From: Spirochaetae bacterium HGW-Spirochaetae-1
GTDB taxonomy: Bacteria > Spirochaetota > UBA4802 > UBA5550
Direction: 5' to 3'
DNA: 64,000 nucleotides
Assembly (NCBI GenBank): GCA_002839375.1
Contig: PGXY01000003.1
Coordinates: forward strand, 529,863 to 593,862
Shown here: positions 1 to 64,000 of the stretch, in pieces
How positions within the stretch are numbered: position 1 is the stretch's first letter
Layout: every line of letters begins with the position of its first letter
Made by a program: the position numbers and the translations under genes
The notes under the pieces: generated by a model
Told to the model about the DNA's origin: nothing
Seen by the model: only the letters and a program-made list of their open reading frames with translations
Database searches by the model: none

Positions 1-477
1 GTGCGTCGTTTCTCCATGACCGATCAATTCATTGTGATTTCCCTTGTAGTAAAGCAGCCTGTTTGTATCGATTTTTTTCAGCCTTCGGCGCACAACGCTC
101 CAGGCTATATAATTCACAGGCCAGGGCAGTTCATGCCTGAACAGAGTACAGGCCGAATTGATGAGGTGGCGCGGCGACAGGCCGAAGTCCAGGAGCGCCG
201 CCGGTTTCGGCACGGGAGGCAGAATCATTACCCTGTCCGGATCCAGTCCCCTCAGCGAGGATACGTGATTTTTGCCGGTCAGTATTTTATCCTGGAGCTC
301 CAGGGCCAGGTGATAACTCGCGGGGAGGTCTTCCAGGTATGCATCAATACTTTCCAGGCAGGTATGCCTGTGCTTGAAATGCTTCATCAGGGAATTAAAA
401 GAATATATTTTCTCATTGAGAACCAGACCAAATTGGTTAACAGCTGACTTTTCGGTTCTAAAGGTGACCAGCTTCAT
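1..477 (-). CDS. Fumarylacetoacetate hydrolase family protein (N-terminal part, cut by window edge)
   Basis: The first 159 residues are visible; the gene runs off the left edge. The N-terminus MKLVTFR, the segment ILPPVPKPAALLDFG and the later YYKGNHNELIGHGE (about residues 146-159) match the FAH superfamily, whose members hydrolyse or decarboxylate 1,3-dicarbonyl compounds at an acidic metal site. The metal ligands lie further C-terminal and are not in the window, so the substrate cannot be named. The ATG overlaps the TGA of the upstream membrane-protein gene as ATGA (474-477), so the two are probably translationally coupled. Confidence 0.75.
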   Translation of the reverse strand, partial: MKLVTFRTEKSAVNQFGLVLNEKIYSFNSLMKHFKHRHTCLESIDAYLEDLPASYHLALELQDKILTGKNHVSSLRGLDPDRVMILPPVPKPAALLDFGLSPRHLINSACTLFRHELPWPVNYIAWSVVRRRLKKIDTNRLLYYKGNHNELIGHGETTH

Positions 478-1022
478 TGCAGAGTACCTTCTATTATTTT
501 TTTCTTCGCCAGGCCCATCACGATCAATACAATTGCCCCGACCAGGACAAGAAAGGCCATTGCCCATTTCATTGTGGTGCAGATACCGCTGAATAATACC
601 GTTCCTGCACTGATTTCTGCGGGATTGTGTATCAGGTACAGGTGCATGCTGTTTTCGATTAAATCCATGAGTCCAGCCGCAAAAGGCAGCAGCACCAAAA
701 GGTTAAATTTTTTGTCCAGGCCGTTCATAACCAGACCCCGGGAAAGGAGGGCCGAGAGAAAGAGACTGTATATTACGGGATGAAAGTAATCAAGATAAAA
801 GTGTTTCAGGTATAATGCCATGAGGCCGCTTTTTTCCCACGACTGAATTATGCCGCGGAAAGTTTCCCCGGAAAAGGTTGTCTGTACCCTGAGCATATCA
901 TGGCCCAGGGGAGATACAATGACGGCAATTAGCGTCTGCACGACAAGGTAGATAATGGCCAGGACTATGATAACCGGAGTGCGACTCATAAAAACTACAA
1001 AGGAATTTATTTTTTTTCTCAT
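474..1022 (-). CDS. Hypothetical four-helix membrane protein
   Basis: 182 residues with about four hydrophobic helices: near 15-38, 83-98, 106-125 and 148-172. Polar landmarks include LDYFHPVIYS before helix 2 and GLMDLIENSMHLYL around helix 3, where Asp, Glu and Asn lie in or next to the membrane. I do not recognise a named family. It lies upstream of and overlaps the FAH-family gene by 4 bp, so the two are likely co-transcribed. No transport or enzyme motif is visible. Confidence 0.65.
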   Translation of the reverse strand: MRKKINSFVVFMSRTPVIIVLAIIYLVVQTLIAVIVSPLGHDMLRVQTTFSGETFRGIIQSWEKSGLMALYLKHFYLDYFHPVIYSLFLSALLSRGLVMNGLDKKFNLLVLLPFAAGLMDLIENSMHLYLIHNPAEISAGTVLFSGICTTMKWAMAFLVLVGAIVLIVMGLAKKKIIEGTLQ

Positions 1023-1112
1023 TTCAGATACCTGCTTTACGGATTATGATGAGTGTTTCCCCTGGAATCACTGGATATAATGACGTTTGAGCCGCACAAG
1101 CCGGACTCTGTT

Positions 1113-2414
1113 CTACTTTTTCTCCCCGCCGTCTTCCATATTTCTGCTCATGCGGCTGTCAGCCGACTTTTCTTTCAGCTTCTTCGCACAGTCGGGACAG
1201 ATGCCATGGGTGAATTCAGCACCGGAGTGCTCCTCTATATAATGCTCAACGTTCTTCCAGTATCCCTTGTCGTCACGGATTTTTTTACAGCTGGAGCAGA
1301 TGGGCAGCAGTCCGTTCAGTGTTTTTACCCTTTGAAGAGCAGCACTGAGTTCCTTGATAAGATTATTTTTCTCCTCCTCAAGTTCCTTTTCCTTTTGTAT
1401 ATCGCGCACTATGAGAAATTGTCCCGCAAGCTTCTTCCTTCTGTCATGCATAGGCATGAGACGCACATCATAGTAATGCGCGCCGCCATTTTCCAGAAGC
1501 TTCACCTCTCGCCTGTAGGCGGCGGGTTCCCGGCAGCATTCCAGCGCTTCATGCCAAAGCGGAAGCACATTACTGAAAAGACGCCCAATCAATTCGCCGC
1601 CCCTTCGGCTCAGCAAGACTTCCATTGCGGAATTGACATCGACGATGCGGCAGTGAGCGTCCATGACGATAACACCATCACCCATAGTATCAACGATCCT
1701 TTCCCGGGCCACGGGTGTCAGGTCGAGCATTTGAAACCGAAAAATTCCCAGGGCCAGGAAAAGACCCGATACCATGAAAGCCAGGGGAGTCCAGTCCATG
1801 CCCGGCATGGGATTCAGGTTAAAGACATACATGATACTGCCTGCCAGGGGCGTAAGGCCTCCCAGGATCATAATAATCATCTGGAAAAGGAAATTGGAAG
1901 GAAAGCGGTATATGGCCGCGGCAAGCAGGAGTATCCCGGCAAATACCAGGACATAAGAATATCCCACTCCAACGGCAAAATAAAACCCATGGCTGTAAAT
2001 GGCTATGTTATTGTGGGGTTGAATTGTTATCTCAGTCCAGAGAAAATGATGCACATCATTGGTAGCAGCCATAATCACCGTAATAAGGGGGATTACGGCC
2101 AGGGCAAGGTATATCCTGCGTTTAAGAAACCTGCTGTTCTGACTGTAGGAAGCGGCAAAAAGAAAAAAGAAATAGGAGGTGAAGGCTATGCCAATATATG
2201 AAACCTGGGACCAGAACATCTTCCCCGGGACATGGGTTGCCGCCATCTCGAAAATAATGGCGAAGGACCATTCGGCCGCGGTCAGCTCCATCATCATGAG
2301 AAAGAGGGCGCCGGGAGCATGCCTTCGTACCCAGGCAGCGCGGGCCACAAAAAGATCAATGGCTCCCGACAATAACATGAGCAGGCTTATATAGTTAAAA
2401 TTGTATTGATTCAC
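1113..2414 (-). CDS. 7TM-PAS sensor protein with C-terminal Cys motif, no kinase domain
   Basis: 433 residues. Residues 1-225 form seven hydrophobic helices typical of the histidine-kinase N-terminal 7TM region. Residues about 235-345 are a PAS domain (MGDGVIVMDAHCRIVDVNSAM), followed by a short coiled coil (about 345-370). The end carries LPICSSCKKIRDDKGYW and later ICPDC, a two-CxxC tail common on stand-alone PAS sensors. There is no HisKA/HATPase, GGDEF, EAL or HD domain, so any signal must pass to a partner protein. Ligand unknown. It is divergent from the acyl-CoA synthetase gene. The start was chosen for completeness of the first helix; no strong ribosome site is visible. Confidence 0.8.
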   Translation of the reverse strand: MNQYNFNYISLLMLLSGAIDLFVARAAWVRRHAPGALFLMMMELTAAEWSFAIIFEMAATHVPGKMFWSQVSYIGIAFTSYFFFLFAASYSQNSRFLKRRIYLALAVIPLITVIMAATNDVHHFLWTEITIQPHNNIAIYSHGFYFAVGVGYSYVLVFAGILLLAAAIYRFPSNFLFQMIIMILGGLTPLAGSIMYVFNLNPMPGMDWTPLAFMVSGLFLALGIFRFQMLDLTPVARERIVDTMGDGVIVMDAHCRIVDVNSAMEVLLSRRGGELIGRLFSNVLPLWHEALECCREPAAYRREVKLLENGGAHYYDVRLMPMHDRRKKLAGQFLIVRDIQKEKELEEEKNNLIKELSAALQRVKTLNGLLPICSSCKKIRDDKGYWKNVEHYIEEHSGAEFTHGICPDCAKKLKEKSADSRMSRNMEDGGEKK

Positions 2415-2699
2415 TATAGAGCCCGTATCCTGACTGGAAAATAGAACATAGCCTGATTATAACCTGTTTTATGCTTCCCGGTCAAATTAATATTTTCCAG
2501 TTTATCCAAATAAAGGTTTTTCATGTTTTCGTGAAGCTCAGTTTATAATACAAATAGAGGCTCTGTAATAGTTAATTTTCAAAAATGATAATTCCGGAGC
2601 AGAAATTTAATTTTTTCCTTGAAAAGACGGGAACGATGCTCATCAATATATCCATGAAAAAGGAAAGAAAATACATATAACGAGGGGAGGGTGAGTATC
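2415..2699. promoter_or_regulatory. Divergent intergenic region with an 11-bp perfect inverted repeat
   Basis: This region separates the minus-strand sensor from the plus-strand acyl-CoA synthetase. ACTGGAAAATA (2433-2443) is repeated in inverse orientation as TATTTTCCAGT (2491-2501), with 47 nt between the arms. A TATAAT hexamer at 2544-2549 could be the -10 for the synthetase, although the -35 position (TTCATG) is poor. Such separated arms could bind two regulator dimers. Confidence 0.4.
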
Positions 2700-4397
2700 A
2701 TGAACGAAGTGAAAAACGCAAAATGCCTTGAGGAATACAAGGATATTCTTCCCAACATGGCCGATTATGTGGCGCGTTATGCCAGTGAACGGCCCGGGGA
2801 TATCGCCATCATAGAACATAACACCGGCGAGAAAATCACATGGAAACAGTTCAACACCTCCGTATCGGCCTTTGCAGCAAAGCTCCTGTCCCTGGGACTC
2901 AGGAAAGGCGATATCGTGGCCACATCCCTCCCCCTCCTGAAGGAACACGTGTACCTCATGTATGCCTGTTACCGCATCGGCATCATTATCGCTCCCCTGG
3001 ATCTTCGCCTCAAAACCGGCGAGATCCAGTACTGCATGGATAAAATGGAACCGAAGGCATACTTCTTTTTGGGAAAAACACCCGTTGCCGATTTCCGCCC
3101 CATGATCCAGGAAGTGATGAAAAATTCTCCTTATATAAATCACTGGATACAGTTTCAGAAGGAGGAGGATATGATCATCGACGGTGCCGTGGGCATTACG
3201 CGCTTTGCAGCCGATATCAAAAAAATCTTCATCATAAACCTCTTTACCGGCGCCGTGAAACGGGCCAGAAAAAAAATCACAAAAAGGGATGCATGCCTCA
3301 TAATTTTCACCACGGGTTCCACGGGCTCACCCAAGCCCGCTCTGCTCTGTCATGAAAATATCCTCATGCAGAACATCGGGCTCAAGGTGGCCTTTGAACT
3401 GAAAAGCGAAGACCTCATGCTGGTGAACCTGCCGCCGTCCCACGTGGGATGCGTCACGGAACAGCTGGCCACCACCATCTTCGGCGGCGGCACCTCGGTC
3501 ATCATGCACATCTTCAACCCCGAGATGAGCCTCCAAGCCGTGCAGGAGCATAAAGTAACCCTCATGGGACAGATTCCCGCACTCTTCAACATGGAATGGA
3601 AGCTTCCCAATTACGGAGACTTCGACCTGTCCACGCTGCGTTTTGTCCTGTACGGTGGACAGGCCGTATCCGTGGAGTTTCTGAAAAAAATGCGTGAGAT
3701 GGCCCCGCGTATGGGTTCGGGCCTGGGCCTCACAGAGACGGCCGGTTTCTGCACCTACACCGATGTTGAAGCCTCCGTGGAGGACATCGCTGCAGGAATC
3801 GGATTTGATTCGCCCCTGTGCCCCATCAGCATCCGCGAGCCTATGAATAGTGACGGAACCGCGGGAAAGGAAAAAGAAAAAGGCCAGGTGGGGGAAATCT
3901 GTTTTTCCGGAGCGCAGCTTTTCCTGGGCTACCTGGGCGATCCGGAGAACACGGCAAAAACAATTACAAAGGACAGCGTGTGCTATACCGGGGACCTGGG
4001 CTACTACGACAGCGCCGGCCTGCACTTCTCCGGCCGTTCCAAGATGGTCATCAAGCCGAAAGGCTACCAGGTTTTCCCCGACGATGTAATAAACCATGTT
4101 GAAAGCAAGCTCAAGGGGCTCGTTTCCAGCGTGGCCTGCGTGGGCGTGGAACATGAAGTCTTCACCGAGGCCATCATGCTCTTCGTGGAGCCCCTGGAGG
4201 GAGCATCGGTGAGCGTTGATGATGTCATGCGGGCCTGCGACGACATCGCGTCCTATTCGAGGCCTTCACATGTGGAAATAGTCAAACCCGGCGCCATACC
4301 CCTGAATCGCGTTGCCAAGACCGATTACCTGACACTGAAAGAAACGGCAAAGGAAATCGTAAAGGATTTGCGCCGCCAGGGAAAATGGGACAGCTGA
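2700..4397 (+). CDS. AMP-binding acyl-CoA synthetase
   Basis: 565 residues; ANL superfamily. These enzymes activate a carboxylic acid with ATP to an acyl-AMP and transfer it to CoA. The P-loop IIFTTGSTGSPKPALL, the A5-type motif GLGLTETAG and the hinge/C-terminal core YTGDLGYYDSAGLHFSGR are intact, with a late lysine in NRVAKTDYL as the likely adenylation lysine. Substrate cannot be read; length fits medium/long-chain or polyketide-type ligases. ATG 2700 was preferred over GTG 2691 because the GAGGGGAGG ribosome site ends at 2690, directly against the GTG but at normal spacing from the ATG. The MaoC-type gene follows 90 nt downstream, suggesting a fatty-acyl pathway. Confidence 0.88.
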   Translation: MNEVKNAKCLEEYKDILPNMADYVARYASERPGDIAIIEHNTGEKITWKQFNTSVSAFAAKLLSLGLRKGDIVATSLPLLKEHVYLMYACYRIGIIIAPLDLRLKTGEIQYCMDKMEPKAYFFLGKTPVADFRPMIQEVMKNSPYINHWIQFQKEEDMIIDGAVGITRFAADIKKIFIINLFTGAVKRARKKITKRDACLIIFTTGSTGSPKPALLCHENILMQNIGLKVAFELKSEDLMLVNLPPSHVGCVTEQLATTIFGGGTSVIMHIFNPEMSLQAVQEHKVTLMGQIPALFNMEWKLPNYGDFDLSTLRFVLYGGQAVSVEFLKKMREMAPRMGSGLGLTETAGFCTYTDVEASVEDIAAGIGFDSPLCPISIREPMNSDGTAGKEKEKGQVGEICFSGAQLFLGYLGDPENTAKTITKDSVCYTGDLGYYDSAGLHFSGRSKMVIKPKGYQVFPDDVINHVESKLKGLVSSVACVGVEHEVFTEAIMLFVEPLEGASVSVDDVMRACDDIASYSRPSHVEIVKPGAIPLNRVAKTDYLTLKETAKEIVKDLRRQGKWDS

Positions 4398-4487
4398 AAA
4401 GATAAATCGGAAAAATATTGTTCCTGCCTGGACAAAACGACGCGGGGGCCTGTTTTTGAATTCAGAACTGATTTGGGGAGTATACGT

Positions 4488-5375
4488 ATGGGATTCAACA
4501 ATGTATCTTTACTTTACGCCATGCTGCGGCACCTGAAATATGACACGCTTAACCGCGATATGATCGGGCATACCATCACCAGGGAATTCGGCCCCATTGA
4601 TCACGACGATATTTACCTCTATGTGTCGGCCACTCTTGACAATCCCCGGCGTTACGACGGAGAAAATGCCATTGCACCTCCCTTCTACATGTCGCGGCTT
4701 CTGTACCCCATGTTTCATTATTTCCTCACGAACCGGGATCTGCACATCAACCTGCTCCGCATGGTTCATGGTCAGCAGGACGGACACTGGCACCGGCCCA
4801 TACGCGTGGGGGACAAGCTGCGCATCGAAATGTCCGTGGACTCCATAACAGACACACCGGCTGGAGAAGTGCTGAACCTCCGCACAAAGGCATATGTTAT
4901 AAATGACGTAGACGCCCTGGCCATGGAGGCCGTGTCGGGTTTCATCGTCAGAAAAAAAGCCAAACCCGCAAGCGATCCCGCCGGGAAAAAGGATGAACAT
5001 AAATCAGCCGAGGCCTTCAGGGTTGCGTTTAAAACACGCGAAGGCCAGCAGCTCACCTACGCCAGGGTATCGGGAGACACCAACTTCATGCACACCAGCA
5101 ATTTCCTGTCGCGGCTGGCCGGCCTGCCCCGGACCATACTCCACGGTGTGTGCCTTGCCGCCATGACGGGCAACGCCCTGCTGGATCACATTTTACACGG
5201 CGATATGACAAGGATCGTTGGACTTTCTGTTCGCTTCGCCAGCCCCGTAATCCCCGGAGATGAACTCACCATCATCGGGTATGAATCGGAGAAAAAAGGA
5301 GAAATCCCCTTCGAGGTCTTTAACGAGAGGGGCCGGGCCGTTATCAGGAACGGGCTGTTCCGGTTCAGGGAGTGA
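4488..5375 (+). CDS. Double-hotdog MaoC-like dehydratase/thioesterase-type protein
   Basis: 295 residues with two hotdog folds. The C-terminal half has YARVSGDTNFMHTS, followed by GLPRTILHGVCLAAM, the Asp/His pattern of MaoC (R)-specific enoyl-CoA hydratases. The N-terminal half (about 15-150) resembles the substrate-lid hotdog with HWHRPIRVGDKLRIEM. Expected chemistry is reversible hydration of a 2-enoyl-CoA; a divergent thioester-binding role is possible. ATG 4488 follows GGGGAG at 4474-4479; an in-frame TTG at 4473 has no ribosome site. It follows the acyl-CoA synthetase and converges on the photolyase gene with only 9 nt between. Confidence 0.8.
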   Translation: MGFNNVSLLYAMLRHLKYDTLNRDMIGHTITREFGPIDHDDIYLYVSATLDNPRRYDGENAIAPPFYMSRLLYPMFHYFLTNRDLHINLLRMVHGQQDGHWHRPIRVGDKLRIEMSVDSITDTPAGEVLNLRTKAYVINDVDALAMEAVSGFIVRKKAKPASDPAGKKDEHKSAEAFRVAFKTREGQQLTYARVSGDTNFMHTSNFLSRLAGLPRTILHGVCLAAMTGNALLDHILHGDMTRIVGLSVRFASPVIPGDELTIIGYESEKKGEIPFEVFNERGRAVIRNGLFRFRE

Positions 5376-5384
5376 TACGGCATT

Positions 5385-6737
5385 TTACATCTCGAATTCT
5401 TCATCTACAGCCCTGACATAGGCCTTGATATCAAATTTCCGTTCCAGCCCCCGGTCATTCATAAACCGCACCTTGCCGAAAACAGAACGCTCCTTCCAGG
5501 GACGATCATGCTTACCGAAACACCAGGCCACACCGGCGTAGCCGTTGGGATCACGGCCGTCCAGGGAATATTTATCGTTCAGGTACAGGGCAGTCCGGTA
5601 GGCCTCCTGCGGCGAGGCGCTCCACTCAATGATCTTCTTACCCCAGTACATGCGCATGTAGCCGTGCATCTTCCCTTTCTTAAGGAGTTCCTTTTGGGCC
5701 GCATTCCAGTAGGGATCATGAGTTTTTGCATTTTCAAAGGCATGCATATCATAGAGATATTCCCGGGTATCGACGGCATGTTCATCGAGGGTTTTACGGG
5801 CCCAGTCGGGAAGCGACTCATATTCATCATAACAGCTGTTATAATAGACAAAGTTCATTGACAGTTCCCGCCGCACGATCAGTTCCTCGAGAAAGGCCTC
5901 GCGGGCCGAATGACCGCTCTGCATGGAAGCCAAAGCGATCCTCAGGGACGATATCTGCCCGAAGTGGAGATAGGGACTGAGATGGGAAAGGTAATCTCTC
6001 GAAGGATCATTGCGCAGCGTGTCATAGTATTTCAGCTTATCGCGGATAAAGTTATTCAGAAGTTTCTCCGCCTCGCCCGATCCCCCCGTCAGCCAGGTTA
6101 CCGGGCCGGCGGCAGTATCCGGATCGAGGTCTGCGAAATTTTTCACCGGCATTGCGGCGTCCAGGGAGGCCGGCCCCGATGACAGCTTCTTCTTCACAAC
6201 CCGCGGTTCCAGGGGAACGAGAAAGCGCGTCATCTCACGCTTCAGTTTCGGCCGCAGTGTGGCCGCTGAATATTCTTCTTTCGGTGATGCCGTTTCAACG
6301 GGAACGATCACGTCACTCTCCACCTGGACCAGTGAACAATCTATTTCCCGCGCTGCCTGTTCCCGCCACTGCCGCTGCACCCTCGTATATCCCCGGTCGG
6401 TGACGACCAGGGCCGCATTACGGGCCAGGGCACTGACCCCATCCACGGGCATCTCAATCCTCAGGACAAAAAATATTCCCGATTCCGCAAGTTTTTCCTG
6501 GACCTCAGCCAGTCCCTGGAGCATAAAGGCATAGTGCCGTGCATTTGCCCCGGGATACCGGGGTGTCAATCCGAAAAAGACAATGATGGGAAGTGATAGT
6601 CCGTTAGCCCGGTCTATGGCATGGGCCAGGGCGTGATTCCAGTCAACACGCTGGGACTGCTGCATCCAGTACAGGACATAGTCCCCCTTCCGCTCCGGCC
6701 GGTCATTCAGCTTTTTTATCCGCTCGGGATGGATCAT
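5385..6737 (-). CDS. phr: Class II CPD DNA photolyase
   Basis: 450 residues. The N-terminal alpha/beta domain begins YVLYWMQQSQRVDWNHALAH, diagnostic of class II photolyases, and the FAD-binding domain contains LSPYLHFGQIS, MHGYMRMYWGKKIIEW and LDGRDPNGYAGVAWCFG. The enzyme uses FADH- and light to split cyclobutane pyrimidine dimers. ATG 6737 was chosen because it overlaps the stop of the upstream hydrolase (ATGA at 6734-6737); a GTG nine bases earlier is also in frame. Class II enzymes are less common than class I in bacteria. Confidence 0.92.
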   Translation of the reverse strand: MIHPERIKKLNDRPERKGDYVLYWMQQSQRVDWNHALAHAIDRANGLSLPIIVFFGLTPRYPGANARHYAFMLQGLAEVQEKLAESGIFFVLRIEMPVDGVSALARNAALVVTDRGYTRVQRQWREQAAREIDCSLVQVESDVIVPVETASPKEEYSAATLRPKLKREMTRFLVPLEPRVVKKKLSSGPASLDAAMPVKNFADLDPDTAAGPVTWLTGGSGEAEKLLNNFIRDKLKYYDTLRNDPSRDYLSHLSPYLHFGQISSLRIALASMQSGHSAREAFLEELIVRRELSMNFVYYNSCYDEYESLPDWARKTLDEHAVDTREYLYDMHAFENAKTHDPYWNAAQKELLKKGKMHGYMRMYWGKKIIEWSASPQEAYRTALYLNDKYSLDGRDPNGYAGVAWCFGKHDRPWKERSVFGKVRFMNDRGLERKFDIKAYVRAVDEEFEM

Positions 6738-7627
6738 AACCCGCACACGCCGTCGTGTCCCTGAAAGAATTTATTGATGAGCATGGATATCTCTTCGGGC
6801 CTCTCCATGGGAATAAGATGTCCGGCGCCCTCCACCATGTGATATTGGCCCGAAGGAAAGAGTGAAGCCGCTTTTTTGAGATCGATAAAGGCCCTGTTCT
6901 CACTCGTTTCCCCCTCCACAACCATAACAGGATTTTTTATCTCTGAAAGGAGCGGCCACGGGTCATAGTGCATACCACCCATAAAGAGGGAGGCTTCTTT
7001 CCGGGGATGGCAGGCCAGGTTAAGTCCTCCCGTATCACCGGAGATCATCCCGTAGGCGAGATACAGGTCCAGCATCTCTTCGTCCCACTTTTTGAAGAGA
7101 GTCCTTGACCGGAGATACTCCCGGGCCTCCTGCCGATCTGACCAGTGGTTGCGCCGCTTGATGGATTTCGAGGCCAGGGGATGCTGGTCCACGGATATCT
7201 TTACACCGTAAAACTGCTGTGGCAGAAATATGGGCTCGATGAGTACCATGCCAGCGGCACTATTGCCATACAGCGCCGCAGCCAGGGTTATGATCGTGGC
7301 ACCCATGCTGTGTCCCACAAGATACGGGTTCTCCAGCTCCAGGCTTTTACACAGGCCGCAGAGATCCTCGGCGAGAAGCTTCCAGGGCAGACCACCATCT
7401 TCGGGTTCCGCCTCGCGGTGATCGCAGAAGTAGGGGGCAATGATGCGGTATTCACCGCAGAGCCGGCGGGCAATGGGATGCCAGAGCCAGGGGAGAAATC
7501 CCGTGGCGTGGAGCATTATCATGACTGGCCCGTCACCCTCATAGAGAAGATACTGTATTTCCGCATCACCGATATTCCGGGAGACAATTTTCGGTTCAAT
7601 GTTTTTCACGAGGCGCTCCTTGTGCAT
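6734..7627 (-). CDS. Alpha/beta-hydrolase
   Basis: 297 residues with the alpha/beta-hydrolase layout: oxyanion segment MLHATGFLPWLWHP (38-51), nucleophile elbow VGHSMG with Ser107, and a C-terminal GAGHLIPMERPEE supplying the catalytic His. No signal peptide, so cytoplasmic. The substrate is unknown; lipid ester, lactone and haloperoxidase-like members share this pattern. It overlaps the photolyase gene by 4 bp. A 345-nt non-coding region lies between its start and the divergent dehydrogenase. Confidence 0.85.
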   Translation of the reverse strand: MHKERLVKNIEPKIVSRNIGDAEIQYLLYEGDGPVMIMLHATGFLPWLWHPIARRLCGEYRIIAPYFCDHREAEPEDGGLPWKLLAEDLCGLCKSLELENPYLVGHSMGATIITLAAALYGNSAAGMVLIEPIFLPQQFYGVKISVDQHPLASKSIKRRNHWSDRQEAREYLRSRTLFKKWDEEMLDLYLAYGMISGDTGGLNLACHPRKEASLFMGGMHYDPWPLLSEIKNPVMVVEGETSENRAFIDLKKAASLFPSGQYHMVEGAGHLIPMERPEEISMLINKFFQGHDGVCGL

Positions 7628-7972
7628 GAATTGGTCCTCTACAGGACAGGTTTCATTTTATACCGTCGGGGATATTTTAAGCAAGATATTTTTATGGCCG
7701 GAAATATCCTGAATTGTCCTTGACCTTACAGAAATACCGCTATATTTCTTTCACCGGGATGCACGCAGAAGACTATCACTTCCCGTAGCGAATACTGGTT
7801 CAATGCATATAGTATCATCCATGGCCCCGGCTCAATATTATCTCGATACATACATCTCCGGGAGCCACCCCTGGAAGGGGTTTTTGAACTATTATTCTTC
7901 AAGTCCCCCTCGGGGGGATTCAGGGGGCTTCACTGCCGCATAATTGTGAAAATACTCAGGAGGAAGCACAAC
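7628..7972. other. Intergenic region with GC-rich hairpins
   Basis: No convincing reading frame. It contains a C/G-rich palindrome, CCACCCCTGGAAGGGGTT (about 7866-7883), and a second one, TCCCCCTCGGGGGGA (about 7904-7918), members of the dispersed hairpin family also seen near 21380, 21510 and 62275. The last 16 nt carry the CAGGAGG ribosome site (7957-7963) of the dehydrogenase. Confidence 0.5.
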
Positions 7973-8935
7973 ATGAAAATCACCATTCTCGACGGATATA
8001 CCCTCAACCCGGGCGATCTCTCATGGCAGGGGTTTGCGGACCTGGGAGACCTGACCGTCCACGACAGAACTCCACCTGAAGAGATAATCGGCCGGAGCCT
8101 GGGCAGCGACATACTCATCACCAACAAGACCCTCCTGTTACGTGATACCATCGCCGCACTGCCGGTCCTCCGGTATATCGGCGTGCTGGCCACGGGCTAT
8201 AATGTGGTTGATATCGAAGCAGCGGCACAGCGGGATATTCCCGTCACCAACATCCCCTCCTACGGCACACGCTCCGTAGCCCAGATGGTATTCGCCCATA
8301 TACTGGAGCTCTGCCATCGCGTTCAGCGCCATAGCGACTCTGTACATGAAGGCCGCTGGACATCGAGCACGGACTTCTGTTACTGGGAACACCCGCTCAT
8401 TGAACTTTCAGGAAAAGTCATGGGTATCATCGGTTTCGGCCGCATCGGCGCACAGGTGGGTGCTATTGCTGCTGCCATGGGAATGAGCGTTCTGGCTTAT
8501 GATAACGACCTGGGGACAGAGCCCGCCATCCCCGGCTTCCGGCAGGCCCGGAGCCTTGAGGAAGTTTTCCGCGAATCCGACATCGTGAGCCTCCACTGCC
8601 CCCTCACGGAGCATACCAGGGCAATGGTGAACCGCGACACGCTGCGACTCATGAAAAAGTCCGCCTTTATCATTAACAGCTCCCGTGGGCCCCTTGTGGC
8701 GGACGCAGACCTGGCCGAGGCCCTGAACAGCGGTACAATAGCAGGCGCGGGCCTGGATGTACTATCCACGGAACCGCCTGAACAGGACAATCCCCTGCTC
8801 ACGGCGAAAAACTGTCTTATCACGCCCCATATAGCCTGGGCCACTTTTGAGGCCCGTAAAAGGCTCATGGATATCGCCGTAGAGAACCTCCGTTCTTTCC
8901 TGGCCGGCAAAGCCGTCAATGTGGTTAACAGATAA
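7973..8935 (+). CDS. D-2-hydroxyacid dehydrogenase (glycerate/hydroxypyruvate type)
   Basis: 320 residues. NAD-binding fold with GIIGFGRIGAQVG (about 145-157), the active-site Arg in INSSRGPLV, the Glu in DVLSTEPP and the proton-relay His in TPHIAWAT. Overall pattern (ILDGYTLNPGDLSW at the N-terminus) is closest to hydroxypyruvate/glycerate dehydrogenases. It would interconvert a 2-keto acid and a D-2-hydroxy acid with NAD(H). Start ATG 7973 has CAGGAGG nine bases upstream; an earlier in-frame start lacks one. Monocistronic as far as visible. Confidence 0.88.
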   Translation: MKITILDGYTLNPGDLSWQGFADLGDLTVHDRTPPEEIIGRSLGSDILITNKTLLLRDTIAALPVLRYIGVLATGYNVVDIEAAAQRDIPVTNIPSYGTRSVAQMVFAHILELCHRVQRHSDSVHEGRWTSSTDFCYWEHPLIELSGKVMGIIGFGRIGAQVGAIAAAMGMSVLAYDNDLGTEPAIPGFRQARSLEEVFRESDIVSLHCPLTEHTRAMVNRDTLRLMKKSAFIINSSRGPLVADADLAEALNSGTIAGAGLDVLSTEPPEQDNPLLTAKNCLITPHIAWATFEARKRLMDIAVENLRSFLAGKAVNVVNR

Positions 8936-8976
8936 TTCATTTATCAGAAACAGTAAACCGTCCAGACGTTATTTGG

Positions 8977-9046
8977 TTGACAATTTAGACTTCACGGCTA
9001 TATTATGCAAATATATGAGAAAATTATTGAGTGATTACTCACTCAA
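8977..9046 (+). promoter_or_regulatory. Promoter plus TTGAGTGA-type operator of the ceramidase-like gene
   Basis: TTGACA (8977-8982) is followed after 16 nt by TATATT (8999-9004), or after 18 nt by TATTAT. About twenty bases further on is a perfect palindrome, TTGAGTGA-TTAC-TCACTCAA (9027-9046), in the early transcribed region or just before it. Its form, 7-8 bp arms around a 4-bp NTAN core, resembles operators of TetR-type FadR regulators. A near copy lies before the phosphofructokinase gene. Confidence 0.65.
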
Positions 9047-9072
9047 TATCTTCATCTCAAAAGGAGGCCTCC

Positions 9073-11379
9073 ATGAAACTCTTACGAATTCTGCCCATTA
9101 TAGCCGTATCAGTCATCGCGCTCTCATGCTTCAGCGAAACCGCCAGCCCGCTCCTGTCGGACGAAAACCAGAGCAGTATCGGAACAAACAGCAGTTATAT
9201 GATAGGCACCGGCATACATAACATCACGGGTCCCCCTGCCGAGGTCATGTTCGCCGGCTATTGTGATTTCGACCAGGTCGGCGGCGGCATGTATATGCGC
9301 CAATGGGCCCGGGCCTTCATTATAAAGGACAATGGTACGGGAAAGCGCGTTGCCTTCGTGGTGCTCGACATCCCCATGATGGACTCGGGAATTCTCATTC
9401 ACGTCCTGGACAGACTGAAAGATCGGTACGGAAATCTCTACAATGAAAAAAATATCGTCATGAGCGCTACGCACACCCACAGCGGTCCCGGCGGATATTT
9501 CAAAACCTATGCGCTCAATATCTTTGCCGGCATGACCTTTCATGAAGGCAATTTCAACGCTATTGTCAACGGCGCCTGCGAGGCCATAGTGAAGGCCCAC
9601 AACAGTCTGGTACCGGGGAAAATCCTTCTCAACAGCGGCCTCTTTTCCCCGAAAATAAATACGGGGCCTCAATTTTCTCCCCGGACACGCATCAGCCGCA
9701 ACAGGTCTCCGGAAGCCTACAATCTGAACCGCGACCGGGACCAGTATCTTCTGCCTGACGGTTCCCTCGATGATACTAACCGGGAACTCACACAGCTGAA
9801 ATTCGTGAACGAAGAAGGCTCCGATATAGGCCTGTACCATTGGACCCCCGTTCATCCCAATATGAGCGGCAGCCATCTCTTTCTCATTAACGGTGATGTC
9901 AACGGCCTGGCGTCATATTTCTTTGAGTCGTCTCACGGCATGGACTACTCCGTTACAGAAGGATTTGTTGCGGCCTTTGCTCAGAACGACTGCGCCGACA
10001 CCTCGGGAAACCTTCCCGAAGACGCAAATCTTTCCCGGTTTGAAGGCCGGGATAAAAAGCTTGTGCGGGACGAAAACGGCGGGATAATCGACTGGATCGC
10101 CGACGGATCATGCGATTATGAACGGGTTGAACTGCGGGCCAGAACCCTGGAACTCCTGGCCCGGGAACTTTCAACGGAGGGGACGGAACTCACGGGCGCC
10201 ATCGACTACCGGCAGATGTTCATTCCCGCCCAGGAATTTGACATCCGGCCCGAGTTCATCGATGACGATGATATATATTATGAGGCAGAACTGGGTGAGT
10301 CGCGGGAGAACTGCCGCCTCTGCATGGGTTCCGCCGGTGTCAGTTTCATCGCCGGTTCCACCGAAGACGGTGACAGCGGCATGGTATCCCGTGAAAGTAA
10401 TCCCCGGGACATAGACAATTACGCCATGTTCACGCCGCAGGAAATCATAACCGATCCGCTGCCAGGCATCGCCGATATTCTCCTCAGGCTCATTGTTTCT
10501 CCGAGTGAACTGCGCGATGAAATGGACTGCCAGAAGGAAAAACGTATCGCTCTTGCCTTTGATGAACTGAACAATCTCATCCCGGGCGGCAAGGCCTGGA
10601 ACCTGAGCCTGCCCGTCCAGATCGTTAAAATTGGCGGCCTGGCTATCGTGACTCTCCCCCTGGAGGTGACAACCATGTCGGGACGCCGTATAAAGGCCGA
10701 GGTGAGACGGGCCATGCCCGATGTAAAACATGTAGTGATCAACGCCACGTCCAACAGCGACGGGCGATATCTCACCACCCGAGAGGAATATGCCGCACAG
10801 GAATACGAGGGCGGCGCCACTCTTCTCGGCCCCTATTCACTCAATGCCGTGCGGCAGGTCGTGTATGACCTGGCCATGTCGTTCCGCAAAGGCGCCGATC
10901 TGCCCTCGTATGCCGTGGATTATGATGAGTTCAGGGACGGCATCGAGGGAGAAGCCATATTCAAGATCGCCGGCAATGTCCTGTACGACGATGTTCCCGC
11001 CGATGTGGCTTTCGGTGACGTAAAGACGGCCCCCAACTACGCCTATTCACGGGGGAATACGGCAAGCACAGTGTTCTGGGGCGGTCATCCCAATAACAAC
11101 CTGACGATTCTTTCCGATGAAAGCTACCTGACTGTTGAACGGCTCAGTGATGATGAAAGCGGTCAGTGGCTGCCCGTGGCCCATGACTGGGATCCGTCGA
11201 CAAAATACCGCTGGCAGCGCTCCGGCACGGCCGCCAATCTTATTACCATTGAATGGGATATCCCCGTGGATGCAATGCCGGGAACCTATCGCATACGCCA
11301 TACGGGATATTACAAGAAGGCCCTTACGGGAAAAATACTGCGTTATGAAGGCGTGACAAAGGAATTTTCAGTGTATTAA
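9073..11379 (+). CDS. Neutral/alkaline ceramidase-like lipoprotein
   Basis: 768 residues. The N-terminus is a lipoprotein signal with lipobox IALSC (Cys19), so the mature protein is probably membrane-anchored outside the cytoplasm. GIHNITGPPAEVMFAGY and SATHTHSGPGGYF (around 130-142) are the neutral ceramidase signatures, including metal-binding His residues. FAQNDCADTSGN (around 301-312) matches the nucleophile region that reads GDVSPN in characterised enzymes, so the Ser is kept while the neighbours differ. Expected reaction: hydrolysis of an N-acyl bond of a sphingolipid-like amide. ATG 9073 has AGGAGG at 9062-9067. It has its own promoter and operator. True substrate uncertain because few bacteria make ceramides. 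Confidence 0.82.
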   Translation: MKLLRILPIIAVSVIALSCFSETASPLLSDENQSSIGTNSSYMIGTGIHNITGPPAEVMFAGYCDFDQVGGGMYMRQWARAFIIKDNGTGKRVAFVVLDIPMMDSGILIHVLDRLKDRYGNLYNEKNIVMSATHTHSGPGGYFKTYALNIFAGMTFHEGNFNAIVNGACEAIVKAHNSLVPGKILLNSGLFSPKINTGPQFSPRTRISRNRSPEAYNLNRDRDQYLLPDGSLDDTNRELTQLKFVNEEGSDIGLYHWTPVHPNMSGSHLFLINGDVNGLASYFFESSHGMDYSVTEGFVAAFAQNDCADTSGNLPEDANLSRFEGRDKKLVRDENGGIIDWIADGSCDYERVELRARTLELLARELSTEGTELTGAIDYRQMFIPAQEFDIRPEFIDDDDIYYEAELGESRENCRLCMGSAGVSFIAGSTEDGDSGMVSRESNPRDIDNYAMFTPQEIITDPLPGIADILLRLIVSPSELRDEMDCQKEKRIALAFDELNNLIPGGKAWNLSLPVQIVKIGGLAIVTLPLEVTTMSGRRIKAEVRRAMPDVKHVVINATSNSDGRYLTTREEYAAQEYEGGATLLGPYSLNAVRQVVYDLAMSFRKGADLPSYAVDYDEFRDGIEGEAIFKIAGNVLYDDVPADVAFGDVKTAPNYAYSRGNTASTVFWGGHPNNNLTILSDESYLTVERLSDDESGQWLPVAHDWDPSTKYRWQRSGTAANLITIEWDIPVDAMPGTYRIRHTGYYKKALTGKILRYEGVTKEFSVY

Positions 11380-11403
11380 AAATCCACCTATACCCCTCCC
11401 CTC

Positions 11404-11445
11404 CCGCAATGTACGGACAGGTCGCGACCTGTCCATACATTGCGG
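11404..11445. terminator. Long inverted repeat between convergent genes
   Basis: Two 21-nt arms, CCGCAATGTACGGACAGGTC(G) and its complement, form a hairpin with one mismatch and no real loop (centre GGTCGCGACC). It sits between the ends of the ceramidase-like and M24 peptidase genes, a natural site for a bidirectional transcription stop, but it lacks a T-run. A REP-like dispersed element is equally possible. Confidence 0.5.
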
Positions 11446-11458
11446 AGGCGGGTGTTAA

Positions 11459-12673
11459 TCAGAAAATCTCTTCAATCCCCAGAGGAAACTTGGAAAGTTC
11501 CTCGCACCCGTCCTTATGGAGAACGATGGGGTTCTCGTACCGGAACCCTATGTTTTCATCAGAGCAGGCGTACTGCATGGCGCATATGAGCACTTCATTT
11601 TCTTTGTATACATGATCGGGGTTGGTCCAGTAAGGAAAGGGACCGTCGTTCATGCCTATCCGCCACTCATCACCCAGCATGCCGATACCGTGTTCGAAAC
11701 CCGGCACCATGAAATCGGCAAAACCACGTTCCTCGGCAAAAGCCAGCATGTCCCCGGCCAGGGACGACGGCGTTATCCCGGCACGATAGGACTTCAGCGT
11801 CAGTTTCACCAGGTCCACAAAATTATTGGCATGCCACCATTGCCGGTCCGTTGCCTTCCCGATAAAATAATTGTGCGAATGATCTCCCAGTCCCAGTTTG
11901 AACATGGCGTGTATATCCACCATGAGGGGCTCACCCTCGGCTAGCTTCTTCCTCGACGCCGGGGTGCAGGCGCATCCGGCCAGTCCGGTGCGGTACCCGC
12001 TGGCGATCTCGTTTCCCCCGGTAAAAGACCACTCCCACTCGCTTCCTTCCTTTCGCATGGCATAGGCAGCGAGACCGGCGATTTCGGTTTCCGTCATTCC
12101 CTTCCACCCTCCGTTCTGCAGGGCCTTCAACACTTCCCGGTGTCCCACATCGACTATACGGGAGGCCTCCCTGAAACGGTTGATAGTTCCCGGGTCTTTA
12201 ACAAGCGAGAGACGGTCGATAATACCATGAACGTTTACCAGTTCAGCATCCGGCAAGGCCGCAGTAAACTGCTGATACTCATAATGAGTAAGCCATCCCT
12301 CGGGCAGGTAATTGGACATGCCGCTTTCAATGCCTACACGACCTTTACCGCTTCTCAGAATGTCCTTGATAAAGTCGGCAATCTGCTCGATCTGATCCTG
12401 GCCGCCCATGGGCGCAAAGCCCATTACGTGGTCTTCATCAAGCCACGAATCATCGGCAATCCTGGAAGCGTCGATGACAAAAGAAAAGGCCGTGGGAAGT
12501 CCCTCGGGCGGTATCACCACAAAACTCCGCCATGGACAGAAGGCGTCCAGCGTCCAGGAAAGAGTTCTGAGACGCGAGCCCAGGTACACATCGATCTTCT
12601 CCCTGTGCATTTCGGCCTGGATATCTTTTATCCGCTGTGGAAAATCTATGAAATAGGGATCATTGTTTTTCAT
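11459..12673 (-). CDS. M24 family metallopeptidase (Xaa-Pro-dipeptidase-like)
   Basis: 404 residues. The N-terminal creatinase-like domain (about 1-150) precedes a pita-bread domain. Metal ligands are visible as Asp in MVDIHAM, Asp in LGLGDHSHNY, His in GFEHGIGM, and Glu in CAMQYA-to-RYENPI, so the dinuclear centre appears intact. It should remove an N-terminal residue before proline or act on a related amide. ATG 12673 was chosen over 12679: the GAGGAGG site is eight bases from the former and only two from the latter. It lies directly downstream of the SCP2 gene. Confidence 0.85.
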   Translation of the reverse strand: MKNNDPYFIDFPQRIKDIQAEMHREKIDVYLGSRLRTLSWTLDAFCPWRSFVVIPPEGLPTAFSFVIDASRIADDSWLDEDHVMGFAPMGGQDQIEQIADFIKDILRSGKGRVGIESGMSNYLPEGWLTHYEYQQFTAALPDAELVNVHGIIDRLSLVKDPGTINRFREASRIVDVGHREVLKALQNGGWKGMTETEIAGLAAYAMRKEGSEWEWSFTGGNEIASGYRTGLAGCACTPASRKKLAEGEPLMVDIHAMFKLGLGDHSHNYFIGKATDRQWWHANNFVDLVKLTLKSYRAGITPSSLAGDMLAFAEERGFADFMVPGFEHGIGMLGDEWRIGMNDGPFPYWTNPDHVYKENEVLICAMQYACSDENIGFRYENPIVLHKDGCEELSKFPLGIEEIF

Positions 12674-12689
12674 GGTCATATCCTCCTCA

Positions 12690-13091
12690 TCAATATTCAG
12701 CCGGGATAGTGGCGAAAACCTTGTTTATACGGTCCGCCAGCGAGGCGAGCTTCAGCGCCTTCACCATGTTTCCCTTGAGCTTCAGCTTTCCTGTCATGAG
12801 CGCCTTGTGACTCGCCAGCTCAGCCCGCGTAATACTGGCAAAGACAGCGTAGTCACCCGATATGGCAAACTCTGCCACGGGAACTTCTCCCGTTCCCACA
12901 AGAAATTCGGCAAGCTTTCCGTCCTCAAAACGTATAAATATAAAGTGTTCCTTCCCGTCGGGACAGTTTTTGTAGATATTGGACATGGATGAAGTCAGAT
13001 GATTCATCTTTTCCGGTGATAAGTTTTCCAGAAGCCTTTTCTCGGCCTCGCTTCGCCATTCATCGCTTAAATACTTGACATTACCTGCCAT
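12690..13091 (-). CDS. SCP2 sterol-carrier-domain protein
   Basis: 133 residues. The pattern FIFIRFEDGKLAEFLVGTG, then DYAVFASITRAELASHKALMTGKLKLKGNMVKAL, is typical of SCP2 domains, which bind sterols, acyl-CoA or other lipids in a hydrophobic groove. Nothing enzymatic is visible. The ribosome site AGGAGG lies in the loop of a small inverted repeat, TAACAG/CTGTTA (13091-13107), that overlaps the start codon. It is followed 16 nt later by the M24 peptidase gene and preceded by a TetR gene on the same strand, a likely lipid-responsive unit. Confidence 0.82.
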   Translation of the reverse strand: MAGNVKYLSDEWRSEAEKRLLENLSPEKMNHLTSSMSNIYKNCPDGKEHFIFIRFEDGKLAEFLVGTGEVPVAEFAISGDYAVFASITRAELASHKALMTGKLKLKGNMVKALKLASLADRINKVFATIPAEY

Positions 13092-13140
13092 AACAGTCCT
13101 CCTGTTAGCATTACAAAGTTTTCACGGTGACACGTCACCG
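13091..13140 (-). promoter_or_regulatory. Ribosome-site hairpin and CGGTGAC palindrome upstream of SCP2 gene
   Basis: TAACAG (13091-13096) and CTGTTA (13102-13107) flank the AGGAG ribosome site, placing it in a 5-nt loop. Eighteen bases upstream, CGGTGAC-AC-GTCACCG (13125-13140) is a perfect 7-bp-arm palindrome with a 2-nt centre, too tight for an RNA loop and so more likely a protein-binding site. Confidence 0.45.
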
Positions 13141-13193
13141 CTTCAGACACGGGCGATGGCCCTGTTCACTGCAGGGTCACCGTCTTTTTTTAT

Positions 13194-13799
13194 CTAACCG
13201 GTCCCGCCGGACCGCTCCGATTCAATAAAAAGTCCATTCAGCAGTAAATCCAGGGTGTCCTCGAACATCTCCTGCACGAATCCGTCATCGGCTTTGATAT
13301 AGGTTCTGATAATGACCATCTTATAAATGGAAAAGATCACCTGGGAAACCTTGTCCACATCCACGGGACGGAAGACCTTTTCCTTTATCCCCTTTTTCAG
13401 AATCCCGGTGATCATGCGAATTGACCGTTTATTGATGGATTCATAGGGATCAACCGTGGGAAACATGGGGAAGATATCAGGGTCCTGTTTCAGGATATCA
13501 CGCAGTTCCCCGTCCTGTGAAAGGTATTCCACGGCTTTTCTGCACAGGACTAAAAGCTGTTTTCGCGCGCCCGTTTCAGCTGCAACGGCATCGCGCACCC
13601 GGTTTTGCCACCGTTCCAAGGCAAAACTGACGGTCTTGATATAGAGTTCCCTCTTATCCTTTACGTAGAAATAGAGGTTGCCCTTGGTACGATCCAGCTT
13701 TTCGGCAATATCCTCCACGGTGGTTTTACGAAAACCATACTGTGCAAAGACTCCCAGGGACGCACGGTAGATTTCTTCCAGCTCTATTCGCTCTCTCAT
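13194..13799 (-). CDS. TetR family transcriptional regulator
   Basis: 201 residues. The N-terminal helix-turn-helix is clear: IYRASLGVFAQYGFRKTTVEDIAE, then LDRTKGNLYFYVKDKRELY (about 10-55). The rest is a helical ligand-binding domain with no assignable ligand. It is divergent from the EamA exporter and upstream of the SCP2 and M24 genes, so it may control either or both. Repeated GTTCA/TGAAC half-sites before its start suggest autoregulation. Confidence 0.88.
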   Translation of the reverse strand: MRERIELEEIYRASLGVFAQYGFRKTTVEDIAEKLDRTKGNLYFYVKDKRELYIKTVSFALERWQNRVRDAVAAETGARKQLLVLCRKAVEYLSQDGELRDILKQDPDIFPMFPTVDPYESINKRSIRMITGILKKGIKEKVFRPVDVDKVSQVIFSIYKMVIIRTYIKADDGFVQEMFEDTLDLLLNGLFIESERSGGTG

Positions 13800-13813
13800 A
13801 TTTTAATTGACTC

Positions 13814-13958
13814 ATTGAACTATTTTTTCATTTGTTCAATTAAAGACTGTTAATCTAAATTTGTCAAGATATTAATGAATTTTTTAACAGTTTGTTCAGT
13901 TGATTTTTTTTACCGAAAAGGCATCCACTTTTTATTCTTGACATTGCAATTGCTGAAC
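13814..13958. promoter_or_regulatory. Candidate TetR operator region (GTTCA half-sites) and exporter promoter
   Basis: ATTGAAC (13814-13820) and GTTCAAT (13834-13840) form a perfect 7-bp inverted repeat with a 13-nt spacer just upstream of the TetR start. More half-sites occur at 13894-13898 (GTTCA) and 13954-13958 (TGAAC). TTGACA at 13938-13943 could be the -35 for the EamA gene; the matching -10 is weak. Confidence 0.45.
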
Positions 13959-13998
13959 CATTACTGCTCCATTTTATCTTTCTTTCCCGGCAAAAAAC

Positions 13999-14934
13999 AT
14001 GAATAAAGGAACCATTCAAAACCATGACCTTTCCGTTGGTGCAAGCCTGGCCACCATAGTACTCTGCGCAGCCTTCGGCGCCAATTCCGTTGCCATTAAG
14101 CTGGGCTTTACAGGCCTGGGTGTCTTTACCTCGGCGGGACTGCGCTTTCTTATTGCTGCCGCGGCCATCTGGTGCTGGGCTGCAGCGACAGGCAGAAAGA
14201 TAATCGTGGAAAAGGAAAAATATTCAAAGCTGATGATTACCTCCCTGGTCTTCACCGGACAGCTGGCTCTGTACAACCTGGGACTGAGCAAAATAGAGGC
14301 ATCGCGCGGCACGCTCATTGCCAACCTGCAGCCCTTCATGGTTCTCATATTGGCCCACTTCTTCATCCCCGGCGACCGCATGACCGTTCGGAAGACCCTG
14401 GGCATGGTCCTGGGTTTTACGGGACTTCTTTTTGTTGTGATCGACCGCGGGCGGGTCACGAACGGCACTGTGCAGCCGGGGGATATAATCGTTCTGGCAG
14501 GCACCGTGCTCTGGGCCTGCAACACCATCTACATCAAGACATTCATACATAACTACGAACCCTACCAGCTCGCCTTTTACACCTCACTCGTATCGGCCCC
14601 ATTTCTCCTCGCGGGTGGATATATCTGGGACACTAAAATGATATTCATGATGGACCGCGTTGTGGCCGGCTCTCTGCTGTATCAGGGAATCGTGACCGCA
14701 TCGATCGGATTTGTCATCTGGAACAGCCTCCTCCGGAAATACGGCGCCGTGGCCCTCCATTCCTTCACTTTTATAATGCCTGTGGCGGGCGTACTGCTGG
14801 GAGGACTCATCCTTAATGAGCCCATCACGCCCGGCATTATTACAGCGCTCCTGTTCATCGCCGCAGGAATTCTCGTGGTCCACTTCCGGGCCAAAAACCT
14901 GTCGGTATTTCCCCTGCGGCGTGGAAATCTTTAA
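13999..14934 (+). CDS. EamA/DMT family transporter
   Basis: 311 residues with about ten hydrophobic helices in two EamA repeats. The first contains FGANSVAIKLGFTGLGVFTS and ASRGTLIANLQPFMVLILAH; the second GSLLYQGIVTASIGFVIWN and PVAGVLLGGLILNEPITPG, both typical of drug/metabolite exporters. These inner-membrane proteins move amino acids, nucleosides or other metabolites; the substrate is not readable. Divergent from the TetR gene, with no strong ribosome site at the ATG. Confidence 0.88.
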   Translation: MNKGTIQNHDLSVGASLATIVLCAAFGANSVAIKLGFTGLGVFTSAGLRFLIAAAAIWCWAAATGRKIIVEKEKYSKLMITSLVFTGQLALYNLGLSKIEASRGTLIANLQPFMVLILAHFFIPGDRMTVRKTLGMVLGFTGLLFVVIDRGRVTNGTVQPGDIIVLAGTVLWACNTIYIKTFIHNYEPYQLAFYTSLVSAPFLLAGGYIWDTKMIFMMDRVVAGSLLYQGIVTASIGFVIWNSLLRKYGAVALHSFTFIMPVAGVLLGGLILNEPITPGIITALLFIAAGILVVHFRAKNLSVFPLRRGNL

Positions 14935-15237
14935 AGACACGTAAAGACGCCCCCCATAAAAATATAATTTTTTTTCAAAAATAATTTGCCATTTCCTGCG
15001 TCCTGTTATATTGTTAAAAATGTCTTCGTGCAAAATCGTATCCGGTTACGCCACCGTGTAACGATTTTTATCTTTGCAGGATCAAAAATACCCTATCGGG
15101 ATAAGGGAACCTCTATAAATCATTATTTGGATGTTCCCTTGTGGGCACAAATATAGGAAAAATATGGTTTTTTCATTTTGTTGTTAATGAAAAACCTAAT
15201 TTTCGAGGTGCCCATAATTCAAAAAAGGGATACGGTT
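14935..15237 (+). other. Non-coding region predicted to form three successive hairpins
   Basis: Upstream of the arginine-rich small gene. Hairpin 1: AAAATCGT (15032-15039) with ACGATTTT (15061-15068), which competes with an alternative GTTAC/GTAAC pairing (15045-15049/15058-15062). Hairpin 2: AAGGGAAC (15103-15110) with GTTCCCTT (15133-15140). Hairpin 3: TGGGCAC (15142-15148) with GTGCCCA (15208-15214), enclosing a longer imperfect stem around TTTTTTCATT/AATGAAAAA. A 30-nt segment (15101-15130) recurs at 47810-47839. It could be a structured mRNA leader, a small RNA or a relic element. Confidence 0.45.
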
Positions 15238-15417
15238 ATGAAATTCGGACCTCACAATGACAGAAGGGTTCTCATGCTCCGGCGAATCGATGATGAGAGG
15301 AGGGTCGTGGACTACCTTGAAAGAAGCGGTCTCGTTGTTTTCCAGAGAAGAACCTTTGACCGCCGCAGAGCCATCCGCAGAAGCCGATATATGGACCGGC
15401 GCATCCAGGCTGTTTAG
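15238..15417 (+). CDS. Small arginine-rich protein, unknown function
   Basis: 59 residues starting MKFGPHNDRR. Close to a third of the residues are arginine, arranged as repeated RR or DRR steps (RRIDDERR, RRTFDRRRAIRRSRYMDRR). No membrane segment or Cys. Strong positive charge suggests nucleic-acid or polyphosphate binding, but I do not recognise the family. Start ATG 15238 has AAGGGA at 15225-15230; an upstream in-frame ATG lies inside hairpin 3. It stands alone between the EamA gene and the end of the adenylate cyclase gene. Confidence 0.5.
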   Translation: MKFGPHNDRRVLMLRRIDDERRVVDYLERSGLVVFQRRTFDRRRAIRRSRYMDRRIQAV

Positions 15418-15500
15418 CTATGATGAAAGCATGATCAGGGGTAAAAACTTAAATTTATCCTGCAGCTTCTTTGCTTTAGCAATGACCTGATCGCGGCCAT

Positions 15501-18311
15501 TCACCGCACCGCCCGCAGGCCTCTTTCCACAAGAAGCTCAAATCTGTTTTTCTCGGCAAAGGAGATGGAAGTAAACATCTTGTAAAGTTTAAGTCCCGCA
15601 TATTCGAGATTAATGCCTGAAACATAAAAGGTATAGCCCGGCACGCTTTGCAGGAGAACCTTCAGTTCCCGTGACAGGGCATCCATCTCATTTTTATGAT
15701 ATATTTCCGAAAACCCGCCGTCGGGCAGCGTAAAGCGATATCCGAAATCACCGTCTTCCATGAGATGCAGCGAGAGATGGAACGGCTTCATGGCCTTTTT
15801 TGTTTCCTGGAGGCGGCTGAAAGCCGCAGGATCTATTTTTTTTATCTGCGTCTGCCTTCCCGCTTCTCGCTCCAGGCGATAGAGTTCGACCATCTCCCCC
15901 CCCTTTCCTTCTCCCCCGGCCAGAGTGGAATTCCTGTTATTAGCCAGAATGGTTTCGGCCGCAGAATAGGCGAAGTCATGAAGATGTGCCAGGTACTCCA
16001 TCATTTTAGCCGCGTCTTTGCGGTAAAAGGTGATTGCCCCCTTCTCGTCGGATACAAAAAAATAGCTGTATTTACTGGCAATTTGAAAATAGACCTGAAT
16101 AACATCATCTTTGTGGTTTTCAGTTATAGCCTTCAGGTACTCCAGCTCGGGCACCGAGGGATCAAACCTGAGAAGTGTTTTATTCCCTCTGTTATACGAC
16201 AGATTATACAGCAGCCTGAGCTCGTTTTCCAAAAGTGTGGAGACAATAATGTTGTCAGCACCTTTTTTCCTGCTGGAAAAAATAAAAAAGGAATTCCCCA
16301 GCATGGTTATGTAGCGCTTTCTGACTTCATCCTCTTCCGCCAAAAAGAATTCGTAGATATCCCTGCAGAATTCCCTGATCCGATGAAACTCTTTGCTTGA
16401 CCCGAAGGGCTGGGAAGCTATGAGACTGATGGCATGACGGTAATCCCTGCCGGTCATGAGCCCGCCGTTTATCACCCGAACTGCTATCTGGGCCAGGTCC
16501 AGTTCAGACCTGTACACATCGAAACGCGTTTCTCCCCAGCTGCTGTGATAGAGAAAGATTATCTCTTCGAGACGTTTGGCGTATCGCGAATACGGATTTA
16601 TGATCATATAGCTCATGACGGGAAAGGGATCGCGCAGAAAGTAGCTGTTTTCCAGTTCCACCTTCTTGAAGGAAAAATGCACCGAAAGTTCCGTGATGAG
16701 TTCGCGGATAAAATTGGGATCCACTTCATGCAGTCCCGTAGCTATCTCCAGCCTGGTATAGTCTTTCTGAAAAAGACCGTTCAGGCTTATCCATACCACA
16801 AGCCCGAAAAGACTGGCGTCCTTATGCATAATGAGCTTCGTGGCTGACTTGTGCACGATAAGGCGTTTCTGAAGCAGCCAGTACTCCTTCCCGTCCCTGT
16901 CCTTGATAAATTCAATGGTGAGCAGCTTCTCGGCCGGATAGGTTTTGAAGCTCAGGGTATTGTCGATCTTGGTCGGTTCGATGGCGAAGTGTGAATATAT
17001 TTTATGCGTTATACCCTTGATGGCCTGAGGACTCAGGTTTTTTGTCTTTGAAAGCTCCCCCATGCTGTTCAGGATACTCTTGTATCCCTGGAGAATATAC
17101 TTCTTGCTGCTATTCATCATGGAATGCACCGAGTCGATGTCCCAGCTGTCAAACTCGTCCATTTTTCCGATCATGGACGGGGTCCACTGCCACCGGGTGG
17201 TGTACTCTTTCATTTTCCTGCGCTTCAGGCTCTCGGGCTGTTCCTGCTTGCCCCGGGGAAGCGGTTTTACGGCCTGGGACAAACGGGGATCGACCTTAAG
17301 ATAGAAGCTGTTCTTCACCAGGTCCAATGACGCATCATCTTTTAGTTCCTTGGCGAAATAATCATGGACCTGGTTAAACATTATCAGGTAGGCGTCGATA
17401 TCCTCTGGCTCCATTTTCCCGGACTGCACATTTTTCTTTATCAGGTTACTGATATAGGGATTGCCTTCCACATCGTGCATATAGCGCTCAAGAAGGCCCA
17501 GCTTGATTATCGATTTAAAGGGATTGCCCAGCGACTTCAGTATCTGAAAAAGGGCGGCGATGAGGAAATCTTCAACTATGATTTTACCCAGGTTGCCGAT
17601 ATCAATGAACTCAGGACCCATATCGGAGTCCCGTACGGAAATATACCAGGCCTTGTACTCCCCGTCGGAAACATCGGGCGGCGTGACCCACCAGAAGGGA
17701 ATTTTTCCGGCGATAAGAATGGAGCTCCTGAAAAATTCCTCCTTGAGAAGCTGTCCCAGGGAACTGCCTGCAAGCCCCTCGTGTTCGTCGCGGTCAAAGA
17801 TATTCTTCTGGACCCGTACTATATCGTTGAGAAAAAAATGGACCTCGAGACTATAGGTTTCGGCGATCCAGTCCTCTATCTTGCGGCACTTGGCCTTGAA
17901 CTGGTTTATGGCCTCGGGCGAGTACTCCGATTCATAACCGCAGACCCAGAAGTCGAAATCGGACCTGCTGTTAAAAGCGATGGTGCCGCTGCTTCCCATG
18001 AGGGCAAGCATATGAACGAAAGGCTCCGATACCTGTTTCATCATTCCCGGCGTGATGGTCCGCGAAGCCGCCATTTTCGGCGTACGTCCAGCCAGGGTAT
18101 AGCCGCTGATCCCCACGGGCATTACGGCAGACTGGATATAGCCGGGAAGATCAGGTATATTCACGTGGAGCAGAAAGGGGATAAATTCAAGCAGGTCCAT
18201 GATTACCTGCCGCTCCAGGGACTCATGGAGCTGATTAAGCTTCAGCCGGTTATAAACGAGAAAGTTCTGCTTATAAGCCCGCACCCGTTCAAGAATATCG
18301 CTTTTATCCAA
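15501..18311 (-). CDS. cyaA: Class I (enterobacterial-type) adenylate cyclase
   Basis: 936 residues, against about 850 in E. coli CyaA. The N-terminal part aligns throughout: LPGYIQSAVMPVGISGYTL, then GSSGT (106-110) and SRSDFDFWVCG with Asp118 and Asp120 as the catalytic nucleotidyltransferase-type aspartates, then CRKIEDWIAETYSLEVHFFL and LKEEFFRSSILIAGK. It should make cAMP from ATP in the cytoplasm. The C-terminal half (about 400-936) is a poorly conserved regulatory region. The start is TTG 18311; the first ATG would remove conserved residues. It lies 17 nt downstream of the HD-GYP gene in one operon. Confidence 0.85.
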   Translation of the reverse strand: MDKSDILERVRAYKQNFLVYNRLKLNQLHESLERQVIMDLLEFIPFLLHVNIPDLPGYIQSAVMPVGISGYTLAGRTPKMAASRTITPGMMKQVSEPFVHMLALMGSSGTIAFNSRSDFDFWVCGYESEYSPEAINQFKAKCRKIEDWIAETYSLEVHFFLNDIVRVQKNIFDRDEHEGLAGSSLGQLLKEEFFRSSILIAGKIPFWWVTPPDVSDGEYKAWYISVRDSDMGPEFIDIGNLGKIIVEDFLIAALFQILKSLGNPFKSIIKLGLLERYMHDVEGNPYISNLIKKNVQSGKMEPEDIDAYLIMFNQVHDYFAKELKDDASLDLVKNSFYLKVDPRLSQAVKPLPRGKQEQPESLKRRKMKEYTTRWQWTPSMIGKMDEFDSWDIDSVHSMMNSSKKYILQGYKSILNSMGELSKTKNLSPQAIKGITHKIYSHFAIEPTKIDNTLSFKTYPAEKLLTIEFIKDRDGKEYWLLQKRLIVHKSATKLIMHKDASLFGLVVWISLNGLFQKDYTRLEIATGLHEVDPNFIRELITELSVHFSFKKVELENSYFLRDPFPVMSYMIINPYSRYAKRLEEIIFLYHSSWGETRFDVYRSELDLAQIAVRVINGGLMTGRDYRHAISLIASQPFGSSKEFHRIREFCRDIYEFFLAEEDEVRKRYITMLGNSFFIFSSRKKGADNIIVSTLLENELRLLYNLSYNRGNKTLLRFDPSVPELEYLKAITENHKDDVIQVYFQIASKYSYFFVSDEKGAITFYRKDAAKMMEYLAHLHDFAYSAAETILANNRNSTLAGGEGKGGEMVELYRLEREAGRQTQIKKIDPAAFSRLQETKKAMKPFHLSLHLMEDGDFGYRFTLPDGGFSEIYHKNEMDALSRELKVLLQSVPGYTFYVSGINLEYAGLKLYKMFTSISFAEKNRFELLVERGLRAVR

Positions 18312-18328
18312 TGCTCCGACACCAGTCC

Positions 18329-19600
18329 TTACATAGTTTCGCTTTCATCGATCTTTTTCACAGAAACGGTCTTCGAGTCCTTTGTCCGGTCAAAAACATT
18401 GGCAATATAACTCTGGTAATCCTTCAGGAGGTCTATCTGTATGGGCCGCTTCAGGTTCTGCATCTGCCTGTCCTTCAGAACACGCACCCTGGGATTCATG
18501 GGATAGAGCTTGCTCATTTCCTCGATTATGGCGACCTCACCCGTATTGAGCCGCACCAGGTCCCCTCTGTTCATGAAAAAATTTCCCTTGTTGACGATAA
18601 AACCCAGGCCGCGTATGAAGTCGCGGAAATCGGCGGGAAGAAACTGGTGAAACTTTTTATAGGGTGCATAGACCATGTTGAGCATGAGCCTGAGAGCTTC
18701 ACGGCTCGAATAATTGGGGTTTGGGGGCCTGCGAAGCACCAGGGCTGTATAGACATCGCACAGGGCCACGAGCCGTATTCCCCGGGGCAGCTGGGTCTGT
18801 ATGTGGTCCATATCGAAACCATAGGGATATCCCGATCCGTCGGTTTTTTCGTGGTGCAGGAGGACTATCCTTTTTTCGAATTCCTGCATGGCGGGATTTT
18901 TCTCTATGAACTTGTATCCCACATGGGGATGTCCCCGTATGACGTCAAATTCCTCCCTGGAGAGCTTTTCCACCTTATTAATGATTTCCTTGGAAATGGA
19001 AGACATGCCGATGTCGTGAAACAGGGCTCCCAGGCCCATGCCCTCGCGCAGCGTCCTGTTCAGGTCAAGCCGGGCGCCGAGAATAGCCGACAGAATGGAA
19101 ACATTGGTGGAATGATGATAGTGGTATTCGTCCAGGTTGCGAAAACTGCTCAGGGATTCGTAGACGCCATCCTTGTTTTCATCAACGGTTTTCAGGATTT
19201 TTTCCACCATCTGCCGCGAAGAGCTGATCTTCTCCTTGGAAATGGTGGCCCCGGGGGAATAGTTGTAAATTTCCCGTATATGCTCCAGCAGATCCCTGGT
19301 GTGATCGACAATCTCACTTTTCAGTTCAGCACCGATCATGTCATTGGCGACATTAAGCCCTGAATCGGTCATTGCCGGAGCTCCGGCTTTCGACGCCGTG
19401 GGATCATAATATAGAAATTCTATCTCCGCCGAGAGGAGGTGGCGGATATGGGCTTCCTCAATGGGCGTGTGGGCTTCCAGGACACTATTACCGAATTCAT
19501 CAAAAAGATCATAACCGAAACTGGAACCTGCCCTCAGCAATGAAACCTGGACCTGAACATTTTTTGTTTTATCATCAATTTTTTTAATCTTATCCGACAT
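18329..19600 (-). CDS. HD-GYP domain protein (probable c-di-GMP phosphodiesterase)
   Basis: About 423 residues. After an N-terminal domain (about 1-130) resembling the DUF3391 type comes an HD-GYP domain: HHSTNVSIL, LFHDIGMS (metal ligands), RGHPHVGY, and LLHHEKTDGSGYPYG as the GYP signature, followed by ALCDVYTAL. HD-GYP enzymes hydrolyse c-di-GMP to GMP or pGpG. A C-terminal extension of about 100 residues follows. ATG 19600 has AGG eight bases upstream; ATG 19606 is an alternative. It is the first gene of the operon with adenylate cyclase, linking two cyclic-nucleotide signals. Confidence 0.87.
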   Translation of the reverse strand: MSDKIKKIDDKTKNVQVQVSLLRAGSSFGYDLFDEFGNSVLEAHTPIEEAHIRHLLSAEIEFLYYDPTASKAGAPAMTDSGLNVANDMIGAELKSEIVDHTRDLLEHIREIYNYSPGATISKEKISSSRQMVEKILKTVDENKDGVYESLSSFRNLDEYHYHHSTNVSILSAILGARLDLNRTLREGMGLGALFHDIGMSSISKEIINKVEKLSREEFDVIRGHPHVGYKFIEKNPAMQEFEKRIVLLHHEKTDGSGYPYGFDMDHIQTQLPRGIRLVALCDVYTALVLRRPPNPNYSSREALRLMLNMVYAPYKKFHQFLPADFRDFIRGLGFIVNKGNFFMNRGDLVRLNTGEVAIIEEMSKLYPMNPRVRVLKDRQMQNLKRPIQIDLLKDYQSYIANVFDRTKDSKTVSVKKIDESETM

Positions 19601-19731
19601 GCCCATGACCTGTACTTTGCATTCCCTGCTCCAGATTTTAATCCCTTTGCAGATTAATCAAATCAATTTTTGGGAAGCCTGTAAAAAGCGGTTTTTCATT
19701 GAAAGATATGACAAACAACCACTTTCCTATC

Positions 19732-19760
19732 ATTATATGATAATCCGGTTCTTTTATCAA
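19732..19760 (-). promoter_or_regulatory. Sigma-70-type promoter of the HD-GYP / adenylate cyclase operon
   Basis: Read on the minus strand: TTGATA (19760-19755), a 17-nt spacer, then TATAAT (19737-19732). The -10 overlaps a small palindrome, ATCAT-TAT-ATGAT. It is one of the best consensus promoters in the window and lies about 130 nt before the HD-GYP start. Confidence 0.65.
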
Positions 19761-19857
19761 TGAAAATATGGGCCCGGTAATAATATCTTGACAGTCCCGT
19801 CCCTAAACTCATCACTTATTGCAAAGAAGCATATCATTCACAGGGGGATATCAGGCC

Positions 19858-20220
19858 ATGTCGTATCATCTTCTCAACATAGCCACGGGAGAATCCTTTA
19901 CCTGCCGGGACGAGACATGGCATTCCTGTCTCGATCTGGCTGAAAAGGAGGGCTGGAAACCCGACGGTACACTCTTTGACTACGAGTTTATCCTCGATGA
20001 GAGCACCGATGAGAATGATGACATCATGTATACTCTCTACATGGGCCTTGTGGTACATCACCGTTTTCTTGAATGGGACGGCAACTTTACTGACAGGGCC
20101 AACCAGATCGTCTCCCATGATGACGCCCATTACCTTGCCCTGCACATCAGGGGGCTTCTTGACAACGGGGAACTCGTTGAATTCATCGCAAAAGGCTCCT
20201 TCCGTATCTGCGAAATTTAA
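19858..20220 (+). CDS. Hypothetical acidic cytoplasmic protein
   Basis: 120 residues beginning MSYHLLNIATGES; acidic, with no signal peptide, membrane helix or Cys cluster. Landmarks are WHSCLDLAEKEGWKPDGT and the C-terminal HDDAHYLALHIRGLLDNGEL. I do not recognise the family. Start ATG 19858 follows CAGGGGGAT; an upstream in-frame TTG has no ribosome site. It is 93 nt upstream of the TAXI gene on the same strand. Confidence 0.65.
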   Translation: MSYHLLNIATGESFTCRDETWHSCLDLAEKEGWKPDGTLFDYEFILDESTDENDDIMYTLYMGLVVHHRFLEWDGNFTDRANQIVSHDDAHYLALHIRGLLDNGELVEFIAKGSFRICEI

Positions 20221-20313
20221 AATCACCGGCCGCGGGCTTTCAGCTTTTTCATTGACAGAATGAATATGTCTGCCATGATACAGGACAGCATAGACAGCCT
20301 TCCAGGGAGTATT

Positions 20314-21309
20314 ATGATATTGAATCGGAAACTATCGGCATTGATTATATCGGCCGTAATAATTCTCTTCACAACGACGCGGTGCGGCAAAAAATCCGAT
20401 ATATATCATGTGGCCATCGGCACCGGCGGCGTTACAGGCGTCTACTATCCCGCAGGCGGCGCCATAGCCCGCATGGTTAACAAAAAAACCGACCGCTATA
20501 AAATCCGGGTCACGGTGGAATCAACCAGCGGGTCCGTGTACAACATCAATGCCGTACTCAGCGGCGATATCAATTTCGGCATAGCCCAGTCGGACCGCCT
20601 CTTCCAGGCCTGCAGGGGTTTTGCCGAATGGGAAAAGGCGGGACCGCAGAGGAATATCCGCTCAGTCTTTGGCCTGCACCATGAATCCATAACCATGGTG
20701 GCATCGGAAAAGAGCGGTATAAAGAAATTTTATGACATCAGGGGAAAAATCATCAACCTGGGCAATCCCGGATCAGGACAACTCCAGAATGCCCGTGACG
20801 CCATGGAGGCCTTCGGCATAAATGAGTCCGAAATCCGGGCTGAATATATCAAGGCCGTGGAAGCAGCGGGCCTGCTCCAGGACGAGCGTATCGACGCCTT
20901 CTTCTACACCGTGGGACATCCCAACGGAAGCCTCAAGGAGGCCGCCGCGGGAAGAGTCAAAGTGAGGATAGTTGATCTGTCCGGGAAGCCTCTCAATGCA
21001 CTCTTTAAAAAATATCCCTTTTACACCGCATCGGTCATACCGGCGGAGATGTATCCCGGCATTCTGAACACAGAAGACATTGCAACTTTCGGGGTCAGAG
21101 CCCTCCTCATCTGTTCCGCCGGAACCAGAACCGACGCGGTCTATGCCCTGGTGAAGGAGGTATTCGACAACTTCGACGAATTCAAAAAGCTCCACCCCGC
21201 CTACGCCGTTCTCACCCGGGAGGATATGCTGAAGGGAATGACGGCCCCCTTCCATGAAGGGGCCATGAAATACTACCGCGAAACGGGACTGGACAGATAT
21301 ATAAACTAA
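20314..21309 (+). CDS. TAXI-type TRAP transporter substrate-binding lipoprotein
   Basis: 331 residues. The signal peptide ends FTTTRC, an unusual lipobox with Arg before the Cys. The mature part begins HVAIGTGGVTGVYYPAGGAIA, the TAXI-family signature, and continues VESTSGSVYNINAVLSGDINFGIAQSD and LGNPGSGQLQNARDAMEAFG. It binds a carboxylate such as glutamate or a dicarboxylate outside the inner membrane and passes it to the permease encoded next. ATG 20314 has CAGGGAG at 20303-20309; an earlier in-frame start would place extra residues before the signal peptide. Confidence 0.88.
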   Translation: MILNRKLSALIISAVIILFTTTRCGKKSDIYHVAIGTGGVTGVYYPAGGAIARMVNKKTDRYKIRVTVESTSGSVYNINAVLSGDINFGIAQSDRLFQACRGFAEWEKAGPQRNIRSVFGLHHESITMVASEKSGIKKFYDIRGKIINLGNPGSGQLQNARDAMEAFGINESEIRAEYIKAVEAAGLLQDERIDAFFYTVGHPNGSLKEAAAGRVKVRIVDLSGKPLNALFKKYPFYTASVIPAEMYPGILNTEDIATFGVRALLICSAGTRTDAVYALVKEVFDNFDEFKKLHPAYAVLTREDMLKGMTAPFHEGAMKYYRETGLDRYIN

Positions 21310-21586
21310 TTGTTCTGCTTTACAAAATACGGACCAGAGCCCCCGGCGTATGTATCAGCTCCTTGAAAAAAAGAACTGTCGCCGCCCCCGGAGGGGGCTT
21401 TAAACTTATGAATACATTACATTAGAAAATATTTGTATGGCATATTCCATAAAATTAAATAAATGAAATACTTTTAATTTCATGATAGAAATAAGACAAA
21501 TGGTTCATAACCCCTCCAGGGGTGGCGACGTCTGGTATATTTAGTCAATACGTAGATTCGCCGGGGAACGAACAACAGGATAAATA
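21310..21586. repeat. Intergenic region with two GC-rich hairpins in opposite orientation
   Basis: GTCGCCGCCCCCGGAGGGGG (from about 21374) and, inverted about 120 nt away, ACCCCTCCAGGGGTGGCGAC (about 21509-21528). Read in the same direction both start GTCGCC(A/G)CCCC and close with GGGG, so the pair encloses an AT-rich core like a small palindromic element. It sits between the TAXI gene and its permease gene and might attenuate transcription. No coding frame or clear promoter. Confidence 0.5.
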
Positions 21587-23620
21587 ATGTTCTCACGAAA
21601 AACACAAACAGCAGAAGATATATTAAAAGAAGAAACCGGCGAATTACGCTCATTAAACCGTTTCGAAAAGACCCTGACTGCCGCCGTGGCCCTGGCATGG
21701 GCCCTATTTCAGCTATCCCTTGCAAGCTGGCTCATCCTCGACAGCATCAAGGTGAGGGCCATTCATCTGGTCTTCGCCATGGTGCTGCTCTACCTGAGCT
21801 TCCCCCTCTTCAGGAGGAATAAAAAGCTTTCATTTATTTCAACAACGAGAGGGATAGCGCTGCTGGATTATATCCTGGCTGGCCTGTCAATCGCGGCGGT
21901 CCTCTACATAGTCCTGGACTGGGAGGGACTCGTAACCCGCATGGGGGCCCTGAGTACCCGTGATATTATCTTCGGCTCCCTGCTCATCCTGCTTCTCCTT
22001 GAAGCATCGCGACGATGCATCGGACCCGCCCTGCCGGTTATCGTGATCATTTTCAGCCTCTACGCCTTTTTCGCCGACGCCATGCCCGATTTCATTTCTT
22101 CTAGACCGGTGTCACTTAAAAAATACATCAACCAGACGGCCCTCTCATCGGAGGGGATATACGGTATTCCCCTGGGAGTCTCGGCAAGCATCGTGTATCT
22201 TTTTGTACTGCTGGGAGCTATGATGGACCGGGCCGGCGCAGGGTCATTTTTTACAACACTTGCTCTGTCCCTCCTGGGCCGATTCAAAGGAGGGCCCGCC
22301 AAGGCAGCAGTGGTATCCAGCGGACTCACGGGCATGATATCGGGCTCCAGCATCGCCAATATCGTCACCACGGGAACCTTCACCATTCCCCTGATGAAAA
22401 AAGTGGGATATCCGGCAAAAAAAGCCGCCGCCATCGAGGTTGCGGCCAGCATCGACGGCCAGCTCATGCCGCCCATCATGGGAGCCGCGGCCTTCATCAT
22501 CGCCGAGTATGTTAATGTCCCCTACGTTGAAGTGGTCAGGGCTGCACTCATTCCGGCCCTTGTCTCTTATGCTGCACTCTTCTTTATCACCCATCTCGAA
22601 GCCTCGAAGCTGGGCATGAAGGGACTGCCGCGCCATGAGATCCCCTCTTTCAGAAAAACATTGAAAGAAGGATTCCATTACCTTATCCCCATTTCCTGGC
22701 TCATCTATGAGCTCATCGTACTGCGTCACTCACCGGAACTGGCGGCTTTCCGCGCCATACTTCTGCTCTGTGTCGTAATACTCTTCCAGGAGATATACCA
22801 GGCGCGCCGGGGAAATAGATCCTTCCATTCAGCCCTCAAGAAGGCCCTCGCCTCCATCGGCGGCGGTCTCATCAGCGGTTCGAAAAACATGGTCGTCGTA
22901 GCCCTGGCTACGGCCGCGGCCGGCATCATCGTAGGCATCGTTAGCCTGGGACTGGGGAGCATGATCACACATATAGTGGAGGCCATATCATCAGGCAATG
23001 TGTTCATCCTGCTTTTTATAACCGCCATAGCCAGTCTTATCCTGGGCATGGGCCTTCCCACCACGGCCACCTACATCGTCATGGCTTCCCTGACAGCGCC
23101 CATCATCGTCACCCTGGGTTCCCTCTATGGACTGACAATCCCCCTGCTTGCCAGTCATCTCTTCTGCTTTTATTTCGGCATCCTGGCCGATGACACACCG
23201 CCCGTTGGGCTGGCTGCCTTTGCTGCCGCGGCCATCGCCAGGACCGACCCGATAGCCACGGGGCTCCAGGGATTTCTCTACGACATCCGCACGGCCGTAA
23301 TCCCCTTTTTCTTTATATTCAATCCCGATATTATTTTGCACGGCATAACGGACTGGCGCCAGGGGCTCCTTGTTTTTGTCATGACCTTGCTGGCTGCTTT
23401 CGCCTTTGCCGCGGTCGTACAGGGATGGTTCGTCACAAAAAATAAATGGCCTGAAATTCCGTTTCTTCTACTGGCGTCACTCATCCTGTTTCATCCCGGG
23501 ATACTGCAGTCATGGCTTGGAATGGATTCATGGCACCGGTACTGGCTGTACCTCCCGGGCCTGGCTATACTGGCGCTTATTTTTACAGAACAAAAACTCC
23601 GGGCAGGAGAAAAAACATGA
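21587..23620 (+). CDS. TRAP transporter permease, fused 4TM/12TM
   Basis: 677 residues with many hydrophobic helices. The N-terminal part (about 30-150) is the small DctQ-like unit; the rest is the DctM-like unit, with MISGSSIANIVTTGTFTIPL, EVAASIDGQLMPPIMGAAAFI and LGMGLPTTATYIVMASLTAP, all characteristic of TAXI-linked fused permeases. It uses a sodium or proton gradient to import the ligand bound by the upstream lipoprotein. The YcxB-like gene overlaps its stop by 4 bp. Confidence 0.92.
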   Translation: MFSRKTQTAEDILKEETGELRSLNRFEKTLTAAVALAWALFQLSLASWLILDSIKVRAIHLVFAMVLLYLSFPLFRRNKKLSFISTTRGIALLDYILAGLSIAAVLYIVLDWEGLVTRMGALSTRDIIFGSLLILLLLEASRRCIGPALPVIVIIFSLYAFFADAMPDFISSRPVSLKKYINQTALSSEGIYGIPLGVSASIVYLFVLLGAMMDRAGAGSFFTTLALSLLGRFKGGPAKAAVVSSGLTGMISGSSIANIVTTGTFTIPLMKKVGYPAKKAAAIEVAASIDGQLMPPIMGAAAFIIAEYVNVPYVEVVRAALIPALVSYAALFFITHLEASKLGMKGLPRHEIPSFRKTLKEGFHYLIPISWLIYELIVLRHSPELAAFRAILLLCVVILFQEIYQARRGNRSFHSALKKALASIGGGLISGSKNMVVVALATAAAGIIVGIVSLGLGSMITHIVEAISSGNVFILLFITAIASLILGMGLPTTATYIVMASLTAPIIVTLGSLYGLTIPLLASHLFCFYFGILADDTPPVGLAAFAAAAIARTDPIATGLQGFLYDIRTAVIPFFFIFNPDIILHGITDWRQGLLVFVMTLLAAFAFAAVVQGWFVTKNKWPEIPFLLLASLILFHPGILQSWLGMDSWHRYWLYLPGLAILALIFTEQKLRAGEKT

Positions 23621-24159
23621 AAATCGAATTCACTCTGGACAAAGAGGATTTCCTCACCTACCAGCTCTTCACAGCTTCAAACTCAAAGACCGTTAAAATG
23701 CGGCGAATGCGAAGCTGGCTCATCATCCCCGTTCTCTATATCATCACCGGCATCCTTCTCTATTACGTGGATAACATTACATTACTCTACGCCTTTATCA
23801 CCATAGCCCTGCTGTGGCTTGTCTTTTACCCCCTTTATTCCCGGGGCCTCTACCGGCGTCATTACGCGAAGCATATCGATGAACATTACAAAAACAGGCT
23901 GGGGCGAAGCGGCGTACTTAGTCTCGACAACGATGCGCTCTCCATAACCGATGAGGGAAGTGAAGGCCGGATAAAATACACAGAGATCGATGCGGTTACG
24001 GAAATCCCCGATTACTTCTTCGTGGGACTGAAAAGCGGTATGGCACTGATACTGCCGAAGGCTAAAATCGGGGAACCCGCTCTGTCACAGATAATTGAGA
24101 CTATAATTCAAAAATCAGGCGCACCGAGAAATGAATTGCCTGATTGGAAATGGAAATAA
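23617..24159 (+). CDS. YcxB-like membrane protein
   Basis: 180 residues. The N-terminus MKIEFTLDKEDFLTYQLFTA, two adjacent hydrophobic helices (about 32-70) and a C-terminal PH-like beta domain (LDNDALSITDEGSEGRIKYT, then VGLKSGMALILPK) match the YcxB family, of unknown function. ATG 23617 overlaps the permease stop (ATGA) and has AGGAGA upstream, so it is coupled to the TRAP genes. It may modulate transport, but it is not a standard TRAP component. Confidence 0.75.
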   Translation: MKIEFTLDKEDFLTYQLFTASNSKTVKMRRMRSWLIIPVLYIITGILLYYVDNITLLYAFITIALLWLVFYPLYSRGLYRRHYAKHIDEHYKNRLGRSGVLSLDNDALSITDEGSEGRIKYTEIDAVTEIPDYFFVGLKSGMALILPKAKIGEPALSQIIETIIQKSGAPRNELPDWKWK

Positions 24160-24271
24160 TCCGCAGCAACAAGGCCGTAAACTCAGTTCCATATCCTTTT
24201 TAATGCTCTTATATAAATCTGACTTCCCGTTATCGCTCATGACATTCTGCAGGCCGAACAATCAGTCGGCT

Positions 24272-24913
24272 TCATAAACGCTCAGGACTGATATTCATCA
24301 CCTTCCACGAGTAGGATGTATAATGGGGAAACATGACTTTGATCTGCTCTATCAGACCAATTTCCGCATCAAGCGGCAGCGCCCGGGAAACGCCAATTGT
24401 GACCTCGATGCCCGATTTCCCGGCACGATTTTTTATCATGGCCCGGACCATCTTTTTTTTATCCGGAGATTCAAGGGCGTTCCAGCAGGGGTGTGCCAAT
24501 GCGTCAACCTCCGTACAGAGCTTCCCATGGCTATCCCGCAAAAGTAAAATCCTCCGTTTGAGGAAAAGAATACACCCCGCGGCCGTATCAGGCCTGAGTT
24601 CCCGGCCCAAATCATAGGCCGGCACTTCCGGGCTGCGGCTCAGCCCCCGGACATGGTAGTCCAGGTGGACTTTCAGAGCACCGGGATCGAAACCGGTCAC
24701 CATGATATCCGTACCTGGACTGAGTTCATCCGTTCCAAGTAAAACTTCGATGACCCGGTAGCGGGTGTCAGCATAGACATAGGGCTCTATGCCACGGGCC
24801 GGCAGGAATGTTCGTGATATCTTCCCGTCCGGTTCCTCCCGGGCCACAACTATCAACGACGACATCTCAATCATTTGCTGCAGATCAATTTTCCCAAAAT
24901 GAACCTGTCCCAT
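24272..24913 (-). CDS. Hypothetical protein
   Basis: 213 residues, no signal peptide or membrane helix. The region SSLIVVAREEPDGKISRTFL, then TRYRVIEVLLGTDELSPGTDI and CILFLKRR, resembles short beta-rich proteins that follow the pattern 'VxVARV...V.VLKG...G..I.V', but I cannot name the family. ATG 24913 has GGGGGG five bases upstream; an earlier in-frame GTG overlaps that site. It converges on the YcxB-like gene and is divergent from the ankyrin/M23 lipoprotein. Confidence 0.6.
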   Translation of the reverse strand: MGQVHFGKIDLQQMIEMSSLIVVAREEPDGKISRTFLPARGIEPYVYADTRYRVIEVLLGTDELSPGTDIMVTGFDPGALKVHLDYHVRGLSRSPEVPAYDLGRELRPDTAAGCILFLKRRILLLRDSHGKLCTEVDALAHPCWNALESPDKKKMVRAMIKNRAGKSGIEVTIGVSRALPLDAEIGLIEQIKVMFPHYTSYSWKVMNISPERL

Positions 24914-25165
24914 TAACACCCCCCGGGGAAAACCGGTATAGACGCCATATAGAAAGACGCAAGGCCTTTCAGTGGAACCTACACCTCCATGCCCTATTCT
25001 GACTGAGCATATAGCCCGCTACCGATGCTGTCAAACAGTATAGGGAAAACGATATATGGATTCATACCGGGTTTCAAGCGATGCCGAAATATTATTTTTT
25101 TCCTTGCATAAAAATCCATAATTGCTATTTACTTGCAATATAATGCTCTGGATGGCCGTTTTTCA

Positions 25166-26389
25166 ATGAAAAATAAAATAATTACAACTCTGATATTGCT
25201 CATCATAATTGCCTTTTCGGGCTGCAAGACCGTATCCCTCGACGATCCCGGAAACAGGAACCTGACCTATGCCGTCCTGTCCGGCGATGTAGAAATGGCC
25301 CGCCAGTCGCTCATAGAAGGCGCCGATACCAGGGCACGGGGAAGCGACGGGAAAACCTTTCTTCATCTTGCCGCCATCGGCGGTAAAACAGACATGACGG
25401 AATTCCTCATAAAGATAGGCTGCGACCTGAACGCTCGCGATATTAATATGAACACGCCCCTGCACTATGCCATCATCAACAACCGCTTCGACGCGGCCAA
25501 AGTCCTCATCAGCCGGGGGGCCGATGTGAACGCCAGGAACAGTAAAGGAAAGACCCCCCTGCACCTGGCCGTGGTATCCCTGCCCAACATCTCTGAGGAC
25601 ACGCCCTCGGCCATGCCCAACGAAGGGGAAATCACCTCCACCTTCGGCGTACGACAGTCACCCTTCAGAACGGAATATGAATTCCACAGCGGGCTCGATA
25701 TCGCCACCCTGGAAGGAAAACCCATCAAGGCCACGGCCAACGGCATCGTCGTCAAATCCTGCTGGATGGGCGGATACGGCAACACGGTCATCCTCAGGCA
25801 CAAGTTCGGTTTTGACACCATGTATGGGCACTGCCGGGAACTGCGCGTGACCCGGGGCGCCAAGGTGAAAAAGGGAGATATTATCGCCACGGTAGGAATG
25901 ACAGGAAACACCACGGGGAGCCACTGCCACTATGAAATCCGCTTCAATGATATTCCCGTCAACCCCTACCCGTACCTTCACAACGTGAAAATGAAAACGG
26001 GCAGCGTATCGGACATATACAGCATGACACGGATGCTGCTGGAGAAAAATGCCATTGTAAACAGCCGGGACGATGAAGGTGTCACGCCCCTCCACGACGT
26101 GGTGACCCGGGACCTGGAAACGGCGCGGCTCCTGATCCTCATAGGGGCCGATGTCAATGCCAGGGACAAAAAAGGCAGAACGCCGCTCCATCATGCGGCG
26201 TCGGGAAATTACAAGATTGCTGCCTTCCTTCTGGAGAAGGGGGCCGATCCCATGGCTAAAACAACGGCGGAATATTCAGTCATCAACGGCCAGCTCTTTC
26301 TTGAGGGGTCAACACCCATGGATGTGGCCGCACGTTTCGGCGCCGGCGATATCATCGCCCTTCTTGCGAAATCCCGCGTGAAAAAATAA
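25166..26389 (+). CDS. Lipoprotein with M23 peptidase inserted in an ankyrin-repeat array
   Basis: 407 residues. Lipobox AFSGC (Cys20). Ankyrin repeats run about 30-140 (for example NTPLHYAIINNRFDAAKVLI) and resume about 285-400 (GRTPLHHAASGNYKIAAFLL). Between them, about 155-272, is a complete LytM/M23 metallopeptidase: STFGVRQSPF, HSGLD (His174, Asp178), YGH (His222) and SHCHYE (His253/His255). M23 enzymes cut peptide cross-links in murein. The insertion falls inside one repeat: its first half (KGKTPLHLAVV) precedes the peptidase and its second half (MTRMLLEKNAIVN) follows it. Start ATG 25166 gives a normal signal peptide; a TATAAT lies at 25139-25144. Confidence 0.88.
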   Translation: MKNKIITTLILLIIIAFSGCKTVSLDDPGNRNLTYAVLSGDVEMARQSLIEGADTRARGSDGKTFLHLAAIGGKTDMTEFLIKIGCDLNARDINMNTPLHYAIINNRFDAAKVLISRGADVNARNSKGKTPLHLAVVSLPNISEDTPSAMPNEGEITSTFGVRQSPFRTEYEFHSGLDIATLEGKPIKATANGIVVKSCWMGGYGNTVILRHKFGFDTMYGHCRELRVTRGAKVKKGDIIATVGMTGNTTGSHCHYEIRFNDIPVNPYPYLHNVKMKTGSVSDIYSMTRMLLEKNAIVNSRDDEGVTPLHDVVTRDLETARLLILIGADVNARDKKGRTPLHHAASGNYKIAAFLLEKGADPMAKTTAEYSVINGQLFLEGSTPMDVAARFGAGDIIALLAKSRVKK

Positions 26390-26398
26390 TGACCGGCC

Positions 26399-26620
26399 CT
26401 ACAGCTGTTCCCATTCACCGTCGCCGGGAGGCGGCACCTCGCCGTAGTTATCCATGCTTGCTGCAATCTCCCGTATATAATTAATCGCAATGGAATAGTT
26501 TTCATCACCGATGGATATCTGCACATATTTATCCCTCTTGTTATAAAAGATATTATTGCGTATACGGGTGATATCCATGACCTTTCCTTCCCGCGGCTCC
26601 ATGTGCAGGATATTGTCCAT
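26399..26620 (-). CDS. Small hypothetical protein
   Basis: 73 residues, ending GEVPPPGDGEWEQL. The middle (YVQISIGDENYSIAINYIREIAASM) looks like a beta-hairpin followed by a helix. No known family. An internal ATG (26578, MDITRIRNN) has the better ribosome site (AAGGAAAGG) and would give 59 residues. It converges on the ankyrin/M23 gene with 9 nt between. Confidence 0.5.
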   Translation of the reverse strand: MDNILHMEPREGKVMDITRIRNNIFYNKRDKYVQISIGDENYSIAINYIREIAASMDNYGEVPPPGDGEWEQL

Positions 26621-26911
26621 GCCGGATCATATCCTCTTTCCACGGTATTTTTTAATGGTTTAAAGAGAAACCCTTACGTCCATTATAGACTCTTGCCCGG
26701 CGGCAGTCAAGGGAGGGAAGATATTTTCTTAAACAAACCGACTTGACAGAGAGAGACCTCTTTTTACAGTACGCAGAATTATAGTTATTATTGCGGGCCC
26801 CGTTTCGCCATATCATGCACCGCAGAAAATTGTTTCTTGACAGGATGCTAAAAACATACAGTAAATAAAAATCATTGTACTGAATGTTATCAGAATTACA
26901 AGGTCCGGGGA
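26621..26911. promoter_or_regulatory. Intergenic region with TetR promoter and ACATACAGTA operator
   Basis: TTGACA at 26837-26842 lies upstream of the TetR gene. Just after it, ACATACAGTA (26854-26863) and TACTGAATGT (26878-26887) form a 10-bp inverted repeat with one mismatch and a 14-nt spacer, a plausible autoregulatory operator. A second TTGACA (26743-26748) is followed 17 nt later by another TACAGTA (26765-26771). No reading frame was supported in the rest. Confidence 0.5.
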
Positions 26912-27523
26912 ATGGAAATCAGCACCTTCACAAAACTGAAAGAAAAAGAAAAAAACGCCCGCCGCAATATTATAATCGACGCGGCTGAAAAAGAGTTTGC
27001 TTCCAAGCCCTTTAACCGGGTAAACATGCGTGATATTGCCAAAAAAGCAGGAATATCACCGGCATCCATTTACCGCTACTTTCCCGATCAGCAGTCCCTC
27101 TTTGTTGAGGCCTTTGTGCGGGGGACAAAGGATATCTTCACCAGGCTCCACGAAATTGTCGACGGGTCCGACGACGGCGCCTTTGAAAAGGTCACGGAAG
27201 AATTCATCGATTATTTCACCAGGAATGACCAGTATTTCCGCATGATGATGCATTTTTTCCTCGACGGTTCCGTTGATACGGATGTATTCGATAAACTGAC
27301 AGGACTGGAGAGAAAGCTTCTTCTGGATTTTGATGCAATTTTCGAAAAAATAAGGGCAAAGGGGAATATCCGCTTCAATTCCCACACTCTCTTTTCCACA
27401 CTCGTAGGCATAGTGGCCACCTTCAGAAACCATCCCGGCAAAAACGAGGACGATATTCTAAAACATCGCCAGCGGATCGGCCGAAACATCACCAGACTTT
27501 TTCTCAATAATTCGGAAAAATAA
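26912..27523 (+). CDS. TetR family transcriptional regulator
   Basis: 203 residues. Helix-turn-helix at about 18-65: NIIIDAAEKEFASKPFNRVNMRDIAKKAGISPASIYRYFP split as two usual blocks ending in SIYRYFPDQQSLF. The C-terminal helical domain has no assignable ligand. The ATG is preceded by AAGG and GGGG. It stands alone upstream of the GAF/PAS/HD-GYP gene, 278 nt away on the same strand, with an inverted repeat over its own promoter. Confidence 0.88.
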   Translation: MEISTFTKLKEKEKNARRNIIIDAAEKEFASKPFNRVNMRDIAKKAGISPASIYRYFPDQQSLFVEAFVRGTKDIFTRLHEIVDGSDDGAFEKVTEEFIDYFTRNDQYFRMMMHFFLDGSVDTDVFDKLTGLERKLLLDFDAIFEKIRAKGNIRFNSHTLFSTLVGIVATFRNHPGKNEDDILKHRQRIGRNITRLFLNNSEK

Positions 27524-27801
27524 ACCGTCCGGTCATTTTTTTATTACAACTGCTTGACATTTAAAGCATTGTCGTGTAAGCAAGCGACAGGGATATTATG
27601 TCTCATCTCTTGACAAAAAATAGGATAAGATAAGACGATAAAATCTTCCTACACAAATTAAAATGTAAAATAATTTTATAAATTAACCGAAAAATTAAAC
27701 AGGAAGAAAGAGAGCCGGATATTGCCATATACACACAGAATGCTTCAACTCGCTTGTCTTCGGTGATACATAAAAACATATATTTTCGGTTGTGACAGAA
27801 C
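27524..27801 (+). other. Intergenic region upstream of the GAF/PAS/HD-GYP gene
   Basis: AT-rich. Two TTGACA hexamers (27554-27559 and 27610-27615) are plausible -35 elements, but no good -10 lies at 16-18 nt from either. No reading frame or strong repeat is seen. No clear ribosome site precedes ATG 27802. Confidence 0.35.
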
Positions 27802-30800
27802 ATGAATGGAAAAATAAAAGAATTTAACCGTCTATCCGACATAGAAAACACGAAACTGCTTATTGATATCACCAACTGTATCGAAAACGCTAAAAGCATA
27901 AAGGATTTCATCACCGATGCAAGAGCGGTTCTGCAGAATGCCGGCCTTCCCATTTTCAGCCTCTCCCTCACCATTGAAGAGCGGGGAACCCAATACCTCA
28001 TGGTGAACGCCGATCTGGGCCGCCTGAGTACACCGGGCATGGCCCATAATGATGAACTCTCGGAACTTAATATAGTAAAAAAAATGCCCCTGGCGGAACT
28101 GAAAAAAAAACATAAGAATATCATCAATCCCCTCATGGGCGGCATCATCGTTAAAACGAAGAACATTCCGTGCAATGACGATATACTGCAGACCAGGAGC
28201 ATCGATAAGAAAGACTTCTTCGAATACTTTCTCTCCATGAGCACTATCCTGCAGAGGCTCTACAGCAACCAGAATCTGGACCAGCTCATCGAACAGGATA
28301 ACACCGACGAACTCATCATCTTCCCCGTTAAATCGGACAACCAGTTCGTGGGAACCCTTGATCTTCTGGTGCCCAGTTCGCGGCAGACCATGCTCCAGGA
28401 CGAGATCCGTCTCATGACGCTCATCGCGCGGATCATCGGCAGCAGCTACCGCAATTTCCTGAACATTTACCGGGCCTCGACATCGGAATCAAAATTCAGG
28501 GCCATATTCGAATCCACACCGCTTCCCATTTATGTGGTGAACAGGAACTTACAGATAATCGAGGCCAACAGCCGCTTCAAGGCCTGGTATCCCGGCTTCA
28601 ATGAAGGAGAAAACACCGTCTGCCGCGATATTATGCCCGATGAGTGCAAGTCCGACTTCTGTGAAACCTGTTCAGTCAAGGAAACCTTCGAGACCGGCAA
28701 GGCTATCGCCCGTGAAGTAAAAATCACCAGGGACAACGAGATATTCTATTACAAGCTGAAAACTTCTCCCATCATGTCTGATAACGGTGAAATAACCGCC
28801 GTCATGCAGACCATCGAGGACATCACAGAAAAGGCCATTGAAGACAAGCAGATAAAAAAACAGAACAAAAAACTCGAGCTGGAAGTTTCCCAGAAAATCG
28901 ATATACTCAAGGAAAAAGAAAAAAATCTGCGGACGCTTGTCAACACCGTCCACGGCATTGAAGCCGAAAAAAACGGGGAAGAAAGCCTGGAAAAAATTAT
29001 CCAGGGCTACATGGAACTGGGGGCCCGGGCCGCGGCCTTTGTCATAAATGACGGCGATATGATGAAGGTGGCCCGCATCTTTCCCGAAAGCAAAAAAATG
29101 AACCTCGACGATATTTTCCAGGGCGTCATGGAAGGATCGTGTTTCAGCCTGAAAAAAAATCCTGAAAATCCCTTCTGCGTATCCGTAGATATGGTCAATC
29201 CCATCTTCTTCATCGGCCAGGACGGCGTTTCCGATTTCTTCACTTCCTGCTTCCCCGATAAACAGAAAAAAAGCATCACCCGCGCTGCCGCTCTCTGCGA
29301 CGGCCTGTCCATAATTATTTTCCCCCTGGAAGCCAAGGAAGGGGCTGAGGGCGCCATAGCCGTTCTCGCCGAACTGGACATCCTGGAAAATAATTTCGAA
29401 TACTTTCAGCTCCTGTCCAATGCTGCAGCAGTAGAAATCAGCCACCGGAAGGGTGCCGCTTCTCTCGTGGAATCGGAGGAAAAATACCGGGCCATAATCG
29501 AATCCACACCGGACATGATAACCTTTTGCGACCATCACGGCAATATCCGTTTATGCAATAAATCATTCTATGAGAAAACCGGTTCCAGCGACGATGATCT
29601 GAGCAACCTGAACATCTATGACTTCTTCTCCAAAAAAGACGGTCCTACCGTGAAGAAAGCCGTTGATGCGGCCTATGAGGAGGGGACGGATTCCCGGTCC
29701 ATGGAGATGGAGGTTACCGGCCTCAACGAAACCGTCATATGGACCGAAATAAGCATCAGCCGTCCGTCACCGGCATCAAAGGACATCCAGATAGTTCTGA
29801 AGGATATCAGTGACAAAAAAATACTGGAATCGAAAATTCGAACCATGTCCTCCATCCACGAACAGATAATACAGACCGATATGATCGGCATAGTCACCAC
29901 GGACCTCAAGGGTTCCATAACAAAATGGAACACGGGAGCCACAAAAATACTGGGTTATGCGGAAAAAGAGGTGTTACACCGTAATATCCGCGATCTCATC
30001 GTTCCCGGCACAGGCGACCTGCTCAAGGGATTCGGGAAAATCAGGCCCGACCAGCCCGACCAGAAAAGCAGCGAGATAATGCTGAGAACAAAAAGCGGCG
30101 AGCCCGTCATGGTCATGTACGTAGAATCGGTCATGAAGGATGAGAAGGGAAATCCCGTTATTGTCGTGGCCTTCTTCTTTGATATATCGGAAAAGGTGAA
30201 TCTGGAGGCCAAGTCGAATGAACTGATACATCAGCTGAACCAGGCGCAGCAGGTCACCATTCTCGCCCTGGCCAGACTGACGGAATACCGCGACTGGGAA
30301 ACCGGTTCGCACCTGGAACGTATCATGAAATATACGGAACTGCTGGCCCACGAGCTGTCCTCCTACAATAATTTCAAGAACTACATCTCCGATGAATACA
30401 TTATAGATCTGGTGAGCAGCTGTCCCCTTCACGATATCGGGAAGGTGGGAATACCGGACCAGATACTGCACAAGCCCGGCAAACTCACCGTCGATGAATT
30501 CGAAATAATGAAAAACCATACCATTATCGGCGGCGACACAATACACGAAGCGGAACAGAAAATCAAGAACAGGTCCTACCTGAACCTGGGCAAGGAAGTG
30601 GCCTACTACCACCATGAGAAGTGGGACGGCACCGGGTATCCCAAGGGTCTCAAACACGATGAAATACCCCTGTCTGCCCGCATCGTTGCCATCGCCGACG
30701 TCTATGACGCCCTGACGAGCAAGCGGCCTTACAAAGACGCCTTCAACCACGACACGGCCGCACAGATAATAAAGAAAAGCGCCGCTACGCACTTTGACGA

Positions 30801-30927
30801 AACCGTTGTACAGGCTTTTATCAACTGTGAAAACGATTTTATACAGTACAACAATATCGCCCGGGAATCTAAAAATACCGAAGCAAATTTCTCCCAGGAG
30901 ATTGATATCAATAATTCCATCAATTGA
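27802..30927 (+). CDS. GAF/PAS multi-sensor HD-GYP protein
   Basis: 1041 residues, soluble. A GAF-like region (about 20-215) is followed by a PAS domain (about 230-345; FRAIFESTPLPIYVVNRNL), a coiled coil, a second GAF-like region (about 375-550), two more PAS domains (YRAIIESTPDMITFCDHHG and IIQTDMIGIVTTDLKG) and an HD-GYP domain with LHDIGKVGIP (around 877) and HHEKWDGTGYP (around 936). The catalytic and GYP residues are intact, so it should degrade c-di-GMP under control of several cytoplasmic signals. The first PAS contains CRDIMPDEC-CETC cysteines that might bind metal or heme. The gene is alone. Confidence 0.9.
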   Translation: MNGKIKEFNRLSDIENTKLLIDITNCIENAKSIKDFITDARAVLQNAGLPIFSLSLTIEERGTQYLMVNADLGRLSTPGMAHNDELSELNIVKKMPLAELKKKHKNIINPLMGGIIVKTKNIPCNDDILQTRSIDKKDFFEYFLSMSTILQRLYSNQNLDQLIEQDNTDELIIFPVKSDNQFVGTLDLLVPSSRQTMLQDEIRLMTLIARIIGSSYRNFLNIYRASTSESKFRAIFESTPLPIYVVNRNLQIIEANSRFKAWYPGFNEGENTVCRDIMPDECKSDFCETCSVKETFETGKAIAREVKITRDNEIFYYKLKTSPIMSDNGEITAVMQTIEDITEKAIEDKQIKKQNKKLELEVSQKIDILKEKEKNLRTLVNTVHGIEAEKNGEESLEKIIQGYMELGARAAAFVINDGDMMKVARIFPESKKMNLDDIFQGVMEGSCFSLKKNPENPFCVSVDMVNPIFFIGQDGVSDFFTSCFPDKQKKSITRAAALCDGLSIIIFPLEAKEGAEGAIAVLAELDILENNFEYFQLLSNAAAVEISHRKGAASLVESEEKYRAIIESTPDMITFCDHHGNIRLCNKSFYEKTGSSDDDLSNLNIYDFFSKKDGPTVKKAVDAAYEEGTDSRSMEMEVTGLNETVIWTEISISRPSPASKDIQIVLKDISDKKILESKIRTMSSIHEQIIQTDMIGIVTTDLKGSITKWNTGATKILGYAEKEVLHRNIRDLIVPGTGDLLKGFGKIRPDQPDQKSSEIMLRTKSGEPVMVMYVESVMKDEKGNPVIVVAFFFDISEKVNLEAKSNELIHQLNQAQQVTILALARLTEYRDWETGSHLERIMKYTELLAHELSSYNNFKNYISDEYIIDLVSSCPLHDIGKVGIPDQILHKPGKLTVDEFEIMKNHTIIGGDTIHEAEQKIKNRSYLNLGKEVAYYHHEKWDGTGYPKGLKHDEIPLSARIVAIADVYDALTSKRPYKDAFNHDTAAQIIKKSAATHFDETVVQAFINCENDFIQYNNIARESKNTEANFSQEIDINNSIN

Positions 30928-30940
30928 TGCTCCCGCAGAC

Positions 30941-31039
30941 TATACCGGTATACCCTCCCGATTCACCATTAGTTTTAATAGTCAAATAGCGACTGTTTAT
31001 TCACTAATTCCTTGACAAAAAATCTCCCCTGAATAGATT
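30941..31039 (+). promoter_or_regulatory. Promoter region of the DUF2279-like gene
   Basis: TTGACA (31012-31017), 16-nt spacer, TAGATT (31034-31039). About 60 nt upstream is the perfect 12-bp palindrome TATACCGGTATA (30941-30952), close to the end of the HD-GYP gene, a possible operator or part of a weak terminator. Confidence 0.45.
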
Positions 31040-31195
31040 TATTAATTTTTTGAAAATGTATGATTCAGCGTTACTACCATGTCAACATAGGGACTAAGCA
31101 CAGGACAGGCTCAATTCGACATCCCCCACTCCCTCCCCATGTTGCGACAAAATGGCGCATACAACATACTTAAAACTCAAAAAAGGGGAACCAAC

Positions 31196-32209
31196 ATGAA
31201 AACCCGCATACTTGCTGTCACCCTCATTCTTTCAATTCCCGGTACTGCCATGTCCATGCCCATGTCCCTGGTTAAGGCAATTAACAGCGCGGTGCTGCAG
31301 CAGACTGAAACGGATAAAGCTGCCGACAAGGATAAAAAAGAAGCGGAGAAAACCGGGACCACGTCCAATGAAACTTCCAAAAACGGATCGGTCGCTTCAA
31401 ACGATGAAGCACACCGGGACCTGGCGCGCTATTCCGTGCTCATCGGCGTACCCCTTCTCACCTTCGGCTTCGCGTTCAAGGCCTGGGACTGGGGCAGCAG
31501 CGACCACTGGATCTGGCGCAGCGAGGGATTTTTCGGCCAGAACACCCAGTACGGTGGCTTTGACAAAATGGGGCATCTCTGGTCCCATTACACCATAACG
31601 CGGGCCAGCTATAATGTTTTCAACTATACGGAGCAGGGCCGCCCCATTAAATGGCTCTACACAATCCTGATTCCCGCATCGGTAGGCCTGGCCATCGAGG
31701 TGGGCGATGCCTATGCTACGAGCGCCGGATTCGCCTGGGAGGACCTGGTGGCCGACTCCACGGGTATCTTCATCGGCTGCATGATGGAACGCTTCCCTGT
31801 CCTGGATGCCTTTTTCAACCTGAGCGTGGAATACTCACCAACGGATTACGTGACAGAACACCCCGAGGACAGCTTCCTCTTCGCCCTGGATTATTCGGGC
31901 TGGAAATTCCTCACGAGCTTCAAGCTGGCCGGCTTTGAGTATCTGGGCTTCGATATTCCCGAATTCATGAAGTACTTCATGATTGACTTCGGCTATTTTA
32001 CCCGGGGCTATACCAAGTTCGACAGGGAAATGAATCCTGCTGTTAAACCAAAACGCTTTGTCTACGTGGGTGTTTCCATAAATATGCCCGAGGTCCTCAA
32101 GGCTGTCTTCAACGACAATAAAAGCTTCGCCAGCCGGGCAAGCCGACAGGCTCTAAGCTATTATCATATTCCCTTCGGGCTTAACGGCAACCACAAACTG
32201 GCAGAATAA
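31196..32209 (+). CDS. DUF2279-family exported protein
   Basis: 337 residues. Signal peptide (ILAVTLILSIPGTAMS), then a Lys/Glu/Thr-rich linker (about 35-70) and a hydrophobic-aromatic domain: FGGFDKMGH-type segment (YGGFDKMGHLWSHYTITR), GLAIEVGDAYATSAGFAWEDLVADSTGIFIG and FFNLSVEYSPTDYVTEHPEDS. This FDKxxH...EDLxAD(S/T)xG pattern belongs to the DUF2279/YfiM-like envelope proteins of unknown function. Start ATG 31196 has AAAAGGGGAA before it; an upstream in-frame ATG lacks a site. Probably outer-membrane associated. Confidence 0.75.
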   Translation: MKTRILAVTLILSIPGTAMSMPMSLVKAINSAVLQQTETDKAADKDKKEAEKTGTTSNETSKNGSVASNDEAHRDLARYSVLIGVPLLTFGFAFKAWDWGSSDHWIWRSEGFFGQNTQYGGFDKMGHLWSHYTITRASYNVFNYTEQGRPIKWLYTILIPASVGLAIEVGDAYATSAGFAWEDLVADSTGIFIGCMMERFPVLDAFFNLSVEYSPTDYVTEHPEDSFLFALDYSGWKFLTSFKLAGFEYLGFDIPEFMKYFMIDFGYFTRGYTKFDREMNPAVKPKRFVYVGVSINMPEVLKAVFNDNKSFASRASRQALSYYHIPFGLNGNHKLAE

Positions 32210-32233
32210 CATCATTATTCATACCATATTTGA

Positions 32234-32301
32234 GGCTCTGTCCCCCTCTGTCCCCCCGGGAAAAACCGGAATATGGGGGTCTTTTCCCCGGGGACAGAGC
32301 C
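32234..32301. repeat. GGCTCTGTCCCC inverted repeat
   Basis: GGCTCTGTCCCC (32234-32245) and GGGGACAGAGCC (32290-32301) pair perfectly over 12 bp; the inside also has short C-run/G-run pairings, and CTCTGTCCCCC is repeated in tandem at the left arm. It lies downstream of the DUF2279-like gene and could end transcription, but it resembles the GGGGACAG-type palindromes often associated with REP elements. Confidence 0.5.
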
Positions 32302-32368
32302 CTGATGCCGATAGTAACATTCTCTAAAAACCGATCCGCAGATATCAATTCCTTACTCTATTTATTCC

Positions 32369-32422
32369 TTGACAGGGAAAACTTGTTCTATATATGTCTA
32401 CTTTGAGTGAGCATTCACTCAT
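32369..32422 (+). promoter_or_regulatory. Promoter plus TTGAGTGA-type operator of the phosphofructokinase gene
   Basis: TTGACA (32369-32374), 16-nt spacer, TATATG (32391-32396). Immediately downstream is TTGAGTGA-GCAT-TCACTCAT (32403-32422), matching the operator before the ceramidase-like gene in 15 of 16 arm positions. Its position over the start of transcription suggests repression. Confidence 0.6.
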
Positions 32423-32485
32423 TAATTATTGGGATAACAATAAATTCGCACCACCATAACCATTTGACGTTCCAGGAGGATGATG

Positions 32486-33598
32486 ATGAAAATTGCCTTT
32501 CTCACCGGCGGCGGAGATTCAGCCGGCATCAATGCAGCCCTGGCCCAGGCCATACTCTCCGGCACCCGGAAACATGGCGCGACCTTTATAGGCATAAAAA
32601 AAGCCTTCGAAGGTCTGACCGCCGACAACATGGAGGATTACTGCCTTGAGCTCGGTGAAGGCCTGGCAAAAAAAATATTCAACACGCCCAGCACCATCCT
32701 GGGATCATCACGATTCGCCCCCTTCTCGGAAAAAAACAAATCGTGGGCGCCGGAGAAAATCCGGGCCAACTGCCGCAGGCTGGGCATTGATGCCATAATA
32801 GCCACGGGCGGGAATGACACGATAAAAACAGCTCTGGGCGTGCATAATTTGGGAATCCCCGTCATCGCCGTCCCCAAAAGTATAGATAACGACATCAGCT
32901 GTACTGACTGGATGCTGGGGGCCAACACGGCCGTGGAATTCGCCACAAAGGCCTTCACCAGTGCGGCGGTTTCAGCCGAAACTCATGCCCGTCTCTCGAT
33001 TAACGAGGTAATGGGCCGCGAGGCCGGCTGGCTTGCCTTCCTCACCGGCGTGGGAACCTGCGCCGACCTGATCCTGGTGCCGGAGAAAAATTTCAGTCTC
33101 GGCGCCCTGGTGGAACGGGTTGCACGGATCAAGAAAGAAAAGGGTTTCGTCAACATAATCGTATCAGAGGGCATCCGCCTTAACAGGGAAGATCCCCTGG
33201 TCTGCAGGGCCCTGGCTCCTGACGCGAAAGACCAGGTTCTGAAAGCCATGCTCTCCGAGGAGCCCGATTACGATCCTCACGGCAACATGAGCCTGGGCGG
33301 TGCCGGCATTATCATACAGCGCCTGCTCTCCCTGGGACTGGGCTGCAGGCTCAGCAATATCCGTCAGTCCAATATCGGCTTCGCTCTGCGCGGCCTGGCA
33401 CCCAACGCTTTTGATATCAACCTGGGACAGCGCTTCGGGAGAAAAGCCATGGATCTTTTGTCACAGGGACAATCGGGACTCATGACGGCGATACACAGCA
33501 GGAACATAATTGCCGTGCCCATTGCCGATGCCCTTCCCCAGAATAACCTGAACGGCGTCGACGAAGATGAGCTGAGAGATTTCGGCGTGTTTTTTTAA
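32486..33598 (+). CDS. 6-phosphofructokinase family protein, probably PPi-type
   Basis: 370 residues. PFK landmarks: FLTGGGDSAGINAAL (6-20), TGGNDT (107-112), PKSIDNDI (130-137, with the catalytic Asp), NEVMGREAGWLA and SEG. Lys131 of PKSIDND and Asp111 in the GGxD position are the residues that mark pyrophosphate-dependent enzymes. However, the preceding Mg-binding Asp of GGD is Asn110 here, which may change metal use or reduce activity. Expected reaction is fructose-6-phosphate phosphorylation, reversible with PPi. Three consecutive ATGs occur; 32486 is best spaced from AGGAGG (32474-32479). It has its own promoter and operator. Confidence 0.85.
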   Translation: MKIAFLTGGGDSAGINAALAQAILSGTRKHGATFIGIKKAFEGLTADNMEDYCLELGEGLAKKIFNTPSTILGSSRFAPFSEKNKSWAPEKIRANCRRLGIDAIIATGGNDTIKTALGVHNLGIPVIAVPKSIDNDISCTDWMLGANTAVEFATKAFTSAAVSAETHARLSINEVMGREAGWLAFLTGVGTCADLILVPEKNFSLGALVERVARIKKEKGFVNIIVSEGIRLNREDPLVCRALAPDAKDQVLKAMLSEEPDYDPHGNMSLGGAGIIIQRLLSLGLGCRLSNIRQSNIGFALRGLAPNAFDINLGQRFGRKAMDLLSQGQSGLMTAIHSRNIIAVPIADALPQNNLNGVDEDELRDFGVFF

Positions 33599-33658
33599 TA
33601 ACTCCCATCGTCTTAAAAGACGGGTTCTGTGCCTGTTTCATGGAAGGGCCGGAGCCCG

Positions 33659-34201
33659 TCAATTTTTCAACGCCATCCTTTCCCTTTCCAGGTCCCGGTA
33701 GAGAAGCCGGGATCCTTTTTTAATAACTCCCGTCATTAAAATACGACATTCCAGGTCCATATACAGAAGAGCGACAACGGACAGGGAAGAATGCACAAGA
33801 AAATAACGGTAGCAGGTGCCCGTGAGCGTATTGAGAAGACGGGGGACGCGGTCATCGACATGCCACCGGTAGCGGATGATCTGGTAATAAACCTCTCCTA
33901 AAAGGTGCAGCGAGGTGCCCATACCCAAAATGGACCTTAATACACCTCGCAGGTTCACATGCCCGGCGCGAAGATCATTCATGAGCTGTTTATCCAGTAT
34001 CCACAGCATGCCCCGGGCCAGCTCACGGCTCTTGTCTGAGAGAGAGTGGTCCTTCTGCATGACGGAGAGATGATTACGGTGATAATCCAGACTGGCGTCC
34101 AGTATCCATATCCACCGCCGCTTCGCATAACGATGATACACATATAAAACAGGAAGGGAAATGATAAGCGCTGATATTTGAATTATTCCGATAATCGTCA
34201 T
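33659..34201 (-). CDS. Hypothetical membrane-anchored protein
   Basis: 180 residues. One N-terminal hydrophobic helix (about 3-23) followed by a basic, mostly helical region and a weak second hydrophobic stretch (about 135-150, HSSLSVVALLYMDLE). No recognised domain or catalytic motif. Its C-terminal coding region contains a 16-bp sequence, TTTTTTAATAACTCCC on the plus strand (33716-33731), that is repeated exactly at the end of the neighbouring phosphofructokinase gene. Confidence 0.6.
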   Translation of the reverse strand: MTIIGIIQISALIISLPVLYVYHRYAKRRWIWILDASLDYHRNHLSVMQKDHSLSDKSRELARGMLWILDKQLMNDLRAGHVNLRGVLRSILGMGTSLHLLGEVYYQIIRYRWHVDDRVPRLLNTLTGTCYRYFLVHSSLSVVALLYMDLECRILMTGVIKKGSRLLYRDLERERMALKN

Positions 34202-34303
34202 AAAGACAATGATTGTGAAGCGGTTAATTTTTTCAATTAGTATTTAAGTGGAATCGTTCAACTAATCCCGCTGTGGCGATATTTTATTTAAGGTATCCCG
34301 GAT

Positions 34304-34846
34304 TTATTCTTTTTCCGGAAAAAACTTCATCGCCGCCGAGTTCATGCAGAATCGATTACCCGTGGGGGCCGGGCCGTCATTAAAGACATGGCCCAGGTGC
34401 CCTCCGCACACGGCGCAGAGGACCTCATTGCGCACCATGCCGTGAGAGCGGTCTTCCCGAAGGGTCACATTGCCGTTATTGACTGCCTGTGTGAAGCTGG
34501 GCCAGCCCGTGCCGGAATGAAACTTGTCATCGGACCGGAACAGGTCGTTGCCGCAGGCCGCGCACCGGTATATTCCCTTTTTGTTCATCGCATCATACTC
34601 ACCGGTAAAGGCGCATTCCGTACCACCGCGCCGCAAAACATCAAACTGCTCCTGGGGAAGAAGGGTCTTCCATTCCGCGTCGGATTTCTCTATTTTCTTC
34701 ACGGCCTTCATAGACCCCGTTTCCATATCATACACCGTTACGGTTTCATCCGTGGCATCCATGTGCCTGGTCTCCTTTTTCATATCGCACCTCGTCAGGC
34801 CAATGGCCAGCAGTATCAGCAGCATTAATGCAGCTTTTCTCATCAT
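34304..34846 (-). CDS. msrB: Peptide-methionine (R)-S-oxide reductase, exported
   Basis: 180 residues. After a signal sequence ending IGLTRC (possible lipobox, Cys20), the MsrB domain starts at SDAEWKTLLPQEQFDVLRRGG. Zinc ligands YRCAAC and VLCAVCGG and the active-site Cys in NRFCMNSAAM are all present, with HSGTGWPSF and HLGHVFNDGP. It reduces methionine-R-sulfoxide in proteins, here in the envelope. The mid-domain Cys used for thioredoxin recycling is not obvious. ATG 34846 has AAGGA about ten bases upstream. Confidence 0.9.
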   Translation of the reverse strand: MMRKAALMLLILLAIGLTRCDMKKETRHMDATDETVTVYDMETGSMKAVKKIEKSDAEWKTLLPQEQFDVLRRGGTECAFTGEYDAMNKKGIYRCAACGNDLFRSDDKFHSGTGWPSFTQAVNNGNVTLREDRSHGMVRNEVLCAVCGGHLGHVFNDGPAPTGNRFCMNSAAMKFFPEKE

Positions 34847-35022
34847 ATATCTCACATCCTTTCTTCAGGATATAGAAACCCTTTGCTCTGAGCAAACAGG
34901 TGTGTGATATGATGTAATCACTTCGCGAATGTTACACCAGGTATTTTACAGGATTATACATTGACTTTTCCAAGTGCGCATGCTATTCTTCAACAAACTA
35001 TATACCATTATTGGAGGCTTAC

Positions 35023-35277
35023 ATGAAAAATACGGGGATACAATTGGCAGGATATATGACGACCATTATCATCGTTGTTTTAGTCAGCCTGTTTGCCGCA
35101 GCGGCTGATACAGGCAGCGAAATCTTCAATAAAAAATGCGGGCTGTGCCATGATCTTCCTGATCCCAATGCCTATTCAAAAACGGACTGGGTGAAAAATG
35201 TCACCAGGATGGCTGACCGGGCCCTTCTAACGGCTGAAGAAAAAACGGCTATCATGGCCCTGAACAGCGGGAAATAG
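35023..35277 (+). CDS. Small monoheme cytochrome c-like protein
   Basis: 84 residues. A signal or anchor helix (about 10-28) precedes one CGLCH heme-binding motif (Cys39, Cys42, His43). DLPDPNAYSKTDWVKNVTRM follows, with Met63 as a possible distal ligand; this pattern occurs in short cytochrome c domains of larger dehydrogenases. It would carry electrons in the periplasm; partner unknown. ATG 35023 has GGAGG upstream. No cytochrome maturation or oxidase genes are nearby. Confidence 0.72.
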   Translation: MKNTGIQLAGYMTTIIIVVLVSLFAAAADTGSEIFNKKCGLCHDLPDPNAYSKTDWVKNVTRMADRALLTAEEKTAIMALNSGK

Positions 35278-35314
35278 CCGTCTGTTTTATTCATCACCGC
35301 AACAGAATTATCCC

Positions 35315-35357
35315 TTGACGGAAATTTCTGTATATTTATCATCGTCCTGTATATTTA
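35315..35357 (+). promoter_or_regulatory. Promoter of the deacetylase-fold gene with a direct repeat
   Basis: TTGACG (35315-35320), 16-nt spacer, TATCAT (35337-35342). CTGTATATTTA occurs twice, at 35328-35338 and 35347-35357, 19 bp apart, overlapping and following the -10; it may be a regulator site. Confidence 0.45.
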
Positions 35358-35381
35358 AACTTTATTTCTCATACATACCCC

Positions 35382-36515
35382 ATGAAACAGGGAATGCACA
35401 TACTCTTCTATTCCGACGAACTGGCCTCATTCCAGTACAGCGCGACCCATCCCTTCAAACCGGGCAGGGCCCGTCAGCTCATGGATCTCCTGAATCGCTA
35501 TGCCCTCATGTATGAGCCTAACCAGAAAATTCTGATGCCCGAACCCCTCGATGAAAAACTGCTCCTCCTTTTTCATGAACGGCGTTATATTGACCTGCTT
35601 AAAAAATGCAACAGCGGTGAATTCAACCTGGAGATGCTCGAAGCCGGCATAGGCAATCCCGACAATCCCGTCATGCCGGGAATGCTGGATTTCGCCCTGA
35701 AGGCCTCGGGAGGCACATGGCAGGGGGCCATGATGCTTCTCAACGGCGAGGCCCGCTTCGTGTTCAATCCCCTGGGAGGCTTCCACCATGCCGGCCGCAA
35801 CTATGCCGAGGGTTTCTGCTACATCAATGATATCGCCATTGCCATCCAGGAATGCGTCAACCGGGGAAAAAAGGTCGCCTATATAGACATCGATGCCCAT
35901 CACGGCAACGGGGTCCAGGATGCTTTTTATTCATCGGACAAAGTGCTGACTATTTCGCTCCATGAATCGGGAAAAACCCTCTATCCCTGGAGCGGTTTCG
36001 AGGATGAGACGGGGATAAAAGATGGCGAGGGTTACAATGTTAACATTCCCTTTATGGAAAACAGCGACGACGAGGTGTACCTTTATGCCTTTCGCGAACT
36101 GGTACCGCCCCTTCTCGAGCGGTTCAATGCAGACCTGATCTTCGTGGAGGTGGGAGGTGACGCACACCGCGAGGACCCCCTGGCGCACCTCAACCTTACA
36201 AGCAATGCCTACAAGGAAATCATACAGACTATAAACGGCCTCTCGGACCGCATTATTGCTACGGGCGGCGGCGGCTATAACGTCTTTAAAACAGCATCTC
36301 TGTGGGCCCTGGCCTGGTCCCTTTTCTGCGACATCGAGCCCGAGGACAACTTCGCCGGAAGCGTTGGCGGCATGATGTTCGGCCCCGAAGCACATTCGGG
36401 TTCCCTCAATGATGCACCCTTCACGATCACAGGCAGCACAAAGGAACAGTGCATGGACCATGCCCGTAAGGTAACCGCTTTCCTGAAAGAGAATATCCCC
36501 CTGCTCAAATCCTGA
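35382..36515 (+). CDS. Histone-deacetylase-fold amidohydrolase
   Basis: 377 residues. HDAC superfamily: GGFHHAGRN (tandem His, about 135), YIDIDAHHGNGVQDAF (zinc Asp and His, about 168-183), VEVGGDAHREDPLAHLNLT and the catalytic Tyr in GGGGYN. These zinc enzymes remove acetyl or related acyl groups; bacterial members act on acetoin regulators, polyamines or protein lysine. AcuC is the closest named relative, but the substrate is not certain. In context of the acetyl-CoA and GNAT genes downstream it could be the reversing enzyme, though not adjacent. The 3' end overlaps the convergent methyltransferase gene by 11 bp. Confidence 0.87.
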   Translation: MKQGMHILFYSDELASFQYSATHPFKPGRARQLMDLLNRYALMYEPNQKILMPEPLDEKLLLLFHERRYIDLLKKCNSGEFNLEMLEAGIGNPDNPVMPGMLDFALKASGGTWQGAMMLLNGEARFVFNPLGGFHHAGRNYAEGFCYINDIAIAIQECVNRGKKVAYIDIDAHHGNGVQDAFYSSDKVLTISLHESGKTLYPWSGFEDETGIKDGEGYNVNIPFMENSDDEVYLYAFRELVPPLLERFNADLIFVEVGGDAHREDPLAHLNLTSNAYKEIIQTINGLSDRIIATGGGGYNVFKTASLWALAWSLFCDIEPEDNFAGSVGGMMFGPEAHSGSLNDAPFTITGSTKEQCMDHARKVTAFLKENIPLLKS

Positions 36516-37164
36516 ACATATCGAGCGAACAGACAATCAGCTCCTCGTGGAATCCCGGCCATCCCGCCAGATGATGCCGTTCTATGACATCATGCCTTTT
36601 CAGCTCATCATGAAATGCCCGGTCGCCGGCAAGTCCGGCATCGCCGAGAAAAAGCAGCCTTGTTCCTCCCGCGTCCCGGTAGGCCTTCAGCGCACCCAGG
36701 GCCATGGGATCATCCAGGAGCGGCCACGAAAGCAGCAGGGAATGGTCCGGGTACAGGGCGGCGCTTCGCTCGTCACCCTCATCGATATGATACCATGCGT
36801 CGTTATACCACCGGTTTGCCGCGTCCAGTTCCCAGGGGCTCGCTTCCTGGGGAGGAAACCGGTCGATGGCCGTAACACCGACATCCATCTGGGACAGGCA
36901 ATAGGCCCAGTACCCGCTGCCGGCACCGATTTCCACAATGGGTGCATACCGGGCCATGCATGCCAGTATATCGTAGCAGGGAATGGAAAATGCAAAATCC
37001 GTCACCAGTTCCTCCCGGTTCTCCAGAAGCCTGCGAACCAGGTCTTCACCGTTCTCACGCGCTTTTCCGATGATGGCCAGAACGCGATGAAGATAGGGAT
37101 TCTTTATCTTCATGTCCATTTCATGGGGAATATAGTTCAGTATTGAAAATTTACTTGTATCCAC
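36505..37164 (-). CDS. SAM-dependent methyltransferase-like protein
   Basis: 219 residues. The class I SAM-binding loop is visible as PIVEIGAGSGYWAYCLSQM, followed by an acidic end of strand 2 (VTAIDRFPP). The remainder (LLLSWPLLDDPMALGALKAY, then GDAGLAGDRAFHDEL) fits a small Rossmann methyltransferase. Substrate unknown. GTG start overlaps the stop of the upstream Mut7-C gene by one base (TAGTG). The stop lies 11 bp inside the convergent deacetylase-fold gene. Confidence 0.72.
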   Translation of the reverse strand: MDTSKFSILNYIPHEMDMKIKNPYLHRVLAIIGKARENGEDLVRRLLENREELVTDFAFSIPCYDILACMARYAPIVEIGAGSGYWAYCLSQMDVGVTAIDRFPPQEASPWELDAANRWYNDAWYHIDEGDERSAALYPDHSLLLSWPLLDDPMALGALKAYRDAGGTRLLFLGDAGLAGDRAFHDELKRHDVIERHHLAGWPGFHEELIVCSLDMFRI

Positions 37165-37940
37165 TACCCATCCTCGCCATCCGGGGCATCGGGGTTCATT
37201 ATGGCTTCAATCACTTGCTCCAGCCTATCATAGTGACTCCCCTTCCAGTACAATTTTCCGCACTGCCCGCACCGGTAATACTCACGGCACCACTCCAGGA
37301 CACCGGGGGGAACATGGCGCTCAAGAACATCACGGTTTTCTTCATAATCGAACACGGCCATGGGGCCATTGCACTCCAGGCACCGGCTGAAGGGCCTGCA
37401 CAGGTCCCGGATATCCAGACGGTCCAGCACCTCCCTCACCTGTTTTTCCGAATCCGTGTTCCGTACATAGAGCCCCCGGTCCACTATCTTACGCATGAGG
37501 AGCTGACGGTCCCTGGTGAGGAGAAGCCGCGAATCACGGTCCGAGATGAAGGCCAGTTCATCATCATCGCGCCCCGCCTCGTAATCCACATCGAATCCCA
37601 GGAGACGCAATCGACGCGCCAGTTTCCTCAGGTGAACATCCAGCACAAAACGAACCTGCCGCAGAGGATGGGGCCGCAGCCGTGTCGCGCTCCGTATATT
37701 GAGACGCTCAAACACGGGATACACGCTTATTCTATCGCCGTCCTCAACAATGCGGTCGAAGTCAACCGACTCACCGTTCACCAGGATCAGGTCCACCTCC
37801 ACATGGGGTATCCCGAAGGACTCAATGAGGTCCTTTATTGAACGCCTCCCGGTGAAAGTGAAAGGTATGTCTATTTTTCTCTGGGAACGATCAAGGAAAT
37901 CATTGAGTTCCTCATAAAAACGGATGGTCACGCCATACAT
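37164..37940 (-). CDS. Mut7-C RNase (PIN-like) protein with ubiquitin-like N-terminus
   Basis: 258 residues in three parts: a ThiS/ubiquitin-like fold (about 1-82, ending ISVYPVFERL), a Mut7-C PIN-type nuclease domain (about 95-175; FVLDVHLRKLARRLRLLGFD, then LLLTRDRQLL) with acidic residues for metal binding, and a zinc ribbon (SRCLECNGPM, then YRCGQCGKLYW). The family is predicted to cut RNA; a bacterial role has not been settled. The start overlaps the stop of the DUF503 gene (TAATG), so the three genes are tightly coupled. Confidence 0.85.
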   Translation of the reverse strand: MYGVTIRFYEELNDFLDRSQRKIDIPFTFTGRRSIKDLIESFGIPHVEVDLILVNGESVDFDRIVEDGDRISVYPVFERLNIRSATRLRPHPLRQVRFVLDVHLRKLARRLRLLGFDVDYEAGRDDDELAFISDRDSRLLLTRDRQLLMRKIVDRGLYVRNTDSEKQVREVLDRLDIRDLCRPFSRCLECNGPMAVFDYEENRDVLERHVPPGVLEWCREYYRCGQCGKLYWKGSHYDRLEQVIEAIMNPDAPDGEDG

Positions 37941-38227
37941 TACAGCTCTTCCCTTGTGATGCCGGTCAACAGGGCATCCACTATTTCTTCCGCCTCTTTC
38001 TCCAGAATGTTAACGGCCCGGTCAAGTCCCTTCCTGTCCAGGGACACGATGACAAAGGACCACCGCGACTTCATGTGCTCGTCCTGATAGCCGCTTTCAC
38101 AGAGGGCGATGTGGGACATCCTGCCGAAGCGCCTCCTGAGTCCCGACATACGGCTTCGTTTTTCCTTCAGGGAACGACAGCCTTCGAGACGAAAATCCAT
38201 GTGTATAAGCCCGATAAACATACACAA
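37940..38227 (-). CDS. DUF503 (YlxP-like) protein
   Basis: 95 residues. The pattern FRLEGCRSLKEKRSRMSGLRRRFGRM, split by SLKEKR, then ALCESGYQDEHMKSRWSFVIVS matches the DUF503/YlxP family, which in many bacteria sits near nusA-infB-rbfA and is linked to ribosome work. Here it instead leads an operon with the Mut7-C nuclease and the methyltransferase, suggesting an RNA-related function. No good ribosome site is seen at the ATG. Confidence 0.82.
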   Translation of the reverse strand: MCMFIGLIHMDFRLEGCRSLKEKRSRMSGLRRRFGRMSHIALCESGYQDEHMKSRWSFVIVSLDRKGLDRAVNILEKEAEEIVDALLTGITREEL

Positions 38228-38585
38228 AAGAAAGCATCCCCTGCCGCTTCATGCAAGAATATTTTCACCTCCATTACGGATTTCCCCGGCGATCCTCAAA
38301 TCGTTCCATGGGACTTTCCCCCATGAAGTCTTTAGCAGATTTACTATACATGGGAGGGCATCAGCCCCATTGCTATTATCCGTTCTCGAATATATATTAG
38401 AATCAGTTTGAGCCAGACATAGTTCATCTCCTTTCCGTCACGCATTAAGGATGATCGGGGATGCCGGAGCAGGGGAAAAAAAGGCCAGGTTCAAAAAAAA
38501 AGTGAAAAGCCTTTGACATTATGATATGACTGTCATACATAGTTAACTGGCACTTTTCACATAATCGCCATATTGGAGGACTGTC
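38228..38585 (+). promoter_or_regulatory. Intergenic region with promoter-embedded palindrome
   Basis: Most of the 358 nt shows nothing definite. Near the right end TTGACA (38513-38518) is followed after 17 nt by TACATA (38536-38541). The spacer contains TATGAC-T-GTCATA (38525-38537), a perfect 6-bp-arm palindrome, so a bound protein would block RNA polymerase. This should drive the hexapeptide acyltransferase gene. Confidence 0.5.
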
Positions 38586-39116
38586 ATGTTCAGACGCAGA
38601 ATTGCCGGCGTAAAAATCTATCACCCTGCCAAGATCAGCGGTATAAGTAATATTGAATTCGGCAAAAATATCATCATCGACAGCTTCACCTATATCTATG
38701 CCAATAAAAGGCTGGTTATAGGCAATAATGTGCATATCGCCAGTTTTGTCTTTATCAGCGGGGGGGATGTTATTGAAATCGGTGATTTCGTCGGGCTTTT
38801 CCAGGGAAGCAAAATCTACGCCAGTACCGATGATTTCAAGGACTGGGGATTCGGCAATCCCACAATCGATGAGAAATACCGGAATCCCTACCGTGCCCCG
38901 GTTTCAATCGGACGATTTGTATCCGTGGGGGCCAACAGCGTAATCCTGCCGGGAGTGACTATTGGAGAAGGTGCCGCCATCGGGGCTGGCTCCACCATCA
39001 CAAAAAACCTTGAGCCGTGGGGCATCTATCTCAACAACAAAAAAATAGGTGAACGAAACCGGGAAGGGGTGCTGGCCAATTATGAACGCTATCTCGGCGA
39101 ATCGGGTAAAAAGTAA
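38586..39116 (+). CDS. Left-handed beta-helix (hexapeptide) acyltransferase
   Basis: 176 residues. Repeated hexapeptides (IEFGKNIIIDSFTYIYA, LVIGNNVHIASFVFISG, VSIGRFVSVGANSVILPG, VTIGEGAAIGAGSTI) form a beta-helix of the maltose/galactoside acetyltransferase and WbbJ type. It would transfer an acetyl or similar group from CoA to a sugar or lipid-linked saccharide. The ATG has GGAGG a few bases upstream. It stands before the sensor kinase on the same strand, without clear functional link. Confidence 0.85.
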   Translation: MFRRRIAGVKIYHPAKISGISNIEFGKNIIIDSFTYIYANKRLVIGNNVHIASFVFISGGDVIEIGDFVGLFQGSKIYASTDDFKDWGFGNPTIDEKYRNPYRAPVSIGRFVSVGANSVILPGVTIGEGAAIGAGSTITKNLEPWGIYLNNKKIGERNREGVLANYERYLGESGKK

Positions 39117-39198
39117 TTCCACCGTCAATCCCGCTGCCGAGGACTGTTTTTTATACTTGAAAATATTCCTGTTTGCATTACAATAGCAAAATCGGGGC

Positions 39199-40821
39199 AT
39201 GTCCCTGATCAGCTATATCCCGTATGACGGTACCATGAAGAAAACCGACAAGAAAAATCCCTGCAGGAACAACGCCTGCTCGAACATTGAAAAGCTCAAT
39301 GCGAAGCTGCAGGCCATCCGCAATCTCAACCTGCTTATTTTCCGTGAGAAAAAAAACAAATGGGAGGCCATAGATATCTGTAGGTCCCTGGCGGACGGCG
39401 AGGCCTACCTGAGCTGCTGGATGGCGTCAACCGACGGCAGTGGTCTGACCAAGGAATTCGCCCATACCGGCAATTCCCAGTTCCTGCCGGATATGGAGGA
39501 ACGCAGGGCCGACTCAACGCTGAGCGATTTCATTAAAAAGGCCGTAAAACGGCCCGATATCATGATAAACGAGGCGCCGCTGCCCAAGGCAAAAAATCAC
39601 GAGGATGAAAGTGACAAACCGGGAACAATGACAACACGGATAGAATATAACAATCATGTCTATGGCGTTCTCTCCGTAAGCATCAACCGCGGTGAAGAGA
39701 TGCAGCCGGAACAGCAGCTCCTTTTCACTGAAGTGGCTAATGATATCGCCCTCGAATATTACAACATCGAGATGGAAGCCAATCAGAACGAGACGCTGGA
39801 AAGGCTCCACCAGTCGGAAAAATTTTACCGGACGATCTTTGAAACGACGGGAAACGCCACTATTCTCATCGACGAGGATACAACCATAAACTACGCCAAC
39901 ATCGAGTTTGAGAAGCTGTCTGCCTACGGCAGGGAGGAAATAGAGGGAAAAATGAGCTGGCAGGATTTTATCGCCAAGGAAGACCTGGAAATGATGCGGG
40001 AATATCACCGGATCAGGAGAATCGATTCCGACGCAGCGCCGCGCAATTACGAGTTTCATTTCATCGACCGCTACAACAACATTAAGGATATTTACGGTAC
40101 ATTCGACATCATTCCCGATACGAAAAAGAGCATCGCATCCTTCATGGACATCACGGAGCAGAAAATGCTGGAGAGTGATATCATTCGTATAAGCGAACAG
40201 GAGCGCCAGAAGATAGGCAATGATCTTCATGACGGCCTGGGTCCCCACCTTGTGGGAGTAAAATTCATGATGAACCTGCTGGAAAAAAAACTGAAGGAAA
40301 AACACCTCATCGATGAAGCGAAGGACGTGGAGGAAATAAATGCGCTCATAACCCAGGGGATAAACCATACGCGGCGCCTGGTCAAGGGATTGTGCCCGGT
40401 GGATATAGATACTGACGGCCTCATCGTGGCACTGGAGGACCTTACTTCAAACATTGAAAAAGTATTCAGTATCAAATGCACCTTTGAGCACGACGACTCG
40501 CTTCACATAACGGAAAATATCACCACGACACACCTCTACCTCATCGCCCAGGAGGCCGTGAACAACGCCATCAAGCACAGCAGGGCCGACAAAATTGACG
40601 TGGCCATCTTCGAAAAGGACGGGTTTATAACCCTGCAGATCCGGGACAACGGCATCGGCATCGAAAAGCTTCTTGACAGGAAAAAGGGAATGGGGATAAA
40701 TATTATGAAGTATCGTGCCCGCGTAATCAATGCAGCACTCGATATTCGCCCCAATATGGACAGAGGGACGAGTGTATCCTGTCTGATGAAAAAACACGAG
40801 ATAAACGCTCCACGGCATTAA
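39199..40821 (+). CDS. Soluble GAF-PAS sensor histidine kinase (NarX/DegS type)
   Basis: 540 residues, no membrane helix. A GAF-like domain (about 30-195) and a PAS domain (about 205-320; FYRTIFETTGNATILIDED) precede a HisKA_3 dimerisation domain with phospho-acceptor His344 in NDLHDGLGPHLVGVKF. The HATPase follows: AQEAVNNAIKHSRADKI and DNGIGIE, then GMGINIMKYRA. It should phosphorylate the LuxR-type regulator encoded 14 nt downstream. The N-terminus holds CRNNACSNI cysteines of unclear role. Cytoplasmic location implies a metabolic or redox signal. Confidence 0.9.
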   Translation: MSLISYIPYDGTMKKTDKKNPCRNNACSNIEKLNAKLQAIRNLNLLIFREKKNKWEAIDICRSLADGEAYLSCWMASTDGSGLTKEFAHTGNSQFLPDMEERRADSTLSDFIKKAVKRPDIMINEAPLPKAKNHEDESDKPGTMTTRIEYNNHVYGVLSVSINRGEEMQPEQQLLFTEVANDIALEYYNIEMEANQNETLERLHQSEKFYRTIFETTGNATILIDEDTTINYANIEFEKLSAYGREEIEGKMSWQDFIAKEDLEMMREYHRIRRIDSDAAPRNYEFHFIDRYNNIKDIYGTFDIIPDTKKSIASFMDITEQKMLESDIIRISEQERQKIGNDLHDGLGPHLVGVKFMMNLLEKKLKEKHLIDEAKDVEEINALITQGINHTRRLVKGLCPVDIDTDGLIVALEDLTSNIEKVFSIKCTFEHDDSLHITENITTTHLYLIAQEAVNNAIKHSRADKIDVAIFEKDGFITLQIRDNGIGIEKLLDRKKGMGINIMKYRARVINAALDIRPNMDRGTSVSCLMKKHEINAPRH

Positions 40822-40834
40822 GAGAGATCCGCCC

Positions 40835-41515
40835 ATGCATGAAAAACAATTTTCAAATTCAAAAATCGCGAAAATAGTCCTGGTCGAGGACCACCCCATT
40901 TTCAGAAAGGGGCTGGCACAGCTCATCAATAATGAAAAGGACATGACCGTCTGCGGCGAATCCGAGGACTCCGTCGAGGCCCTCCGCATAGTAAAGGAAC
41001 TGGAGCCCGATCTCGTTATCGTCGATATCACGCTAAAGGACAGGAACGGCATCGAGCTTATAAAGGATATAAAGATCCGCTTCCCGGAAATGAAAATTAT
41101 CGTTATATCAATGCATGATGAAAAAATTTATGCCGAGAGGGCGCTCCGGGCCGGGGCCAAGGGCTATATAATGAAACAGGAAGCCCCGGAAACAATCCTC
41201 AAGGCCATCCACCATGTCCTGAACAACAATGTCTACGTGAGTAACGATATAGCCACGAGGATATTCAATCTTTTCTTCGACGGCCGCGCCAAAGAGGACA
41301 ATAATCCCGTCAACCAGCTCACCGACCGGGAGCTGGAGATATTTCAACTCATCGGACAGGGCTTCGGAACGCGGCAGATAGCCAGCAAGCTTCATATCAG
41401 TGTAAAAACCGTGGAGAATCACCGGGCACACATAAAGGAGAAACTGAATCTGAAAAGCGCTATTGAACTGGTACAGCAGGCAACGCTATGGCTCCAGAGA
41501 AATCAGACAACTTAA
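40835..41515 (+). CDS. NarL/FixJ-type response regulator
   Basis: 226 residues. Receiver domain with acidic pair Glu18/Asp19 (VLVEDHPIF), phospho-site Asp64 (VIVDITLKD) and Lys114 (GYIMKQE), all intact. A LuxR-type helix-turn-helix ends the protein: LTDRELEIFQLIGQGFGTRQIASKL, split at QLIGQG, then HISVKTVENHRAHIKEKL. It is the partner of the upstream kinase, and the next genes, starting with the CoA-transferase-GNAT fusion, are the natural targets. Confidence 0.92.
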   Translation: MHEKQFSNSKIAKIVLVEDHPIFRKGLAQLINNEKDMTVCGESEDSVEALRIVKELEPDLVIVDITLKDRNGIELIKDIKIRFPEMKIIVISMHDEKIYAERALRAGAKGYIMKQEAPETILKAIHHVLNNNVYVSNDIATRIFNLFFDGRAKEDNNPVNQLTDRELEIFQLIGQGFGTRQIASKLHISVKTVENHRAHIKEKLNLKSAIELVQQATLWLQRNQTT

Positions 41516-41546
41516 CATCGGCAGGCAGACTGGTCTTATCAATACA

Positions 41547-41661
41547 TACCCATGAAAATATAGGGGAAACCCCCATACCAAAAAAAGAATTATCTCTACT
41601 GACAAAATATACCTTCACCCATTGCAATCATTACCGGCATAACATATCTTAAATTTAAGAT
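41547..41661 (+). promoter_or_regulatory. Palindromes upstream of the CoA-transferase operon
   Basis: ATAGGGG-AAA-CCCCCAT (41560-41576) is a 17-bp near-palindrome with one arm mismatch, preceded by TACCCAT (41547-41553). Closer to the gene, ATCTTAAATTTAAGAT (41646-41661) is a perfect 16-bp palindrome directly before the ribosome site AGGGGGAA. The first may also help stop read-through from the regulator gene; the second is a strong operator candidate. No clear sigma-70 hexamer pair was found. Confidence 0.5.
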
Positions 41662-41677
41662 CAGGGGGAAATACACA

Positions 41678-43612
41678 ATGGCCCGAAATTCTGAACGAAG
41701 GTGGCTCGACAAATGGAAAAACAAATACCCTGAGAAATTCGCTCCCGAAGAGGATATCTTCAGCAATATCCATCGCGGCGACCGCATTTTTATCAGCACC
41801 GCGTGCGGCGAACCCCAGTACCTCATCAAGGCCCTGAGTAACTATGTTGATTCCAATCCCAAGGCATTCGCCGAAACTGAGGTCATGCATGTATGGTCCC
41901 TGGGTGTGGCGCCCTACTCCGATGAAAAGTTCAGCTATAACTTCAGGCATAATTCGTTTTTCGTGGCCGATGCCACCAGAGATTCCGTGAACGCCGGCAT
42001 GGCGGATTACACTCCCATTTTTCTCTCCAATATACCTGGCCTTATAAACAGCGGCCGAATCACCATTGACGTGGCCCTCATTCAGACATCCCCGCCCGAT
42101 GAACATGGCCTCGTGAGCCTGGGCATAAGCGTGGATATCACCAAGTCGGCCATCGAAAACGCCAGAATAATTATTGCGCAGATCAATGAAAACATGCCCA
42201 GGGTCCACGGGGACACTTTTCTCGACATGAGAGCCATTGATTACATAGTCCCCTTTGACGAGGAGCTCCTGGAGTACAACCCCCGGGTTCCGGGAGACGT
42301 GGCACAGGAGATAGGCCGCTATGTATCAAAACTTATCAATGACGGTGACACCATTCAGCTGGGGTACGGCAGCTTGCCCAACGCCATTCTTAATAATCTT
42401 GCAGTTAAAAAAAACCTGGGAGTCCATTCAGAGTTGCTCACGGACTCCATGGTGGAACTGATTCAACAGGGCGTAATCAATAACTCCCGTAAATCCCTTA
42501 ACAGGGGCAAGACCGTGGCATCGTTCTGCATGGCGTCGCGGAAAACCTATGAATTTCTCAACGACAATCCCCTTATCGAATTCAGGCCCATTGACTATAC
42601 GAATAATCCCCTGAATATCGCTCAGCTGGATAACATGACTGCCATCAACGCCGCACTGCAGATAGACCTGACAGGCCAGTCCACATCGGAGTCCATCAAC
42701 AGCACATTCTACAGCGGCATCGGCGGGCATGCCGATTTCATGCGCGGAGCGATCCTGGCTCCCGGCGGAAAGACCATCTTGGTCCTCCAGTCAACGGCCA
42801 GAAACGGCGAGGTTTCCCGTATTGTTCCTTTCCTGGACAGCGGCGCCGGCGTGACACTTAACAGGGGCGATATCCGCTACGTGGTAACGGAGTTTGGCAT
42901 TGCCTACATCCACGGTAAAAATATCCGCGAGCGCGCCATGGACCTTATAGCCATAGCACATCCGAAATTCCGGCCCTGGCTTATCGATGAAGCAAAACGT
43001 CTCAGGATCATTTACCATGATCAGGCCTTCATTCCAGGGAAAAAAGGCGAATATCCCGAACATCTTGAGACCATCAGGACAACGCGTTCGGGGATGCAGA
43101 TCAATCTGCGCCCCGTAAAAATGAACGATGAACCCCTTATCAAGGATTTCTTTTATGCCCTGTCCGACAAAAGCCTGCAGCGCCGGTTCATGACCATACG
43201 CAGGGACGTCCCCCACAAGATGAGGCAGGAATTTGTTATCATCGACTACACTATTGAGATGACTATTCTTGCCACGCTGGAAAGTGCGGGAAAGGAAATC
43301 GTCGTCGGGCTTGGACAGACCATCAATGAAGAACACACGCACACGGCCGAGGTGGCCTTTGCCGTCAGGGATGACTTTCAGAACAACGGCATCGGTACGG
43401 AACTCCTGAATTATCTCACCGTACTCGCCAAGAAAGAAGGGCTACTGGGCTTTACCGCCGACGTCCTGACCGAAAACAGGCCTATGCTCCATGTCTTTGA
43501 AAACCATTTTCCCGCCCTGGAGAAAAAAATTGAGGACGGCGTATATAACCTCACCATGCGTTTCATGGAAAACCGCGTATCCAGGCGAGAGCAGATGCTT
43601 TCGGCTGTCTGA
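41678..43612 (+). CDS. Acetyl-CoA hydrolase/CoA-transferase fused to a GNAT acetyltransferase
   Basis: 644 residues. Residues about 1-460 are a class I CoA-transferase of the acetyl-CoA hydrolase/4-hydroxybutyrate type: LGYGSLPNAI (228-237), GVHSELLTD with candidate catalytic Glu252, and VVTEFGIAYIHGKNIRERA near 402-420. Residues about 470-640 are a GNAT domain: AEVAFAVRDDFQNNGIGTELL holds the acetyl-CoA loop. The first part moves CoA between acids; the second should acetylate a protein lysine or small amine. The fusion puts acetyl-CoA handling and acetylation on one chain. First gene of an operon; the next start is 22 nt away. Confidence 0.9.
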   Translation: MARNSERRWLDKWKNKYPEKFAPEEDIFSNIHRGDRIFISTACGEPQYLIKALSNYVDSNPKAFAETEVMHVWSLGVAPYSDEKFSYNFRHNSFFVADATRDSVNAGMADYTPIFLSNIPGLINSGRITIDVALIQTSPPDEHGLVSLGISVDITKSAIENARIIIAQINENMPRVHGDTFLDMRAIDYIVPFDEELLEYNPRVPGDVAQEIGRYVSKLINDGDTIQLGYGSLPNAILNNLAVKKNLGVHSELLTDSMVELIQQGVINNSRKSLNRGKTVASFCMASRKTYEFLNDNPLIEFRPIDYTNNPLNIAQLDNMTAINAALQIDLTGQSTSESINSTFYSGIGGHADFMRGAILAPGGKTILVLQSTARNGEVSRIVPFLDSGAGVTLNRGDIRYVVTEFGIAYIHGKNIRERAMDLIAIAHPKFRPWLIDEAKRLRIIYHDQAFIPGKKGEYPEHLETIRTTRSGMQINLRPVKMNDEPLIKDFFYALSDKSLQRRFMTIRRDVPHKMRQEFVIIDYTIEMTILATLESAGKEIVVGLGQTINEEHTHTAEVAFAVRDDFQNNGIGTELLNYLTVLAKKEGLLGFTADVLTENRPMLHVFENHFPALEKKIEDGVYNLTMRFMENRVSRREQMLSAV

Positions 43613-43634
43613 TGTACCGTCCGGAGGAGGGACC

Positions 43635-45764
43635 ATGGATTCAATGAACACCATGAAATATATGTTTGAACCGTCAAGCGTTGCCGTTATCGGAGCATCC
43701 GCACAGCCCGGGAAAATCGGGTATAGCGTTGTCCGTAACCTCAAAGAGGGCGGTTTCGGGGGGAACATATATCCCATTAATCCACGGGGCGGGGAAATTA
43801 TCGGCATTAAATCCTATGCAGATATAAGCGATGTCGCAGGCCCCATTGACGTTGCTTCCATATGTGTGCCTGCACGATTGGTCTTCGATGCCGTTAAGGC
43901 ATGCGCCGATAAAGGCGTCAAAATAGTCCAGATCATAAGCTCGGGTTTTTCCGAAATAGGAGAATTCGAGATGGAAGAGCGCATCACCGCCTATGCCCGG
44001 GACAAGGGGACGCGGGTACTGGGTCCCAACATTTTCGGCGCCTACTCCGGTGCGGCCAACTGCAATGCCACCTTTTCCGCGACAAAAATAGTCCATGGCA
44101 ACGTTGCCATATTGACACAGAGCGGTGCCCTGGGAATCGCCATGATAGGAAAGACCGCCGTGACCGGCATGGGCCTTTCAGCCATGGTATCCCTGGGAAA
44201 TAAGGCCGATATAGACGAGGCCGATTGTCTCAGCTACGTCGTATCGGACAGCAACACCAGGGTTATTCTCATATATATTGAAGGCATTAAAAAAGGAGAA
44301 CGATTCATCGAGGCCCTGAAAAATGCCACGGCTATAAAGCCCGTGATCATTCTGAAGTCGGGGCGATCCAAAAGGGGGGCCATGGCCGCCGCGTCCCATA
44401 CCGGTTCACTCGCCGGTTCCGACGAGATATTCGACGCCATCGTTCGGCAATGCGGAGCGCTCCGGGCCGAGAGTCTGGAGGAGGCCTTCAACTGGTGCAA
44501 ATTTCTTGCCAGTTCCCCGCTTCCCCGGGGAGACAACTGCGTCATCGTTACCAACGGCGGCGGTATCGGAGTTATGGCCACCGACGCCTGCGAGAAATAC
44601 GGCATCGATCTCTTCGACGACCAGGAAACGCTTAAAAGCGTATTTGAGGACTCAACACCGGCCTTCGGTTCCACCAAAAATCCCATTGATATTACAGGCG
44701 GAGCAGCATCGGCGGAGTATACCGCAGCGCTCAGCGCTCCGGCGGAACACGATGCCATTCACAGCACCATCGCCCTGTACTGTGAAACGGCCACATTCGA
44801 TTCGGAAAATCTCACCCCCATGATTCGCGGCACCTATAAAAAGCACCTGGCTTCGGGAAAACCCGCCGTGTATGCCCTGGTGGGCGGTTCGGCAATAGAT
44901 GAGTCTATGCGTGCGCTGAAACAGGAAAATATCCCCGTTTACAGCGATGTGGACCAGGCCGTATCCTCCCTGTCCGTTTCCTATCGCTACCGTCACTATC
45001 TGGCGGAACGCAGTGATACCGTTGACTGGGCCCATGTCAACACGTCCAGGATCGATCAGATAATAAACGGAGTCCGGCATGACGGGCGTAGTTTTCTTCT
45101 CTCCGATGAAGGAGCAGCGGTCATGCAGTCGGCCGAAATTCCCATTCCCTCGAGCAGGATAGCCCATAACCTGGATCAGGCCGTCAACTTTGCCGATGAC
45201 CTGGGATATCCCCTGGTCATGAAGGTGGTGTCACGGGACATCCTTCATAAAAGTGATGCCGGGGGTGTGGCCCTGAATCTGCTCGCCAGGAATGAAGTCA
45301 TCGACGCTTATGAAGCCATAATCCAGAACTGTAAAAACTACAATGCCGCGGCCAGGATCGACGGCATCGAGGTGACACAGATGGTCCAGGCCGGGACCGA
45401 GCTTATCATCGGCGCTCGCCGGGACCCCTCTTTCGGGCCCGTTGTCATGTGCGGACTGGGAGGCATCTACGTAGAGATCATGAAAGATGTTGTATTCAGG
45501 GCCCTGCCCCTGAACAGGCGGGAGATACGGTCCATGCTGGAGGATATCAAATCCTTTCCGCTTCTCATGGGCGTCCGGGGAGAGGCACAGAAAGATATTG
45601 ACTCCATCATCGACGCCATACTGAAAGTGGGAACCATCCTTTACCGTTGTCCCGGAATCACCGATATAGAAATTAATCCGGTCATGGTCTATGAACAGAA
45701 TAAAGGATTAAAGGCCGTTGACACCCGTATATTAATCAGCAACGCAAAGGAGGAGCATCTATGA
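43635..45764 (+). CDS. ADP-forming acyl-CoA synthetase, fused alpha-beta
   Basis: 709 residues. CoA-binding Rossmann domain (VAVIGASAQPGKIGYSV), ligase domain with phospho-His255 in AASHTGSLAGSDEIF, and a C-terminal ATP-grasp domain (about 490-705; MKVVSRDILHKSDAGGVALN). It interconverts acyl-CoA + ADP + Pi with acid + CoA + ATP, conserving energy from acetyl-CoA or a similar thioester. ATG 43635 has GGAGGAGGG; the frame is open further upstream but that part overlaps the preceding gene and does not match the family. The next gene overlaps by 4 bp. Confidence 0.92.
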   Translation: MDSMNTMKYMFEPSSVAVIGASAQPGKIGYSVVRNLKEGGFGGNIYPINPRGGEIIGIKSYADISDVAGPIDVASICVPARLVFDAVKACADKGVKIVQIISSGFSEIGEFEMEERITAYARDKGTRVLGPNIFGAYSGAANCNATFSATKIVHGNVAILTQSGALGIAMIGKTAVTGMGLSAMVSLGNKADIDEADCLSYVVSDSNTRVILIYIEGIKKGERFIEALKNATAIKPVIILKSGRSKRGAMAAASHTGSLAGSDEIFDAIVRQCGALRAESLEEAFNWCKFLASSPLPRGDNCVIVTNGGGIGVMATDACEKYGIDLFDDQETLKSVFEDSTPAFGSTKNPIDITGGAASAEYTAALSAPAEHDAIHSTIALYCETATFDSENLTPMIRGTYKKHLASGKPAVYALVGGSAIDESMRALKQENIPVYSDVDQAVSSLSVSYRYRHYLAERSDTVDWAHVNTSRIDQIINGVRHDGRSFLLSDEGAAVMQSAEIPIPSSRIAHNLDQAVNFADDLGYPLVMKVVSRDILHKSDAGGVALNLLARNEVIDAYEAIIQNCKNYNAAARIDGIEVTQMVQAGTELIIGARRDPSFGPVVMCGLGGIYVEIMKDVVFRALPLNRREIRSMLEDIKSFPLLMGVRGEAQKDIDSIIDAILKVGTILYRCPGITDIEINPVMVYEQNKGLKAVDTRILISNAKEEHL

Positions 45765-46798
45765 AGACCATAACCATCGCATCGGCGCGGGAAGGAGCGG
45801 GTAAAACCAGCATAATAGTAGGACTTGCCACATCCCTGGGGAAAGCGTACGGCTACATGAAACCCTTTGGAGACCGCCTGATATACAAAAGGAAAAGGAA
45901 CTGGGACTATGATGCCAACCTGATGGTAAATATTCTGGGAATAGATGAAGACCCCGAAACCATTTCCCTGGGTTTCAACCATTCCAAGCTGAAATATGTC
46001 TATGATGAAGCCCGCATGAAGGAAACCGTCGTTTCCATGGCCGCGAACATCGGGAAGGGCAAGGATCTCCTCTTCGTGGAAGGGGGGCGCGACCTGACTT
46101 ACGGCGCCTCGGTGCACCTCGATTCCCTGTCCATTCACCAGTACGTGGGTGGGAAACTCATTATCGTTTATAGCGGCGACGACGACCAGATCCTCGACGA
46201 TATCACCCACCTTCATTCAAATATCAACCTGAAGGACGTGGATTTCGCCGGTATCATCATCAACAATGTTCATGATGTGGACGACTTCGAAAATTCCCAC
46301 AGCAAGGTCATCACGGACATGGGCATCCCCATTCTCGGTATAATACCATTCAGGGAACAGCTTACCTATTTTTCCGTAAATTTTCTTTCGGAAAAACTGT
46401 TCGCAAAGGTCATAGCCGGGGAAAAGGGACTCAGCAACATCGTAAAAAACATATTTGTCGGGGCCATGTCCACGGGCGAATCACTGAGAAATCCACTGTT
46501 CAACAAGGAGAACAAGCTTCTCATCACCAGTGGTGATCGGAGTGATATGATCCTGGCCGCTCTGGAAAGCGATACGGTGGGAATAGTTTTAACGAACAAT
46601 CTTCTTCCGCCGTCAAATATCATCGCCAGGGCCACGGAAAAAAATGTGCCGCTGCTTCTGGTCTCAACCGACACTTTCCAGGTTTCAAAGCAAATCGACA
46701 GGATGGAGGCCCTGCTTACCCCCGACAACGAGGAACGTATAAAATTTATTTCACAGCTCGTTACCAAATATGTCAGGGTTGAGGATATAATCGGATAA
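45761..46798 (+). CDS. AAA_26 / DRTGG domain protein (Pta N-terminal-like)
   Basis: 345 residues. P-loop SAREGAGKTS (8-17) followed by a dethiobiotin-synthetase-like ATPase domain (AAA_26) to about 210; the C-terminal part, including LLITSGDRSDMILAALES and GIVLTNNLLPP, is a DRTGG domain. This pair forms the regulatory N-terminus of long phosphotransacetylases, but the catalytic PTA domain is absent here. It may sense nucleotides or acetyl-CoA and control a partner enzyme. ATG overlaps the synthetase stop (ATGA), consistent with a complex or shared control. Confidence 0.82.
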   Translation: MKTITIASAREGAGKTSIIVGLATSLGKAYGYMKPFGDRLIYKRKRNWDYDANLMVNILGIDEDPETISLGFNHSKLKYVYDEARMKETVVSMAANIGKGKDLLFVEGGRDLTYGASVHLDSLSIHQYVGGKLIIVYSGDDDQILDDITHLHSNINLKDVDFAGIIINNVHDVDDFENSHSKVITDMGIPILGIIPFREQLTYFSVNFLSEKLFAKVIAGEKGLSNIVKNIFVGAMSTGESLRNPLFNKENKLLITSGDRSDMILAALESDTVGIVLTNNLLPPSNIIARATEKNVPLLLVSTDTFQVSKQIDRMEALLTPDNEERIKFISQLVTKYVRVEDIIG

Positions 46799-46827
46799 TC
46801 GTTAATTCATTTTTCAGGAGAAGAGGC

Positions 46828-47289
46828 ATGCTTAAAAATGCGAATATTCTGTTCAATTCATTCGTCCGACTGATAGAAGAGGAGCACCAGGAAATAACCG
46901 AGCGTTTCATGAATGATCTCATCAAAAATGCCGATACCTCCGCTTATCGGAGCCTGAATCGGGACCATGTCTATGAGGGCAGTGATGTCGTATACCGCGA
47001 TCTTTCCAAGTTCATTGCCAAGGCATACCCCAAGGACAAAATAAAAGAGCACTATATAAAACTGGGGAAGGAGCGTTTCAACCAGGGCATACCCTTCCCG
47101 CAGGTGCAGAAGGCCCTTGTTCTTCAGAAAAGACATCTCTGGCTCTTTGTTATGGACAAACTCTATAACGACCTGACCAGTTACAAGGAAGCGGTGGACC
47201 TGAACAATCGGGTTGTTCTCTTTTTCGACCGGGCGACAAATTATATGCTCAGAGGATATGAAGATATGTACAAGGGATTACGTATTTGA
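46828..47289 (+). CDS. RsbRD N-terminal-like sensor protein
   Basis: 153 residues, all-helical, no membrane segment. NILFNSFVRLIEEEHQEITERFMNDL and LVLQKRHLWLFVMDKLY fit the RsbRD-type/globin-like N-terminal domain that usually sits before a STAS or histidine-kinase output. Here nothing follows, so it is a stand-alone sensor or partner. Assignment is by pattern only. It lies 29 nt after the DRTGG gene in the same operon. Confidence 0.6.
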   Translation: MLKNANILFNSFVRLIEEEHQEITERFMNDLIKNADTSAYRSLNRDHVYEGSDVVYRDLSKFIAKAYPKDKIKEHYIKLGKERFNQGIPFPQVQKALVLQKRHLWLFVMDKLYNDLTSYKEAVDLNNRVVLFFDRATNYMLRGYEDMYKGLRI

Positions 47290-47329
47290 CTGAAATCCCT
47301 TGTGTAATGAAATATCATGCGGCTGATAT

Positions 47330-47782
47330 ATGGTTTATAAAAAAAATAATAATCGCTTCCGTGTCCTCATCGTTGAAAACAACGCAGTTTTCCGCAGGGG
47401 CCTGGAACAACTGCTCAATCACGAGCATGACATCATAGTCTACGGGTATGCCGATTCTACATTGAAGGCCCTCCAGCTCATAGAGCAGACAAGGCCCGAT
47501 CTTGTCATCGCCGACATATCCCTGAAGGATGGAAGCGGAATAAAGCTTATCCGCGAAATCCGCAGAGCCTGCCCCGAAATCCCCGTCCTGGTGCTCTCCA
47601 TGCACGATGAATCGGTATATGCTAAACTGGCACTCCAGGCCGGAGCCACGGGCTATATGTCAACACAACAGTCCCCGGAGACAATAATAGAGGTGGTTCA
47701 TAAAATTCTGCATGGTGACACCGAAATTGACGAACTCCTGACAGATCATTTCAGCAGCTTGACCACCCCCCTGGATCATTGA
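47330..47782 (+). CDS. Receiver-only NarL paralog with altered key residues
   Basis: 150 residues. Closely resembles the receiver of the NarL-type regulator at 40.8 kb (FRRGLEQLLNHEHDI, then LVIADISLKDGSGIKLI, LSMHDESVYAKLALQAGA), but it ends before the helix-turn-helix. The phospho-site Asp62 is kept. The second acidic residue is Asn17 (VENNAV instead of VEDHPI), and the conserved Lys is Thr112 (GYMSTQQ instead of GYIMKQE). It may be a phosphate sink or an interaction module for the upstream kinase. The next 200 nt show no displaced helix-turn-helix, so this is not a simple frameshift. Confidence 0.82.
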   Translation: MVYKKNNNRFRVLIVENNAVFRRGLEQLLNHEHDIIVYGYADSTLKALQLIEQTRPDLVIADISLKDGSGIKLIREIRRACPEIPVLVLSMHDESVYAKLALQAGATGYMSTQQSPETIIEVVHKILHGDTEIDELLTDHFSSLTTPLDH

Positions 47783-47809
47783 TAGTATCACTCTCAAACC
47801 ACCCAAGAT

Positions 47810-47839
47810 ATAAGGAAACCTCCATAAAACACTATTTGG
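47810..47839 (+). repeat. Copy 2 of a 30-nt dispersed repeat
   Basis: Matches 15101-15130 at 26 of 30 positions (shared core AACCTC, ATAAA and TATTTGG). Both copies lie outside genes. The origin is unknown; a relic insertion-sequence end is possible. Confidence 0.5.
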
Positions 47840-47911
47840 CCGAGACCTTTTAGCCCATCCTGAACAACTTCAAGTGAACTTTAATTTTTTTATTTTCCCC
47901 TGCAAAAAATC

Positions 47912-47960
47912 TTGACAGTATCATAAACAAAGTTAACTATTGTAAACATTGTTTATGATA
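47912..47960 (+). promoter_or_regulatory. TATCATAAACAA inverted repeat at the split synthetase promoter
   Basis: TATCATAAACAA (47919-47930) and TTGTTTATGATA (47949-47960) are perfect 12-bp arms around an 18-nt AT-rich spacer. TTGACA (47912-47917) overlaps the left arm's edge, so a bound regulator would cover the promoter. The -10 at 17 nt (AACTAT) is weak. It lies 48 nt before the alpha-subunit start. Confidence 0.6.
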
Positions 47961-48008
47961 TAAATTAATGTTCATATCCAATATGTTATTTATAAAAGGT
48001 GGGCACAC

Positions 48009-49442
48009 ATGGAAAAATTTTTCAGTCCGGAATCAATAGCTATTATCGGCGCCTCCAATGGGACTTTTAACCTGGGAGCCACCATTTGCCAATCCCTGAA
48101 GGAATATCTGAAATATAGTGGCAGGGTTTATGCCGTTAACAGGAAGGGCGAGGATGTAAAGGGATGCCAGGGATTCCCTTCAGTCATGGACCTTCCGGAA
48201 GCGGCAGACCTGGCAATCATCATAACACCAGCGCAGGTAGTGCCCCAGTTTATGAAGGAATGCGGTGAAAAGGGTATCCGGCGTGTCATCATTGAAAGTG
48301 CGGGATTTTCCGAGGAAGGTGATTCGGGAACCATCCTCCAGGAGCAGATGAATGAGATTGCCCGTTCATATAACATGCGCTTCCTGGGCCCCAACTGTCT
48401 CGGGACACTCGACACGAAGAGTCATTTCTGCAGTTTTTATGGTGTCAACCACATCATGATCGATATGATAAACGAGTTAAACAGCCGCGATGGCACGATT
48501 TCATATATCATCCAAAGCGGAGGCGTCGGCGTCCTGGTCCTTGAATCCTGCGTGACCGACGTGATAAGCGTCAATAAAATGGTCAGCATCGGGAATAAAT
48601 CGGACATCGATGAATCGGACCTTATCGAATACTTCTCGCACGACGACACACAGGTAATCTGCATGTACCTGGAGAATATCAAGGACGGACGCAAACTCAT
48701 GGACACCGCCCGTAACGCCGGTAAACCGGTAATAGCCTTCAAGGTGGGCAGAACCGAAGCCGGTTCAAAGGCTGCCATGTCGCACACAGCGGGCATGGCA
48801 AACAATGATGCTGTTTTCGACAAGGCCTGCCGCCAGTCCGGCATTATCCGCGCCCGGTCCATAACCGAACTGCATTCACTTCCGAAAATATTTACCACTA
48901 TGCCCCCTCTCAGGGGAAAAAATATCGCTCTCTTTACCAACTCAGGAGCCTTCGGCGGCATCACCGCGGACCTCCTGACCGAGGCGGGTCTGTCCCTCGT
49001 CCAGTTCTCTCCTGAAACGCAGGAGAAGTTAAAAAAAACCGGTCAGACATTCAACGTGAAGAATCCCGTAGATATAGGCCCTGCCCTTCCCAAGACCTAT
49101 CTGGATATATTTGAGATACTCCTCTCGGCAAAGGAAGTCGATGCAATATTGCCCCTGGCCAGCATCTGGCAGACATTTGTCATTGACGTTCTGCTGGAAC
49201 TGCAGAAAATGTGTCAACATTATCAAAAACCGGCGGCCATATATTGCCCCAATGCGACTGGGAAAATACTGGCGGTTCGGAAAGAGCATCAGTTGGCGCT
49301 CTTTGAATCACCGGAAGAGGCTGTAAGGGCCCTTGCCGTGTCATATCAATATACCGATTTTATCAACAGAAGGAGCCCCGTTTATGAAGAAAATATTGCA
49401 GAATGCAATTCAGAACAACCAGAAAGCACTCTCCGAATATGA
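48009..49442 (+). CDS. ADP-forming acyl-CoA synthetase, alpha subunit
   Basis: 477 residues. CoA-binding domain (IAIIGASNGTFNLGATI), two ligase/flavodoxin-like domains (YIIQSGGVGVLVLES; VSIGNKSDIDESDLIEYF) and phospho-His259 in AAMSHTAGMANNDAVF. It needs the separate beta subunit encoded next for ATP-grasp function. Together they would make ATP from an acyl-CoA. AAGGTGGG precedes the ATG. It is related to the first half of the fused synthetase 4 kb upstream but clearly diverged, so the two probably use different acyl-CoAs. Confidence 0.9.
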   Translation: MEKFFSPESIAIIGASNGTFNLGATICQSLKEYLKYSGRVYAVNRKGEDVKGCQGFPSVMDLPEAADLAIIITPAQVVPQFMKECGEKGIRRVIIESAGFSEEGDSGTILQEQMNEIARSYNMRFLGPNCLGTLDTKSHFCSFYGVNHIMIDMINELNSRDGTISYIIQSGGVGVLVLESCVTDVISVNKMVSIGNKSDIDESDLIEYFSHDDTQVICMYLENIKDGRKLMDTARNAGKPVIAFKVGRTEAGSKAAMSHTAGMANNDAVFDKACRQSGIIRARSITELHSLPKIFTTMPPLRGKNIALFTNSGAFGGITADLLTEAGLSLVQFSPETQEKLKKTGQTFNVKNPVDIGPALPKTYLDIFEILLSAKEVDAILPLASIWQTFVIDVLLELQKMCQHYQKPAAIYCPNATGKILAVRKEHQLALFESPEEAVRALAVSYQYTDFINRRSPVYEENIAECNSEQPESTLRI

Positions 49443-50070
49443 ATCAAAACTGGTGATCCGCGAGGCCGGAATAGCCATTACCACGGAATACCTGGCTCAA
49501 ACCAGGGAAGAGGCGGTTGCCCGGGCCTCTGCCATGGGATACCCCGTTGTTCTGAAAGGATGCTCCCATACGCTCATGCATAAGACAGAATCCGGCATGG
49601 TCATGCTGAATCTGAGCAGTGATGATGATGTGGCCCGCGCCTATGATGATATTATCAACCGCAGTCCCTCGCTGGAAGGAGTGCTGGTCCAGGAAATGAT
49701 AAAGGGAAACCGGGAATTTGTCATCGGTATGACAAGGGATCCCAATTTCGGTCCCTGCATTATGTTCGGCCTGGGAGGAATCTTCACGGAAGTCCTGAAG
49801 GACATATCCTTCAGAATCGCCCCTCTCACCCATGATGATGCCCTGGAGATGATCAATGAACTGAAGACACGGGAACTGCTCGATGAATTCCGCGGCAGTC
49901 CCGCCGTTGACAAGGAAGCCCTGGCTCAGGCACTGGTGGGATTGGGCAATCTTGCCTGCGAACATGATGAGATTGCCGAAATAGACATCAATCCCCTTAT
50001 CATTGCCGGTAACAGGCCCGTTGCCGTTGATGCCCTGGTTATTCTGAAAAACGCGAAAGGGCAGGACTAA
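49384..50070 (+). CDS. ADP-forming acyl-CoA synthetase, beta subunit (ATP-grasp)
   Basis: 228 residues. ATP-grasp fold with VVLKGCSHTLMHKTESGMV, EFVIGMTRDPNFGPCIMFG-type loop (GMTRDPNFGPCIMFGLGGIF) and the metal-binding end IAEIDINPLII. Start ATG 49384 has AGGAG nine bases upstream and overlaps the alpha gene by 59 bp, which suggests coupled synthesis of the two subunits in equal amounts. It converges on the CheY-like gene with 16 nt between. Confidence 0.9.
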   Translation: MKKILQNAIQNNQKALSEYESKLVIREAGIAITTEYLAQTREEAVARASAMGYPVVLKGCSHTLMHKTESGMVMLNLSSDDDVARAYDDIINRSPSLEGVLVQEMIKGNREFVIGMTRDPNFGPCIMFGLGGIFTEVLKDISFRIAPLTHDDALEMINELKTRELLDEFRGSPAVDKEALAQALVGLGNLACEHDEIAEIDINPLIIAGNRPVAVDALVILKNAKGQD

Positions 50071-50086
50071 TACGCAAGGAGGGGAC

Positions 50087-50470
50087 TCAACGCTCCTTCA
50101 AGAGGGATCTGATGCGATTACTGAGGTCCGTCATATCATGGATGGGTTTAAAAAATATATGCTCATCCGATATCCCAAGGTCGGCCAGTTCAGTAGAAAT
50201 GGTATAATCGACGGCACCGGTATGTATGAGACAGAGCAGACAGGAGTCTATCGCCAGAGCTTTCTTGATAAGCTTGTCGCCATCCATATCATTAAGAGTC
50301 ATATCTACAACGGCGGCGTCGTAGGAATTTGCCCTGATCTTTTCCAGGGCCTCCGAGCCGCTCTGCGCTATCTCTACGGTAAAATCCTCATCTTCGAGGA
50401 AATCTCTCAGTATGTTGCTCACCATTTTCTCATCATCAATGACGAGGACCTTGATTTCACCTTCACTCAT
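50087..50470 (-). CDS. CheY-like single-domain response regulator
   Basis: 127 residues. IDDE (11-14), phospho-site Asp56 in VVDMTLND and Lys108 in FFKPIHD are all present, so the receiver should be functional. There is no output domain. It may serve a kinase elsewhere, for example one of the hybrid or PAS sensors. No partner gene is adjacent. Confidence 0.88.
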   Translation of the reverse strand: MSEGEIKVLVIDDEKMVSNILRDFLEDEDFTVEIAQSGSEALEKIRANSYDAAVVDMTLNDMDGDKLIKKALAIDSCLLCLIHTGAVDYTISTELADLGISDEHIFFKPIHDMTDLSNRIRSLLKER

Positions 50471-50622
50471 AGTTATTCCTTGTAGATAATTTTACTACCT
50501 GTTCTGCTTTTAATGCAAGAATATTTTTCCCGGCAGGTGATAAAAAATCCAGTTGGTCGGAAAGTTCAGGGCTGGCAAAAAAATATCAGCGAAACTCTTT
50601 ACGAGTTGTAACAAAGTTAATT

Positions 50623-51777
50623 TCAGCTGCGATTAACCGAGCCCTGTGAAAGTGCTTCATAATAGACATATTCCAGTTTTTCTATTGATTTTTCAATTCG
50701 GTACCTTTTGGAAAGCTCAAAGTAATCTTTGGAAGCCTTTGCCAGCTCATTCCGGTGTTCAAACCAGTAGTCAATCTGATCAGCCAGGTCCCTGGAATTG
50801 CCACTGGAAAAAATGAATGCGTCATTGAGGGCGAACTGTTGCGCCGCGCTTATTTTTGAATCACCGATAAGTACGGGAAGGCCGCAGGCAATAGCCTCAA
50901 GCACGGTAAGAGACTCCAGTTCGACTTCGGAGGTATGGACATAGAGGTCGGCCATATTATAATATTTTATCAAATCGGCATGAGACACATAACCGATTAT
51001 GGGCCTTACGGGCATTGCTTTTCCCTGTTCAATCAGCTGCCCTATAAGGGGCCCTTTTCCTGCCAGGACGAGTTGTATGTATTCCCTGTGCCTGGACTTC
51101 ATGATTGCTTCCATGATCAGGTTATGTCGTTTTTCCCTGGCCAGCCTTCCCACTGAATATATGATAAATTTATCCTTGAGCGAATCATCCTTTTTTATTT
51201 TCACCGGCCGGAATTCCGGCATTATGCCATTCGATATGACAAAGCTGGGAGTTGTAAGGCCGAAATTTTTTAGTTCACTTTCAGCAAACTTACTGGGACA
51301 TATTACCGCCTCCACCTTATTATACATTCTTTTCAGAAAAAACCGGTATAGTATTTTAAGAAAATACTCGGACCTTATCCCCAGACTGTAAATCATGTTC
51401 TCGGGCTGGACATGAAACGAAGCGACAACAGGGATGCCCATTTTCCGGGCAATGGACAGAGCTCGTATGCCAAGATAAAAGGGAAACTGTATGTGAATAA
51501 CATCAGCACCGGTAAAGGCCTTTTCGAGAAGCTCCCGTTTCGGCCATGCGAAGGGAAAGCCGGTCTTCTCCATAATGCTTCGAATACCCGGTATGGGAAC
51601 GTAAAAAGAGGGGAGAACAACCTTGCCCGGCAGTTCTTTTCCTGTGGACAGAACCGTTACCTCATGTTTTTTTCGCAGCAGATTAACGAAACGCTCCGTG
51701 GAAACCATGGCGCCGTTCCGGGAGCCGTCATAAACATCGGCAACCATTACTATTTTCAGCCGGCGTTCTTTACCCAT
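50623..51777 (-). CDS. GT4-type glycosyltransferase
   Basis: 384 residues, GT-B fold. The N-terminal part reads IVMVADVYDGSRNGAMVSTERFV in pieces and FTGADVIHIQFPFYLG; the C-terminal donor site has YSVGRLAREKRHNLI and HTSEVELESLTVLEAIACG with the EX7E motif. Close in style to diacylglycerol glucosyltransferases and mannosyltransferases. It would transfer a sugar from a nucleotide donor to a lipid or glycan at the inner membrane. GGGGG sits before the ATG. A 14-bp palindrome lies about 120 nt upstream. Confidence 0.85.
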   Translation of the reverse strand: MGKERRLKIVMVADVYDGSRNGAMVSTERFVNLLRKKHEVTVLSTGKELPGKVVLPSFYVPIPGIRSIMEKTGFPFAWPKRELLEKAFTGADVIHIQFPFYLGIRALSIARKMGIPVVASFHVQPENMIYSLGIRSEYFLKILYRFFLKRMYNKVEAVICPSKFAESELKNFGLTTPSFVISNGIMPEFRPVKIKKDDSLKDKFIIYSVGRLAREKRHNLIMEAIMKSRHREYIQLVLAGKGPLIGQLIEQGKAMPVRPIIGYVSHADLIKYYNMADLYVHTSEVELESLTVLEAIACGLPVLIGDSKISAAQQFALNDAFIFSSGNSRDLADQIDYWFEHRNELAKASKDYFELSKRYRIEKSIEKLEYVYYEALSQGSVNRS

Positions 51778-51898
51778 AACCGATCCCCCTTTCTAATGCA
51801 CAAATCTCTAAAGTCTCTTACCGGTAAAATCAGATACTATACAACATCGAACAGCAATCATCGAGATACCGCATGCCGGCCTTTTGACAGATACGTGT

Positions 51899-51912
51899 TG
51901 AGATATATCTCA
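51899..51912 (-). promoter_or_regulatory. TGAGATATATCTCA palindrome near the glycosyltransferase promoter
   Basis: Perfect 14-bp palindrome. On the minus strand a TATAAT lies just upstream of it (ATATAATGCGCAGGG), with no matching -35. Position fits an operator just after the transcription start of the glycosyltransferase gene. Confidence 0.4.
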
Positions 51913-51997
51913 CCCTGCGCATTATATTTGCACCGAGATGATGTTATCTAATGATGCATCAACAATATGCTGTTTCCATCCAGAATATATTCCGGTT

Positions 51998-54900
51998 TCA
52001 ATCACTCTCTTTTTTAGGACTCGCATAAATAGTGCCCCGCATGGTGATGCCGAACCTTGATAAAAATCGGGCCATTTTCATTTTCATGTCTTCCGCGATA
52101 TAATAGAAAGAAGGAATCAGCAAAAGTGTTATAACCGTGGCGAACACCAGACCATAACCGAATGAAAGAGCAAGAGGCGCCACGAAAAAATCTTTTCCGC
52201 CAATGCCGTAAATCGTGGGAAAAAGCGCCAGTACTGTCGTCCCGGCAGTCAGCATAACAGGTCGCAGGCGGATAACGCCGGCCTGAATGAGTGCCTCTCT
52301 GAGTTCCAACCCTTCGTCGCGCTGATTATTTATAAACTGTACCAATACAAGTGTGTTGCTCACGATGACGCCGGCCAGGCTGAAGATGCCGAGAAAACTG
52401 CTGAAGGAAAGCATCTGCCCATGGGCAAGGAACGCCAGAATAACACCGACAAGGGCAAAGGGGATGGCGCTCATGACAACTGCCGGAAGAATAAGCGAAT
52501 TGAAAAAAGCGGCCAGCAGAATATATATGACCAGAAGGGCGAAAAGGAACAATGTACCCATCTCACCCATCGTCTCGGCCGTATCTTCCTGCTCCCCGCC
52601 GTAGGCGATATCATACCCCTTGTATTTCTTGGAAATGCCGGCAAATTTCTCTTTCAGCATGTTATTGACCTGCATTGATGTTATTACATTCATATCAACA
52701 TTGGCCTGGACCTGAACGATCCGTTTATAATTCAAACGGTTTATCTGCGAATAACCGGGCTGCTGCCGGACACCGGTAACTGCGTCCAGAGGTATAAGTC
52801 CTCCCCTGTTATTGGATACTATCACCTCTTTCAGGCTTTTCATTCTTTTCCGCTCATACTCGGGAAAACGAACCCGGACGTCAACGTTTTCTTCACCGAT
52901 CCGCGTACTGGTTGCAACAGCGCCCTGGTATGACGCGTTAAGCGACATTGCCACATCGTACACGGAAACGCCGGTCTGTGCCGCCATCACTTCCTTGATA
53001 AAGTAGCGGTACTCCTGTTTTCCCTCTTCCAGGTCCAGCGTAATATCCCGTACGCCGTTAATCTTGCGTAATTCGGCAATATACTCATCGGATATTTTTT
53101 TCAGGACAGAGAAATCCTCTCCCCGTATTTCAACATTGACAGCTTTTCCAGTGGGCGGCCCATGCTCCTGGACATTGAAAAGAATAACCAGGTCCCGATG
53201 CAGTAAACCTTTTTTCCTGGCCGCAGCTACACCTTTCCTCAGTTCCGCCTCAATGGCATAGGCATCGCGTTCCCTCTCTTTATCTGGAGTGAGATACACG
53301 GTGAAGGTTGATTTATGCGTCCCCTCTCCAGGTTTCGGATCAAGACCGTCTGCTTCTTCGATGCCGACCCGGGCCTTTACACCAATCAATTCATCTTTTG
53401 GCAGCCTGAGAATGATTTTTTCCAGTTCCTTCATCTGCCGGAGGTTTGCCTCAAGGTTCGTCCCCTGGTGCATAAAGGTCTTTATCTGCATCTGTTCTGC
53501 ACCGCCCTTGGGGACAAATACAAAGCCCACTATCTTCAGCAGACCCAAGGATCCTATCAGCAGAACAATAAGAACGGCAACCGTAATATAGCGATGTTTC
53601 AGCACCTTTTCCAGTAAATGCTGATACCTGTGCTGCACTTTCCCAAAGAGACCCTTCTCATATACACCGGCCTCATTATCATCGCCGCCTTTTTTATGTA
53701 TCTCTTCCTTCATGAACATGTTCAGGTGCGTGGGCAGTATGAACATGGCAATAAACCATGAAGCGCCGAGACAGATCATCAGCACCGTGGGTATGGCAAA
53801 GATAAATTTCCCCATGAGACCGCTGATAAACAGCAGCGGGGCAAAAGCCGCGGAAATACAGAGAAAGGTCACAGTGACGGGCCAGAAAACTTCGCTGACT
53901 CCCTTGAGGATGGCGTCGTAACGGGAAAATCCTAACTCCATGTAGCGGTGACTGTTTTCTGCCACGACAATACTGAAATCAACGATCATGCCCAGTACCA
54001 TGATAAGGCCGAAGAGGCTGATAACATTTAATGTAATCCCCGTTATCTTCATGCCCATGAAGGCCATCATGAAAGCCAGGGGAATCCCCACGGAAACGAT
54101 AGCCGAAATCCGTGGCCCCAGCAGGGCCATGAGTATAACTGCCATGATGATGAGACCTATGAAAAAATTCGTAAGTACCGCCGATATCCTGTTGCGCGTC
54201 AGCGTGCTCCAGTCATACATGATTTCAATTTTCACATCTTTTGCGTGAGGCGGCGAATATTCGGTCAGCCTTTCCTTAATCTCATCGACGAGCCTGATTT
54301 CATCGGCACTGAGTTTTTTCCAGACAAGCAGAGTAACCGCTTCCTTTCCGTTGTACCTTTCACGCACCGTGGCATCCTCAAAAGAGTCTTCCACGTTGCC
54401 GATGTCTTTTATGCGGGTCACAAACCCCGCATCATTGGACATCATTACCGTGTTAAGGACCTCATCAACATTCTGAAACTGCCCCTTTGTCCTGAGAACA
54501 TATTCTTCGTCCCCCACCTTCAGAGTACCCCCGGGCAGGTCCAGGTTTCTTGTTCTCAGTGTATTAATTACCGTATTGATGCCCAGTCTGTACTGCAGGA
54601 GTTTTCGCGGATTAACCTCCACAAGGTACTCCCTGTCATAGTAACCGCTGGTTTCCACCTCGGCCACGCCGTCTATATCATAAAGAAAATCCTTCAGGTT
54701 ATCGGCCGCCTCTCTGATTTCCCGGTAGGGGACATCATCCCTGGCGCCGAAAACAGCGATGTTCACGGCCATTTTCTTATCCAGTTTGATCTCCTTCACC
54801 TCGGGCATTTCCGCCTTGTCAGGCAGATTATCCACCATGTCCACGGCATCCTTTATGTCCTGGACAACTCCCGGCTTATCGGAAACCTTGTCATCGATGT

Positions 54901-55183
54901 AGGCCGCCACAACGGACACATTCTCAATGTTGTAGGTCCGCACCTTGTCCAGGCCGTCCACCTCGCGAAGCTGCTCCTCAATGGGTATCGACACCAGCTG
55001 CTCCAGTTCATCGGGCGAACCTCCGGGATAAATGGTGGTAATGGTCACCATGTCAAAATTGACTTCCGGGAATGCCTCACGGTTTATCTTTTTCATCGTC
55101 GCAAATCCAGCCAGAATAATAAGGGCAACTACCAGGTTTATGAGCAGCTTCTGATTCATCAGAGAGCCGAATATTTTTTTCAT
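51998..55183 (-). CDS. RND efflux pump inner-membrane subunit
   Basis: 1061 residues, twelve membrane helices with two large periplasmic loops, as in AcrB/HAE1-type pumps. Visible hallmarks: MNQKLLINLVVALIILAGF in helix 1, FPEVNFDMVTITTIYPGGS, the proton-relay Asp in LGMIVDFSIVVAENSH, and the second-half GVIVSNTLVLVQFINNQRDEG. It would export lipophilic compounds using the proton gradient. It follows the TolC-type gene by 32 nt. No membrane-fusion protein gene is found in the operon. Confidence 0.93.
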   Translation of the reverse strand: MKKIFGSLMNQKLLINLVVALIILAGFATMKKINREAFPEVNFDMVTITTIYPGGSPDELEQLVSIPIEEQLREVDGLDKVRTYNIENVSVVAAYIDDKVSDKPGVVQDIKDAVDMVDNLPDKAEMPEVKEIKLDKKMAVNIAVFGARDDVPYREIREAADNLKDFLYDIDGVAEVETSGYYDREYLVEVNPRKLLQYRLGINTVINTLRTRNLDLPGGTLKVGDEEYVLRTKGQFQNVDEVLNTVMMSNDAGFVTRIKDIGNVEDSFEDATVRERYNGKEAVTLLVWKKLSADEIRLVDEIKERLTEYSPPHAKDVKIEIMYDWSTLTRNRISAVLTNFFIGLIIMAVILMALLGPRISAIVSVGIPLAFMMAFMGMKITGITLNVISLFGLIMVLGMIVDFSIVVAENSHRYMELGFSRYDAILKGVSEVFWPVTVTFLCISAAFAPLLFISGLMGKFIFAIPTVLMICLGASWFIAMFILPTHLNMFMKEEIHKKGGDDNEAGVYEKGLFGKVQHRYQHLLEKVLKHRYITVAVLIVLLIGSLGLLKIVGFVFVPKGGAEQMQIKTFMHQGTNLEANLRQMKELEKIILRLPKDELIGVKARVGIEEADGLDPKPGEGTHKSTFTVYLTPDKERERDAYAIEAELRKGVAAARKKGLLHRDLVILFNVQEHGPPTGKAVNVEIRGEDFSVLKKISDEYIAELRKINGVRDITLDLEEGKQEYRYFIKEVMAAQTGVSVYDVAMSLNASYQGAVATSTRIGEENVDVRVRFPEYERKRMKSLKEVIVSNNRGGLIPLDAVTGVRQQPGYSQINRLNYKRIVQVQANVDMNVITSMQVNNMLKEKFAGISKKYKGYDIAYGGEQEDTAETMGEMGTLFLFALLVIYILLAAFFNSLILPAVVMSAIPFALVGVILAFLAHGQMLSFSSFLGIFSLAGVIVSNTLVLVQFINNQRDEGLELREALIQAGVIRLRPVMLTAGTTVLALFPTIYGIGGKDFFVAPLALSFGYGLVFATVITLLLIPSFYYIAEDMKMKMARFLSRFGITMRGTIYASPKKESD

Positions 55184-55215
55184 CTATTTTCCTCCACGCA
55201 GGTTTAGTTCAGTTA

Positions 55216-56841
55216 CTATTTAGTATCTTTGGGGATGTAATCGTCAACATTGATCTCGTATCTTTCAAAGAGTTCGTTTTTAGCCACTTCGAACTGCAGC
55301 ATGGAAACATTAAAATAAACCAGGGCCGTAAGCTCCTGCTGGCGGCTGCTCACCATGGCGTCAAGACCGTTCTTCACGTCAGCCGATGAGAGCCTGCCCC
55401 GCTGGAGGCTCTGGAGCATCTTGTAGTAAAAGGCCTCGGCCTGTACATGGGCCTCGCTGGCTTTTTTATACAGCTCATGGGCCGTGTTCACCGCTTCCAT
55501 TTTTGATTTTATATCGTCCCGGACTGTACGCCGCGTCTTGTCAAGGTTGATCTGGGCCTGTTTCATTTTAAAGCGGGCGTTGCGTTCATTGATCACCTGT
55601 TCGCGGTCATCGAGAGGATAGGTCATCTTTACCCGGGCCTCAAAAGACGGATATTTGAATGCGGCGGCATCACCGTAGGCCCCGCCGAAATTTTCATTCT
55701 GGGCCATGGTGGACATGTTCAACTCGGCGGTGAGCGACGGCATGGCGTCGCGGGAAAGCATCTCCAGTTCAAGCCGCGCATTCTCCACGGCCAGCAGGGC
55801 ATTTCGGAAGTCTGCTCTTTTCTCATAGGCGGTCTTCAGGGCCGACTCCTCGTCCAGGCCGGGCATCACATTGCCGAAAACGGCCGAACCGGCCACGTTG
55901 ACATCTTCACCCAGGTTTACCGTGGTGAGAAAGGTGCGCAGGGCATCCTGATATTTCTGCCGCGCCGAAATAACGCTGGCCTCGGCTCCGGCCACGAGCA
56001 GGTTAGAATAATTGATATTGAACCCGTCGGCCAGGCCGAGATTGACATTGCGGACAACGATGTTCCGTACTTTCTTCGTTTCCTGAAGCTGCAGCTCGGC
56101 GTTATCCAGCTGCGTCTTATTCAGTACCACGGTCCAGTAATCGGCGATGACGCCCACGACCACCATGGAGAGCATGGATACGATCTGGTCCTTCTGCATT
56201 TTTCCGGCGTTTTTCAGTATCTGCGCCTGACGCCGTTCATTGTAACCAAAACCGTTCTTCAACAACTCCTGCTGGACGCTGACAAAGAGAACGGGTATAT
56301 TATACTGGTTTGGGCCCATCATTCCACCGAAAAGAGAAAGCACCTCAAGCTGTGTCGGTGTAAGAAGACTTGGATCATAACTCTGCGGGGTTTTGTCCAT
56401 ATAGGTATGACTGACACCGGCAGCCACTGTGGTGCCCGTATCAAACATTTTCGCCAGAGATACACTGGTGTCAAGGCTCTGATACTTTTCTCCATAGGCA
56501 AAGACCTGCGCATCAATATTCTTCTGATACTTGTATCCACCCTCGGCGTTCAGAAAGATTGAGTACTTTTTCTGAAACTGCTCATAGTAGGTATCGCTCA
56601 TGGCCACGTCGTAACTCCCGGCCAGGATGTCGTAGTTCTGCTGTATGGCCTGGCGGATCGCCTGGGCCAGGGTTATCCTGACACCACCGATCACCACGGC
56701 CGGTTCATCGGCCAGCTCCACCGTAGCCGGTTTCATGTTGTTCCCGTTCCGGCCTTCCTTTTCCTGGGCCTTCAGCGCATACGCGTCAAAGAAAAATACC
56801 GTGAGTACAATAATAATCAACGTCGATAGTCTGGTGTTCAT
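55216..56841 (-). CDS. TolC-type outer-membrane efflux protein
   Basis: 541 residues. Signal peptide (LSTLIIIVLTVFFFDAYA), then two TolC repeats rich in long coiled-coil helices: LAQAIRQAIQQNYDILAGSYD, GYNERRQAQILKNAG and a C-terminal half with YEKRADFRNALLAVENARLELEM. It forms a trimeric channel through the outer membrane and tunnel into the periplasm. Somewhat longer than E. coli TolC because of a loop around residues 120-200. Encoded between the TetR regulator and the RND pump. Confidence 0.88.
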   Translation of the reverse strand: MNTRLSTLIIIVLTVFFFDAYALKAQEKEGRNGNNMKPATVELADEPAVVIGGVRITLAQAIRQAIQQNYDILAGSYDVAMSDTYYEQFQKKYSIFLNAEGGYKYQKNIDAQVFAYGEKYQSLDTSVSLAKMFDTGTTVAAGVSHTYMDKTPQSYDPSLLTPTQLEVLSLFGGMMGPNQYNIPVLFVSVQQELLKNGFGYNERRQAQILKNAGKMQKDQIVSMLSMVVVGVIADYWTVVLNKTQLDNAELQLQETKKVRNIVVRNVNLGLADGFNINYSNLLVAGAEASVISARQKYQDALRTFLTTVNLGEDVNVAGSAVFGNVMPGLDEESALKTAYEKRADFRNALLAVENARLELEMLSRDAMPSLTAELNMSTMAQNENFGGAYGDAAAFKYPSFEARVKMTYPLDDREQVINERNARFKMKQAQINLDKTRRTVRDDIKSKMEAVNTAHELYKKASEAHVQAEAFYYKMLQSLQRGRLSSADVKNGLDAMVSSRQQELTALVYFNVSMLQFEVAKNELFERYEINVDDYIPKDTK

Positions 56842-56936
56842 GATAATTCCTTCCCTGTTTTTTATAAGTATGATTAATATGTGATAGTATAATCTGATAC
56901 TAATTACGGGATGTACGATTTCTCCGTATCCCTGCT

Positions 56937-57701
56937 TTATTTCCCTATGATGAGCTCCATCATGGCATCGACCATTTTTTCCGAAATCCCCTCATGCTTC
57001 ATGATGTCGATGAGCCGGTCTATGTACCGGAGGATTTCCTGCGGCACCTCGGGTATATCCAGGGATCTCCCGCGGGGACAGAGCATCTTGAATATATATT
57101 CAAGATAAAAAGAAAGATAATCTTCTTCGCTGATATTGCCATGCATTTCAAAAAGAGTGGGTTTAAACTTTCGTTCAATCTCTATCTGGAAAGATATGGC
57201 CATGGCGAAAAGCCCCTGCAGGACCAGGGTGGGATGTTTCGTCTCAAACTCTCCCTTTTCCACGCCCTCGGAGATCAGCTTCAGCACGGCCTTCTGTCGC
57301 GGGGCAAGGGACGCCTCATTGATCATTTTCAGGAATTTACCGCCCTCGGCGACCTCCCAGAGCATGATGTCATTTCCTTCCCGATCCGATGCCCTGAGAT
57401 GTGACATGATGAGCAGGTAGGTGAGGATATACATTTTTTGCGGCGAGGAGAGGTCAATTTTGTCCATGTAGAGCGGGATATCATAATCGGTTTTCGCCAG
57501 ACCGATCATCCTCTCCAAAATTTCCATATAGAGGGATTCCTTGTTATCGAAATAATAATGAATGAGGGCCTTGTTCACTCCGGCAGTTTCGGCAATGGTA
57601 GCCATCCTGGCTCCCTGGAATCCCCGGGCGGCAAACTCCTTCTTGGCAGCCAGAAGAATATGCTCCCTGGCTTCCCGATCTTCCTTTTTAGGATACTTCA
57701 T
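56937..57701 (-). CDS. TetR family regulator of the efflux operon
   Basis: 254 residues. N-terminal helix-turn-helix: ILLAAKKEFAARGFQGARMA, then IAETAGVNKALIHYYFDNKESLY. Start ATG 57701 (MKYPKKEDREAREH) was chosen because an upstream in-frame start would place coding sequence over the operators and promoter. It is the first gene before TolC and RND genes on the same strand, and three operator copies precede it, so it very likely represses itself and the pump. The C-terminal domain is longer than average. Confidence 0.9.
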   Translation of the reverse strand: MKYPKKEDREAREHILLAAKKEFAARGFQGARMATIAETAGVNKALIHYYFDNKESLYMEILERMIGLAKTDYDIPLYMDKIDLSSPQKMYILTYLLIMSHLRASDREGNDIMLWEVAEGGKFLKMINEASLAPRQKAVLKLISEGVEKGEFETKHPTLVLQGLFAMAISFQIEIERKFKPTLFEMHGNISEEDYLSFYLEYIFKMLCPRGRSLDIPEVPQEILRYIDRLIDIMKHEGISEKMVDAMMELIIGK

Positions 57702-57705
57702 GTAT

Positions 57706-57770
57706 TTTACCTTTTCAGTTAAACATTTTAACTTTACGGTTAATATATTTAACTTTATGGTTAAAGTCAA
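57706..57770 (-). promoter_or_regulatory. Efflux promoter with three operators at 21-bp spacing
   Basis: Minus-strand promoter: TTGACT (57770-57765), 17-nt spacer, TATATT (57747-57742). Three copies of TTTAAC-N6-GTTAAA lie at 57748-57765, 57727-57744 and 57706-57723, each exactly 21 bp apart (two helical turns). The first fills the -35/-10 spacer, the second follows the -10, and the third covers the ribosome site region. The first has perfect 6-bp arms; the other two have one mismatch each. Confidence 0.8.
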
Positions 57771-57848
57771 TAACAGGCATGCTTTTTTAATAAAATACAG
57801 GAAAAAATGACAAGAAAAACGCTGATACGATAAAAAGAAAGTATCCGG

Positions 57849-60341
57849 CTATTTCCGGCTAAGGGGGAGTCCGATGATAAAGGTGGTCCCGAACCCTTTT
57901 CGGGAGACAACCTCAATACTCCCCTTATGGTTCCCCGTAATGATGAAATAGGCCACGGACAGACCCAGGCCCGTTCCCTCGCCCACGGGCTTTGTCGTGT
58001 AGAAAGGCTCAAAAACATGACGGGACATATCCTCATCCATGCCAGGTCCGTTATCAGCAATGGTTATGACAGCTCTGTCCCCCGAAAATGCCGTAGAGAT
58101 AGTGATACGGGGATGTCCGCCCTCCTCCGCCATACCGCTTATAGCCTGGGCCGCATTTTTCAACAGGTTGAGCAAAACCTGTTCCATCTCCGTTTTCTGG
58201 ATATACAATTCCGGAAGTTCCTCATAATAATTACGAACGATCTCAATATGCCGGAAATCATATTTCCTTTTCAGATCATAGTCCTTTTCCGCCAGAGTGA
58301 TAGCCTCATCGATCACGGAATTAATATTGCATGATGAAAATTCCTGTCGGGTCTTCCGGCTGAAATTGAGCATATTGGCGATGATATCTCCAGCCCGGCC
58401 CCCGGCCTCCTCAATGCTTCTGAGATAATAGGTGATCCTTCTCTCCTCCATGTACCGGCCGACCAGTCCCAGATCAAGGCCCATCTCTTCGGCGATATTC
58501 CTGTTTTTTTCCTGCTCCGGGGAAAAACGGCGTATAGTATTCTGCACGCCCTGGAGAATAATCCCCAGCGGGTTGTTGATCTCATGGGCCATGCCCGCGG
58601 CAAGGCCGCCCACGGTCATCATCTTCTCATTCTGGATCAGCACGGCCTCGGCCCTTTTTCTTTCCGTGATATCGATGATGACGCCCCGGAACCCCTTTTG
58701 ACTGCCATCGCGCATAATGGTGCGTGTATAGATAAGGACCGGAATGGTTGTACCGTCCCTGCGCATAACCGTATAGTCATGGGGATGTACATCGCTGCTG
58801 GAAAGTATGCTGATAAAATTTTCAGCGGCCTTTTTTCTATCTTCCGGAACCAGCAGATCCAGGGCATTCATGCCCCGTTTCAAATCATCGGACGTATAAC
58901 CCGTCATGTCATAACCGAACTCATTGACATACGTCAGCTTTCCATTTAATTCCATTTCATATACCGCCTGAGGGAGCATGCCGGTCATTTCACTGAAACG
59001 CTGTTCTTCAGCTTCAAGGCTTCGGTAGGCAGTCATCAGCTCCTCGTTCTGTGCCTCGAATTCCTCGTTCGTAGCTACCAGTTCCTCGTTTGCTGCCATG
59101 AGTTCACTGTTCTGCTCCCTGACCTGGGCCTCCGATTTTTCCAGATTTTTTTTCAATATGTTCAATTTATCAGCCAGACCCAGGGAGGAAAAAAATATTA
59201 CCCCTGAAAGGGTGAATTCAATACCGTAAAGCTTTAAAAAATTGCCTTCTGTGAATCCTAAAGTTATTAAAATACCATGTATGCTGATAACGAAAATCGG
59301 TACAAATCCGGCCATTAAGAAATAAGCCTGCCTGACTTTTTTTAAAGCGGCCCTTACCATGATTATTACTATCAACAGTATTTCCAGCAGAAAGATATAT
59401 AATACGGCTTGCATTATGATATCCACGGGAAGGAATAGTGACAGTATCATCATCACAAAGGCAGGGATCTGTATTATCCATACAATGAGCCTGTCCATTT
59501 TTGGAAAAAGTTTTTTACTCCCCAGAAATAGCCGGTAAAACTGAGTCCCGGAAAGAATCATCACGGCCCATAAAAAAGGCATGGCGATATTGATCCATTT
59601 CCCGCCTGACGGAAAAAAATACTGGGCTCCGAATCCCCTAATGATGAACTGCTCCATGCCTGTGACCGAGGCAGGGATAATAAAAAGCAAATAGATCCGT
59701 TCCTGTGTTGAAAAATAAATGAAAATATTATACAGAACAAGTAATAGAAACCATCCCCAGACTATCCAGTATACCGATAGTATTTTACCCAGTGTGTCCA
59801 GATAAAATTCCGGCGTCTTCAGGAGGAAGGAATATTTATGAGAGCCAAGAGTTTGTATGCGCACATATATGCTCTGATATGTTTTATTCTCGGGAATGGT
59901 AAAGATAAAATTCCTGTCGGGAATGTCCCTGTTTTTGAAGGGGATCATATCTCCCGCCTCTTTATGAATCCAGCCCCCTTTTCCGTCGGGAATATACAGA
60001 TCGATGTAATCAACAGTGGGGAAATCAATCTCAAGATAGATACCCCCGTCCCGGGGCATTCGGTTTTCGAGCGTAAAGGTGTACCAAAAGGCTGAACGGG
60101 AATAACCGAAACGGGTGGTGTTTACATTTAATGCCCGCCAGTCCTTGTTTCGGGCCGTAATATCATCAATTGTAAGGGTCCCGCCATGGTCCTCAAAGTA
60201 GCGGATTTTAGGAGTGATATTTATAAAGGAAAATGTTTCATCAAGCAGAATCGTTTCCACGGATAATCTTTCTGCATATCCGGCAATTGAAATGAGAAAG
60301 ATCGTAGTAAAAAATACTATTTTCCCATGGACTGATTTCAT
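57849..60341 (-). CDS. 7TMR-DISM / PAS sensor histidine kinase
   Basis: 830 residues. Signal peptide, a periplasmic 7TMR-DISM beta domain (about 35-165; FWYTFTLENRMPRDGGIYLEI), seven membrane helices (about 175-375), a coiled coil with the run ELMAANEELVATNEEFEAQN, a PAS domain (about 430-560), HisKA with His in GMAHEINNPLGI, and HATPase (LLNLLKNAAQAI; DNGPGMDED; GTGLGLSVAY). It senses an extracytoplasmic, perhaps carbohydrate, ligand. No regulator is adjacent. ATG 60341 has AAGGTGAT before it and restores a normal signal peptide; upstream in-frame codons lack one. Confidence 0.92.
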   Translation of the reverse strand: MKSVHGKIVFFTTIFLISIAGYAERLSVETILLDETFSFINITPKIRYFEDHGGTLTIDDITARNKDWRALNVNTTRFGYSRSAFWYTFTLENRMPRDGGIYLEIDFPTVDYIDLYIPDGKGGWIHKEAGDMIPFKNRDIPDRNFIFTIPENKTYQSIYVRIQTLGSHKYSFLLKTPEFYLDTLGKILSVYWIVWGWFLLLVLYNIFIYFSTQERIYLLFIIPASVTGMEQFIIRGFGAQYFFPSGGKWINIAMPFLWAVMILSGTQFYRLFLGSKKLFPKMDRLIVWIIQIPAFVMMILSLFLPVDIIMQAVLYIFLLEILLIVIIMVRAALKKVRQAYFLMAGFVPIFVISIHGILITLGFTEGNFLKLYGIEFTLSGVIFFSSLGLADKLNILKKNLEKSEAQVREQNSELMAANEELVATNEEFEAQNEELMTAYRSLEAEEQRFSEMTGMLPQAVYEMELNGKLTYVNEFGYDMTGYTSDDLKRGMNALDLLVPEDRKKAAENFISILSSSDVHPHDYTVMRRDGTTIPVLIYTRTIMRDGSQKGFRGVIIDITERKRAEAVLIQNEKMMTVGGLAAGMAHEINNPLGIILQGVQNTIRRFSPEQEKNRNIAEEMGLDLGLVGRYMEERRITYYLRSIEEAGGRAGDIIANMLNFSRKTRQEFSSCNINSVIDEAITLAEKDYDLKRKYDFRHIEIVRNYYEELPELYIQKTEMEQVLLNLLKNAAQAISGMAEEGGHPRITISTAFSGDRAVITIADNGPGMDEDMSRHVFEPFYTTKPVGEGTGLGLSVAYFIITGNHKGSIEVVSRKGFGTTFIIGLPLSRK

Positions 60342-60483
60342 ATCACCTTTTTCATATATGTCATTGTGAAATACATGCAATTTACAGTATAAATAACTTC
60401 TATTAGAATTGTCCCATACACACCGGTAGATGTCAATAGAGGTAAACATGGTTCAGAATTTTTTAATAGAATGGAGCAAAAAG

Positions 60484-60509
60484 AAAAGCCCCTTTCATCA
60501 GGGGCTTTT
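60484..60509 (-). terminator. Rho-independent terminator after the thioredoxin-fold gene
   Basis: AAAAGCCCCT (60484-60493) pairs with AGGGGCTTTT (60500-60509) around a 6-nt loop; on the minus strand it is followed by TTTTCTTTTT. It lies 25 nt after the stop of the thioredoxin-fold gene. The plus strand also shows a T-rich tail, so it may work both ways. Confidence 0.85.
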
Positions 60510-60533
60510 CTTTCTATTGCAATAATTTAGTTA

Positions 60534-61175
60534 TTATATCTTCTCAATCTCATCGAGAAAACCGGCGACAGGATGGGCACCGGTCAATTCATGTGTTTCA
60601 TTGATAATAATTTTCGGCACGCCGCTGACATTGTACTTGTTGGCCAGATGGGGGAAAGTGGAAGCCTCCACCATATCGGCTGTTATTTTATCATTCTCCA
60701 GGGCAAGCCGGTGCGCCGTGCTCACCGCCTGCGGACAGTAGGGGCATCCCAGGGACACGAACACCTGAATATGAATATCTTTTTTTATTTTCCCTATGCG
60801 GTCCTTTATTCCCACGGGAAGTTCTTCACCATGGCCCGACACCTCAAGTATACTCTGCATGAAGGAATTGATTTCATATCCACCCGGCAGGCCGTAAAAC
60901 CGGATGCCTCTATCCTTATTATCAGCATAGAGAAGAACAATAGCCGGGATCTTATCAACACCGTAGGACTTCACTTTATCCCCATCCTTCTGGAAATCAT
61001 ATACGGTGAGGCTCAGCTTATCGGAAAGACCTGTGATTTCCTCGACAAACTGCCGGGTGTCGCTGCAGGAACCGCATTCGAATTCCTGCGTCACAAAAAC
61101 CAGGTTGACCCGTTCCTTCATCTGTCCGAGAACCTGTTTCAGCTGATCCTGAATTTTCTGATCGAATAATGCCAT
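60534..61175 (-). CDS. Protein disulfide oxidoreductase with two thioredoxin folds
   Basis: 213 residues, no signal peptide. Two thioredoxin-like domains in tandem: the first has CGSC (Cys34, Cys37), the second CPYC (Cys144, Cys147) in VFVSLGCPYCPQAV, with the cis-Pro in KIPAIV and VSGVPKII. This two-domain glutaredoxin-like PDO is known mainly from thermophiles and archaea. It should reduce or shuffle disulfides in the cytoplasm, recycled by the flavoprotein encoded immediately upstream. Confidence 0.88.
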   Translation of the reverse strand: MALFDQKIQDQLKQVLGQMKERVNLVFVTQEFECGSCSDTRQFVEEITGLSDKLSLTVYDFQKDGDKVKSYGVDKIPAIVLLYADNKDRGIRFYGLPGGYEINSFMQSILEVSGHGEELPVGIKDRIGKIKKDIHIQVFVSLGCPYCPQAVSTAHRLALENDKITADMVEASTFPHLANKYNVSGVPKIIINETHELTGAHPVAGFLDEIEKI

Positions 61176-61240
61176 GGTGGAACCTCCCGTTACTTTTCAT
61201 TTTTTCCATGATAGCGCCTTTTCATCATCATGAAATACGC

Positions 61241-62221
61241 TTATTCCCCTTTCAAAACATAATCGCAGGCCGACAGGGCCGCCTTGGCCCCCTCGCCGGC
61301 GGCGATGATAATCTGCTTGAAGGGGACCGATGTCACATCCCCGGCGGCGAATATTCCGGGAACACTGGTCCGGCAGGCGCAGTCAATGCTGATCTCGCCC
61401 GCTTCATTGAGCTCCACTGTTCCTTTCAGAAATCCGCTGTTGGGGATGAGTCCGATTTCAACAAAAATACCGTCGGCATTTATATCCTTCCCGGCTCCGC
61501 TCTTCCTTTTCCGCACAACAACCGTATTAACGCTTGCGTCTCCCTTTATTTCCGTCACCTCATGCTCATAGATAATATCAACGTTTGAGAATTCATTCAA
61601 CCTTTCAATGAGAATCTTATCCCCCGTGAGAGTATCAAGAAACTGAACAATGGTGACATGGGTGGCAAGCCTGGCCAGATCGATGGCCGCTTCAATGCCG
61701 CTGTTGCCGCCTCCCACCACCACGACCTTTTTTCCGGCAAAAAAAGGCGCGTCACAGGTTGTGCAATACGCCACGCCACGACCCGTAAATTCCTTTTCGC
61801 CGGGAACACCGAGCCTGCGCCATGATTTTCCCGTCGTGACAATAACCGCTTTCGCCTGAAACAGGCGGCCGTCTTCCAGGTGTATCTTTTTCACGGGTCC
61901 CCCTTCCAGGGACTGAACGGTTGCACCCGTCTCGAAGCCGATGCTGAACTCCTGCACCTGTCCCTGGAACTTGTCGACCAGTTCAACACCGCTGATGTAC
62001 CGGTATCCCATGTAATTTTCCACGCCGGCAGTCTCGGCAACCTGTCCCCCCAGATCCCTGATGATAATGCCGGTCTTCAGGCCCTTGCGCATACAGTACA
62101 CCGCTGCCGTAAGACCGGCAGGACCGCCCCCCAGGATGATTATATCATACACTACTGACGGGTCCATGGAAACGAACTGTTTGGTATCAGTAAAGGCTCC
62201 CAGGCTCAGGTTGAAATCCAT
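61241..62221 (-). CDS. Thioredoxin reductase-like flavoprotein
   Basis: 326 residues. FAD site GGGPAGLTAAVY (31-42), redox motif CTTCDAPFF (about 152-160), NADPH-binding GGGNSGIEAAIDLA, and the C-terminal FAD motif GIFAAGDVTS. Architecture is that of TrxB/AhpF-type reductases with a 20-residue N-terminal extension. It would pass electrons from NAD(P)H to the PDO encoded 65 nt downstream. Start ATG 62221 has TTGGAGAG seven bases upstream; an earlier in-frame TTG overlaps that site. Confidence 0.9.
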   Translation of the reverse strand: MDFNLSLGAFTDTKQFVSMDPSVVYDIIILGGGPAGLTAAVYCMRKGLKTGIIIRDLGGQVAETAGVENYMGYRYISGVELVDKFQGQVQEFSIGFETGATVQSLEGGPVKKIHLEDGRLFQAKAVIVTTGKSWRRLGVPGEKEFTGRGVAYCTTCDAPFFAGKKVVVVGGGNSGIEAAIDLARLATHVTIVQFLDTLTGDKILIERLNEFSNVDIIYEHEVTEIKGDASVNTVVVRKRKSGAGKDINADGIFVEIGLIPNSGFLKGTVELNEAGEISIDCACRTSVPGIFAAGDVTSVPFKQIIIAAGEGAKAALSACDYVLKGE

Positions 62222-62274
62222 GACAGCACTCTCCAAATTAAATAATTGAGATTCACAAATCTTATCCTAACCCC

Positions 62275-62332
62275 CTTTGGGGGTGGCGACAGCGAATTCC
62301 TGAAAATAATTATAACTTATCCGCCGGGGGCT
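62275..62332. repeat. GC-rich hairpin of the dispersed family
   Basis: AACCCCCTTTGGGGGTGGCGA begins the element (ACCCCCTTTGGGGGT is a palindrome), followed about 40 nt later by GCCGGGGGCTTTA, which resembles the left hairpin near 21380. It lies just upstream of the thioredoxin reductase gene. Confidence 0.45.
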
Positions 62333-62452
62333 TTACATTACCTGTGCCCTCTCTTTAATATCCACTCAGGAGGATCACAAAAATCTGTGATGGCATTATT
62401 TAAGAAGTTACCCGATAAGGGCAGGAAATGCAATAAAAAAAATCGATTGCAA

Positions 62453-63523
62453 TCAGCCCTGGTATGTCACCAGTTCGTAATCGGGATTGCCGAATGAGAT
62501 GTCACGGGCATGATCGATCTGGCAGCGGTACGGAATATTATAGGCCATATCGGACAGACTTTTGCCTCCCCGGCCTTCCACCAGGTCCAGTGAAGCGGCG
62601 TCCACGGCAACAGGGTCGAATGATATGAGAATGCCTATATCGGGAAGCATTTTTTCAAAGCTGTCCATACAATCACAGTCTTTCGACATCCGGGTAAGCA
62701 CATTAACAAAAAGTATTTTACCGGGACATGCCCTGACTACACCCAGGGCATGTTCCACAACCTTCTTCTGCAGGTCTTCGTAAGTGACTGCCCAGTTGTA
62801 ACCCACGGCATCGAAGCGGCACACTGCCAGGCACTCACCGCAGCCTATGCACATCGCCTTGTCTATCACGGCACTGTCATCGCCCATGGTTATGGCCGAT
62901 TCCGGGCACCATGTGATGCAGACGCCGCATTGCGTACATTTTTTTGATTTAATGGAAGGTTTCGCCGTGGAATGCTGGTTAAGCTTTCCCTTGCGGCTGG
63001 CAAGCCCCATGCCGATATTTTTGAGCGCGGCGCCGAAACCGGCAGCCAGATGCCCGGTAAAATGGGAAACAACAATCATGGACTGAACCATGGAAACCAG
63101 GGCGGCCACATGCACCGATTCATGGAGACGCCCCCCGACCGAAACCTCCGTTTCCTGGTCGCCCAGCAACCCGTCGGCCATGATGATGGGAAGGCCCGTG
63201 TTTTCATAACCGAATCCGTGCCGATGAGCCAGCATGATGTGTTCAACGGCGTTGTTTCTGTTTCCCTTGTACAGAGTCGACGTCTCGGTCAGAAAGGGAA
63301 GGCCTTTTTTTTCAGTAACAATCCCGCCCAGGGTCTTTATAAGTTCCGGACGGGCATAACCCGATTTTGCCGTCTCACCAAAATGTGTTTTAATAGCCAC
63401 CATGTCGCGGTCTTTTACATGATCCAGGAGCATTTTTTCGGACAGGCAGTTCCTTACCCGTTGTGCAACGGCAGAATCAGACTCGTTGTCTTTTACCGGT
63501 ATGAAGAACACTTTTTCTTTCAT
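62453..63523 (-). CDS. DUF362 protein with two 4Fe-4S clusters
   Basis: 356 residues. DUF362 fold (VAIKTHFGETAKSGYARPELI; ALKNIGMGLASRKGK; FDPVAVDAASLDLV) containing an internal ferredoxin domain with CTQCGVCITWCPES and CIGCGECLAVCRF, enough Cys for two 4Fe-4S clusters. The family is widespread in anaerobes and its reaction is unknown; it is often described as an iron-sulfur electron carrier or dehydrogenase subunit. Its ATG overlaps the stop of the PlsC gene (ATGA), so they are co-transcribed. Confidence 0.9.
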   Translation of the reverse strand: MKEKVFFIPVKDNESDSAVAQRVRNCLSEKMLLDHVKDRDMVAIKTHFGETAKSGYARPELIKTLGGIVTEKKGLPFLTETSTLYKGNRNNAVEHIMLAHRHGFGYENTGLPIIMADGLLGDQETEVSVGGRLHESVHVAALVSMVQSMIVVSHFTGHLAAGFGAALKNIGMGLASRKGKLNQHSTAKPSIKSKKCTQCGVCITWCPESAITMGDDSAVIDKAMCIGCGECLAVCRFDAVGYNWAVTYEDLQKKVVEHALGVVRACPGKILFVNVLTRMSKDCDCMDSFEKMLPDIGILISFDPVAVDAASLDLVEGRGGKSLSDMAYNIPYRCQIDHARDISFGNPDYELVTYQG

Positions 63524-64000
63524 GGTCTCTCCTTTGTAAAATCTTCCTCAAGATTTGCAAGCCCCTGTATCATGACATCTCTCACCCGGGAAATTGTTTC
63601 TTCCAATGTAAGGTTTTCAAACTGCTCATAGGGTATTTCGGGCAGCACGCGCATGCGGATCTGGTGAACCCCTTCGGTTTTCATTACATACTTGGGCAGG
63701 GCCTCACCGGTTCCCCTCACCACGATGGGCAGTATGGGAACTTTCTTTTTTTTCGCAAGGATGAAGGCGCCGGTCTTGAAATCCTTAATCTTGCCGTCCT
63801 TTGACCGTGTGCCTTCGGGAAAGAAAAAGACCGAGCTTCCCTCGTCGAGCGTTCGCTCACAGTCCTGCATCATTTTTTCAACGCTCGACTTGTCCCCCCT
63901 GTTCAGCCTGATATAGCGGTTCAGAACCATGTTCCACCCGATGAGAGGGACCCTGAATATTTCCGCCTTGGAAACAAATTTGTAATGGAAATAGAGCCTG
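63520..64000 (-). CDS. 1-acylglycerol-3-phosphate acyltransferase (PlsC-like), cut by window edge
   Basis: The frame is open to the right edge, reading KFVSKAEIFRVPLIGWNM before the first internal Met, which matches PlsC enzymes well, so the start lies outside the window. FFFPEGTRSKDGKIKDFKTGA and ILPIVVRGTGEALPK are the acyl-acceptor and glycerol-phosphate-binding motifs. The catalytic HX4D lies beyond the edge. It would acylate lysophosphatidic acid to phosphatidic acid at the inner membrane. Overlaps the DUF362 gene by 4 bp. Confidence 0.9.
   Translation of the reverse strand, partial: RLYFHYKFVSKAEIFRVPLIGWNMVLNRYIRLNRGDKSSVEKMMQDCERTLDEGSSVFFFPEGTRSKDGKIKDFKTGAFILAKKKKVPILPIVVRGTGEALPKYVMKTEGVHQIRMRVLPEIPYEQFENLTLEETISRVRDVMIQGLANLEEDFTKERP

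Follow-up and report, generated by a model that had tools for sequence, protein, structure and literature searches.

M23 peptidases are defined by the motifs H(x)nD and HxH (PMC9662197). For one of them, LmdC of Hyphomonas, DD-endopeptidase activity has been proven (PMC10945521). Bactofilin-linked M23 proteins of the LmdC type combine a transmembrane helix, a coiled coil, a cytoplasmic bactofilin-binding hairpin and a neighboring bactofilin gene. Other described M23 peptidases are those of Neisseria (structures 6muk and 3slu, the latter NMB0315), in which the M23 domain lies near the C-terminus. Ankyrin (ANK) proteins, on the other side, are represented by DARPins and by natural solenoids such as gankyrin (6moj_A and 1uoh, respectively, in our comparisons), which form a continuous rod with no catalytic domain inside a repeat. 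One further entry, 7tbn, is titled as a LOV2-DARPin fusion and is, by that title, an engineered neighbor of the protein described here.

The protein analyzed in this study is encoded in a stretch of 64,000 nucleotides from Spirochaetae bacterium HGW-Spirochaetae-1, referred to below as the window. The genome encodes the spirochaete flagellar family FlaA, which all 14 control genomes lack, and is therefore probably that of a spirochaete. The protein carries an M23 peptidase nested within a solenoid of ANK repeats and does not share the LmdC-type layout. The neisserial M23 domains are the closest solved relatives of its M23 part, 3slu also by fold, but their chains have no match to its ankyrin part. 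The DARPin and gankyrin rods, in turn, match its residues 27-403. The ANK and M23 building blocks are both well known; what is new is their nesting, conserved at one point within an order. Our search of the open-licence literature yielded no ANK protein carrying an M23 domain, an absence that is weak evidence in itself.

Protein layout and predicted location

The chimeric gene is a single open reading frame on the forward strand (25166-26389), which starts with ATG, ends at a stop codon and encodes a predicted lipoprotein of 407 aa. It was delimited from the list of open reading frames, Pfam and the gene neighborhood, and all features given below lie on the same strand. Residues 1-20 (MKNKIITTLILLIIIAFSGC; 25166-25225) form a predicted type II signal peptide, consisting of a hydrophobic N-terminus followed by Cys20. 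The lipobox was judged by eye and has an F at position -3 in the window protein; it is poor (GIRC) in the homologue of genome G003, and Cys20 is invariant in all six homologues. From this N-terminus we infer lipidation and hence a placement outside the cytoplasm. Two ANK-only proteins of the same order (L161:1435-2349 and L178:1498-2328) likewise begin with a hydrophobic stretch and a lipobox-like Cys, followed by ANK repeats, but neither a peptidase nor a split repeat. Secreted ANK lipoproteins may therefore be common in the order. A preliminary description of this DNA had called extracytoplasmic ANK proteins with an embedded enzyme unusual; this stands for the enzyme nested in a repeat, whereas a secreted ANK lipoprotein as such may not be unusual.

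Pfam ankyrin families flank the M23 domain on both sides (PF00023, 1.4e-43; PF12796, 1.1e-39), in agreement with the earlier proposal of repeats on either side. There are seven repeats, three ahead of an insert and three behind it, with the insert inside the fourth. Repeats 1-3 (residues 28-124; 25247-25537) and repeats 5-7 (residues 301-404; 26066-26377) were delimited by Pfam, a single-repeat profile and a structure model, in which the first ANK helix begins eight residues past Cys20. The first half of repeat 4, containing helix 1, spans residues 125-139 (25538-25582) and the second half, containing helix 2, residues 281-300 (26006-26065). Between them, residues 140-280 (25583-26005) comprise a linker, the M23 domain and a second linker. 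Repeats 6 and 7 are separated by a short inserted beta-hairpin (residues 366-382; 26261-26311), which is seen in the model and conserved in the six homologues, with I373 and G375 invariant in all of them.

The M23 domain covers about residues 148-272 (25607-25981), as delimited by Pfam, the homologue alignment and the closest solved structures. Peptidase_M23 (PF01551) matches residues 173-267 above its cut-off (8.4e-32; profile positions 2-96 of 96) and is also matched by all six homologues. The metal ligands H174 (25685-25687), D178 (25697-25699) and H255 (25928-25930) and the catalytic histidines H222 (25829-25831) and H253 (25922-25924) are present and invariant in all six, so that the zinc motifs H-x3-D and HxH as well as the catalytic His are retained; the metal site is complete, as the preliminary description had read it from the window protein. 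The closest solved M23 domains by sequence are 6muk (1.3e-26) and 3slu (3.2e-26), together with TagE. Among the named M23 equivalogs, MepM, ShyA/ShyC, DipM, EnvC, NlpD and Pgp3 all scored far below the NCBIfam cut-offs. Judged by its residues, the M23 active site is complete and of the active type, and we infer murein DD-endopeptidase activity for the chimera.

The split of repeat 4

The single-repeat profile was built from ANK proteins other than the six chimeras. Against this profile, residues 126-136 match positions 2-12 and residues 287-299 match positions 19-31, and the two halves of repeat 4 are therefore complementary parts of a single 33-residue unit. When residue 139 is joined to about residue 286, a single repeat is restored across the junction in six out of six homologues. 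In the full-length test, the true joins of the six homologues scored 11.5-21 bits, with the best or a near-best score at the same place, and not one of the 684 decoys, with joins placed in the M23 region, reached or exceeded the true join of its own protein. In the window protein, the true join scored 22.4 against 17.7 for the best decoy. These register and join tests bear out the original observation that M23 interrupts one repeat between its first and second half.

A structure model was obtained with AlphaFold2 from an alignment of the window protein with 15 M23-only rows, which were chosen because MAFFT misaligned a mixture of ANK and M23 fragments. The query was the sole ANK-bearing row, so the alignment could not impose closure of the rod; a habit of AlphaFold2 may nevertheless favor closed ANK rods. 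A fold from the single sequence was poor (pLDDT 41) and was discarded. The model has a mean pLDDT of 80.7 and a pTM of 0.58, with confident helices at residues 131-137 and 281-293, on either side of the insert. Both linkers (residues 141-146 and 273-279) have a pLDDT below 50, and the placement of M23 relative to the rod carries no confidence at this pTM. A single continuous ANK rod, residues 3-225 of 6moj_A, can be overlaid on residues 27-403 with 221 of 223 residues aligned (1.6 Å, Z 27.4), as can gankyrin (1uoh), with a Z of 26.4 at 1.6 Å. Foldseek matched the model to 6moi_A (TM 0.90 by target) and to the M23 structure 3slu. Since residues 27-403 overlay one continuous rod, the split repeat closes around a looped-out peptidase in the model, as one uninterrupted solenoid and not as separate repeat blocks flanking the enzyme, the outcome that would have spoken against the initial reading. 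The nested fold of the ANK rod around M23 is well supported as a model.

The protein thus has tandem repeats of about 33 residues, each a helix-turn-helix and hairpin, stacked as a single rod according to Pfam, the profile and the model. Uninterrupted repeat units are typical of ANK proteins without being required, and here repeat 4 carries an insert of about 140 residues. This insert makes the protein an ANK variant and not a non-member; the rod itself closes in the model.

Distribution, selection and probable origin

Full-length homologues with the same layout and the identical insertion point were found in five other genomes, three of the same family (G003, G015 and G017) and two of another family of the order (G042 and G044). 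They are 32-35% identical to the window protein over the whole length. Because these genomes share the architecture at the same point, it is neither a chance event nor an assembly artefact. An order-wide profile search placed chimeras in 6 of 46 genomes, spread over two families, and a phylum-wide profile search found none in 347 other genomes sampled from the phylum. Outside the phylum, we searched with the window sequence alone as query or in small collections. Among the IMG/VR and genome-contig loci scanned for both domains there was no chimera, and the plasmid tblastn matches that were inspected were ANK-only or M23-only. Phage matches covering most of the query were, by annotation, ANK or hypothetical proteins.

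Between two congeneric homologues, dN/dS amounts to 0.09 for M23, the most constrained part of the chimera, and to 0.16 and 0.25 for the ANK blocks, values that are rough at a dS of about 0.8 to 1.5. They speak for purifying selection in every part of the gene. The neighboring genes are not conserved among the homologues beyond one genus, in two genomes of which a common neighbor block was found. Apart from this block, no conserved neighbor suggests a partner, and a conserved operon was rejected. No bactofilin was seen by eye among the listed neighbors of the chimera. Upstream in the window, positions 20260-23620 encode a TAXI-type solute receptor and a fused TRAP permease, by eye apparently a transport operon, and downstream, positions 27802-30927 encode a sensor-like protein of 1041 residues that by eye has a C-terminal HD-GYP-like domain. 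As seen by eye from initial residues alone, the gene run adjoining the G003 homologue (L180:10817-19889) may be a restriction or defence island.

Most genomes of the order, that of the window among them, encode a standalone M23 protein of 331 residues (L002:913-1908), with which residues 141-274 of the chimera share about 50-57% identity and the same stretch ahead of the core. In the standalone protein, a cytoplasmic head is followed by one transmembrane helix, a middle region and, at the C-terminus, the M23 domain, whereas in the chimera the M23 domain is internal, nested in ANK repeats, and the predicted anchor is a lipid. The similarity starts just after helix 1 and stops before helix 2 of repeat 4, which marks the boundaries of the insert. 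The standalone protein resembles LmdC by layout alone, and the neighborhood of the donor-like M23 gene in the window's genome (C1:115732) showed no bactofilin. Elsewhere in this genome, outside the window, M23 genes adjoin bactofilin genes at two sites (G000:C1:377110-378653 and G000:C11:347416-348862), as in LmdC-BacA pairs (PMC10945521).

In the M23 tree, the chimeric and standalone domains form a group distinct from most other paralogues, into which one long-branch paralogue and a single outgroup row also fall. Five chimeras cluster, and that of the window lies nearer the standalone clade; a single clade of all six is not rejected (p-AU 0.32). One origin is favored by the similarity over the whole length, including the common hairpin between repeats 6 and 7. 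The chimera is thus probably the product of a single event, in which a standalone M23 peptidase contributed its C-terminal domain to the gene of an ANK lipoprotein. The membrane-anchored standalone peptidase is the probable M23 donor, and ANK-only proteins with lipobox-like N-termini are a plausible source of the ANK half. The GC content of the gene (0.549, against 0.498 for the window) is a weak sign of recent lateral import.

Proposed function

As the best explanation of the whole, we propose with moderate confidence a membrane-anchored M23 DD-endopeptidase nested in an ANK rod that would serve as spacer and adaptor. The lipid anchor at Cys20 would hold the protein outside the cytoplasm, with the seven-repeat solenoid starting about eight residues past the lipidated cysteine and the M23 domain hanging on two flexible linkers from the helix-helix turn of repeat 4. 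The rigid rod would fix the enzyme at a set distance, a few nm, from the membrane, and at this height the enzyme would trim peptidoglycan cross-links. In ANK proteins generally, the turn joining the two helices of a repeat is found at the edge opposite the beta-hairpin fingers. An insertion there would leave the usual ANK binding face free, and this face may bind a partner, which would direct or restrain the enzyme.

The proposed arrangement depends on a single rod. If two independent ANK blocks flanked the peptidase instead, the half repeats would be decayed caps; each half does score weakly alone in the window protein (9.7 and -0.0 bits), and the repeats ahead of the insert are degenerate in some homologues. 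However, in all six homologues the two halves complement each other in register and form a repeat when joined, and the model is closed; of all readings we give this one the least credence. It is also improbable that the M23 domain is a non-enzymatic binding or activating module, similar to EnvC or NlpD, on an ANK scaffold. Inactive M23-like domains exist, and the models of EnvC and NlpD give matches below their cut-offs in the window protein, but the metal ligands and catalytic histidines are all invariant in six diverged homologues and M23 is under the strongest constraint (dN/dS 0.09).

How the enzyme would be controlled, and on which wall it would act, can be read in other ways as well. The ANK rod or the linkers may hold the peptidase latent until a partner binds the ANK groove. 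This autoinhibition is a real rival, if an unlikely one, because neighboring segments often keep M23 enzymes inactive, a known theme in this family (PMC9662197). Domain 1 of Csd3 and the pro-region of LytM, which block their own M23 active sites, are precedents, and the two-point attachment brings the rod near the enzyme in the model; against it, the model has no confident contact, with linkers below pLDDT 50 and a pTM of 0.58. As the enzyme hangs from both ends of the split repeat, the rod could also gate it: in a mechano- or ligand-gated murein hydrolase, binding or strain along the rod outside the cytoplasm would open or shut the peptidase, a regulatory role that we consider distinctly unlikely. 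Spirochaete lipoproteins are often surface-exposed, and the chimera has no housekeeping neighborhood and a patchy distribution, so that the protein might be exposed or released and target the walls of other cells instead of its own. No immunity or export gene was seen by eye to adjoin it, however, and a membrane-proximal anchor leaves little reach; such a target is very improbable.

The preferred reading, an enzyme carried by an ANK spacer, offers a testable idea, namely that a cell-wall hydrolase is held at a set membrane height while a binding surface remains free. The chimera, a predicted secreted bacterial protein, provides a natural and conserved example of an entire enzyme domain lodged between helix 1 and helix 2 of a single ankyrin repeat. 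It would demonstrate that a large internal domain can be accommodated by an ANK rod and retained across evolutionary time. For spirochaetes, whose periplasm also houses the flagella, it is a candidate regulator of cell-wall remodelling.
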